Assembly: GCA_019347645.1 (NCBI GenBank)
Contig: JAHWKZ010000003.1
Coordinates: 1 to 38,951 of the forward strand
DNA: 38,951 bases
DNA from: Gemmatimonadota bacterium
GTDB taxonomy: Bacteria; Gemmatimonadota; Gemmatimonadetes; JACCXV01; JAHWKZ01
Direction: 5' to 3'
The position numbers and the translations under genes are program-made. The notes under the pieces were generated by a model that worked only from the letters and a program-made list of their open reading frames with translations, was not told where the DNA came from and did not search any database. Position 1 is the first letter of the stretch, and every line of letters begins with the position of its first letter. This document shows, one piece after another, positions 1 through 38,951 of this stretch.

Positions 1-206
1 GCGGCCTCGGGCGATGTCTCGGCGAAGCGCGGCCGGACCGGCTCCCCGCGGCAGACCACCTCGTCGCTCCGGGAATCCACGGTGGCGGCCGGCTCGGTCA
101 CCACCCGACCGTTCACCCGCACCAGTCCGGCCGCGATCAGGTCCTCCGCCTTGCGGCGCGAGGCGATCCCGGCCTGGGCGAGGTAGCGCGACAGGCGCAC
201 CTCCAT
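1..206 (-). CDS. S4-domain pseudouridine synthase (RluB-like), N-terminal part; truncated by window edge
   Basis: Minus-strand translation MEVRLSRYLAQAGIASRRKAEDLIAAGLVRVNGRVVTEPAATV is a classic S4 domain; start CAT at 204-206; next to scpB as in many genomes. Confidence 0.75.
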   Translation of the reverse strand, partial: MEVRLSRYLAQAGIASRRKAEDLIAAGLVRVNGRVVTEPAATVDSRSDEVVCRGEPVRPRFAETSPEA

Positions 207-213
207 CGGCCCC

Positions 214-834
214 TCACGCCCCGGGCTCGCCTCCGGCCTCCTCGTCCTCCAGCTCGAGCTCCGTCTGCCGCTCGCGATCGGCGAACAGCACTTCGAGCTC
301 GTCGGGCCTGGGCAGCGCGTCGAGGCCCGGCAGCCCGAAGTACTCGAGGAAATGATCGGTGGTGCCGTAGAGCAGCGGCCTCCCGATCCCCTCGGCCCGG
401 CCCGCGATCCGCACCAGCTCGCGCTCCACCAGCGTGCGCAGCACCCCGTCCACGCCGACGCCGCGGATCGACTCGAGCTCCGCCCGCGTGACCGGTTGCT
501 TGTAGGCCACGATCGCCAGCGTCTCCAGCGCGGCCTGCGACAGCCGCGGCGGCGATCCCGGTCCATGCAGGCTGGCGACCCATTCGGCCAGGTCGGGCCG
601 GGTCACGATCTGGTAACCTCCGGCGATCTCGCGGATCCGGAACGCCCGCCCCTCGCGCAGGTAGTCGGCGTCGAGATCGGCGATCAGGTCGACCACGAGC
701 GAGGGTGTGGCGTCGTCGAGGATCCCGGCGATCCGCCGCGCGGAGAGCGGCTCCTCCGCGGCGAACAGCAGCGCCTCGACGATCGTCTTCCTCCGGCCCG
801 CGTCCTGGTCGAAGAGCTCGTCCCGCTCGCCCAT
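214..834 (-). CDS. scpB: Segregation and condensation protein B
   Basis: KTIVEALLFAAEEPLSARRIAGIL...ALETLAIVAYKQPVTRAELESIRGV; adjacent to scpA. Confidence 0.93.
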   Translation of the reverse strand: MGERDELFDQDAGRRKTIVEALLFAAEEPLSARRIAGILDDATPSLVVDLIADLDADYLREGRAFRIREIAGGYQIVTRPDLAEWVASLHGPGSPPRLSQAALETLAIVAYKQPVTRAELESIRGVGVDGVLRTLVERELVRIAGRAEGIGRPLLYGTTDHFLEYFGLPGLDALPRPDELEVLFADRERQTELELEDEEAGGEPGA

Positions 835-1580
835 CAGGCAACCTCCCGGGGGTAGACGTGGATCTGTCCGAACGTCTCTCCCTGCCGGAGCCGAATCTCC
901 CCTTCCCGAGCCATCTCCAGCAGCGCGACGAACGTCACGATCCAGTGGGTGCGCGGCTCGCCGGGGACGAAGAGCTCCTCGAACGTGGCCCGACCCTGGC
1001 GAGCGAGGAGCTCGCGGACGAACGCCGCCTTCTCCTCGATGGTGACCGGGATGGGCTCGAGCCGGTGGAGCCGCTCGCGAGCCTGGTCGCGCATGAGCTC
1101 GGCGAACGCCCGGAGGAGGTCCGAGAGCGACGCCCGCCGCTCCGGATCCGGCTCGGCCGGTCCGTCCTCGCCTCCCTCCATCGCCTCCCGGTACCCCTTC
1201 GAGAAGACCAGCCGGCGGTCCGACTCGTGCTCGCGGAGATGGTCGGCGATCTCGCGGAACTGCTGGTACTCGATGATCTTCAGGACCAGCTCCCGACGCG
1301 GGTCCTCGAGCTCCTCCTCGTCGATCTCGGGCCGCGGCAGCAGCATGCTCGACTTGATCCGCAACAGCGTCGCCGCCATCAGCAGGAACTCGCCGGCGCT
1401 CTCCAGACGCTCGGGCGTCATCGCCTGCACGTAGGCCATGAACTGCTCGGCGATCAGCGCGATCGGAATGTCCCAGATGTCGACCTCGTTCTTCTGGACG
1501 AGGTAGACCAGCAGCTCCAGCGGGCCCTCGAAATCGAGGGACTCGAGCCTTACGCTGTGTCCGGTCGATTCGCCTGCCAT
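834..1580 (-). CDS. scpA: Segregation and condensation protein A
   Basis: FEGPLELLVYLVQKNEVDIWDIPIALIAEQF...AATLLRIKSSMLLP; TGATG coupling to scpB. Confidence 0.93.
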   Translation of the reverse strand: MAGESTGHSVRLESLDFEGPLELLVYLVQKNEVDIWDIPIALIAEQFMAYVQAMTPERLESAGEFLLMAATLLRIKSSMLLPRPEIDEEELEDPRRELVLKIIEYQQFREIADHLREHESDRRLVFSKGYREAMEGGEDGPAEPDPERRASLSDLLRAFAELMRDQARERLHRLEPIPVTIEEKAAFVRELLARQGRATFEELFVPGEPRTHWIVTFVALLEMAREGEIRLRQGETFGQIHVYPREVA

Positions 1581-2617
1581 AGCCCGATCCTCTCGCGGAC
1601 CTCGTTCATCGTCTCGCGCGCCAGCTCGCTCGCGGCGTCGCGTCCCGCGGCCAGGATCTCGCGGATCCGGCCGGGTCGGGCACGAAGCTCGTCGGCGCGC
1701 TCACGCATCGGAGCGAGGTACTCGATCATGTTCTCGGCCAGCAGCATCTTGTCCTCGAAGCACCCGATCTCGGCCGCCCGGCACTCCCGATCCACCCGCG
1801 CGATCGTCCCCTCGTCGCTGAAGAGGTGGTGGAGCGAGAACACGTTGCACACCCACGGTCGACCGGGGTCCTCCCGGCGCTTCCGCTGCGGGTCGGTGAA
1901 GGCCGTCTTCATCCTCTCGCGAATCGTCTCGGGAGGGTCGAGCAGCCCGACGTGGTTGCCCTTCGACTTCGACATCTTGCTCCGCCCGTCCAGCCCGATG
2001 ACCCGCCGCGACCGGGTGAGCAGCGGTCGGGGCTCGGGGAACGTCTCGCCGAAGGCGTTGTTGAACCGCCGGGCCAGGACCCGCGAAAGCTCGAGGTGCT
2101 GGACCTGGTCCTCGCCGACCGGCACGCGGTCGGCCTTCAGGATCAGGATGTCGGCGGCCTGGAGGACGGGGTACATCAACAGCCCCGCGTTCACGCTCTC
2201 GCTCTCCTCCCCCGCCTTGTCCTTGAACTGCGTCATCCGCTGGAGGTTCCCGAGCGGCGCGATGGTGGTCAGGATCCACGCCAGCTCGGGGATCTCGGGG
2301 ATCTCCGATTGCACGAACAGACGGCACCGGTCGGGATCGAGACCCGCCGCCAGTAGCGAGATCGCCAGCTCCTCGACCGCGCTCGGGAGCTCGCCGGGCT
2401 CGTAGGGCACGGTAACGGCGTGGAGGTCGACGATCGAATAGAAGCACTCGTACTCGTCCTGCAGTCGGGCCCAGTTCTGGATCGCCCCGAAGTAGTTGCC
2501 GATGTGGATCGCGCCGGTCGGCTGGATCCCGCTCATGACGCGGCTGCCGCGCGGTCCCTCGTCCGTCGTCGCCTCACGGGGCGCCTCGGCGGTCTCCACG
2601 GGCGGCTGGCCGCTCAC
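1550..2617 (-). CDS. trpS: Tryptophanyl-tRNA synthetase
   Basis: SGIQPTGAIHIGNYFGAIQNW and GLDGRSKMSKSKGN (KMSKS); GTG start overlaps the upstream stop (GTGA). The longer ORF to 3880 is an over-extension. Confidence 0.94.
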   Translation of the reverse strand: MSGQPPVETAEAPREATTDEGPRGSRVMSGIQPTGAIHIGNYFGAIQNWARLQDEYECFYSIVDLHAVTVPYEPGELPSAVEELAISLLAAGLDPDRCRLFVQSEIPEIPELAWILTTIAPLGNLQRMTQFKDKAGEESESVNAGLLMYPVLQAADILILKADRVPVGEDQVQHLELSRVLARRFNNAFGETFPEPRPLLTRSRRVIGLDGRSKMSKSKGNHVGLLDPPETIRERMKTAFTDPQRKRREDPGRPWVCNVFSLHHLFSDEGTIARVDRECRAAEIGCFEDKMLLAENMIEYLAPMRERADELRARPGRIREILAAGRDAASELARETMNEVRERIGLWQANRPDTA

Positions 2618-3258
2618 GTCAGCGCCGTCACCATCCCGAGGAGCGCGCCGGTCGCCACCTGAGCGGGCAGGAACACCCATCCCAGCGCCCCCGGCAGCAG
2701 GAAGAGCAGGCCGAGGACGATGAACAACCCGATCTGCCCCATCGACCGGTACGCGTACGCCGCCCGAGGGGGGAGCAGGTTCGCGACCACGTGCGATCCG
2801 TCGAGGGGGGGGATCGGGATCAAGTTGAAGACCGCCAGGATGAAGTTGAGGAAGATGCCGTAGGAGCCGACCATCCACACGATCCGCGGAATGTTCCCGC
2901 CGGTGAGCCAGCCCACGGCGACGAGGACGCCGGCCAGGCCCCCGGCCAGCGCCACGTTCGACGCCGGTCCGGCCAGGGACACCGTGATGTCGCCCCACTT
3001 CCGGTCGCGGTAGTTCTGCGGTGTCACGGGCACCGGCTTCGCCCATCCGAACAGGACGCCGGAGCCCGTCAGCAGCAGCAGCCCCGGGACCAGGATCGAC
3101 CCGAACAGGTCGATGTGGGGCAGCGGACTCAAGGTGATCCGGCCGAGCATCCGCGCGGTCGGGTCGCCCCACCACTCCGCCGCCACGCCGTGCGCGACCT
3201 CGTGCACGACGACCGACAGCAAAAGGAGCGGGAGGAGAAACAGAAGAGACTCGATCAT
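2614..3258 (-). CDS. Site-2-protease-like membrane zinc metalloprotease (M50 family)
   Basis: VVHEVAHGVAAEWWGD (HExxH), multiple hydrophobic segments, LNFILAVFNLIPIPPLDGS. Confidence 0.9.
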   Translation of the reverse strand: MIESLLFLLPLLLLSVVVHEVAHGVAAEWWGDPTARMLGRITLSPLPHIDLFGSILVPGLLLLTGSGVLFGWAKPVPVTPQNYRDRKWGDITVSLAGPASNVALAGGLAGVLVAVGWLTGGNIPRIVWMVGSYGIFLNFILAVFNLIPIPPLDGSHVVANLLPPRAAYAYRSMGQIGLFIVLGLLFLLPGALGWVFLPAQVATGALLGMVTALT

Positions 3259-3359
3259 GGCTTTCTGGAGTGTGGGGGTCGGGCTCGACGGCGAGCGACG
3301 CGAGAAGGTATCCCCCCGGCGCTGGCGGTGTCAAAACACTGTAGGAAGCGGTCCACTCG

Positions 3360-3388
3360 TTGTCGCGACGAGGCGCCGGCGGTATTTT
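3360..3388 (+). promoter_or_regulatory. Candidate sigma-70 promoter for rpsT
   Basis: TTGTCG (3360-3365), 17-nt spacer, TATTTT (3383-3388), ~50 nt upstream of the rpsT start. Confidence 0.4.
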
Positions 3389-3436
3389 CAAGCTCGCTTT
3401 CGACGATCCAACCGAATCCCGAGCGAGGAAGATTCC

Positions 3437-3694
3437 GTGCCGAACATCAAGAGTGCCGAAAAGCGAGCCCGCACCAACCTCGAGCGTCGCGAGCGGAACC
3501 GTCGCGATCGCTCCCGGCTTCGCTCCGCCATCAAGAACGTCCGCCAGGCCGACTCGGCCGAGACCGCGCGGGGCGCGATGCGAAGAGCGGAGAGCCTGCT
3601 CGACCGGCTGGCGGGCAAGGGCGTGATCCACGACAATACCGCCGCCCGTCACAAGAGCCGGCTCCGGGCGCACCTCCAGAAGCTCGAGTCGTAG
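3437..3694 (+). CDS. rpsT: 30S ribosomal protein S20
   Basis: VPNIKSAEKRARTNLERRERNRRDRSRLRSAIKNVR...GVIHDNTAARHKSRL; GTG start. Confidence 0.93.
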   Translation: MPNIKSAEKRARTNLERRERNRRDRSRLRSAIKNVRQADSAETARGAMRRAESLLDRLAGKGVIHDNTAARHKSRLRAHLQKLES

Positions 3695-3713
3695 GAGCCC
3701 GTCGCCGGCGCGA

Positions 3714-4589
3714 TCAGGCCGGCAGGCGCGACAGGGCCCGCGGCCACGCCGCCACCCCACACACGTCGAACCCGGTGTGGGCGCACAGCACAGGACCGAG
3801 GGGGGCCCGTCGCCAGACGGTCGCCTCCCCTCCTCTTCGCGACGCCACCCGTCGTTCGAGCATCCGCGCCGCGTCCTCACCGCGCGACCCGGCGTGGACG
3901 CAGACCGCCACCAGCGAATCGGTACCGAACCGCTCCGACAGCATCTCCGCTATCCGCTCCACCCGCGTCGTGTCCCCCGCCACCCGCTCGACGAGGGCGA
4001 GACCGCCGTCGCGCATCGTGAGGATGGGACGATCCTCGTGGCTGCCGGTCGGGCCGGCGCCCGGCGCCCGCCCCAACCTGCCGCCCAGGTACAGGAAGTC
4101 GAGCGTATAGACGGAGAAGTAGACTGCGGCCGCCTCGGGGATCCGCGCGAGGTCGCCGACGACCGCGTCGACCGCCGACCCTTCCCCGAGCCTCGCTTCG
4201 GCCTCGAGGCACAGCAATCCGACCGGGGCTCCCGCGAGCCGACTGTCGACCACCCGGATCCGCTCGGTCGCGCCCAGCGAAGCGGCCGCCTCTCGCGCAT
4301 GATCCACGGTCCGGCTCAACTCCCCCGATATGTGGATCGAGAGCACCTCGTCGTGGGATGCGAGCAACCGCCGGTACGTCTCGAGGAACGCCTCGGGAGC
4401 GGGCGGCAGGGTGGCGGGAACCGAGTTGATCCGTTGGAGGAGGTGGTGGAAGTCTCCGGCGGAGAGCTCGGGCCCCTCGCGATAGCGCTCTCCATCGATC
4501 TCGACCTCGAGCGGCACCACCGCCCACTCGGACCGCGGCGCCAGCGAGCGAATCTCCGCCGTGGAATCCGTGACCAGGGCGACGCTCAC
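3714..4589 (-). CDS. DegV family fatty-acid-binding protein
   Basis: VALVTDSTAEI...VLSIHISGELSRTVDHA...YTLDFLYLGGRLGRA; GTG start in a GTGA overlap. Confidence 0.9.
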   Translation of the reverse strand: MSVALVTDSTAEIRSLAPRSEWAVVPLEVEIDGERYREGPELSAGDFHHLLQRINSVPATLPPAPEAFLETYRRLLASHDEVLSIHISGELSRTVDHAREAAASLGATERIRVVDSRLAGAPVGLLCLEAEARLGEGSAVDAVVGDLARIPEAAAVYFSVYTLDFLYLGGRLGRAPGAGPTGSHEDRPILTMRDGGLALVERVAGDTTRVERIAEMLSERFGTDSLVAVCVHAGSRGEDAARMLERRVASRRGGEATVWRRAPLGPVLCAHTGFDVCGVAAWPRALSRLPA

Positions 4590-5398
4590 GCTCCGGTGCC
4601 CTCGAGGGCCTCCGATACGATCGCCGAGATCCGCTCCCGGAGCGCCCGGTCCTCCGGGCCGTGGACCTCTCCCGCGGGACCCCGTGCGGGCCGCTCGCCG
4701 AGCGGCTCGGGGTCGGTGATCGTGCAGCCGGGATTGCCCGGGGACACCCCGTAGGCGTCGAGCCCCATCAGCCGGTCGACCTCGTTGCGGGAGAGCCGCC
4801 GGACGCGCCCCAGGAGTCGCGCGATCAGGAGCGACCGCGCCGCCTGCTCGAGCGACTCCATCACGTCGATCGCCCGGGCCAGCGTGGCCGCGTACGTCAC
4901 CGCCCCGTGGTTGGCCAGCAGCAGCGCGTCGTGGGTCGGGACGTACGGGCCGATCCGCTCGGGGAGCTCCTCGGTCGACGGCGTCCCGTAGGGCACCAGC
5001 GGCACCCAGCCGAGGGTGGCGATCACCTCGGGCACGACGCACTCGTCGAGCGCCTCGCCCGCGATCGCGAAGCCGGTGGCCGTCGGAGGATGGGCGTGGA
5101 CCACGCCGTGGACGTCCCGCCTCAGGGCGTAGATCCGCACGTGCATCCTGAGCTCGCTGGAGGGGCGCCCCTCTCCGAGCGGCCGGCCGTCTAGATCGGT
5201 GACCACCAGATCCTCGGGCTCGAGGAACCCCTTGCACGCCCCGGAGGGCGTGGTGACGATCCGTCCGCTCTCTACGCGCGCGCTCACGTTCCCCTCACTT
5301 CCGGCCACCAGCCCGCGCTGCCAGAGCCGGCGGCCGACCGCGACGATCTCGCGCTTCGCACGATCGATGGACGGCCCCGTCGACGTCATGGCCGTCAA
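4586..5398 (-). CDS. Class II aldolase/adducin family protein
   Basis: LVAGSEGNVSARV...VVHAHPPTATGFAIAG...LLANHGAVTYA. Confidence 0.9.
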   Translation of the reverse strand: MTAMTSTGPSIDRAKREIVAVGRRLWQRGLVAGSEGNVSARVESGRIVTTPSGACKGFLEPEDLVVTDLDGRPLGEGRPSSELRMHVRIYALRRDVHGVVHAHPPTATGFAIAGEALDECVVPEVIATLGWVPLVPYGTPSTEELPERIGPYVPTHDALLLANHGAVTYAATLARAIDVMESLEQAARSLLIARLLGRVRRLSRNEVDRLMGLDAYGVSPGNPGCTITDPEPLGERPARGPAGEVHGPEDRALRERISAIVSEALEGTGA

Positions 5399-5411
5399 TA
5401 TGGGAAAGGCC

Positions 5412-6863
5412 TCACCCTTTGACGACCCCGAGCGGAACGAGCCGGGCGACGCGACGACTGATCCCCGCCTCCTCCATCACGGCCACGACGTCGGCGACGT
5501 CCTTGTAGGCGTGGGACATCTCCTCGGCCACGGTTCGCATGCCCGTGGCACGGACGATCACGCCCTGCTCCTCCATCTCCTTCAGGAGGTCGCGTCCTCT
5601 GGACTCCTTCTTCGCCCGGGTGCGGCTCATCCGCCGCCCGGCGCCGTGACAGGTGGATCCGAACGTCTCCTTCATCGCCGCGGACTGCCCGGCGCAGACG
5701 TAGGAGTAGTTTCCCATGCTGCCGGGGACGAGGACCGGCTGTCCGGTCTCTCGATACGCGGCGGGGACCTCTTCATGGCCCGGCGGGAATGCGCGGGTGG
5801 CCCCCTTGCGATGGACGCAAACGCGCCTGCGCTCGCCGTCGATCTCGTGGTCCTCCACCTTCGCGATGTTGTGGCAGACGTCGTAGACGAGGTCCATGCG
5901 GAGATCGGCGGGGCCCGAGCCCAGGACCTTCTGGAACGTCTCCCGGGTTTTGTGGAGCATCACCTGGCGGTTGCACCACGCGTAGTTCGCCGCGCACCGC
6001 ATCGCGCCCAGATAGGCCTCGCCCTCCTCGGAGTCGAGCGGCGCGGCCGCCAGCTGCACGTCCGGCAGGTCGTAGCCGTAGACCGGGAGCTTCGACTTGA
6101 TGCGCTTGATGAAGTCGTCGCAGATCTGGTAGCCGAAGCCGCGCGATCCGGAGTGGATCATCACGACGACCTGGCCCTCGAACAGCCCGAACGCGCTCCC
6201 CAGCGACTCGTCGTAGATCTTCGAGACCTTCTGCACCTCGAGGAAGTGGTTGCCGCTCCCGAGGGTCCCCACCTGGGTGAGGCCGCGCTCCTTGGCACGA
6301 TCGGAGACGGCGTCGGGGTCGGCTCCCTCCATGCGTCCGCCCTCCTCGGTATGATCGAGGTCGGCCGGGGAACCGAAGCCCTCCTCGATCGCCCATCGCG
6401 CGCCTTGCCTCAGGAGCTTCCGCTCGTCGGCCGTCGAGAGCCTCTCGATCGCCCCCTCGCTGCCGACGCCGCTGGGGACGGCGTCGAAGAGCGCATCCAT
6501 GAGCGTTCGCAACCGCGGGGTCCCCAGCGAGTCGGCCTCCACCTCGCTGCGGGCGAGACGGACCCCGCAGTTGATGTCGTAGCCGACGCCGCCGGGGGAG
6601 ATCGCACCCGAGTCCGCCTCGGTGGCGGCGACGCCGCCGATGGGGAAGCCGTACCCCCAGTGGATGTCGGGCATCGCCAGCGAGGCGCCGAGGATCCCGG
6701 GCAGGCAGGCGACGTTCTTGACCTGCACGAGGCTCTCGTCCGCCCGGATGTCGTCGATCATCTCGTCGGAGGCGTACACCCGCCCGGGGACCCGCATCGG
6801 CCCCTCCTTCGGGATCTCCCAGACGTATGGAGCGATCTTCTCGATTCTGACGTCGGCTCCCAT
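5412..6863 (-). CDS. rtcB: RtcB family RNA-splicing ligase
   Basis: MPDIHWGYGFPIGGVAATE...GGVGYDINCGVRL...HSGSRGFGYQICDDF...STCHGAGRRMSRTRAKK. Confidence 0.95.
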   Translation of the reverse strand: MGADVRIEKIAPYVWEIPKEGPMRVPGRVYASDEMIDDIRADESLVQVKNVACLPGILGASLAMPDIHWGYGFPIGGVAATEADSGAISPGGVGYDINCGVRLARSEVEADSLGTPRLRTLMDALFDAVPSGVGSEGAIERLSTADERKLLRQGARWAIEEGFGSPADLDHTEEGGRMEGADPDAVSDRAKERGLTQVGTLGSGNHFLEVQKVSKIYDESLGSAFGLFEGQVVVMIHSGSRGFGYQICDDFIKRIKSKLPVYGYDLPDVQLAAAPLDSEEGEAYLGAMRCAANYAWCNRQVMLHKTRETFQKVLGSGPADLRMDLVYDVCHNIAKVEDHEIDGERRRVCVHRKGATRAFPPGHEEVPAAYRETGQPVLVPGSMGNYSYVCAGQSAAMKETFGSTCHGAGRRMSRTRAKKESRGRDLLKEMEEQGVIVRATGMRTVAEEMSHAYKDVADVVAVMEEAGISRRVARLVPLGVVKG

Positions 6864-6872
6864 CCTCCCCCC

Positions 6873-7298
6873 TCAGACGTCGAAGATGACGCGGGCGCGC
6901 CACTCCCCGTCGGCTTCCGCGAACCGCAGCTGGTGCCAGGTCACCGCCTTCAGCTCGCTCGCCCGAGCGACCCGCGCCCGGGGCGGCCGGGCGCCCCGGA
7001 CCACCGCCCGCAACGTCCCCGGCCCGGAGGCCTCCACGTCGGCCTCGACCGCGACGAACCCGTCCTCTTCGAGGAGCCGGTAGATCGACTCGCACCACGC
7101 CTTCAGGAGCTCGGGATATCCCTCCTCCCGGAGCTCGACGCTCCGCTCCTCGCGCGGCTCCACGTCCGGGTCCTCGCCGAAGAGGACCCGGACGAGGCCC
7201 CGCAGGGCGGCTTCCAGGACGGCGGCCGGTGAAGAGCCCTCGAGTTCGAGCCCGAGGTCGGCGGTGTGTTCGATCTCGGCGAAGCGGCCGCGCTCCAC
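6873..7298 (-). CDS. Archease, RtcB cofactor
   Basis: EIEHTADLGLELEGSSPAAVLEAALRGLVRVLFG...VTWHQLRFAEADGEWRARVIFDV; upstream of rtcB in the same direction. Confidence 0.88.
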   Translation of the reverse strand: MERGRFAEIEHTADLGLELEGSSPAAVLEAALRGLVRVLFGEDPDVEPREERSVELREEGYPELLKAWCESIYRLLEEDGFVAVEADVEASGPGTLRAVVRGARPPRARVARASELKAVTWHQLRFAEADGEWRARVIFDV

Positions 7299-7382
7299 GC
7301 CGGGAGAGTACGGGGCGTGTCACGCGGCCGCAAGAAAGGGTCGGTGAAGGTCGTAGGGGCGAATTGGCGCCCCGGCCGGGGT

Positions 7383-8438
7383 TCAGGCCACCGCGAAGCC
7401 CCGTTCCGCCTCGATCGGGAGGATCTCCCGGAGCTCTTCGATCCGGTTCAGGATCCGCTCCGCCTCCGAGGACGCGCCCAGCTCACGGTAGCACATCCGC
7501 GCGTGACGGTAGGTGTCGATGGCGCGAGGGGTGTCGTTCTGCGCGCAGTAGAGGCGCGCGATCGTCACCCACGTCTCCGCCTCGACGAGCGGGGCCTGTC
7601 GGTCGGAGCTGAGGTCGAGCGCCTGGCGAAGGAAGCGCGTCGCCCCGACGAAGTCGTTCAACTCGAGGCTCACCTCGCCCATCAGGCAGAGCGCGCTGGC
7701 GGCCGCCGGTTTGTAGTCGCGCTCCCGCGCGAGATCGAGCGCGGAGCGCGCCAGCGACAGCGCCAGGTGCGGCCGATCCCGGTCCAGCTCCAGCCGCGCC
7801 CGATTGATCGAGACGGTCGTCCCCAGGAACCGGTCCCCCTGGCGCTCGGCCTCCCGCAGGGCGTCCTGGAACGCGGACTCGGCTTCGATGAACCGCCGCT
7901 CGGCGGCGAGGACCAGGCCCAGGTTGTTCATGGTGCGGGCCGGCTCGAACAGCTGGGGGTCCAGGCCGACCTCCGCGAGCTTGCCGGCGACGTACTCCGC
8001 GGCCTCCCGCTCCCCCCGAGCGGCCAGCATGGCCCCTTCGTTGTTCTCGATCTGGGCCAGCAGACGCCGGTCGTCCGCCTCCCGGGCGTGTCGACGCGCC
8101 TCGCGGTACAGCTGGCGCGCGAAGAACCAGTCGCCGCGCTCGAACTCGACCGCGGCGAGGCCGTTGAACGCCTTGCCGATCAGGCTGTTGTCCCGGATCG
8201 CTTCGGCGGCCGCCAGGCTGGCCTCGTACGCCTCCTGCGCGCCGTCCCAGTCCGACATCGCCAGTCGGCAGATCCCCGCGCCCCGGAGCGCGTCGGCACG
8301 GACCGCTCCGGCCCGCGGGTCTCTCTCCGCCTGTCCGGCGATCTCCACGTAGGCCTTCAGCGCCTCTTCGAAACGGCCCTCCTGGCGCGCTGCGTCCGCG
8401 CGGGCCACGGAGAGCCGATCTGACCCGAGGCCCGCCAT
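7383..8438 (-). CDS. TPR-repeat protein (paralogue 1)
   Basis: Repeats with AFNGLAAVEFERGDWFFARQLYREA, TMNNLGLVLAAERRFIEAESAFQDAL; TGATG coupled to the lipoprotein gene upstream. Confidence 0.85.
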   Translation of the reverse strand: MAGLGSDRLSVARADAARQEGRFEEALKAYVEIAGQAERDPRAGAVRADALRGAGICRLAMSDWDGAQEAYEASLAAAEAIRDNSLIGKAFNGLAAVEFERGDWFFARQLYREARRHAREADDRRLLAQIENNEGAMLAARGEREAAEYVAGKLAEVGLDPQLFEPARTMNNLGLVLAAERRFIEAESAFQDALREAERQGDRFLGTTVSINRARLELDRDRPHLALSLARSALDLARERDYKPAAASALCLMGEVSLELNDFVGATRFLRQALDLSSDRQAPLVEAETWVTIARLYCAQNDTPRAIDTYRHARMCYRELGASSEAERILNRIEELREILPIEAERGFAVA

Positions 8439-8965
8439 CAGTCGAGGCAGATGGCGTAGAGGGAGAAGTGCTCGATCGGGACGACGACCGCGCCCAGGCT
8501 TTCGTCGTACGCGCCGCCGATCACCGTCCAGTCGTTCCCCTCGTCGGAGGCCCCGGCGATCGCGAGGCGGGCCGGGTCCACGCCCAACGCCTCGGGATCC
8601 ACCTGGATCGTCAGCGTGGCGGCCGTGTCGAACGTCAGGCCGCTCGGGCCGAACTTGTACCTGAACTGGTCGGTCTCACGTCCCTTCATGGAGATGGAGA
8701 CCTCCTGGACAAGCGCCCCGCTGGGGACATCGAGGCGACCGCCGTCGACGGAGATCGAGCCCCCGTGCGGGCCGATCTTCTGGACCACCGTCTGGGAGGC
8801 GATCTTCAGCCCGCCGGGGACGACGAGCAGGTCGACGCCGTTGACGGTGACCGTCCGGGGTGCCGGCTGCGGGACCCCGGTCGGACCGGGATCGGACTCG
8901 CAGGCGGTGAAGACGAGCGCGAGGGCGAGCGCCGTGGCGCCGTGGATGATCGAACGTAGGGTCAT
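8438..8965 (-). CDS. Secreted lipoprotein with ZU5-like domain (paralogue 1)
   Basis: Lipobox-like ALALVFTACESD; IGPHGGSISVDGGRLDVPSGALVQEVSISMK resembles the ZU5 core; C-term HFSLYAICLD. Confidence 0.75.
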   Translation of the reverse strand: MTLRSIIHGATALALALVFTACESDPGPTGVPQPAPRTVTVNGVDLLVVPGGLKIASQTVVQKIGPHGGSISVDGGRLDVPSGALVQEVSISMKGRETDQFRYKFGPSGLTFDTAATLTIQVDPEALGVDPARLAIAGASDEGNDWTVIGGAYDESLGAVVVPIEHFSLYAICLD

Positions 8966-8987
8966 TTCGTTCTCCTGTTCTCCGGAT

Positions 8988-9539
8988 CTACCGGACGCAG
9001 AGGGCGTAGCGCGAGAAGTGCTGGATCTCGACGGACACCGAGTTGGCGGCCGCATCGTATGCGCCGCCGACCACCTGCCAGTCGTCCACGTCGTCGTGGG
9101 CGCCGGCGATCGCGAGCTGCGACGGGTCGATCCCGTCGAGATTCGCTTTGTCGGCCGAGATCGTGAGCACCGCCGCCGGGTCGAACTGCAACCCGTTGGG
9201 GCCGAACTTGAACGACACGTAGCCGTCGTTTTCGGCCTTCATGGTGATCGTCACGTCGTCCGGGATCGATCCCGGGACCACCTCCAGAGAGGCGTCCTTG
9301 TTGCTGATCGTGGCGCCGTCCTGCGCGTTCACCCGCTGCGCCGTCGCAGCATTGTTCGCGACGAACAGCCCGCGCTGGCTGGGGACCACGGTGACGAGTC
9401 GCACGCCGTTGACCTGTACGGTCGGAGAGGCGTCCGGTGGATTGGGAGTGACCGGCACATCGGTCGTCTCGCACGCGGCGAGACCGAGGATGGCCAGCCC
9501 GAGGACCGCCCGAGTGAAGGGCTTGAGGAAGTGGATCAT
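8988..9539 (-). CDS. Secreted lipoprotein with ZU5-like domain (paralogue 2)
   Basis: AILGLAACETTD lipobox; SLEVVPGSIPDDVTITMK; FKFGPNGLQFDPAAVLTISADKANLDGIDPSQLAIAGAHDDVDDWQVVGGAYD; C-term HFSRYALCVR; GAGGAGG SD upstream. Confidence 0.8.
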   Translation of the reverse strand: MIHFLKPFTRAVLGLAILGLAACETTDVPVTPNPPDASPTVQVNGVRLVTVVPSQRGLFVANNAATAQRVNAQDGATISNKDASLEVVPGSIPDDVTITMKAENDGYVSFKFGPNGLQFDPAAVLTISADKANLDGIDPSQLAIAGAHDDVDDWQVVGGAYDAAANSVSVEIQHFSRYALCVR

Positions 9540-9601
9540 TGGCGACCTCCTCAGGTTTGGAACGATGTCCGCTCCGGCGAATTCCGGAGTCGGGACGATC
9601 G

Positions 9602-9696
9602 GTCGGGCGGCCCGGCCGTCCGTCCGGAAGACTTCTCCGGCGAGGACCCGTCGGCTTTGCGCCCCCCGCTCTCACGGGGTTTGCCCTTTTCCGAGG
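9602..9696 (-). promoter_or_regulatory. GEMM-I / cyclic di-GMP-I riboswitch aptamer A
   Basis: RNA: CUCGGAAAAGGGCAAACCCCGUGAGAGCGGGGGGCGCAAAGCCGACGGGUCCUCGCCGGAGAAGUCUUCCGGACGGACGGCCGGGCCGCCCGA. Conserved GGGCAAACC and CGCAAAGCC, GAGA-loop hairpin, P3 arm, P1 closure UCGG/CCGA. Confidence 0.85.
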
Positions 9697-9719
9697 ACGT
9701 CGTCGCGCCCTATTAGCAA

Positions 9720-9735
9720 TGCAATCCACGTACCA
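9720..9735 (-). promoter_or_regulatory. Sigma-54 (-24/-12) promoter A
   Basis: Minus strand TGGTACGTGGATTGCA; GG-N10-GC spacing; one mismatch to TGGCACGN4TTGCW; predicted start G at ~9709, 13 nt before the aptamer. Confidence 0.75.
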
Positions 9736-9806
9736 TAAATTTCAATAAACCTGTAAGTTATTATCATTGAATCGGATACATGGTGAAGCCTCGGGTCGGT
9801 TCTCGA

Positions 9807-9817
9807 TCCCGAGCCGG
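9807..9817. promoter_or_regulatory. Candidate upstream activator site A
   Basis: TCCCGAGCCGG, 72 bp upstream of the sigma-54 element; identical 11-mer at the matching position in promoter B. Confidence 0.45.
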
Positions 9818-9921
9818 AAGATCTGGAACGGGTCGTTACACCGCTACGTCTCGTGGCTGCCACGAATCGTTAGGGGTCGGTCGTCGGGGGGTGGGCCGCG
9901 CGACGAGCCGCGCGAACGGGA

Positions 9922-11529
9922 TCAGGAGCGGGAGAGCTCCTCGTCGATCAAATCGGCGGAAACCTCGGGGAGCGAAGCGAACGTCTGGGCGAGCTCCTCC
10001 GGGCGCATGGCGCGCCCGGTGGCCGTCTTCTTCCCCACCCGATCCTTCCCGAACGACTCCCGGCGGGCGATCTCGACGAAGACGCCGGTGATCTCGGGAT
10101 CGGAGAGCGTCCCCCCGCTCATCTCGAGGTAGGTGAGGGTCTGCTCCCGGCTCCAGGGGTCGCGATAGGGACGGGCCGTACTCAGGGCGTCGAAGACGTC
10201 CGCGATCAGCAGGATCCGGGCCCCGAGGGGGATCCTCTCGCCCGCGAGGCCGTCGGGATAGCCCGTGCCGTCGTAGCGCTCGTGGTGGCCCCGGATCATC
10301 GACTCCACGTCCCACGGGAGTTCGAATCGCTTCAGGTGCTCGACCGCCAGCTCGGGGTGACGCTGGATCTCGGCCATCTCCCGCTCCGTCAACCGCCCTT
10401 CCTTGTTGAGGATCGCGGAATCGATCTCCAGCTTTCCGATGTCGTGGAGGTACCCGGCGACCAGGATCCCCTTCATCTGGTCGGGGCCGAACCCGAGGTC
10501 GCAGGCGATCGCCACCGCGTACTCGGCGACCCGGGCGCTGTGACCGTACAGGTAGGCCCCGCCGCGGGACTCCACCTGCCGCCCGAGCCGCTCGACGAGC
10601 TGCACGACCAGCGTCTCGAGGTCCCCGATCTTCTCCTCGAGGTCGGCCAGGTCGTGGGCCGCCTCCAGGAGCCGGAACAGCTTGAGGCTCCGGGCGAAGC
10701 TCTCCAGCGCGCTCCGATGCCTTCCTTTGGAGAGGTGGAGGTGGCCGAGCTCGCGCAGCGCCTCGGCCTCGGTGAGCGGAGCGTCCAGCTTCCTCCCCTG
10801 CCGGGCCGCCCGCTCGAAGTGCGCCCGGGCGAGTGCGATCTTGCCGCTCTTGCGAAAGATCTCGCCGTAGTGGCGGTACGCCTCCGCGATCCCCAGGGCG
10901 TCGTTCACCACCGTCAGCCGCTCGACCGCCTCGTCACAAGCGTCCCTCGCCTCGGACAGGCGCTCGGCTTCGATCTCGACCTCGGCGGCGTTCAGCGCGA
11001 TCAGTCCCACCAGCGCGTCATCGCCCGCCTCGATGGCGAGCCGGCGCGCCATGCGGTAGGAGCGGCTCGCCCCGCTCCAGCGCTTCTGGTCGGCGAGCAG
11101 GATCCCGAGGTTGTTCAGGGCCTGGGCCTCGCCGGCGAGGTCGCCGGCGCGATGGTGCGCGCGGCGCCCCTTCCAGTAGTACTCGAGGGCCCTCTCGAAG
11201 CGGCCGCGAACGTTGGCGACCGCTCCCAGGTTCAGCAGGGCGGCTCCCATCGCGGACGCGGAGTCGAGGGCGCGGGCGACTTCGAGCGCGTCCAGGAAGC
11301 GGCGTTCGGCGTCCCGGAGGTTGCCGCGCTCGAACTCCACGATCCCCAGCTCCGACAGGAACTCGGTGGTGGCGGACGCGGCTCCGTCAAGGACCGCCTG
11401 ACGCAGCCCGAGCACGGCACAGGCCTCGGCCTCGGACCAGCGGGCCTCGCGGCGGGCGGTGGAGGCCTTCTGCCGCAGGGCGGAAAGGGTCGGTCGGGGC
11501 GCTCCCCAGTGGTACGTCCGGAACGGCAT
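9922..11529 (-). CDS. TPR + HD-GYP protein (predicted cyclic dinucleotide phosphodiesterase)
   Basis: N-terminal TPRs (ALNNLGILLADQKRW); YLHDIGK...HHERYDGTGYPDGLAGE...ILLIADVFDALSTARPYR is a full HD-GYP signature. Confidence 0.92.
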   Translation of the reverse strand: MPFRTYHWGAPRPTLSALRQKASTARREARWSEAEACAVLGLRQAVLDGAASATTEFLSELGIVEFERGNLRDAERRFLDALEVARALDSASAMGAALLNLGAVANVRGRFERALEYYWKGRRAHHRAGDLAGEAQALNNLGILLADQKRWSGASRSYRMARRLAIEAGDDALVGLIALNAAEVEIEAERLSEARDACDEAVERLTVVNDALGIAEAYRHYGEIFRKSGKIALARAHFERAARQGRKLDAPLTEAEALRELGHLHLSKGRHRSALESFARSLKLFRLLEAAHDLADLEEKIGDLETLVVQLVERLGRQVESRGGAYLYGHSARVAEYAVAIACDLGFGPDQMKGILVAGYLHDIGKLEIDSAILNKEGRLTEREMAEIQRHPELAVEHLKRFELPWDVESMIRGHHERYDGTGYPDGLAGERIPLGARILLIADVFDALSTARPYRDPWSREQTLTYLEMSGGTLSDPEITGVFVEIARRESFGKDRVGKKTATGRAMRPEELAQTFASLPEVSADLIDEELSRS

Positions 11530-11533
11530 CACC

Positions 11534-11596
11534 TTACCGGACGCAGAGCGCATAGCGGATCGCCCGCGGCATCGTGTTCGGCCACAGAATCGACAT
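11534..11596 (-). CDS. 20-aa micro-ORF MSILWPNTMPRAIRYALCVR
   Basis: GGAGG 7 nt before the ATG, TGATG overlap with the upstream TPR gene, TAA a few nt before the HD-GYP ATG; C-term RYALCVR identical to lipoprotein tails at 8988 and 12715. Confidence 0.5.
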   Translation of the reverse strand: MSILWPNTMPRAIRYALCVR

Positions 11597-12642
11597 CACG
11601 GCACCTCCATCGTGGGGGCTTCGAGCGCGGCCAGGCGCCTCTCGAGCCGCTCGGCTTCCGCCGTCGACCCGAGGGAGAGGTAGCATCGTCGAGATTGCCG
11701 CAATGCCCGTGCCGCTTCGTCGAACCGCTCCCGAGCGAGCTCGAGCTCCGCGAGCTCCGTCCAGGTCTCGGCCTCGGCCAGTGGCACGCGTCCGTCGGCG
11801 CTCCGTTCCAGCGCCTCTCGGAGGCAGGCGCGAGCCTCGTCCCAACGGCCTCCGGCGCGGGCGACCGCGCCCTGGAGGCAGACGGCGTCGGCGGCCAGCG
11901 GACCGTTCCCCAGCCGGGCGGCGATCTCGGCCGCCGTCGCCGCGACCGCGTGCGCCCGGATCGGCTCGTCGATGACGAGCGCGAGCCGGCCGCGGTTGAT
12001 CATCACCGTGGCGGCGAGCGTCAAGTCTCCGGTGCGCTTGCATTCCTCCAGCGCCCGGCCGTAGAACGCGTCCGCCTCGGCGACGCGGCCGTCCTCCATC
12101 AGGATCATTCCGAGGTTGTTCATGGCGCGCGCCCCGCACGGATGCCTCTCGAGCTCCTCGAAGTGTCGAAGGGCCCGGCGGAAGTGCTCCTCGGACCGCG
12201 CACGTTCGCCTCGGGCGGCCCACAGGGCGCCTTCGTTGTTCTCGATCTCCATCAGCAGGGAGAGATCCTCGACGCCTCCGGCGCTTTCGCGCGCGGCGCG
12301 GTAGCGGCGCTCGGCTTCCTCCCAGTTGCCGCGCTCGAACTCGAGCGCTCCCCGGGCGTTGTCGGCCAGCGCCAGCCGTCCGGCGTCTCCCATGCGCTCG
12401 GCGATCAGCCGACTCTCGGCCAGGTCGCGGAGCGCCTCCTGCCACTCGCCGAGGCGGATCCGGACGATCGCCGCGCCCCGAAGCGCGTCGGCTTCGGCGG
12501 CGGCCCCTTCCGGATGGAACCGGGCCGTCTCGACCGCGTCCTGGTAGGCGGTCAGGGCCTCTTCCCATCGCTCGCTCCGAGCGGCCGCCTCGGCGCGGGC
12601 GATCGCCGCGCGTGGCGTTTTGCTATCGTGTTCCTCGATCAT
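11596..12642 (-). CDS. TPR-repeat protein (paralogue 2)
   Basis: ARGALEFERGNWEEAERRYRAA, AMNNLGMILMEDGRVAEADAFYGRAL; same plan as 7383-8438. Confidence 0.85.
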   Translation of the reverse strand: MIEEHDSKTPRAAIARAEAAARSERWEEALTAYQDAVETARFHPEGAAAEADALRGAAIVRIRLGEWQEALRDLAESRLIAERMGDAGRLALADNARGALEFERGNWEEAERRYRAARESAGGVEDLSLLMEIENNEGALWAARGERARSEEHFRRALRHFEELERHPCGARAMNNLGMILMEDGRVAEADAFYGRALEECKRTGDLTLAATVMINRGRLALVIDEPIRAHAVAATAAEIAARLGNGPLAADAVCLQGAVARAGGRWDEARACLREALERSADGRVPLAEAETWTELAELELARERFDEAARALRQSRRCYLSLGSTAEAERLERRLAALEAPTMEVP

Positions 12643-12714
12643 CCGGCTGTCCCCTTCCTGGAGAGGGTCCTCGTTCCGTACTGCGACGGCTCGGAGAACG
12701 ATTCAGCGAAAGGT

Positions 12715-13269
12715 CTACCGGACACAGAGGGCGTAGCGCGAGAAGTGGAGGATCGGAACGGTAACGCTGTTGGTGAGCGGATCGTAGATCCCGCCGATCA
12801 CCTGCCAGTCGTCCACATCGTCCGAGGCCCCCGCGATCGCCAGCCTCGTCGGATCGATGTCGTCGAGGTCCGCCTTGTCGGCCGAGATGATCAGGGTCGC
12901 CGCCGGGTCGAACACCAGGCCGTTCGGGCCGAACTCGAAGCCCAGGATGTCGTCCTCGTCCTCCACCTCCATCCTGATAGTGGTGGCCTCGGGAATGGAG
13001 TTGGGCTGGACGATGAGCTGAGCGTCCTCGGCCGTCAGGGTCGCGCCTTCGGATACGTCCACCAGATCGACCTCCACCTCGTCATCGGCGAGGAACAGAC
13101 CGCGGGCCTCCGGCCGGACGGTGACGAGCTGCACGCCGTTGAAGGTCACGGTCGGTGGATCCGCCTCCGGCGCCGCGGGGGTGAAGCCCTGATCCTCGCA
13201 TGCGACGAGTCCGAGCACGGCCAGGGCGAGGATCGCCCGGCGGAAGGGCTTGATGAGGGAGCGGGTCAT
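12715..13269 (-). CDS. Secreted lipoprotein with ZU5-like domain (paralogue 3)
   Basis: AVLGLVACEDQG lipobox; FEFGPNGLVFDPAATLIISADKADLDDIDPTRLAIAGASDDVDDWQVIGGIYD; C-term HFSRYALCVR. Confidence 0.8.
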   Translation of the reverse strand: MTRSLIKPFRRAILALAVLGLVACEDQGFTPAAPEADPPTVTFNGVQLVTVRPEARGLFLADDEVEVDLVDVSEGATLTAEDAQLIVQPNSIPEATTIRMEVEDEDDILGFEFGPNGLVFDPAATLIISADKADLDDIDPTRLAIAGASDDVDDWQVIGGIYDPLTNSVTVPILHFSRYALCVR

Positions 13270-13331
13270 TTGGCGACCTCCTCAGGGTTGGAACGATGTC
13301 CGCCCCGGCGAGTTCCGGAGTCGGGACGATC

Positions 13332-13428
13332 GCTCGGGCGGCCCGGCCGTCCGTCCGGATGGCTTCTCCGGCGAGGACCCGTCGGCTTTGCGCCCCCCGC
13401 TCTCACGGGGTTTGCCCTTGACCGAGGA
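13332..13428 (-). promoter_or_regulatory. GEMM-I / cyclic di-GMP-I riboswitch aptamer B
   Basis: RNA: CCUCGGUCAAGGGCAAACCCCGUGAGAGCGGGGGGCGCAAAGCCGACGGGUCCUCGCCGGAGAAGCCAUCCGGACGGACGGCCGGGCCGCCCGAG; P1 CUCGG/CCGAG; same core as aptamer A. Confidence 0.85.
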
Positions 13429-13464
13429 TGTCGTCGGCCCCATGACGGGGCCGCCCTACTCTTC

Positions 13465-13480
13465 AGCAACCTTCGTACCA
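13465..13480 (-). promoter_or_regulatory. Sigma-54 (-24/-12) promoter B
   Basis: Minus strand TGGTACGAAGGTTGCT; GG-N10-GC spacing; predicted start G at ~13454. Confidence 0.75.
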
Positions 13481-13548
13481 GGTCCTTGCCGGCCCGTCGA
13501 AGCTGTTGGAAGACATAGACTTAGGCTTGCAGGGAAGATTTCATCGAG

Positions 13549-13561
13549 GCTCCCGAGCCGG
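13549..13561. promoter_or_regulatory. Candidate upstream activator site B (inverted repeat GGCTCCCGAGCC)
   Basis: GGCTC-CC-GAGCC inverted repeat containing TCCCGAGCCGG at 13551-13561, 71 bp upstream of the sigma-54 element. Confidence 0.5.
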
Positions 13562-13687
13562 GGCGGGAGTGTAACGCATCGTTCGACCCGGATCCCCGGG
13601 GGACCCGGCTAACCCGTTGATCGCCAGCAGGATGAGAGGAAAGCGGTGCGCCCGGAACGTTTCGTCGCAGTCGGAACGAAACGTGGA

Positions 13688-15079
13688 TCAGGAGGGGGTT
13701 TCGGCGGGCTCCAGGTCGTACTTGTCGATCTTCCGCAGCAGTCGGGGACGGCTGATCTCGAGCTCCCGCGCGGTCTGGGACTTGTTCCATTCGTTGCGCT
13801 CGAGCGCGTGGGCGATGACCTGGCGCTCGAACTCGTCGAACGGGAGCCCCTCCGGCGGGAGCTCGATGACCAGTCGGTCGACCTCGTCCCCCGCCGTGCG
13901 CCGGCTCCGGTCGGACCCGGCCACGTTGGGAAGCGTGATCCGGGGGCCCTCCCCGAGCAGCACCGCGCGCTCGATGGTGTTCTTGAGCTCGCGAATGTTT
14001 CCGGGCCATGAATAGGCGTGGAGGAACTCGCGGGACTCCTTCGATAGAGGCCGGTCGGGTTTGCCGTACTGTTCCGCGTAGCGCGCGGCGAAGTGCTCGG
14101 CGAGCAGCTCCACGTCGTCGCCTCGCTCCCTGAGGGGGGGCAGCTCCACCGCGACGACGTTGAGGCGGTAATAGAGGTCGCTACGGAAGAGCCCCTGTCC
14201 GATCGCCTGCTCCAGGTCGCGGCTCGTCGCCGCGATGATCCGCATGCTGACCGATACCTCTCGGGTGCCCCCGAGCCGACGGAAGCGCTTCTCCTCGATC
14301 GCCCGCAACAGCTTTCCCTGGAGGTTCAGCGACATGTCGCCGAGCTCGTCGAGGAACAACGTGCCGCCGTCGGCGAGCTGGAGGAGACCCGGCTTGGACG
14401 ACTTGGCGTCGGTGAAGGCGCCTTTCTCGTAGCCGAAGAGCTCCGCCTCGAGGAGGTTCTCGGGGATGGCGGTGCAGTTCACCTCGATGAACGGCTGGTC
14501 GTGCTGCGCCGACTGGTAGTGGATCGCCCGGGCTACGAGCTCCTTGCCGGTCCCGGTCTCGCCGCGGATGAGTACGGTCCTGGCACCCGACTCGATCACC
14601 TTGCGTACCACGCCGAGAACGCCCCGCATCGCCTCGCAGCGGGCGATCATGTCGGGGAATCCGAGCAGGGTGATCGGGCCCTCCCTGGACGTACCGTCCC
14701 CGTTGCCCCAGAGCTCGAGCTTCGTCTCGACCACCGCCTCCCCGATCCGTTCCCGGTCGCGTGGCAAAATGCAGTACTCGTCGGCGCCGGCGGTGAGAGC
14801 GTGGACGGCCGAATCGGTGGACGGATCGCGGGTCACGGCCACCACCCGCGGCCGCTCCGACAGCGCGTTCAGCTCGGCCAGGATCCGGTCGACCTCCTCC
14901 CCCACGTAGTCGAGGTCGAGGACTACGAAGCGCGGCAGCGGCGAGAGCTTGGGATCGCCGACGGAAGCCTCGCGGTGGACGAACACGCACTCGATCGATT
15001 CCTCGGACGGGACCAGGTCCACGTATTCGGCCGCGGGGCCGAAGACGGCCACGTGGAGAGGGATCGGCGATCGCGCCAT
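13688..15079 (-). CDS. Sigma-54-dependent transcriptional activator with degenerate receiver, AAA+ and Fis-type HTH
   Basis: VLIRGETGTGKELVARAIHYQS (Walker A), GYEKGAFTDAKSSKPGLLQLADGGTLFLDELGD, LFRSDLYYRLNVV, NKSQTARELEISRPRLLRKI (HTH). Confidence 0.93.
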   Translation of the reverse strand: MARSPIPLHVAVFGPAAEYVDLVPSEESIECVFVHREASVGDPKLSPLPRFVVLDLDYVGEEVDRILAELNALSERPRVVAVTRDPSTDSAVHALTAGADEYCILPRDRERIGEAVVETKLELWGNGDGTSREGPITLLGFPDMIARCEAMRGVLGVVRKVIESGARTVLIRGETGTGKELVARAIHYQSAQHDQPFIEVNCTAIPENLLEAELFGYEKGAFTDAKSSKPGLLQLADGGTLFLDELGDMSLNLQGKLLRAIEEKRFRRLGGTREVSVSMRIIAATSRDLEQAIGQGLFRSDLYYRLNVVAVELPPLRERGDDVELLAEHFAARYAEQYGKPDRPLSKESREFLHAYSWPGNIRELKNTIERAVLLGEGPRITLPNVAGSDRSRRTAGDEVDRLVIELPPEGLPFDEFERQVIAHALERNEWNKSQTARELEISRPRLLRKIDKYDLEPAETPS

Positions 15080-15184
15080 GCGTACCTTCCGACAGGCTCG
15101 GGAGTCGAGGGTTCAGGGCCCGTCTCGTGCTGATACAAGTTCCGAGCCACGAACCGTTACAGCCGAAGGTCGACGGCCGTGGGT

Positions 15185-16753
15185 TCATTCCGCTTCCGGC
15201 TCTCCCCAACCCCCGCCGCCCGGGGTCTCGACCACCAGCCGGTCCCCGACCTCGAGCCGGAACTCGGCCTTGCCGGGCAGCTCCTCGGCCCGCTCGCCTC
15301 GGAGCCTCCAATTCGCCCCCGGAGCGCCCGCGACCCCTCCGGCCAGGCCCCACGGGCCGCGTCTGCGGCGATCGGAGAGGATCGTCCCCTCCAGGGGCGA
15401 GAGCGCCTCGATCTCGCGCACCAGGCCGTCTCCGCCCGGTCGACGTCCGGCCCCACCGCTTCCCCGGCGATAGGCGTAGCGCCGGACCCGGACCGGCAGG
15501 GCGCGCTCGAGGGCCTCGATCGGCGAGTTGAGGCTGTTCGTCATGTGGGTGTGCAGGCCCGAAGCGCCGGGACCGTCCGGGTGGCCGCCGGCTCCGCCCG
15601 CCACCGTCTCGTAGTAGGTGAACGGGTGACCGTCGTCCTTCAGCCCGCCGAAGGCCAGGTTGTTCATCGTCCCCTGGCTCGCCCCCGGAATCCGGTCGGG
15701 GATCGCCCCGGCGAGGGCGCCGAGGAGCGCGTCGACGATCCGCTGGCTCGTCTCCACGTTGCCGGCGGCCACTGGTCGACCCCAGCCCGGCCGAAGCAGC
15801 GACCCCTCCGGGACCTCGATCACGAACGGGGCCAGCACCCCGTCGTTCGCCGGAGCGTCCTCCTCGAGGAGCGCCCGGACCACGTAGAACACCGCGCTTC
15901 GGACGATCGCCGGATTGGCGTTGAGGGGTCCCTCCACCGCGGGATCCGTGCCCCCGAAGTCGACCCGGGCCGTCTCCCCGTCGATCTCGACGGTGACCCG
16001 GATCGCCACGTCCCGGGCGCCCCGACCATCGTCGTCGAGCACGTCCTCGAAGTGGTAGGCGCCGTCGGGAATCCCCGCCAGCAGGCCCCGGACGAGGCGC
16101 GCGGCGTAGTCGACGAGCGCCTGGCCCATCGCCTCGATCCGGCCCTTGCCGTAGCGATCCACCAGCGCGCGGAGCCGCCGCTCGCCGGTGGCGAGGCTGG
16201 CCAGCTGCGCGGCGAGGTCGCCGGACCGCTCCTCCGGCGTCCGAACGTTCGCCAGCAGGTGGCGCCACGTAGGTTCGACCCGCGAGCCGCCACGCATCAA
16301 GCGGACGGGCGGAAGAACGACTCCCTCCTCGTACACGTCGCCGGTCAGCGGCATGGAGCCGGCGGTGCGTCCGCCCACGTCGGCGTGGTGGGCCCGGTTG
16401 GCGAGCCAGAAGGCGGGGGTCTCGTCCCCTTCGAGCCACACTCCCTGCACCAGCGTCAGGTCCGGCAGGTGGGTGCCACCCGCGCTCGGATCGTTCAGGA
16501 TCGCGACGTCGGCGGGCTGCAGCTCCATGGCACCGCGGGCCGCCGCGACCGAGAGGGGCATCGATCCCAGGTGGACCGGCATGTGGTCCCCCATCGCGAT
16601 CGTGGTCCCGTCGGCCCCGTAGAGCGCGCACGAGTAGTCCCGCCGCTCCACCACGTTGGGGCTGTGGGCGGTGCGCTGGAGGACGACACCCATCTCCTCC
16701 GTCAGCGCCACGAACAGGTCCCGGAAGACCCCCAGGTCGAGGGGCAGGCTCAC
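15185..16753 (-). CDS. Hydantoinase B / 5-oxoprolinase-type protein
   Basis: MGVVLQRTAHSPNVVERRDYSCALYGADG...GDHMPVHLGSMP...ILNDPSAGGTHLPDLTLV...GGAGGHPDGPGASGLHTHMTNSLNSPIE; GTG start overlaps the upstream stop. Confidence 0.9.
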   Translation of the reverse strand: MSLPLDLGVFRDLFVALTEEMGVVLQRTAHSPNVVERRDYSCALYGADGTTIAMGDHMPVHLGSMPLSVAAARGAMELQPADVAILNDPSAGGTHLPDLTLVQGVWLEGDETPAFWLANRAHHADVGGRTAGSMPLTGDVYEEGVVLPPVRLMRGGSRVEPTWRHLLANVRTPEERSGDLAAQLASLATGERRLRALVDRYGKGRIEAMGQALVDYAARLVRGLLAGIPDGAYHFEDVLDDDGRGARDVAIRVTVEIDGETARVDFGGTDPAVEGPLNANPAIVRSAVFYVVRALLEEDAPANDGVLAPFVIEVPEGSLLRPGWGRPVAAGNVETSQRIVDALLGALAGAIPDRIPGASQGTMNNLAFGGLKDDGHPFTYYETVAGGAGGHPDGPGASGLHTHMTNSLNSPIEALERALPVRVRRYAYRRGSGGAGRRPGGDGLVREIEALSPLEGTILSDRRRRGPWGLAGGVAGAPGANWRLRGERAEELPGKAEFRLEVGDRLVVETPGGGGWGEPEAE

Positions 16754-18723
16754 GATCGCGCTTCCAGGACGAGGTCGCCGTGGCGGGTTACTCGCCACGC
16801 CCAGCCCGGGGGAACGACCGCGGTCGCGTGGTCGCCGAAGACCACGGCCGGCTCGTCGCTCGCGTGGCCGACGGGGAGGGCGGCCCACTCCCAGGCCGCC
16901 ACCTCGACCGACTCTCCCCGGCGAAGGCCAATCGCGCGCCGGTCCGGGCGGCCCGCCGCGGCGGGGGCGTGCTCGGGGAGCGCGGGCGCGGCGGTCGTCC
17001 CGACGGCCGCCACGCGCACGGCGACGATCTCGGCCGGCGCCTCGGGGCGAGCGTAGCCGTACCGCTCGCGGTGGTGCCGGTGGAAGGCCTCCACGGGGGC
17101 CGCGTCGGCTCGCCACGCGACGTCGGTCTCGTAGGCCTGACCGCGGTAGCGCATCGCCAGCGAGCGTACGGTCGTCCGCCGTCCGGGCGGCACCCGCTCG
17201 CGATCGAGCGCCTTTCCCGCTTCGGCCTCCAGCTCCTCGAAGGCCTCCTCCAGACGCTCGGGCGGCCACGCCTCAGCCGGCTCCAGCAGCGTGCGGGCGA
17301 AATCGAGGCGGGCGTCGGCGGCGAGGCACCCGAGCGCGGAGAGCACGCCGGCGGCGCGCGGGACCAGGACCCGGCCGCCGCCGAGGGCGCGCGCCAGGGT
17401 GGCGGCGTGGAGGCCTCCGGCGCCGCCGAACGCGACGAGCGTCGAGTCGGAGGGATCGTGGCCGCGCTCCAGAGTCACCCGCCGCACCGCCCGCTCGAGG
17501 TGCGAGCGGGCGAGCTCGAGGATGGCACCGGCCGTCTCCTCCAGGGAGGCGCCCAGGGGAGCCGCCAGGGACCGGATCGAGCGACGCGCGGCGGCGACGT
17601 CGAGGCGGCGCCGACCACCCAGGAAGAGATCGGGGTGGAGGTGGCCGAGGACCAGGTGGGCGTCGGTCACGGTCGGCCGCTCTCCCCCCGATCCGTAGCA
17701 GGCCGGGCCCGGAACCGCCCCGGCGCTCTCGGGTCCCACCGTCAGCGCTCCGGCGGCGTCGACCCGGGCGATCGAGCCGCCGCCCGAGCCGACGGTGTGG
17801 ATATCGACCATCGGCAGCCTGAGCGGCACCCCGTCGAGATCGGCCTCGGTCGTCCGCTCGATCTCCCCCGGCACGACCGCCACGTCGCACGAGGTCCCTC
17901 CCATGTCCAGGGTGACGAGTCGGTCGAACCCCGCGGCCCGGGCCACGACCCGGGCTCCGACCACGCCGGCGGCGGGGCCGGACAGGATCGTCCCGACCGG
18001 GCGAGACGCCGCTTCGGCGGCGCTCGCCATCCCGCCGTTCGAGAGCATGACCCGGAAGTCGTCGGCGGCCAGCTCCTCCTCGAGGGCGAGGAGGTATCCC
18101 TCGACCACCGGCGCGAGCCCGGCCGAGACGACGGCCGTCGCCCACCGCTCGTACTCCCGCGGTTCGGCCGTGACCGAGTGGCTGGCGACGACGGGGACGG
18201 GCGCCCCGCCGAGGGCCTTCACGACGCGGCGCTCGAGGTCGGGATGACGGGCCGAGTGGAGGAGCGCCACCACGACCGCCTCGGCGCCCGCCTGCAGGAG
18301 CGTCTCCAGCGCCGCCCGGGCATCGTCGGGATCGAGCGGGGCGACCTCCTTTCCGTCGGCCCCCACCCGCGCGGCGATCCCCCGCACCCGCTCGGGGGCC
18401 ACGAGCCGCCGGGCGGGCTCGGGGCGCAGGGTGTAGAGGCGGATCCGGGTCTGGCGAGCGATGGAGAGGACGTCCTCCAGACCCTCCTGGGTGACCATGC
18501 CGACGGCGGCGGTCCTTCCCTCGAGGAACGCGTTCGTGGCCACCGTGAAGCCGTGGACGACGCGGGTGACCCCTCGACCGCCGGCCAGCTCGCGCACCGC
18601 CTCGACCACCGCCCTCGACGGGCGGTCCGGAGTGGACGGGAGTTTGTGGAAGGCGAGGGAGCCGTCACGCCTTTCGGCGACGGCGTCGGTGAAGGTGCCG
18701 CCCGCGTCGACGCCGACGCGCAG
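16750..18723 (-). CDS. Hydantoinase A / 5-oxoprolinase-type protein; start uncertain
   Basis: RVGVDAGGTFTDAVAERRDGS...HGFTVATNAFLEGR...LDMGGTSCDVAVV...VAFGGAGGLHAATLARALG. Confidence 0.88.
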   Translation of the reverse strand: MRVGVDAGGTFTDAVAERRDGSLAFHKLPSTPDRPSRAVVEAVRELAGGRGVTRVVHGFTVATNAFLEGRTAAVGMVTQEGLEDVLSIARQTRIRLYTLRPEPARRLVAPERVRGIAARVGADGKEVAPLDPDDARAALETLLQAGAEAVVVALLHSARHPDLERRVVKALGGAPVPVVASHSVTAEPREYERWATAVVSAGLAPVVEGYLLALEEELAADDFRVMLSNGGMASAAEAASRPVGTILSGPAAGVVGARVVARAAGFDRLVTLDMGGTSCDVAVVPGEIERTTEADLDGVPLRLPMVDIHTVGSGGGSIARVDAAGALTVGPESAGAVPGPACYGSGGERPTVTDAHLVLGHLHPDLFLGGRRRLDVAAARRSIRSLAAPLGASLEETAGAILELARSHLERAVRRVTLERGHDPSDSTLVAFGGAGGLHAATLARALGGGRVLVPRAAGVLSALGCLAADARLDFARTLLEPAEAWPPERLEEAFEELEAEAGKALDRERVPPGRRTTVRSLAMRYRGQAYETDVAWRADAAPVEAFHRHHRERYGYARPEAPAEIVAVRVAAVGTTAAPALPEHAPAAAGRPDRRAIGLRRGESVEVAAWEWAALPVGHASDEPAVVFGDHATAVVPPGWAWRVTRHGDLVLEARS

Positions 18724-18736
18724 GGCGCGGTGCGGA

Positions 18737-18979
18737 TCAGGCAGGCTCGAGCTCGATCTCCGCGTCCGCGGGGACCTGCTCGCCGATCGCGCGGTCGGGC
18801 TCGAGCGGGCGCGGACCGTCCGCGCTCCGCCACACCAGCGCCACGGCGCTCTCGCCCGGTCCGCCGAAGTAGAGCGAGAGCAGCGCGGGAACCTGTGCCG
18901 CCGGCGTCGCCGGATCCACCGCGTGACACACCGCCCGCTCGCCACGGGCGAAGACGAGCGGGATCTCTCCCCCCGTCAC
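18737..18979 (-). CDS. Small hypothetical protein (80 aa)
   Basis: VTGGEIPLVFARGERAVCHAVDPATPAAQVPALLSLYFGG...; GTGA overlap with the upstream gene; fits the operon spacing. Confidence 0.6.
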   Translation of the reverse strand: MTGGEIPLVFARGERAVCHAVDPATPAAQVPALLSLYFGGPGESAVALVWRSADGPRPLEPDRAIGEQVPADAEIELEPA

Positions 18980-19230
18980 TCGATCGTCTCGTCCTCGAGT
19001 GGATGCTCGGCGAGCGACTCGCCGGTCTCGGGCCACTCGCCGACCGGCTCGCGCCGGGCATGGCGCCGCGTCTCGAGCTCGCCCTCGAGCGCCTCGAGCC
19101 GCCTCTCGCCCATGTCGAAGAACTCGTTGATCCTCTCCATCAGGAGCTGCCTCGAGGCCCGGCCGGAGCGCGGCGCCACGAAGATTCCGAGGACGAACCC
19201 TGCCACGAGCGCCTTCAGCTTGCCGATCAT
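18976..19230 (-). CDS. YtxH-like small protein
   Basis: MIGKLKALVAGFVLGIFVAPRSGRASRQLLMERINEFFD: hydrophobic Gly-rich segment then basic/amphipathic tail. Confidence 0.6.
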   Translation of the reverse strand: MIGKLKALVAGFVLGIFVAPRSGRASRQLLMERINEFFDMGERRLEALEGELETRRHARREPVGEWPETGESLAEHPLEDETIE

Positions 19231-19319
19231 GGATCCCCCTTCGGATGCGGATTCGAACAGGTTGTCGCGGCCCGGGACAAAGATGCTGGCCGGGCGGAGC
19301 ACACGTCAACCAGTGCCGG

Positions 19320-20039
19320 CTATCGGGAACCTCTCCTGCGGCGGTGCCGGTCGGGCTTGCCGAGCTTCAGCGCCGCCATCAGGACCATCCCCGCGGCGAA
19401 GCCGCCGATGTGCGCCCACCACGCCACCCCTCCGGCGGATATCTGGGTCGTGGAGATCGCCGCCACACCACTCAGCATCTGGAGCGCGAACCACAGTCCG
19501 AGCAGCAGCCACGCCGGCAGCTCCACGATGTGGATGAACACGAAGACCGGGATCCCGGTCAGCACCTTCACCCGTGGATAGGTGACCAGGTAGGCTCCCA
19601 GCACACCCGCGATGGCCCCGCTGGCGCCGACGATGGGAATCTCCGACCCCGGATTCGCCCATATGTGAGCGAGAGTGCCGACCGCTCCGCTGGCGAGATA
19701 CAGGAAGAGATAGCGAACGCGGCCGATCCGATCCTCCACGTTGTCGCCGAAGACCCACAGGTACCACATGTTCAGGATCAGGTGGAGCCAGCCGCCGTGG
19801 AGGAACATCGAGACCAGGGTCGGCTCGGCGGCGGCCAGCCAGGCGGCGGGGTCGGCCCACGGGAGGTCCGAGAAACGCGCCGGCACGACCGCGTGACGGG
19901 CCATGAAATCCGGCAGCGCGCGCCCGAGGGAGAGTTCGTACACGAAAACGGCGACGTTGACCGCCACGATCGCCCAGGTGAGCCAGGGGACGGTCCTCGA
20001 GCGGATCCGGTCGCGGAACGGGAGCATTCGACCGCGCAA
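19320..20039 (-). CDS. Rhomboid family intramembrane serine protease
   Basis: FLHGGWLHLILNMWYLWVFGDNVED...IVGASGAIAGVLGAYLV...WWAHIGGFAAG. Confidence 0.93.
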   Translation of the reverse strand: MRGRMLPFRDRIRSRTVPWLTWAIVAVNVAVFVYELSLGRALPDFMARHAVVPARFSDLPWADPAAWLAAAEPTLVSMFLHGGWLHLILNMWYLWVFGDNVEDRIGRVRYLFLYLASGAVGTLAHIWANPGSEIPIVGASGAIAGVLGAYLVTYPRVKVLTGIPVFVFIHIVELPAWLLLGLWFALQMLSGVAAISTTQISAGGVAWWAHIGGFAAGMVLMAALKLGKPDRHRRRRGSR

Positions 20040-20177
20040 GGTAACGCGGCCGTGGGGCCGAAGCGACGCTCGCGGGATGTCAGATTTCGACTATCGGCGG
20101 AGTGAGCGAACGATTTTACTTAGTCGGGGCTCGCGGTACCGGTTTGGCATGTGTCAATCGTCAGAAACGGAGGAGAG

Positions 20178-20309
20178 ATGATCTGGACGATCATCGTGAT
20201 CTTGCTGATCCTGTGGCTTCTGGGCGGGTTCGTCCGCCCGGTCGGAGGATTCATCCACCTGTTGCTCGTGATCATCCTGATCCTGGTGATCATCCAACTG
20301 GTCGCCTGA
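20178..20309 (+). CDS. 43-aa membrane protein resembling the lmo0937 family
   Basis: MIWTIIVILLILWLLGGFVRPVGGFIHLLLVIILILVIIQLVA; GGAGGAG SD; absent from the supplied ORF track because of its length. Confidence 0.75.
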   Translation: MIWTIIVILLILWLLGGFVRPVGGFIHLLLVIILILVIIQLVA

Positions 20310-20360
20310 CCCCCTCTCCACGACGCGGGCGAAAGCCGCCAGCCCGCGTCCGCGAGAAAC

Positions 20361-20392
20361 GAGAACGGGTCGCCCGCGGGCGACCCGTTCTC
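20361..20392. terminator. Bidirectional terminator-like perfect palindrome
   Basis: GAGAACGGGTCGCCCG/CGGGCGACCCGTTCTC, between convergent 20178-20309(+) and tRNA-Leu(-); no long U tract. Confidence 0.6.
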
Positions 20393-20407
20393 TTCACGAC
20401 ATCGTTG

Positions 20408-20494
20408 TGGTGCCCAAGGGGAGATTCGAACTCCCACGCCCTTTCGGGCACTGCCCCCTCAAGACAGCGTGTCTACCAATTCCACCACTTGGGC
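20408..20494 (-). tRNA. tRNA-Leu (anticodon GAG), CCA encoded
   Basis: GCCCAAGTGGTGGAATTGGTAGACACGCTGTCTTGAGGGGGCAGTGCCCGAAAGGGCGTGGGAGTTCGAATCTCCCCTTGGGCACCA; acceptor, long variable arm, T-loop GTTCGAATC, loop TTGAGGG. Confidence 0.95.
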
Positions 20495-20521
20495 ACTCGA
20501 GATCCCCGGAACGGGGGTCGT

Positions 20522-20929
20522 CTACTGCTGGGCCTCGCCCGGCTCCGTCCCTGCGCCCGGCGCGGCTTCACCGTCCTCGGAGCCTTCCAGGATGTCCTGG
20601 AGGTCGCTCGGCGGGCCGACGGGCGCGCCTTCTTCGGCCGGCGCCTGCTGCTGCTGACGCTGCATCTCGGTCTCGATCAGGCTCCGGGGACCGGTGCTGC
20701 GGACCGTGATGAGGGACATGGCGAAGGCGATCACGAGGAACGCGCCTCCCAGCCACCGGGTGGCGGAATGGAGGAAGGTCGCCGTCTGCCGGCTTCCCAT
20801 CGTCTCCATGCCGGTTCCGGCGCCGCCGAATCCCGCGGCCAGGCCGCCCCCCTTCCCCGATTGGAGGAGGACGACGAGCATCAGCGCGAGACAGTCCGCG
20901 ATCAACAGGATCAGAAGAAGCGTATACAT
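20522..20929 (-). CDS. secG: Preprotein translocase subunit SecG
   Basis: ALMLVVLLQSGKGGGLAAGFGGAG...ATFLHSATRWLGGAFLVIAFAMSL. Confidence 0.92.
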   Translation of the reverse strand: MYTLLLILLIADCLALMLVVLLQSGKGGGLAAGFGGAGTGMETMGSRQTATFLHSATRWLGGAFLVIAFAMSLITVRSTGPRSLIETEMQRQQQQAPAEEGAPVGPPSDLQDILEGSEDGEAAPGAGTEPGEAQQ

Positions 20930-21011
20930 ATCCGACCATTGAATTTAGCCCGCATCCAGGTACCGTCAAGAACCGCCGATCGGTCTCCACGCGCCGGAGG
21001 GCCCGCTGGCC

Positions 21012-21797
21012 CTACCCGGGCCTCTCGTGCGCCGCCCGGAGGATCGACGCGAAATCGGCCGGAGCGAGACTCGCCCCGCCGACCAGCGCGCCGTCGACGT
21101 CGGGCCGGGCGAGCAGGTCGGCGGCGTTGCCAGGCTTCACGCTTCCCCCGTAGAGGACCGCGATCTCGGCGGCCAGCTCGGGGGTGGCGAGCGACGCGAG
21201 GGCGCCACGGATCGCCTCGTGCATCTCCTGGGCGTCCTCGGGACTCGCGGTCCTTCCCGTCCCGATCGCCCAGACCGGCTCGTAGGCGATCGACAGCCGC
21301 CGGTATTCCGCCCGGGCGAGGTCGTCGATCGCCTTCGAAAGCTGGGACAGGACCACCGAGCGCGCCCTGCCCGCGTCTCGCTCCTCCAGCGTCTCGCCGA
21401 CGCAGAGCATCGGGGACAGTCCCGCCGCCAGCGCGGCGCGAAGCTTCCGCCTGCACCTCTCGTCGGTCTCGCCGAAGTGGAGCCGGCGCTCGCTGTGGCC
21501 GATCAGGACCCGCTCGGCGCCGGTGGCGGCGATCATCGGCGCGGAGACCTCGCCCGTCCAGGGCCCCTCGTCCTCCCAATGGCAGTCCTGCCCGCCCGTC
21601 GAGGCGTCGGCGCGGTGAGCGACCGCGCCGACCACCACGGAGAGAAGCGGGAACGGCGGAAAGAAAGCCACCTCTATCCCCCCGGCGGGGGCCGGAGCCT
21701 CGCGGTCGAACGCCTGGAAGAAGGGGCCCACGTCCTCCGCGGTCTTGTGCATCTTCCAGTTGGCGGCGATCACCAGCGGTCGCGGTCGCTCGCTCAT
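21012..21797 (-). CDS. tpiA: Triosephosphate isomerase
   Basis: VIAANWKMHKT...VLIGHSERR...IAYEPVWAIGTGRTAS...VLYGGSVKPGNA. Confidence 0.95.
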   Translation of the reverse strand: MSERPRPLVIAANWKMHKTAEDVGPFFQAFDREAPAPAGGIEVAFFPPFPLLSVVVGAVAHRADASTGGQDCHWEDEGPWTGEVSAPMIAATGAERVLIGHSERRLHFGETDERCRRKLRAALAAGLSPMLCVGETLEERDAGRARSVVLSQLSKAIDDLARAEYRRLSIAYEPVWAIGTGRTASPEDAQEMHEAIRGALASLATPELAAEIAVLYGGSVKPGNAADLLARPDVDGALVGGASLAPADFASILRAAHERPG

Positions 21798-23086
21798 GGA
21801 CTGCCCTGGTGCTCCCCCGAGGCCCTGCCCCCGCCCCTCGAGATCGGCGGGTCGAGCGCCTCGATCCCCGGAAGCGAAGCGCCGCTCACCAGCTCCAGGG
21901 CGGCCCCGCCGCCGGTCGAGGCGTGGCCGACGGCGTCCACCAGACCCGCTTGCTCGAGGGCGGCCAGGGAGTCCCCGCCGCCGGTCACGGTATAGGCCCC
22001 GCGATCGGTCGCCCGCGCCAGCCGCTCGGCGAGCGCGCGGGTGCCGGCGTCGAACGGCGGCGTCTCGAAGACCCCCAGGGGGCCGTTCCAGAAGATCGTC
22101 CTCGCCCGGTCGATGGCCGCGGTGAATCGCTCCACCGTCCGGGGTCCCACGTCGAGGATCTTCCAGCCGGGCTCGACACCCGCCGAGCCGGCGGTCCCGA
22201 TCTCGATCGTTCTCGTCTCCGCGTCCGGGGCGATCTCGCGAGCGACCACCGCGTCCACCGGCAGCGTCAGCGCCTCCCCGTGGCGCTCCAGGAGGTCGCG
22301 CGCCTCGTCCACGAGGTCGTCCTCGACGAGCGAGTCGCCGACGTCCACGCCGCTCGCCCGCAGGAACGTGTTGGCCAGGCCCCCGCCCAGGCACACGGTA
22401 TCGGCGCGGTCGAGAAGCGCCCCGACCGTCTCGAGCTTGCCCGCGATCTTCGCGCCACCCAGCACGGCCAGGAACGGGGGCTCGGGGTCGAGGAGTCGCC
22501 GGAACGCGGCCAGCTCGGCCGCGACCAGGCGGCCGGCCACGCACGGCGTCAGGTGCTCGGTCACCCCCACCGTCGAGGCGTGGGCGCGATGGCAGGTCCC
22601 GAAGGCGTCCTGAACGAAGAACTCGCCGTACGCGGCGAGCGTTTCGGCGAAGCCCGCGTCGTTCGCCTTCTCGCCCGGATGGAAGCGCAGGTTCTCGAGC
22701 AGGTAGATCTCCCCACCCTCGGAATCGCGGACGAGCTTCAAGGAGCGCTCGTCGAACGGCTCGGGCAGGAAGATGATCGGCCGACCGAGCAGCTCCTCGA
22801 CCCGGCGGGCGACGGGCTTCAGCGAGAGCGCCCGATCGGCCGCGCCTCCCGGACGTCCCAGGTGGCTCGCCAGCACGATCGTGACGCTCCGGCCGAGCAG
22901 CGCCTCCACGGTGGGCAGGGTGGCGCGGACCCGCGCGTCGCTCGCCACCGCGCGGGTCTCCCCTTCTCCCGTCAGCGGGACGTTGAAGTCGACGCGAACG
23001 AGGGCGCGACGACCGTTGGCCTCGTCGTCCGTCAGGTCGTCGAGGATCCGCCGCGAGAGCGTCGGTTCGGGTCGCCCGGTTCCCAC
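21794..23086 (-). CDS. pgk: Phosphoglycerate kinase
   Basis: RALVRVDFNVPL...VLASHLGRPGG...LENLRFHPGEKAND...FLAVLGGAKIAGK...TVTGGGDSLAAL. Confidence 0.95.
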   Translation of the reverse strand: MGTGRPEPTLSRRILDDLTDDEANGRRALVRVDFNVPLTGEGETRAVASDARVRATLPTVEALLGRSVTIVLASHLGRPGGAADRALSLKPVARRVEELLGRPIIFLPEPFDERSLKLVRDSEGGEIYLLENLRFHPGEKANDAGFAETLAAYGEFFVQDAFGTCHRAHASTVGVTEHLTPCVAGRLVAAELAAFRRLLDPEPPFLAVLGGAKIAGKLETVGALLDRADTVCLGGGLANTFLRASGVDVGDSLVEDDLVDEARDLLERHGEALTLPVDAVVAREIAPDAETRTIEIGTAGSAGVEPGWKILDVGPRTVERFTAAIDRARTIFWNGPLGVFETPPFDAGTRALAERLARATDRGAYTVTGGGDSLAALEQAGLVDAVGHASTGGGAALELVSGASLPGIEALDPPISRGGGRASGEHQGSP

Positions 23087-23090
23087 CGGC

Positions 23091-24092
23091 CTACAGGTAT
23101 CGACCCAGGTACTCGGCCAGGTCGAGCAGCCGGGTCGAGAAGCCCATCTCGTTGTCGTACCAGGAGAGGACCTTGACCAGCGTGCCGTCGAGCACCGCGG
23201 TCGAGAGCGCGTCGACGGTAGAGGAATGGGTCGTCGACATGTAGTCGACGGAGACCAGCGGCTCGTCGCTGACCGCCAGGATTCCCTTCATCCCTCCGGC
23301 CGCGGCGGCTCGGAAGGCGTCGTTGACGGCCGCGGCGTCGGTCGACCGCTCGACCTCCACGGTCAGATCGACCAGCGAGACGTTCGGCGTCGGCACGCGG
23401 ATCGCCATGCCGTCGATCCTGCCGTCCAGCTCGGGAAGGGCCTTTCCGGTCGCCTTGGCCGCCCCCGTCGTGGTGGGGATCAGGGAGACGGCCGCGGCGC
23501 GGGCCCGGCGGAGGTCCTTGTCGGGCGAGTCCACGACGTGCTGGCTGGAGGTGTAGGAGTGCGTGGTGGTCATCAGCCCGTGGACCCAGCCGAACTCGTC
23601 CAGGATCACCCGGGCGACCGGCGCCAGGCAGTTAGTGGTGCACGAGGCGTTGGACACCACGTCGTCGCCGGCCTCCAGCCGATCGTGGTTCACCCCCATC
23701 ACCACGGTGGCGTCGACCTCGTCCTTGGCGGGGGCGGAGATCACCACCTTCCGGGCGCCGGCCTCGAGGTGCTTGGCGGCGTCGGCCCGGGTGCGGAAGA
23801 TGCCGGTCGACTCGATGACCACGTCCACCCCGAGCTCGCCCCACGGGAGCCGCGTGGGGTCCTTCTCCTGGAGGACCCGGAACGAGTCGTTCCCGACGGT
23901 GATCTTCCCGTCGCCGGCCGAGACGTCGACGCGCAGCTGGCCGTGGACGGAGTCGTACTTGAGCAGATGTGCGAGCGTCCGGGCATCCGTCAGGTCGTTC
24001 ACGGCCACGAGGTCGAGGTCTCGATCCGATTCGACGAGCGAGCGATACGTCAGGCGGCCGATCCGGCCGAACCCGTTGATCCCGATCTTCAT
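23091..24092 (-). CDS. gap: Glyceraldehyde-3-phosphate dehydrogenase
   Basis: MKIGINGFGRIGRLTYRS...VSNASCTTNCLAPVARV...TTTHSYTSSQ...WYDNEMGFSTRLLDLA. Confidence 0.96.
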   Translation of the reverse strand: MKIGINGFGRIGRLTYRSLVESDRDLDLVAVNDLTDARTLAHLLKYDSVHGQLRVDVSAGDGKITVGNDSFRVLQEKDPTRLPWGELGVDVVIESTGIFRTRADAAKHLEAGARKVVISAPAKDEVDATVVMGVNHDRLEAGDDVVSNASCTTNCLAPVARVILDEFGWVHGLMTTTHSYTSSQHVVDSPDKDLRRARAAAVSLIPTTTGAAKATGKALPELDGRIDGMAIRVPTPNVSLVDLTVEVERSTDAAAVNDAFRAAAAGGMKGILAVSDEPLVSVDYMSTTHSSTVDALSTAVLDGTLVKVLSWYDNEMGFSTRLLDLAEYLGRYL

Positions 24093-24158
24093 CGATCCTC
24101 CTCTGGAATGATTGCGTCGAAAACGATCGGACTACCATGGCGGAATACCGCCGCGAAG

Positions 24159-24881
24159 TTACCGGTAGGCGAACTCGAACGCGAGGGCGAAGGTGGCCCC
24201 GACGACCGCCCTCGCGCCGGACTCGAGAAGGGGCTCGGCGGCCGCCGCCAGGGTGGCGCCGCTGGTCGCCACGTCGTCGACCAGCCCGACGACGGCCCCG
24301 GCCGCTCGCCGGGCCGGGGGCGCCGGAAGGAAGGCCCCCGCGACGTTCGCTCTCCGCGCCGCGCGACCGAGCCCTACCTGGCTGGTCGTCGGCCGTTCAC
24401 GGACGAGCGCGTCCTCGACCGGAAGGTCGAGCCGGCGCCCGAGCGCGTCCGCGATCGCGCGCGACTGGTTGAAGCCCCGCTCCCTCCGCCGGGCGGGGTG
24501 GAGAGGCACGGGGACGAGGAGCTCGATGCGGGCGGGCCCCGTCAGGGCGTCGGCCATCGTCACCGCGCACGGCTCGGCCAGGTGACGCCATCCCGAGTAC
24601 TTGAGCCCCGCCACCAGCGTCCGGGCCACCCCTCGATAGCGGGTGCCGGCGACCGCCGAGAGGCCCTCCGGCCACCCCCCGCAGCGACCGCACGAGTCCG
24701 GAGACCCGGGCCGCGGAAGCCCGCACCGACGGCAGGCGACAGGCGAGAGCGGGGCCAGCGTGGCCAGGCAGCCTGGACAGAATCCCGGTCGGGCGCCGCT
24801 CAGCGCGGCGCCGCAGTGCAGGCACAGGGGCGGCAGGAGGAGGTCCACCAGCCGGGCTCCCAGGCTCGCGATACGATCCAT
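24159..24881 (-). CDS. ComF family phosphoribosyltransferase-like protein
   Basis: CLHCGAAL...CRRCGLP...CGRCG zinc ribbon; GFNQSRAIADAL; VVGLVDDVATSGATLAAAA. Confidence 0.92.
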   Translation of the reverse strand: MDRIASLGARLVDLLLPPLCLHCGAALSGARPGFCPGCLATLAPLSPVACRRCGLPRPGSPDSCGRCGGWPEGLSAVAGTRYRGVARTLVAGLKYSGWRHLAEPCAVTMADALTGPARIELLVPVPLHPARRRERGFNQSRAIADALGRRLDLPVEDALVRERPTTSQVGLGRAARRANVAGAFLPAPPARRAAGAVVGLVDDVATSGATLAAAAEPLLESGARAVVGATFALAFEFAYR

Positions 24882-24919
24882 CGCACTCGAACGGAGGGAA
24901 GACGGGCCGGTGGAGGAAA

Positions 24920-24953
24920 CGAAACGGGCGGACCAGCCGGTCCGCCCGTTTCG
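24920..24953 (-). terminator. Strong intrinsic-terminator-like hairpin
   Basis: CGAAACGGGCGGACC-AGCC-GGTCCGCCCGTTTCG: 15-bp perfect stem downstream of the TPR gene at 24999-25484. Confidence 0.7.
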
Positions 24954-24998
24954 CTGCAGATCGCGGGCCGCCGGGTGGGTCGGCCCCTCGTTCGGGAG

Positions 24999-25484
24999 TC
25001 AGCTCCCGCCGGCGGTCAGCTGGAGGAGGGGGAACTGATCGGCGATGGTGGCCAGGTACCTCTCGCGCTCCTCGCCCGTCAGGATCGGGATCATCCGATT
25101 CACCCAGCCGCGGGCATCCTCGACGCGCTCGGTCAGGTAGTTCGCCGCGACCAGCCCGAGGTAGGCGAGCTTGATGCCTTCGTCCAGCTCGAGCGCCCGC
25201 TCGAAGGCGCCGATCGCCCGCGGGTAGTCGCCCAGCTGCAGATAGGATCCGCCCAGGAGCGCGTACGCGTTGCCGTGCCGGGGAGCGAGCTCGACCACGT
25301 GCCGGAACAGCGGGATCGCCTCCCGGTAGCGCTGTTCCGCGTAGAGGTCACCGGCGGTGGAATAGAGCGTCTCGACGGTATCGGTGGGTGCCGCGGGGGT
25401 CGTCGCCGTCGCCTTCTCCACGCCCGGCAGGGCGGAGGCGGCGGCCACGAGGGCGACGGTCAGTAGCCATCTGCGAACTCGCAT
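24999..25484 (-). CDS. Exported TPR-repeat protein
   Basis: Signal-like MRVRRWLLTVALVAAASALPG; LYAEQRYREAIPLFRHVVELAPRHGNAYALLGGSYLQLGDYPRAIGAFERALELD. Confidence 0.85.
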   Translation of the reverse strand: MRVRRWLLTVALVAAASALPGVEKATATTPAAPTDTVETLYSTAGDLYAEQRYREAIPLFRHVVELAPRHGNAYALLGGSYLQLGDYPRAIGAFERALELDEGIKLAYLGLVAANYLTERVEDARGWVNRMIPILTGEERERYLATIADQFPLLQLTAGGS

Positions 25485-25548
25485 GCGCCCGATCGTTCTC
25501 CTTCTGAAGGGTCCACGGAGGGGCGGCGATCTCGAGAAAGAAGGCCCC

Positions 25549-25577
25549 ATTGTAAGGAATCGAACGGAGGACGTCAA
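25549..25577 (-). promoter_or_regulatory. Candidate sigma-70 promoter for the exported TPR gene
   Basis: Minus strand TTGACG - 17 nt - TACAAT. Confidence 0.6.
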
Positions 25578-25613
25578 CCTTTTGACTATATATAGAGTCG
25601 ACGGACCGTGGGA

Positions 25614-26093
25614 TCAGCGATGGACCGAGGAGTCCGAGCGCGTCTCCACGAACGCCTCGAGCGCTTCGCGGAGCTCGTCGAACACCTCTTCGTAGATCTC
25701 GCGATCCCAGCCGATCGGATCGAGGACTCCGTCGGGAGAGCCCTCCGGCAGGAACTCGGTCACCACGTGGACGTCCACGGTGGAGTCGAGGTCGCGGACG
25801 ATCCGGGCATGGCTCGGCTGCATCGCCAGGACGGTGTCCGCCCATGCCAGGAGCTCCTCGCTCAGCGGTCGAGCCACATGACTCGAGAGATCCAGACCCC
25901 GCGCCGCGGCGGTTTGGAGCGAGTGCGGGTGGGCCGGACCGCCGGTAACCGCGGCGGTTCCCGCCGAGATCACCTCCGCCTCGACGCCGGCCCGGACGAA
26001 GAGCCGGCGCAGGAGCGCCTCGGCCATGGGGCTGCGACAGGTGTTCCCCGTGCAGACCACGAGGACGCGATAGGGTCGGCTGGAGCGGTTCAT
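25614..26093 (-). CDS. Low-molecular-weight protein tyrosine/arginine phosphatase
   Basis: RVLVVCTGNTCRSPMAEALLRRLF (CX5R P-loop); start may be 26093 or 26129. Confidence 0.9.
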   Translation of the reverse strand: MNRSSRPYRVLVVCTGNTCRSPMAEALLRRLFVRAGVEAEVISAGTAAVTGGPAHPHSLQTAAARGLDLSSHVARPLSEELLAWADTVLAMQPSHARIVRDLDSTVDVHVVTEFLPEGSPDGVLDPIGWDREIYEEVFDELREALEAFVETRSDSSVHR

Positions 26094-26189
26094 ACGGCCG
26101 AAGATCGACTCGCTCGCGGCGTCACGCAATCCCGACGGGTCCGGATCACCCCCTTCCGGCGGATCGGCTCCGCGACGGCGGCGGCGGTT

Positions 26190-26849
26190 TCAGTCTCCCG
26201 CGAGCCCGATCACCCGGCGGATCTCGTCGAGCGAAACGGCGCCGAGGCGGACGACCCGGGGCGGAGTGGTCGAGACGTCGACGATCGTCGAAGGCTCCCC
26301 CGCCGCCGCGGGCTCCCCGTCGGCGCTCCGTGGCTCGAGCAGGCCCAGCGCGACGGCCTCGCCACCCGGCGCCGGTGCCAGCGCCCGGGCGGCCTCCGAC
26401 ACGCGCAGCGAGGGCAGCTTCCCCTTCAGGTTCGCGCTGGTCGAGAACAGCGGTCCCCGCCAGGCCGCCAGCAGCCGCCTCGAGACCTCGTCGCTGGCCG
26501 GCCGCAGCGCGAGTCGACCGGCATCGACCACCGGGGCGGGCGCTTCGCTCGTCGCGGGAACGATCAGGGTCAAAGGTCCCGGCCAGAAGGCCGCGGAGAG
26601 GCGCCGGGCGCCCTGGGTCCACTCCGCCGCCATGCCGCGCGCCGCCTCGGCGTCCGATACCAGGCACAGGAACGGGCGCGGGGTGTCGTATCCCTTGAGG
26701 AGCCGGGCGGCCTCGACGGCTTCTTCGCGGTAGGGATCGCCGGTGAGGCTGACCACCGTCTCGGTGGGGTGCAGGACGAGCCGGCCGGCGGCGAGGGCTT
26801 CGGCGGCCGCCTCGATCCCCTCCGGATCGGGCGGGACGAGGGGGATCAG
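26190..26849 (-). CDS. Sua5/YciO/YrdC family protein, apparent CTG start
   Basis: AAGRLVLHPTETVVSLTGD...WPGPLTLIVPA...LFSTSANLKGKLPS; no in-frame ATG/GTG/TTG near the start; GAGGT 6 nt before the CTG. Confidence 0.82.
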   Translation of the reverse strand: MIPLVPPDPEGIEAAAEALAAGRLVLHPTETVVSLTGDPYREEAVEAARLLKGYDTPRPFLCLVSDAEAARGMAAEWTQGARRLSAAFWPGPLTLIVPATSEAPAPVVDAGRLALRPASDEVSRRLLAAWRGPLFSTSANLKGKLPSLRVSEAARALAPAPGGEAVALGLLEPRSADGEPAAAGEPSTIVDVSTTPPRVVRLGAVSLDEIRRVIGLAGD

Positions 26850-28294
26850 ACCCGGACCTCGCCGGTCATCGTCAGGTCGCCTTCCCACGCCTCCAGCCGC
26901 GGCCGAACCACGCGCTGGAGGTACGCTCGCGCCTGCTCGGGCGCGCGCCCCACGTAGGAGCGCGGATCCCGCGCCCGCCGCCACGTCTCCTCGGAGAGGG
27001 CGGCGAACTCCTCCTCCTCCGCCAGCCGGTCGAGCAGGTCGTGGTCCTCTCCCGATTCGACCCTCTGGGCGGCCTCGCGGGCCCGCACCCGGATCCGCTC
27101 GTGGAGCGACTGACGGTCGCCGCCCGCCTCCACCGCCTCCATCAGCAGGGTCTCGGTCACCATCGCCGGCAGCTCTTTCTCGAGCCGCCGTCGGACGACC
27201 TCCTCGCGCACCTCGAGACCCGAGGCGATATCGTGCCACAGCACCAGCAGCGCGTCGACGGTGAGGAACAGCTCCGGAAGCGAGATCCGCTTGTTGGACG
27301 AGTCGTCGAGCGAGCGCTCGAGCCACTGGGTGGCCGCCGTCCAGTCGAGGTTTCCGGCGGTCTGTATGGCGAAGCGGGCGAGCCCGCACATCCGTTCGGC
27401 GCGCATGGGGTTGCGCTTGTAGGGCATCGCCGAGGAGCCGACCTGCCGGCGGCCGAACGGCTCGAGCACCTCGCCGAGGTGCTGCAGCAGCCGCAGATCG
27501 TGACCGAACGTGCTCGCCGAGACGGCGACCCCAGCCAGCGAGCTCCCCCACGCGGCATCGACCTTCCGCGGGGCCGTCTGCCCCGTCACCGGGAACGCCC
27601 CCGTCGCCCCCAGCTTCTCCACGACCCGCTCTTCCAACGCCTCGACCTTCGCGTGGTCGCCGTCCGCCAGGGCGAGGAAGGAAGCTTGCGTGCCGGTGGT
27701 CCCCTTGAGACCCCGCAGCCGGAACCGGTCGAGCCGGAACTCGATCTCGTCGAGGTCGAGCAGCAGGTCCTGGATCCACAGGCAGGCCCGCTTCCCGACC
27801 GTGGTCGGCTGGGCGGGCTGGAAATGGGTCCAGCCGAGTGTCGGCAGGCCCGACCACTGCTCGGCGAAGTCCGCCAGGGCCGCCACCACGCACAGCGCCT
27901 TGCGCTCCACGACCCGCATCGCACGGCGCATGATCAGCAGATCGGCGTTGTCGACCACGAACGCGCTGGTGGCGCCCAGGTGGAGGATCGGTCGGGCCGA
28001 GGGGGCCGCCTCGGCGAAGGCGTGGACGTGCGCCATCACGTCGTGGCGCAATTCGCGCTCGAGCTCCTCGGCGCGATCGAAGTCGATCCGGGAAGCCCCC
28101 GCCCGGAGGGCCTCCACCTGCTCGGGCTCGACCCCCCCGAGCCCGAGCTCGGCCTGCGCCTCGGCGAGCGCGATCCAGATCCGGCGCCACGTGGAGATCC
28201 TCTCGCGGGCCCCGAAGAGCCGTGCCATCTCCTCGCTCGCGTAGCGGTCCACCAGGGGGTGCTCGAAACGGTCGTGGCGGTCGGAGGCCCTCAT
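26846..28294 (-). CDS. purB: Adenylosuccinate lyase
   Basis: HLGATSAFVVDNADL...GWTHFQPAQPTTVGKR...VGSSAMPYKRNPMRAERMCGLAR. Confidence 0.94.
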   Translation of the reverse strand: MRASDRHDRFEHPLVDRYASEEMARLFGARERISTWRRIWIALAEAQAELGLGGVEPEQVEALRAGASRIDFDRAEELERELRHDVMAHVHAFAEAAPSARPILHLGATSAFVVDNADLLIMRRAMRVVERKALCVVAALADFAEQWSGLPTLGWTHFQPAQPTTVGKRACLWIQDLLLDLDEIEFRLDRFRLRGLKGTTGTQASFLALADGDHAKVEALEERVVEKLGATGAFPVTGQTAPRKVDAAWGSSLAGVAVSASTFGHDLRLLQHLGEVLEPFGRRQVGSSAMPYKRNPMRAERMCGLARFAIQTAGNLDWTAATQWLERSLDDSSNKRISLPELFLTVDALLVLWHDIASGLEVREEVVRRRLEKELPAMVTETLLMEAVEAGGDRQSLHERIRVRAREAAQRVESGEDHDLLDRLAEEEEFAALSEETWRRARDPRSYVGRAPEQARAYLQRVVRPRLEAWEGDLTMTGEVRV

Positions 28295-28313
28295 CGTCTC
28301 GTCCCCTCTCGCG

Positions 28314-28724
28314 TCAGGCCTTCCCCAGGATCCGGAGCGCGAGGTGCGCCGCGTTCCTCCCGTTGTCGATCCCCACGGCGGCGACCGGGACGCCGGGTGG
28401 CATCTGGGCGATGGCGAGCAGGGCGTCGACGCCCCTGAGGGCCCCGGCGCCGACCGGCAGGCCGATCACCGGCAACTTCGTGTGCGCCGCCACCACGCCC
28501 GGCAGCGCCGCCGCCAGCCCCGCCGCCGCGATCACCACCCCGTACCCCTTCTCCTCCGCCGTCCGGGCCAGCTCCGCCACCCGGTCCGGGTCCCGGTGCG
28601 CCGAGGCGACCTGGAACTCGTACTCCACTCCTGCCTCCTCCAGGACCCTCAACCCCTTCTCCACCACCGGCCGATCCGACTCCGACCCCGCCAGGACCAA
28701 CACCTTCGAACCGGATCGAATCAC
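28314..28724 (-). CDS. purE: PurE family AIR carboxylase-like protein
   Basis: VLVLAGSESDRPVVEKGL...VASAHRDPDRVAEL...LPVIGLPVGAGALRGVDALLAIAQMPPGVPVAAVGIDNGRNAA. Confidence 0.88.
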   Translation of the reverse strand: MIRSGSKVLVLAGSESDRPVVEKGLRVLEEAGVEYEFQVASAHRDPDRVAELARTAEEKGYGVVIAAAGLAAALPGVVAAHTKLPVIGLPVGAGALRGVDALLAIAQMPPGVPVAAVGIDNGRNAAHLALRILGKA

Positions 28725-28888
28725 CTGGACCTCTTCCCAAAAACCGAAGCTATGGGCGACACGAACGTGGGCGAATCAAAACGGTGTAGATCGTGGCGAT
28801 CGTGAGGAGGGATTCCGAGGCGTGGTAAAAACCACGCCGCAGGAAGCCCGACGAGGGATCGCCGCGAGATGCGCCGTTTTCATTCGCC

Positions 28889-29776
28889 CTAGATCCACTC
28901 TCGGAAGTCGTCTGGGATCAGTCCTCTCCTCTTATACCTCAACATCGAGTCCTCGCACGAGCACGCCGGCGTCGTGGTAGGAAGAAGCTCCAGGAAATTC
29001 CAGGTGATCTCGGGAAGGAGCTCGAGGGCCTCGTCGATCCAGACCTCGCGCCGCTCCTCGTCGATCTCCGCGACCCCTTCGGCGTAGTTCGTCACGTAGG
29101 CGACCGGATGGTAGCAGATCTCCAGCTCGCGAGCGAGGAACGCCTCGGGGGCGAGGGTCATGCCGACCAGATCGGCCCCCAGGACCCTCAGCATCCGCAC
29201 TTCGGCCGGAGTCTCCAGCCGAGGTCCCTCGTTGACGGCGTACACCGCGTCCCGGCGGGGCGTGAGCGCCATCTCGTCCATCACCTGCCCGAGAGCGTTC
29301 TCCAGAGTCGAGCAGAACGGCGGGCTCTGGCGGAGGATCCCGAAGCCCTTGTCCTCGAAGTAGGTGGAGGCGCGCCCCTTGGTGAAGTCGAGCAGGTCGG
29401 CCGGCAGGACGAACTCGCCAATCCGGAAGTCGGTCGACAGCGCCCCCGGGCCGCTCCACGCCACGATGCGGCGCACGCCCAGCTCCTTGAGCGCCCAGAC
29501 GTTCGCCCGGTAGTTGACGAACGGCGCGGTGACCCGGTACTCGCGCTCTCCGTGTCGCGGCAGGACGTAGAAGCGCCGCTCGCCGTGCTTCATGAACAGG
29601 ACGGGTGTGGAGCAGCCGAACGGTGTCTCCTTGACCAGCACGTCGACCACGGTGCCCAGCCGCTCGCGTGCCAGGCGGTACACCTTGCCGCCGGTGATGA
29701 ACGCGACCTCGGAGAACCTCTCGTCATAGGGGATCGACAGCGCCTTCGGGAGGACCTCGGTCCGAGGCTCGGTCAC
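28889..29776 (-). CDS. MTAP/PNP family nucleoside phosphorylase
   Basis: TPFGCSTPVLFMKHGERRFYVLPRHGE...VNYRANVWALKELGVRRIVA...YAVNEGPRLETPAEVRMLRVLGADLVGMTLAPEAFLARELEICY; GTGA overlap with rnc. Confidence 0.9.
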   Translation of the reverse strand: MTEPRTEVLPKALSIPYDERFSEVAFITGGKVYRLARERLGTVVDVLVKETPFGCSTPVLFMKHGERRFYVLPRHGEREYRVTAPFVNYRANVWALKELGVRRIVAWSGPGALSTDFRIGEFVLPADLLDFTKGRASTYFEDKGFGILRQSPPFCSTLENALGQVMDEMALTPRRDAVYAVNEGPRLETPAEVRMLRVLGADLVGMTLAPEAFLARELEICYHPVAYVTNYAEGVAEIDEERREVWIDEALELLPEITWNFLELLPTTTPACSCEDSMLRYKRRGLIPDDFREWI

Positions 29777-30567
29777 GTTCGTTTGCCGCGCCGGTGCTCC
29801 GGGATCGACGCCTGCACCCTGTCGAGGCGCTCGAGCGCATCCATCGCCGCCTCCTTCTCGGCCTCCTTCTTCGTCCGCCCCCAACCGGAGCCCAGCGGCT
29901 CCCCCTCGAGCCACACCTGGCACTCGAAGTTTATGTTGTCTCGGTCGCCGTCGGGGGCGCTGGAGGCTCGATGCGTCCGATAGGTGAGCTGCCCGCGTCC
30001 GAGCTCGTGGATCGTCTCCTGGAGCCGGTTCTTGGCGGTGTGGAAGCCCTCCTCCCGCTCCAGGTCGCGCGAGAGGACGGTGCGCTCGATGAACCGCCGG
30101 GCGACCTCGAATCCGCCGTCCACGTAGAGCGCCCCGATCACGCCTTCGAGGGCGTCGGCCGCGATCTTCTGGCGGCCACCACCGGAGAGGAGATTGGGGT
30201 CCTCGCCGGTCTGGATCTCGTCGGGCAGACCGATCGCCTCGGAAGCCCCCGCCAGGAAGCGGCGGCTGATGATGTGCGCCCGCATCTGGGAGAGGACTCC
30301 CTCCTGCGAGTCGGGATGGCGCTCGAAGAGCCAGTTGCTCACGACCAGGTTGAGCACGCTGTCCCCCAGAAACTCCAGCCGCTCGTAGGACTCGCCGCGA
30401 CTGTGGGATTGGTCGAGGTAGGAGGGATGGGTGACGGCGCGACCGAGAAGCTCGTGGGAGGAGAAGCGGTGACCGAGGATCCGCTCCAAACGTCGGATCC
30501 TCTGCCCCCCTTCTTCCTTCGCCGCCTCTCCGTCTCCCATCCGGCGGCGGAACCACTCGAGGATCAT
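29773..30567 (-). CDS. rnc: Ribonuclease III
   Basis: RAVTHPSYLDQ...NYERLEFLGDSVL-type motif (ESYERLEFLGDSVLNLVVS)...DALEGVIGALYVDGG; C-terminal dsRBD. Confidence 0.95.
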   Translation of the reverse strand: MILEWFRRRMGDGEAAKEEGGQRIRRLERILGHRFSSHELLGRAVTHPSYLDQSHSRGESYERLEFLGDSVLNLVVSNWLFERHPDSQEGVLSQMRAHIISRRFLAGASEAIGLPDEIQTGEDPNLLSGGGRQKIAADALEGVIGALYVDGGFEVARRFIERTVLSRDLEREEGFHTAKNRLQETIHELGRGQLTYRTHRASSAPDGDRDNINFECQVWLEGEPLGSGWGRTKKEAEKEAAMDALERLDRVQASIPEHRRGKRT

Positions 30568-30583
30568 GCGCGTCGCTTCTCCG

Positions 30584-31828
30584 TCACTCCTCGAACCGCT
30601 TCACGGCCAGCACCGCGTTGTGGCCTCCGAAGCCGAACGAGTTCGTCAGCGCGGCTCCCACCTCCGCCTCCCGCATCGTGTTGGGGACGTAGTCGAGGTC
30701 GCACTGCGGGTCGGGGTTCTCGAGATTGATGGTGGGAGGCACTTTCCCCTCGGCCAGCACCATCGAGGTGATGACGAACTCCAGCCCTCCGGCGCCGCCG
30801 AGCAGGTGACCGGTCATCGACTTGGTGGATCCCACCATCATGTCGTGGGCGTGGTCGCCGAAGACCGATTTGATCGCCATCGTCTCGTACTCGTCGTTGA
30901 ACGGGGTCGAGGTGCCGTGGGCGTTCACGTAGTCGTAGGCCTCGGGCTCGAGACCGCTCTCCTCCACCGCCAGTCGCATGGCCCGGGCGGCACCCTCGCC
31001 GTTGGGGGCAGGGGCGGTGATGTGATAGGCGTCGGCGGTCATTCCCACCCCGACGATCTCGGCGTAGATGCGCTCGGCGCCGCGCGCCTTCGCGTGATCG
31101 AGCTCCTCGAGCACCACCATGCCGGCTCCCTCGCCGAGGACGAAGCCGTCGCGCTCCGCGTCGAAGGGACGGCTGGCTCGCTCGGGCTCGTCGTTGCGCG
31201 TCGACATCGCCTTCATCGCCGCGAATCCGCCGATGGACATCGGGGTGACGGCCGCCTCGGTGCCGCCGCAGACGATGGCGTCGGCGTCACCGTGCTCGAT
31301 CAGCCGGAACGCATCGCCGATCGCGTGGGCGCTCGACGCGCAGGCGGATACGGTGCAGTAGTTGGGACCCTTGGCGCCGTGACGCATGGATACGATCCCG
31401 GCGGCGATGTCCGGGATCATCATGGGGATGTAGAACGGGCTGATCTTGGAGGGACCGCCCTCGAGGAAGCGCGAGGTCTGGATCTCGTGGGTGCCGATGC
31501 CGCCGATCCCGGAGCCGATGATGACCCCCACCCGGGTCGCCTCCTCGGTCTCCATGTCGAGACCCGAGTCGGCCATCGCCATCGCGGAGGCGGCGACGGC
31601 GAACTGCGTGAACAGATCCTGCCGTCGGGCCTCCTTCCGGTCCATCCACGCGTCCGGATCGAACCCGTCGACTTCGGCCGCGATCTTCGTCGCGAACCCC
31701 GACGGGTCGAAGCGGGTGATGGTGCGGACGCCGGAGACACCCTTCAGAAGGTTTTCCCACGTCGTCGCCAGGTCGTTCCCCAACCCGGTGAGGCATCCCA
31801 TCCCGGTGACGACGACGCGGCGACCCAC
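30584..31828 (-). CDS. fabF: Beta-ketoacyl-ACP synthase II
   Basis: VGRRVVVTGMGCLTGLGND...TVSACASSAHAIGDAFRLI...VNAHGTSTPFNDEYE...NSFGFGGHNAVLAVKRF. Confidence 0.95.
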   Translation of the reverse strand: MGRRVVVTGMGCLTGLGNDLATTWENLLKGVSGVRTITRFDPSGFATKIAAEVDGFDPDAWMDRKEARRQDLFTQFAVAASAMAMADSGLDMETEEATRVGVIIGSGIGGIGTHEIQTSRFLEGGPSKISPFYIPMMIPDIAAGIVSMRHGAKGPNYCTVSACASSAHAIGDAFRLIEHGDADAIVCGGTEAAVTPMSIGGFAAMKAMSTRNDEPERASRPFDAERDGFVLGEGAGMVVLEELDHAKARGAERIYAEIVGVGMTADAYHITAPAPNGEGAARAMRLAVEESGLEPEAYDYVNAHGTSTPFNDEYETMAIKSVFGDHAHDMMVGSTKSMTGHLLGGAGGLEFVITSMVLAEGKVPPTINLENPDPQCDLDYVPNTMREAEVGAALTNSFGFGGHNAVLAVKRFEE

Positions 31829-31833
31829 CGAGC

Positions 31834-32070
<237 letters not shown>

Positions 32071-32108
32071 TCGCTCTCCTCCCGCACCGCGAGTCTACCG
32101 GAGCGCGC

Positions 32109-32858
32109 TCACCGGGTGAGCCCGCCGTCCACACAGATGACTTGGCCGGTAATATAGCCCGCGAGCGGGGAGGCGATAAACACCGCCAGGTTCGCGACGT
32201 CCCGTGGATCCCCCAGCCGGCCGGCCGGGATCCGGCTCGCGTAGTCCGCCTTCGCCGCCTCGCCGATCGCGCCGGTCATCTCCGTCTCGATGTATCCCGG
32301 AGCGATCGCGTTCGCGGTGACGCCGCGGGCCGCGACCTCGGCGGCGAGCGATTTGGTGAAGCCGATCAGGCCGGCCTTGCTGGCCGCGTAGTTCGATTGG
32401 CCCGGATTGCCGGTGAGGCCCACGACCGAGCTGACGTTGAGGATCCTCCCGTAGCGCTGGCGGATCATCGAGCGGACGGCCAGGCGGCACCAGTGGAACG
32501 CCCCGGACAGGTTGACCGCGAGGACGTCCTCCCACTCCTCGTCCTTCATCCTCAGCAGCAGGTTGTCGCGGGTCATGCCCGCGTTGTTGACCAGGATGTC
32601 GAGACCCTCCCAGGCCTCCGTCACATCGTCCCACGCACGACCCACGTCGGTGGCGCTCGAGACGTCACCGACCAGCGCCAGCGAACGGACCCCCCTGCCG
32701 ACGATCGCTTCGGCGGCCTCCCGGACCGACCCCTCGCTCCGCGCGAACACGGCCACGTCCGCCCCCGACTCCGCCAGGGCCTCGGCGATCGCACGGCCGA
32801 TCCCGCGATTGCCACCGGTGACCAGCGCGCGCTTCTCGGAGAGATCGATCCCGATCAC
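32109..32858 (-). CDS. fabG: 3-oxoacyl-ACP reductase
   Basis: RALVTGGNRGIGRAIAEAL...LVNNAGMTRDNLLLRMKDEEWEDVLAVNLSG...YAASKAGLIGFTKSLAAEVAARG. Confidence 0.95.
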   Translation of the reverse strand: MIGIDLSEKRALVTGGNRGIGRAIAEALAESGADVAVFARSEGSVREAAEAIVGRGVRSLALVGDVSSATDVGRAWDDVTEAWEGLDILVNNAGMTRDNLLLRMKDEEWEDVLAVNLSGAFHWCRLAVRSMIRQRYGRILNVSSVVGLTGNPGQSNYAASKAGLIGFTKSLAAEVAARGVTANAIAPGYIETEMTGAIGEAAKADYASRIPAGRLGDPRDVANLAVFIASPLAGYITGQVICVDGGLTR

Positions 32859-33778
32859 CGCGCGGCCAGCTCTTCCAGGTCCGCGGGTCCACCGACCGCG
32901 GATCCCTCCAGGTCGCGATCGATCCGCTTGAGCAGGCCCGTCAGCACGCTGCCCGCTCCCGGTTCGTAGAACGTCGTGGCGCCCGACTCCCTGAGCTCCA
33001 TCACGCACTCCACCCATCGAACCGGCGCGGTGAGCTGGCGGAGCAGTCGATCGGAGATCGCGTCGGGGTCGACGACCGGCCGGGCGTCCACGTTGGCCAC
33101 CACCGGAATCCGCGGGGTCCCCACCTCGACCTCGTCGAGCGCGGCCGCCAGCCGCTCCGCGGCCGGGGCCATCAGGGGCGAATGGAACGCGCCCGAGACC
33201 TGGAGCTCGATCGCCCGCCGTGCACCGTGGTCCCGCGCCACCTCGACGGCGCGGCGGACGGCGGCGGTCGAGCCCGAGATCACGATCTGTCCCGGGGCGT
33301 TGTAGTTGGCGGGTTCGAGCACCTCGTCGCCCTCGCGGACGGCCGCGCAGAGCTCCTCCACCGCGGCGGGCTCCATCCCGAAGACGGCGGCCATGGTCCC
33401 CGGCCGGGCGCGGCCGGCGTCGGCCATCGCCTCGCCGCGGGTCCGGACAAGGCCCAGCGCTTCATCGAACGCCAGGCTCCCCGCCGCCACGTGGGCGCTG
33501 AACTCGCCCAGCGAGTGGCCCGCCGCCACCGTGGGATGGATCCCTCGCGCCGCGAGCACCCGGACGGCCGCGACCGAATGTGTCAACAGGGCCGGCTGGG
33601 CGTTCTGGGTGGCGGTCAGCTCCTCCTCCGGCCCGTTCCAGCAAAGCTCCGAGAGCGCGAAGCCCAGGACCTCGTCGGCTTCCTCGAACGTCCGACGCGC
33701 CTCGGGGAAGGCCTCCGCCAGCTCGCGCCCCATCCCCACCACCTGGCTCCCCTGCCCCGGCATCTGGAAGGCGATCAC
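32855..33778 (-). CDS. fabD: Malonyl-CoA:ACP transacylase
   Basis: FQMPGQGSQVVGMGRELAEAFPEAR...AAGHSLGEFSAHVAAGSL. Confidence 0.95.
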   Translation of the reverse strand: MIAFQMPGQGSQVVGMGRELAEAFPEARRTFEEADEVLGFALSELCWNGPEEELTATQNAQPALLTHSVAAVRVLAARGIHPTVAAGHSLGEFSAHVAAGSLAFDEALGLVRTRGEAMADAGRARPGTMAAVFGMEPAAVEELCAAVREGDEVLEPANYNAPGQIVISGSTAAVRRAVEVARDHGARRAIELQVSGAFHSPLMAPAAERLAAALDEVEVGTPRIPVVANVDARPVVDPDAISDRLLRQLTAPVRWVECVMELRESGATTFYEPGAGSVLTGLLKRIDRDLEGSAVGGPADLEELAAR

Positions 33779-34770
33779 AGGCGGAACACCATGCTGCCCC
33801 AGGCGAGACCGCCGCCGAAGGCGGTCATCAGGATGGTGGCGCCCTCGCCGACCAGCTCCCGCTTTCGGACCTCGTCGAGGCCGATCGGAATCGATGCGCT
33901 GGAGGTGTTGCCGTAGCGGTCGATGTTCACGTAGACCCGGTCCATCTCCACGCCCAGGCGCTTGGCCACGCCCTCGATGATCCGGATGTTCGCCTGGTGG
34001 GGGACGACGAGGTCGATGTCGTCGATGGTGAGGCCCGCTCGATGGAGCGCGATCCGGCTGGAGGTGTCCATCTGGAGGACCGCGTTCTTGAATACCTCGC
34101 GACCCTCCTGTCGGACGTACTCCATCCGCTCGGCGCGGGTCTCCTCGGTGGAGGGCCGCGCCGCCCCGCCGGCGGGGCGCCAGAGCAGCTCGGCCAGCCG
34201 CCCGTCGGTCTGCATGTGGGTGGAGAGGATGCTCGAGCCGTTCTCCCCCGACCTGCCGAACAACGCCGCGCCGGCGCCGTCGCCGAACAAGACGCAGGTG
34301 GTGCGGTCGGTGTAGTCGATGATGGCGCTCATCTTCTCGGCGCCGATCACCAGAATCGTCTCGAACCCGTCGGAGCGGAGGAACCCGTCGGCGATCTTCA
34401 CTCCGTAGAGCCATCCCGCGCAGGCGGCCGAGACGTCGAAGGCGACGGCGTTGTGGGCCCCCATCAGGGCCTGGGCCTCGCACGACGTGGAAGGGAGCAG
34501 GTGATCGGGCGTGGCCGTGGAGAGCACGATCACGTCGAGGTCCAGCGGGTCGATCCCCGCCTCCTCAAGCGCCCTCGTCCCCGCGCCGGCGGCGAGATCG
34601 GCGGTATTCTGCCCCTCCTCGCACATCCGCCGCTCCTTGATGCCGGTGCGGGTCGTGATCCATTCGTCGGTGGTGTCGATGAACTTTTCGAAGTCGGCGT
34701 TGGTGACCACCTTCTCCGGAACCTCCAGGCCGGTTCCCCGGAGCGTCGCCCCGATCCCGCCGCGGCTCAT
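33775..34770 (-). CDS. fabH: Beta-ketoacyl-ACP synthase III
   Basis: DTTDEWITTRTGIKERRM...AFDVSAACAGWLYGV...VVPHQANIRIIEGVAKRLG...RYGNTSSASIPIGL. Confidence 0.95.
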   Translation of the reverse strand: MSRGGIGATLRGTGLEVPEKVVTNADFEKFIDTTDEWITTRTGIKERRMCEEGQNTADLAAGAGTRALEEAGIDPLDLDVIVLSTATPDHLLPSTSCEAQALMGAHNAVAFDVSAACAGWLYGVKIADGFLRSDGFETILVIGAEKMSAIIDYTDRTTCVLFGDGAGAALFGRSGENGSSILSTHMQTDGRLAELLWRPAGGAARPSTEETRAERMEYVRQEGREVFKNAVLQMDTSSRIALHRAGLTIDDIDLVVPHQANIRIIEGVAKRLGVEMDRVYVNIDRYGNTSSASIPIGLDEVRKRELVGEGATILMTAFGGGLAWGSMVFRL

Positions 34771-35837
34771 CCGGCTCCCCCGCTCTTCCCGGCCCCGACG
34801 CCGGTCGGCGTCTCGTCCGCGCCGGCGGGCGTCCCCGAACCCGCCTCCTCGCGGACCGCCCGTTCGATGCTGCGGTGCAGAGCGCGCTCGGAGGCCACTT
34901 TGGCGACCCGGATGGCGTTGCCCATCGCCTTCACGCTGGAGCCGCCGTGGCCGATGATCACCACGCCGTCGATGCCCAGGAGCGGCGCCCCGCCGTGCTC
35001 GGCGTAGTCGAGACGGCGCTCGAGCGAGGCGAAGGCCGGCTCCATCAGAGCCGCGCCCATTCGCGAACGCAGGCTTCGATCCACCGCCTCCCGGATGGCG
35101 TCGGTGAAGAAGTCGATCATCGACTCGCCGAACTTGAGCAGGATGTTGCCGACGAAGCCGTCGCAGACCACGACGTCGACCGAGCCCTCGAGGACGTCCC
35201 TCCCCTCGACGTTGCCCACGAACTCCAGCCGGCTCCCCGCCAGGAGCGCGTGCGCCGCCACCGTCAGCTCGTTCCCCTTCGTCGGCTCCTCGCCGATCGA
35301 GAGGAGGCCGACCTTCGGCCGCTCTCGGCCCAGGATCTCGCGGGCGTAGAGGTGTCCCATGAGGCCGAACTGGAGGAGGTGCCGGGGCCGGGCGTCGACG
35401 TTGGCCCCGACGTCCAGGACGAGGCACGGCTCGCGTCGGGTGGGCCAGACGGTGACGATCGCCGGCCGGCTGATGGTCTCGACCCGTCCCAGCGTGGCCA
35501 GCGCGGCCGCCATGACCGCTCCGGTGTTGCCCGCCGACACGAACGCGTGAGCCTTGCCGCTCTTCTGCAGCTCGAGACCCACCCGGATCGACGATTCGCG
35601 CTTGCTCCGCACCGCCGCCACCGGAGGCTCGTCCATCCCCACCACCTGGGGCGCGTGGACCAGCCGCAATCCACTCCCGAAGCCGCGGCCGATCAGCGGC
35701 CGAACCCGCGACTCGTCGCCCACCAGCAGGATCTCGAGGTCGCTCCCCGCCTCGCGCAGCGCGGCGATCGCCCCGCGGACCGGCGTCTCAGGCGCGTGAT
35801 CGCCCCCCATGGCATCGACGGCGATCGTCATGGCCAC
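34767..35837 (-). CDS. plsX: Phosphate acyltransferase PlsX (start 35837 or 35831)
   Basis: MTIAVDAMGGDHAPETPVRGA...FVSAGNTGAVMAAAL...VVCDGFVGNILLKFGES. Confidence 0.94.
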   Translation of the reverse strand: MAMTIAVDAMGGDHAPETPVRGAIAALREAGSDLEILLVGDESRVRPLIGRGFGSGLRLVHAPQVVGMDEPPVAAVRSKRESSIRVGLELQKSGKAHAFVSAGNTGAVMAAALATLGRVETISRPAIVTVWPTRREPCLVLDVGANVDARPRHLLQFGLMGHLYAREILGRERPKVGLLSIGEEPTKGNELTVAAHALLAGSRLEFVGNVEGRDVLEGSVDVVVCDGFVGNILLKFGESMIDFFTDAIREAVDRSLRSRMGAALMEPAFASLERRLDYAEHGGAPLLGIDGVVIIGHGGSSVKAMGNAIRVAKVASERALHRSIERAVREEAGSGTPAGADETPTGVGAGKSGGAG

Positions 35838-35935
35838 GCGGGTTCCTCCGGGTTGGTGGCTCGGGCGGCGGTCGGTGATGAAGAGCGGTCCTCGCAGCGG
35901 AATCCTCCGACCGCGGCCTCACGCCGGGAAGCGCC

Positions 35936-36118
35936 CTAGAACTCCTCGACGTCGATGACCTGACGCCCCGCGTAATGCCCGCAGTGGGGGCAAACGCGGT
36001 GCGGGATCTTCGGCTGCAGGCACTTGTCGCACTTCACGACCGTCGGCGCGGTCGCCTTCTTGTGAGTCCGGCGCTTCCGCTGCCGGGACTTGCTGATCTT
36101 CCTCTTCGGTACGGCCAT
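35936..36118 (-). CDS. rpmF: 50S ribosomal protein L32
   Basis: MAVPKRKISKSRQRKRRTHKK...CDKCLQPKIPHRVCPHCGHYAGRQV. Confidence 0.97.
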   Translation of the reverse strand: MAVPKRKISKSRQRKRRTHKKATAPTVVKCDKCLQPKIPHRVCPHCGHYAGRQVIDVEEF

Positions 36119-36181
36119 CGTGTCACCTCGTTTTGTTGATATCCTATGTTACTGCGGCACATTGGATTGCCGCCGATCGAC

Positions 36182-36709
36182 TCAACCTTTTTCTCCGAGG
36201 TCGAGCTTCTCCAGCTCGCCCCATCGCGAGTCCACCGTCTCCACGGTGCAACTGCATTCCTTCTCGTTGCGGTTCGTGCCGCAGACGGGGCAGATGCCCT
36301 TGCACTCCTCCCGGCAGACGGGATACCGCTCGGTCTCGAGGAACAGCCGGTCGCGAACCTGGCGGTCGATCTCGATCCCCGCCGCGCCGCGATCGATCCA
36401 CACGATGTCGTCGTCGCCCGGCTCGTCGGACTCCTCGGCGTCCCGCCCGGGCTCCTGGAACACCGTCCGGAACGTCTCGTCGATCTCGACGGCGGTCGGC
36501 ACCAGGCACCGGCGGCACGGCTCCAACGCCGTTCCCCGAATGCGGGCGGTCATCACGAACGTCCGCTGCGCCGGGTGGACGAGCTCGACGTCGACCCCGA
36601 TCGGCTCGCGGATCTCGAAGTCGTATCCTTCGAGGACCGGATGGTCGGGACCGATCTCGAAGCGCTCCTCGAGCCGCCCCTCCCGGAGTTTGGTCAGGTC
36701 TAGTCGCAT
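36182..36709 (-). CDS. DUF177 (YceD-like) protein
   Basis: GTALEPCRRCLVPTAVEIDETFRTVF...CREECKGICPVCGTNRNEKECSC; adjacent to rpmF as usual. Confidence 0.9.
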   Translation of the reverse strand: MRLDLTKLREGRLEERFEIGPDHPVLEGYDFEIREPIGVDVELVHPAQRTFVMTARIRGTALEPCRRCLVPTAVEIDETFRTVFQEPGRDAEESDEPGDDDIVWIDRGAAGIEIDRQVRDRLFLETERYPVCREECKGICPVCGTNRNEKECSCTVETVDSRWGELEKLDLGEKG

Positions 36710-36759
36710 GAACGGTCGAAAATACCGCTCCGCCGAGGCGGCATCAAACCGAACGGACG

Positions 36760-37224
36760 CTACGGCAGGACCTCCCGCTCGCCCACGTCCCGCGAACCCG
36801 CCCCGCCCGCAGGCGCCGATCGCCCGAAGAAGAAGTCGATCTCGCGCGCGGCGTTCTCGGGGGAGTCGGAAGCGTGGATGGCGTTGCGCTCCACCGATTC
36901 GGCGTAGAGCCGGCGCACGGTGCCCTCCTCCGCCTCCTCCGGGTCCGTCGCGCCGATCGTCTCGCGGAGCGCCGAGATCGCGTCCTCGCGCTCCAGGACC
37001 ATCGGCACGCAGGGACCGCTCGTCATGAACTCCACCAGGGAGCCGTAGAACGGCCGCCCGGCGTGGACCTCGTAGAAGCGACGCGCCTCGGCCGTGGAGA
37101 GTCGCTCCATTCGCATCTCCTTCACCTCGAAACCGGCGCCCTCGAGATGTGCGAGGACCTTGCCGATCCGGCTCCTCGACACCACGTCCGGCTTGATGAT
37201 CGCGAGGGTTCGCTCCACGGCCAT
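36760..37224 (-). CDS. ndk: Nucleoside diphosphate kinase
   Basis: ERTLAIIKPDVVSRSRIGKVLAHLEGAGF...RRLYAESVERNAIHASDSPENAAREIDFFF. Confidence 0.95.
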   Translation of the reverse strand: MAVERTLAIIKPDVVSRSRIGKVLAHLEGAGFEVKEMRMERLSTAEARRFYEVHAGRPFYGSLVEFMTSGPCVPMVLEREDAISALRETIGATDPEEAEEGTVRRLYAESVERNAIHASDSPENAAREIDFFFGRSAPAGGAGSRDVGEREVLP

Positions 37225-37269
37225 GCAGGGACTCCTTTCGAGGGATTCGGTGCGACCGCCGGGGCCGGA

Positions 37270-38163
37270 TCAGAACTGGAGCAGTTTCCGGATCAGCGAG
37301 CGCCGGGAGATCAGTCCGACCCACCGGCCGTCCTTGGTGAGCGGGAGCGGGTCGACGTTCTTGTTCACGATGATCGACGCAGCCTCGGAGATCGACGCGT
37401 CGGTGGGAAGGCACATGACCGCCTTGCTCATCACGTCCTTCACCGACTTTCCCTCACCGGGCTGATCGATGTCGCCGTCCCCCTCGAAGGCGCGGAGGTA
37501 GCCCGGCAGGAAGGAGCGGATCAGGTCCTTCTCGCTGATCATCCCGAGGATCTCGTCGCGCTTGTTGACCACGGGGAGGCCGGAGTGGCGGCCGCGGGCC
37601 ATGATCCGCGCCGCGTCGCGAAGGTCCATGTCGGGATAGACCCGCGCCGACGCGGGATCCATCACGTCCACCACGCTCAGCTTCTGGATCCGCTGGGCCC
37701 CCGCAATGGCCTCGAGGTCGGCGATCTCCTCGGCGGTCCTCGCGGCCTCGATCGCTTCGATCACGCCTTCGGTCCGGAGCATGTGCGCGGTGGTGGCGAC
37801 CTCCTCCAGATAACCGCTGCCGGCCCCCTTCGAGGCGGCCACCAGCGCGAAGACGCGACCGCGGGTCTCCTCGCCCTCGGTGGGAACCCGGAGTGGCTTC
37901 TCGGTCACCCCGAGCACGACGAGCGTTCCGTCCACGGCCTCCGACCGCAGGTGCGGCAGGAACGCCCCTCCGCCCAGGGCCAGCGTGTCGTCCCCGCCCA
38001 GTCCCGAGATCTCCTTCAGGAGCCGCTCGCGGTCCACCACGTTCGGCTGCGCCGCCGCGAACTCGCCCAGCTCGTCCAGCAGCTCGGCGTACGAGGTCGC
38101 CTCGAGCCGGGGCACGATCCGCGAGGCATCGAGCGTCGGCCGCGATGGCCTACGCGCGGGCAA
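37270..38163 (-). CDS. PTS EIIA-like domain fused to CBS-domain pair
   Basis: [29 protein letters not shown] (EIIA active-site-type His); [51 protein letters not shown] (CBS). Confidence 0.85.
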
Positions 38164-38719
38164 GGGCCCCCTCCACCAATCCGACGATCTCGGCCGGCCG
38201 CTCGGCCACCTCTATCCCGTGCTCGCGGAAGGCGGCGATCTTCTCCGCGGCCGTCCCCTCGCTGCCGGAGATGATCGCTCCGGCATGTCCCATCCGGCGT
38301 CCCGGCGGCGCGGTCCGGCCGGCGATGAAGCCGACCACCGGGATCGACATCTCGGAGTCGACCCAGGCGGCGGCCTCCTGCTCGTCGGTGCCGCCGATCT
38401 CGCCGATCATCACCACCGCGTCGGTGTCGGGATCGCCCTCGAAGAGCTCGAGGGCGTCGATGAAGGTGGTGCCGATGATCGGGTCGCCGCCGATCCCGAT
38501 GCAGGTCGACTGGCCGAGATCGGCGCCGGTCAGGTGGTGGATCACCTCGTAGGTCAGCGTGCCGCTCCTCGAGACCAGACCGATCCGGCCGGGCTTCACG
38601 ATCTGGCCCGGCAGGATCCCCACCTTGCACTTGCCCGGGCTGATCAACCCGGGGCAGTTCGGACCCACCAGCCGCGCGCCCCGGTCGCGCACGAAGGCCA
38701 TCGCCTTCGTCATGTCGAG
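38150..38719 (-). CDS. sucD: Succinyl-CoA ligase alpha subunit, C-terminal ~2/3 only
   Basis: [38 protein letters not shown]...[18 protein letters not shown]...[13 protein letters not shown]; the N-terminal CoA-binding portion is missing. Confidence 0.85.
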
Positions 38720-38951
38720 GACCGGGATCCCCTCGGTGAGCAGCGAGGCGAAGGCCAGCGCCTCGGCGTGGGCCCAGTCGATCCCGCCCTCCGGGCCCAC
38801 GGCCTCGCGGCGGCGCTCGAGCTGCTTGACCAGCTTGGGGTGGATCGTGAAGCCCTCGGGGACCTGCAGCAGCTCCTCGTTGATGCTGCGCAGCCGGTCG
38901 CCCGAGACGGCGGTCTTCACATCGGGGCTGGGGGAGCGGTCGAGCTGGTAC
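38720..38951 (-). CDS. 2-oxoglutarate dehydrogenase E1-like segment, fused in frame to the sucD remnant; continues past window edge
   Basis: [67 protein letters not shown] resembles SucA/Kgd E1 ahead of the RLSGQD motif. Confidence 0.7.

Follow-up and report, generated by a model that had tools for sequence, protein, structure and literature searches.

The question raised by this locus is whether the minus-strand RNA that begins near position 9,709 of the window (the whole stretch of 38,951 nucleotides of Gemmatimonadota DNA analysed here) is a riboswitch placed on a σ54 transcript, and what such an arrangement would do for the genes behind it. Judging from the sequence, we consider it likely that an mRNA transcribed from a σ54 promoter starts with a canonical c-di-GMP-I (GEMM-I) riboswitch and that expression is gated twice, the downstream genes probably needing two signals at once. 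The features of the locus are listed in Table 1.

Table 1. Features of the two transcription units and their leaders in the window.
Feature	Position	Strand	Evidence
c-di-GMP-I (GEMM-I) aptamer A	9603..9695	-	RF01051, 52.9 bits vs gathering cut-off 35, full length 1-87
c-di-GMP-I aptamer B (G20, A47)	13334..13426	-	RF01051, 47.9 bits
σ54 -24/-12 promoter of transcript A, TGGTACGTGGATTGCA	9720..9735	-	Exact consensus, 0 mismatches; predicted +1 at 9709
σ54 -24/-12 promoter of transcript B, TGGTACGAAGGTTGCT	13465..13480	-	Exact consensus; predicted +1 at 13454
Platform hairpin between aptamer A and Shine-Dalgarno, CGAUCGUCC..CUCCGG-loop-CCGGAG..GGAC	9563..9601	-	Folds; 93.7% A/B identity
P1 5' strand UCCUCGG, candidate anti-Shine-Dalgarno	9691..9697	-	Duplex with Shine-Dalgarno region -21.5 kcal/mol, reached by 0.6% of shuffles
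Shine-Dalgarno GAGGAGG of lipoprotein A1	9546..9552	-	Sequence
Lipoprotein A1 (lipobox LAAC), ZU5-like fold	8988..9539	-	ORF, AlphaFold2 model, Foldseek
Lipoprotein A2, paralog of A1	8438..8965	-	44.7% identical to A1, alignment
TPR protein of unit A	7383..8438	-	PF13424, 1.8e-27
Lipoprotein B	12715..13269	-	60% identical to A1
TPR protein of unit B	11596..12642	-	PF13424, 6.6e-29
TPR + HD-GYP protein (HDIGK ... HHERYDGTGYP)	9922..11553	-	PF13487, 1.3e-34; motif read in sequence
σ54 enhancer-binding protein (receiver-like N-terminus, AAA+, Fis HTH; GAFTDA loop)	13688..15079	-	PF00158, 9.6e-67; PF02954, 7.8e-13

The sequence-only reading had assigned the leader to the GEMM-I class, and this call was borne out by the covariance model RF01051, against which aptamer A scored 52.9 bits and a second copy, aptamer B, 47.9 bits, both above the gathering cut-off of 35 bits. 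When the window was scanned against all of Rfam (cmscan), A and B were the sole matches, A being assigned to RF01051 with an E-value of 1e-07. The assembly scanned is a 1.42-Mb Gemmatimonadota MAG that is 55% complete, and A and B were the only RF01051 copies in it (E-values within their own genome of 9.1e-10 and 1.5e-8, respectively). The individual elements that had been named could also be located in A: GGGCAAACC, GCGCAAAGCC, the CCGGA/UCCGG pairing, the 3' GGCCGGGCCGCC, a hairpin with a GNRA loop (CCCCGU-GAGA-GCGGGG, GAGA being the P2 tetraloop in the RF01051 alignment), P1 formed by UCGG (9694-9691) and CCGA (9606-9603), and its extension by GACGA (9704-9700) and UCGUC (9598-9594), a pairing that is recovered as well when the RNA is folded with P1 imposed. 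Like the Vibrio Vc2 type of RF01051, A is laid out as P1/P2/P3 with a GNRA loop, carries G20 and A47 and matches the covariance model over its full length; particular to this locus are the σ54 promoter, with about 14 nt separating its predicted start from the aptamer, the two near-identical copies in adjacent units and the predicted translational platform with the P1 5' strand as anti-Shine-Dalgarno. The aptamer itself is unremarkable, an ordinary member added to a large known riboswitch class.

The ligand had been given as either c-di-GMP or cGAMP, and the G at position 20 points to the former. On the basis of the RF01051 alignment, both copies carry G20 and A47 (Vc2 numbering), which we take to be the ligand-contacting residues. 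In A these presumably correspond to 9685 and 9658, and C92 probably to 9607, the least certain of the three placements (numbering mapped by eye). Because A and B have G20 and A47, c-di-GMP rather than cGAMP would be expected as their ligand. That A is instead a GEMM-Ib-type sensor of 3',3'-cGAMP or of another cyclic dinucleotide appears very improbable. A20 is common among Gemmatimonadota GEMM-I aptamers (24 of 69 in the first set described below), so that members of the class may use cGAMP as a signal, and A scores 55.9 bits against the c-di-GMP-I-GGC model (RF03167), just below its cut-off of 59. However, A20 is absent from both copies, and cGAMP specificity was rejected for them; RF03167 membership was rejected as well, since A falls below the cut-off and has A47 where the consensus of that model has G. 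The GEMM-Ib/cGAMP riboswitches of Geobacter, which have A20 and differ in this from the window copies, share their fold and clan, as RF03167 shares the clan, and A20 relatives exist in the same bacterial class.

Upstream of each aptamer, the σ54 consensus applied (TGGYACG-N4-TTGCW) is matched exactly, as TGGTACG-TGGA-TTGCA in promoter A (9735-9720, minus strand) and as TGGTACG-N4-TTGCT in promoter B (13480-13465, minus strand). With the C of TTGC placed at -12, the start sites, which are predicted and unmapped, put the beginning of the RF01051 match at +15 (A) and +29 (B), the distances from σ54 element to aptamer being 24 and 38 nt. The earlier placement of the aptamer at the very 5' end of a σ54 transcript agrees with this arrangement, the inferred +1 of A coinciding with the end coordinate then given, and the proposed spacing of about 13 nt after the start was close. 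The further statement that the leader is essentially all riboswitch holds if the expression platform is counted, as the aptamer takes up 93 nt and the conserved platform 63 nt of an untranslated region of about 170 nt. In copy B, start site and aptamer are separated by an extra hairpin, GGCCCCGUCAUGGGGCC. The two exact elements were the only ones in the window, compared with none in shuffled windows, and only three perfect elements were found in the 1.42-Mb assembly, two of them being those upstream of A and B. The third (G000:C66:50930-50945, minus strand) is followed, after about 170 nt, by another σ54-activator homologue (C66:49934-50764, minus strand).

A gene for an activator lies upstream of promoter B, with its end 207 nt away. 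The N-terminus of its product is a degenerate receiver-like region not recognised by Pfam, and its loop reads GAFTDA in place of GAFTGA, a variant deemed compatible with activity in Desulfovibrio vulgaris (PMC4641369). The locus thus resembles NtrC-type σ54 systems in its exact -24/-12 elements with N4 spacer and in the nearby gene for an AAA+/Fis HTH activator, and differs from them in that the promoter feeds a riboswitch leader and the activator has GAFTDA. No rpoN gene was detected in this assembly (55% complete), and four of the five family genomes have one; GGDEF proteins are present in all five. No close copy of the activator was found beside the operons of two relatives from its family, G002 and G004. 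In these genomes, a homologue (G002:C8:76169-76732, minus strand; G004:C243:425-973, plus strand) matched only in the receiver-like domain and the Fis HTH, in a 238-aa frame apparently without the AAA+ domain. A search for an enhancer site shared upstream of both promoters returned only weak common words and unrelated dyads. Directly after the activator gene, the stretch 13481-13687 (minus strand) contains a perfect 9-bp inverted repeat, ACGTTTCGT-N10-ACGAAACGT, about 204 nt upstream of promoter B, which is a candidate activator site or terminator.

To see the pairing in a wider context, GEMM-I aptamers were collected from other genomes; among Gemmatimonadota, 155 of 301 genomes contained them. 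In a first set of 69 aptamers (the window pair included), σ54-like sites within 0-59 nt upstream were 37-fold enriched relative to elsewhere in the same loci (25 upstream against 10 in a search space 15 times as large, P=1e-22; antisense, 0), and a second set of 65 aptamers outside the first gave a 14-fold excess (P=4e-10). It should be noted that the σ54 score was hand-weighted and that shared ancestry inflates these P-values and those of the other aptamer sets. Altogether, 39 of 134 Gemmatimonadota aptamers had such a site with the N4 spacer, compared with 1-8 of 134 for wrong spacers (0-3 and 5-9). A set from the phylum of a deltaproteobacterial MAG showed a 27-fold enrichment (11 of 35 aptamers, P=6e-10), although three of the aptamers come from this very MAG, which a σ54-GEMM pattern scan had picked, and two more from a second MAG of that kind. 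Among 22 gammaproteobacterial aptamers, 2 had a σ54 site. Given the spacer control and the independent phyla, chance coupling is implausible. Both G20 and A20 aptamers were coupled, and on this sequence evidence the association of σ54 with GEMM-I looks general.

The pattern scan itself returned 30 stretches across genomes. Eighteen of them came from Pseudomonas and were judged to be conserved chance matches, the only one scanned (L062) lacking RF01051. Among 13 pattern loci examined by cmscan, 11 contained real GEMM-I-type aptamers, and no aptamer was detected in L062 and L082. In one Gemmatimonadota genome (G008), three tandem A20 (cGAMP-like) GEMM-I aptamers lie upstream of lipoproteins (L035 on C36 and L031 on C3), L035 having a σ54-like site ahead of the first; these tandem aptamers suggest cGAMP signalling in this phylum.

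These comparisons bear on the possibility that the σ54 element is decorative, the leader being made from another promoter and the riboswitch alone regulating. Promoters A and B are predicted from sequence, and rpoN was not seen in the incomplete assembly, which would fit such a view. However, both copies have a perfect element, which hardly occurs elsewhere in the genome, the enrichment is class-wide and spacer-specific, and an activator gene adjoins. A decorative element therefore seems improbable, and the σ54 promoter is retained as the probable source of the leader.

A and B share 95.7% identity in the aptamer and 93.7% from the aptamer end to the ATG, compared with 70.6% in the coding regions. 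They are old duplicates, and the conservation of the whole leader between them (or its gene conversion) argues that aptamer and platform work together. A decayed, non-functional aptamer in A could be imagined from the fact that both copies score lower than the top aptamers of Gemmatimonadota (as high as 82 bits), but with a full-length match, the key residues retained and aptamer and platform conserved far better than the coding regions, it is extremely improbable.

With regard to the switch itself, an intrinsic terminator was rejected and a translational platform preferred, because no U-run could be read behind the platform hairpin. The P1 5' strand (CCUCGG plus flank) is complementary to the Shine-Dalgarno region in A, B and the operons of the two relatives (G004:C193 and G002:C29). 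The corresponding duplexes have energies of -21.5 (A), -18.5 (B), -18.1 (G004:C193) and -21.4 kcal/mol (G002:C29), reached by 0.6%, 5.3%, 1.6% and 0.1% of shuffles, respectively; the signal for B alone is marginal (about 5%), and with A and B being duplicates and G002 and G004 belonging to one genus, these represent at most two independent cases. Since P1 and this duplex are mutually exclusive, the ligand is predicted to free the Shine-Dalgarno, and a translational switch turned ON by c-di-GMP is the reading that we moderately favour. The anti-Shine-Dalgarno claim is limited to this operon family, because a class-wide rule was unsupported (own vs swapped pairs, P=0.17).

The same riboswitch could also have OFF polarity, with P1 stabilised by the ligand and the Shine-Dalgarno hidden by early coding sequence or a downstream platform, so that c-di-GMP represses translation. 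Folds of A and B that include the coding start pair the Shine-Dalgarno with early codons in either state, even with P1 enforced, and thus offer no clean ON state; in G002 and G004, a second anti-Shine-Dalgarno (CCUCG) after the aptamer can mask the site when P1 is formed, which makes polarity there ambiguous. On the other hand, the alternative duplex is kept in two lineages and is stronger than shuffles, and the platform hairpin of A and B leaves the Shine-Dalgarno uncaptured when the coding region is omitted from the fold. We regard OFF polarity as rather unlikely, and the ON switch is kept below. The free-energy gaps amount to 5-15 kcal/mol in favour of the unbound fold.

The genes served by the two leaders are related. 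Unit A encodes two lipoproteins followed by a TPR protein, and unit B a lipoprotein, a TPR protein and a TPR/HD-GYP protein, the last being a likely c-di-GMP phosphodiesterase as predicted from its sequence. The lipoproteins A1, A2 and B constitute one paralogous family without a domain in Pfam, and their profile gave no credible match to PDB sequences; with an AlphaFold2 model of A1 (pLDDT 76), Foldseek retrieved ankyrin ZU5 domains (best E-value 5.2e-4, TM about 0.5). The plan is kept in both relatives: G004:C193 has σ54-GEMM, TPR, lipoprotein and TPR/HD-GYP, and G002:C29 has PAS-PAS-GGDEF-EAL, then σ54-GEMM, TPR, five lipoproteins and TPR/HD-GYP. Thus, a c-di-GMP sensor and a predicted c-di-GMP breaker appear to be tied to one locus, which in G002 a GGDEF-EAL protein also adjoins. 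The gene for this PAS-PAS-GGDEF-EAL protein (L092:8506-10623, plus strand) lies directly upstream of the G002 operon and is missing from that place in G004.

We propose that RNA polymerase-σ54 would open the promoter only once an ATP-driven activator, most likely the protein of 13688-15079, has fired, and that the nascent leader would then fold as an aptamer. Binding of c-di-GMP would stabilise P1 (UCGG/CCGA) and leave the Shine-Dalgarno free; without the ligand, the P1 5' strand UCCUCGG would pair with CCUGAGGAGG and translation would be blocked. Copy B, upstream of A, would work in the same way and drive the operon ending in the TPR/HD-GYP protein, and by breaking down c-di-GMP this protein may provide negative feedback.

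The recurrent pairing of σ54 with the riboswitch is the more interesting part of these results than the aptamer. We see a slightly better than even chance that GEMM-I riboswitches of Gemmatimonadota and deltaproteobacterial lineages sit systematically on σ54 promoters as a recurrent two-key AND gate, in which initiation is controlled by an external signal through the ATPase activator and the nascent leader by c-di-GMP (or cGAMP), serving lipoproteins and other surface proteins and, here, an HD-GYP feedback arm. No description of such coupling was found in the openly licensed literature, subscription papers lying outside this search. Among bacterial promoters, only the σ54 type stays silent, with almost no leak, as long as no activator has spent ATP, so that the RNA sensor would act solely on transcripts made on demand. 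A preferential pairing of c-di-GMP riboswitches with σ54 would provide a testable rule for the way in which the regulons of σ54 and of c-di-GMP intersect at the cell surface. In uncultured phyla, it may also serve as a simple means of predicting where σ54 transcripts start and which genes belong to GEMM-I regulons.

Follow-up and report, generated by a model that had tools for sequence, protein, structure and literature searches.

The window, i.e. the whole 38,951-nt stretch of DNA analyzed here, comes from a genome of the phylum Gemmatimonadota and contains two closely similar c-di-GMP-I (GEMM-I) riboswitches, A and B, the second of which carries an additional hairpin at its predicted 5′ terminus. 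What do these riboswitches control, and does the hairpin contribute to that control?

A cmscan of the entire window gave exactly two Rfam matches above threshold, both to the c-di-GMP-I family RF01051 (gathering threshold 35 bits). Aptamer B (13426-13334, minus strand) scores 47.9 bits (E = 1.7e-6) and aptamer A (9695-9603, minus strand) 52.9 bits, so that both are far beyond chance. B aligns with the 87-position model over its full length (1-87) without truncation, having the three-helix architecture of the family, and the scan confirms the initial annotation of this element as GEMM-I. We regard copy B as a genuine c-di-GMP-I riboswitch of an ordinary class in an informative context. A and B are the only GEMM-I riboswitches found in the 1.42-Mb assembly, which is ~55% complete.

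The two aptamers differ in detail. The P1 helix that closes the aptamer by the ligand pocket has 5 bp in B (CUCGG/CCGAG) and 4 bp in A (UCGG/CCGA), and B does therefore have the better P1, as first described. The P3 loop is GAAGCCA in B and GAAGUCU in A while the CCGGA/UCCGG stem is identical in both, an observation that had been read as consistent with selection on structure. Stronger support for that view comes from the leaders as a whole. The aptamers are 95.7% identical and the expression platforms 93.7%, compared with 61% protein identity and 60% identity at four-fold degenerate sites in the genes downstream. Since the identity of the leaders is so far above that of the four-fold sites, they appear either to be under strong constraint or to have been homogenized by gene conversion. 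The 5′ hairpin of B falls outside this stretch. The P3 internal loop of B departs from the RF01051 consensus, being CCUC/CGGAC in place of CUAA/UAUG. We note that the same divergent letters are present in A, in contig G002:C29 and in part in G004:C193, where G002 and G004 are same-family relatives that also carry riboswitches.

Position 10 of the RF01051 model, which we take to be equivalent to G20 of the Vc2 riboswitch, is G in both A and B. G20 is a selectivity factor among cyclic dinucleotides (PMC9262584). The ligand of both copies is therefore predicted to be c-di-GMP rather than cGAMP. Among 69 riboswitches of the class, 15 have A at the corresponding position, a variant linked to the sensing of cGAMP, and 10 have C.

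Both riboswitches begin 25-40 nt behind a match to the sigma-54 consensus TGGYAC-N5-TTGC at -24/-12, another respect in which B is unlike a standard RF01051 member. The pattern occurs four times in the assembly, and two of the four sites lie just upstream of the only two riboswitches. There are 11 such sites in G002 and five in G004; three of these (in G002:C29, G002:C4 and G004:C193) are placed 49-50 nt ahead of an aptamer. By our own estimate (~20 sites, ~11 Mb of strand and 12 riboswitches) ~0.001 coincidences of site and riboswitch would be expected, and five are observed. The number of sites is about equal to that of a reversed control pattern, so the evidence for these promoters lies in the placement of the sites and not in their number. 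From the established spacing of sigma-54 promoters the predicted +1 of B is G13454, 12 nt after the C of the -12 element, placing the hairpin at +2 to +20; that of A is 9709. A search for sigma-54 itself gave no match in the 55%-complete assembly but did find it in G002 and G004.

The gene directly upstream of promoter B encodes an NtrC-type sigma-54 activator, and its product is a candidate activator of both predicted promoters. The rtcBA operon carries the sigma-54 activator RtcR, and the window is similar in that a sigma-54 activator adjoins sigma-54 promoters and archease and RtcB genes. However, the N-terminus of the activator in the window is receiver-like, its score of 317.6 bits is below the 650-bit cut-off of the RtcR model, and two riboswitch-lipoprotein modules lie between. 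Further upstream on the same strand are hydantoinase/oxoprolinase A and B genes (15185-18945). Both G002 and G004 have a close homologue of the activator from which the whole AAA+ domain is missing (L129 4176-4763, minus strand; L130 446-982, plus strand). The N-termini of these homologues are ~47% identical to that of the window activator and their HTH domains 54-57% identical.

Table 1. Features of the two riboswitch-led modules, in window coordinates.
Feature	Position	Strand	Basis or detail
Sigma-54 activator, NtrC-type	13688..15079	-	receiver-like domain, AAA+, Fis HTH; directly upstream of promoter B
Predicted sigma-54 promoter B, TGGTACG-AAGG-TTGC (-24/-12)	13466..13480	-	TGGYACN5TTGC match
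Extra 5′-terminal hairpin of B, CGGCCCC-GUCAU-GGGGCCG	13435..13453	-	7 bp; predicted +2 to +20
Anti-Shine-Dalgarno strand B, CGAC-A-UCCUCGG	13422..13433	-	3′ half CUCGG is the P1 5′ strand
Aptamer B P1 3′ strand, CCGAG	ends at 13333	-	sequence
Platform stem-loop between aptamer and ribosome site	13294..13332	-	folding
Shine-Dalgarno sequence of B, AGGAGG	13277..13282	-	sequence
LpB, 184-aa lipoprotein, ZU5-like beta fold	12715..13269	-	AlphaFold model pLDDT 80.5; ankyrin ZU5 3f59
TPR protein	11596..12642	-	domain match
TPR + HD-GYP protein	9922..11553	-	HD_5 1.3e-34; HDIGK ... HHERYDGTGYP
Predicted sigma-54 promoter A, TGGTACG-TGGA-TTGC	9721..9735	-	TGGYACN5TTGC match
Anti-Shine-Dalgarno strand A, CGAC-G-UCCUCGG	9691..9702	-	complementarity, folding
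LpA, LpB paralogue	8988..9539	-	alignment; 61% aa identity
LpC, third paralogue	8438..8965	-	alignment; 42% identical to LpB
TPR protein downstream of LpC	7383..8438	-	domain match
Archease	6873..7298	-	PF01951, 3.5e-26
RtcB RNA ligase	5412..6863	-	PF01139, 6e-177

The expression platform and the operon, neither of which was part of the initial annotation, suggest how the riboswitch might work. In B the sequence CUGAGGA (13285-13279) that includes part of the Shine-Dalgarno (SD) sequence is complementary to UCCUCGG, and GUCG (13277-13274) is complementary to CGAC. Thus the 5′ strand of P1 doubles as an anti-SD strand, a property outside the RF01051 description, and ligand-stabilized formation of P1 would be expected to free the ribosome site. 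A platform stem-loop is predicted between the aptamer and the SD, and is also found in A, where one pair is kept by a U-A to U-G change. In transcripts extending to the start codon the anti-SD helix forms with a probability of 0.999 in A and 0.67 in B, and forcing the formation of P1 costs 8.3 and 6.6 kcal/mol more, respectively. In this model ligand binding could pay for a preference of 6.6-8.3 kcal/mol for the OFF state. The predicted number of pairs between the SD region and the P1 strand is 8.0 for A, 7.7 for B, 8.8 for G002:C29 and 5.3 for G004:C193, compared with 1.2-1.9 in shuffled sequences; shuffling of the 5′ segment gave the observed number in 1, 2, 1 and 4 of 100 leaders, respectively. 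These four leaders from two genera are two pairs of close sequences, and thus amount to about two independent cases. Over the class as a whole anti-SD pairing at p <= 0.05 is found in only 7 of 57 leaders. This rejects it as a class-wide mechanism, and it appears to be mainly a feature of the sigma-54 leaders of this riboswitch family.

We therefore predict from the folding model that A and B are translational ON switches. An alternative is that the riboswitch acts in the other direction or at another level (i.e. is an OFF switch, or exerts transcriptional or Rho-dependent control), in which case the complementarity to the SD would be incidental. Both ON and OFF switches are known among GEMM-I riboswitches (PMC9262584), and the SD has a further possible pairing partner in the first part of the reading frame. 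When 30 nt of coding sequence are included the model favors that pairing over both ON and OFF states, and with P1 forced the SD is 0.26-0.37 unpaired in transcripts to the start codon, and less so in A when coding sequence is present. Yet the platform stem-loop is not followed by a U-tract in either A or B, which rules out an intrinsic terminator as the platform, whereas in other members of the class a terminator arm is formed by the 3′ strand of P1, and the anti-SD pairing recurs in the four leaders. We consider this alternative unlikely. Two contigs of another genome (G008:C3 and G008:C36; L042, L043) have three tandem c-di-GMP-I riboswitches per leader, with terminators of the type GCTGGCGGC-TTTT that are complementary to the P1 3′ strand. 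As a predicted translational ON switch, B may be compared with two known riboswitches. Vc2 of V. cholerae also switches through P1 at the translational level, but it is an OFF switch (PMC9262584), and the predicted sign of B is the opposite because ligand-bound P1 frees the SD. The pilM riboswitch of Geobacter is an ON switch with a GEMM-I aptamer, as B is predicted to be, but it is transcriptional, sensing cGAMP and blocking a terminator (PMC9262584); for B c-di-GMP is predicted, and no terminator is seen.

The hairpin that distinguishes B is placed upstream of the aptamer, just after the predicted start site. As was first noted, it is absent from A, and it is one base pair longer than described, with seven uninterrupted pairs and a folding energy of -14.8 kcal/mol. 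When A and B are aligned, it shows as 15 inserted nt that separate GGGCG from CGACGAC in B. One explanation for it is a neutral insertion without function, with A and B behaving alike, and we give this slightly less than an even chance. The hairpin is not conserved, being absent from A and from both closest relatives of the same architecture, G002:C29 and G004:C193. A stem as good is found in 441 of 20000 shuffles of the leader (2.2%) and in 2.5% of 33-mers of the GC-rich window, and the folding energy of the leader has p = 0.115; taken alone, the hairpin is only modestly beyond chance. Nor are 5′ hairpins enriched upstream of GEMM-I aptamers across the class: the 68 leaders tested were no more structured than control stretches (Wilcoxon p 0.20). 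Against neutrality, the seven pairs begin at the predicted +2, GGCCCC-N5-GGGGCC occurs once in the assembly, and G002:C4, a further riboswitch of the family behind a sigma-54 site, carries an unrelated 6-bp stem at +3. The stem of B is the strongest among the sigma-54 GEMM-I leaders examined. Because the motif is unique in the assembly, an origin from a repeat family is ruled out.

The energy model gives no support to the idea that folding of the riboswitch is tuned by the hairpin. The difference in energy between ON and OFF states with and without the hairpin is 6.6 and 6.5, 5.8 and 6.4, and 4.5 and 5.2 kcal/mol for three transcript lengths, i.e. deletion changes the switching energy by just 0.1, 0.6 and 0.7 kcal/mol, as would also be expected of a neutral insertion. 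A different way in which the hairpin could affect ligand sensing is by formation of a competing fold, in which the 5′ arm GGGCGGCCC would capture GGGCCGCCC at the aptamer base, impede folding of the aptamer and raise the ligand threshold of B over that of A. The complementarity is exact over 9 nt, the competing fold is the minimum-energy structure for one transcript length, and the local hairpin makes up only ~0.46-0.67 of the ligand-free ensemble in transcripts that end no more than 12 nt after the start codon. However, such complementarity is cheap in GC-rich RNA, and the local hairpin is very stable and can fold ahead of its competitor as the RNA is being made. Once 30 nt of coding sequence are included, it remains intact at 0.997. 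We find this explanation improbable. Still less probable is that the inverted repeat acts in the DNA as an operator, bound by a repressor or some other protein. It is a perfect dyad that overlaps the initially transcribed region and is a unique site, but a regulator would usually have a second site in the genome, where none is found in the assembly, and the dyad was not found at the related promoters.

The initial annotation had also raised an effect on stability, and it is possible that the hairpin tunes the stability of the mRNA. With a stem beginning at the predicted +2 there would be a single unpaired 5′ nucleotide, as in a 5′-terminal stabilizer. Purified RppH of B. subtilis, a bacterium of another phylum, requires at least two unpaired 5′ nucleotides (PMC3997798), and 5′-terminal stems stabilize several E. 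coli mRNAs, according to references listed in the same paper. The ompA and papA stem-loops among those listed resemble that of B in placing a stable stem at the 5′ end with almost no unpaired leader, but in B the stem is upstream of a riboswitch and its effect on decay is putative. RNase E/G is encoded in the source genome. Taking these points together, protection of the 5′ end of the mRNA is the most specific functional proposal, and the likeliest role if there is any; neutral insertion is at least as likely. The hairpin is thus real, small and unproven.

The genes that follow B in order encode LpB, a TPR protein and a TPR-HD-GYP protein, and those that follow A encode LpA, LpC, a TPR protein, archease and RtcB. 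None of the lipoproteins in the window has a Pfam match above cut-off, but a relative has a weak match to ZU5, and the LpB model aligns with the ankyrin ZU5 domain 3f59 (E 3e-4, TMt 0.58). A first protein search of named genomes found no relatives of LpB, whereas an alignment-based search of relatives found some. In one riboswitch-led run (L123 6094-9553) there are five tandem ZU5-like lipoprotein genes; the lipoprotein family expands with the switch. The HD-GYP protein has both the fold and the HDIGK and HHExxDGxGYP motifs, and is probably a c-di-GMP phosphodiesterase.

In G002:C29 a sigma-54 site and riboswitch are followed by genes for a TPR protein, five lipoproteins and a TPR-HD-GYP protein, adjoining a PAS-GGDEF-EAL gene. 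Judged by its gene content, the cassette is shared by two genera that carry it at different loci, and this suggests negative feedback on c-di-GMP. The loci of G002 and G004 that are orthologous to the window contain regulator, TPR, archease and RtcB genes, the regulators being the homologues without AAA+ domains. A sigma-54 site lies between the regulator and TPR genes in G002, and no riboswitch was found at either locus.

These observations can be put together in the following way. Copy B would be transcribed from its sigma-54 promoter. In the absence of ligand the SD region would be paired with the P1 5′ strand and the sequence next to it on the upstream side, in a helix of 7 and 4 bp interrupted by one mismatch. 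The loop closed by this helix would contain the other helices of the aptamer and the platform hairpin, and LpB would not be translated. On binding c-di-GMP, P1 would form, taking back its 5′ strand and releasing the ribosome site. The operon would then produce the ZU5-like lipoprotein, the TPR protein and the HD-GYP phosphodiesterase, the last of which would lower c-di-GMP. Provided that the switch has the predicted ON sign and that one transcript covers these genes, c-di-GMP would induce the enzyme that degrades it. The 5′ hairpin would be a separate element, whose single unpaired 5′ nucleotide would slow 5′-end-dependent decay of the B mRNA relative to that of A; any effect would thus be on mRNA decay and not on ligand sensing. 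We consider that this account of a sigma-54-transcribed translational ON switch with a separate 5′ hairpin has slightly better than an even chance of being correct. A fuller version, in which paralogous ON switches share aptamer and platform and have their outputs set by a 5′-end cap and not by affinity, with a sigma-54 gate and an HD-GYP feedback arm, is doubtful.

Of the 61 genomes searched, 25 contain GEMM-I riboswitches, with 69 copies between them. Among 84,980 genomes a pattern combining a sigma-54 site with the GEMM-I core was present in 32 contigs, and 27 of these have aptamers confirmed with Rfam (L071-L102). The confirmed contigs come from Deltaproteobacteria-type lineages, Rokubacteria, Nitrospirota, Myxococcota, Ignavibacteria, Armatimonadetes and Gemmatimonadota.

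A literature search found no paper naming both c-di-GMP riboswitches and Gemmatimonadetes, so the regulon appears to be undescribed. The combination of sigma-54 promoter and riboswitch would provide two-input control. The riboswitch-led genes include a probable c-di-GMP-degrading enzyme, making the feedback loop directly testable, and A and B form a natural experiment, being near-identical switches that differ mainly by the 5′-terminal hairpin. The coupling of sigma-54 with GEMM-I recurs in several phyla, and could be followed as a general design.
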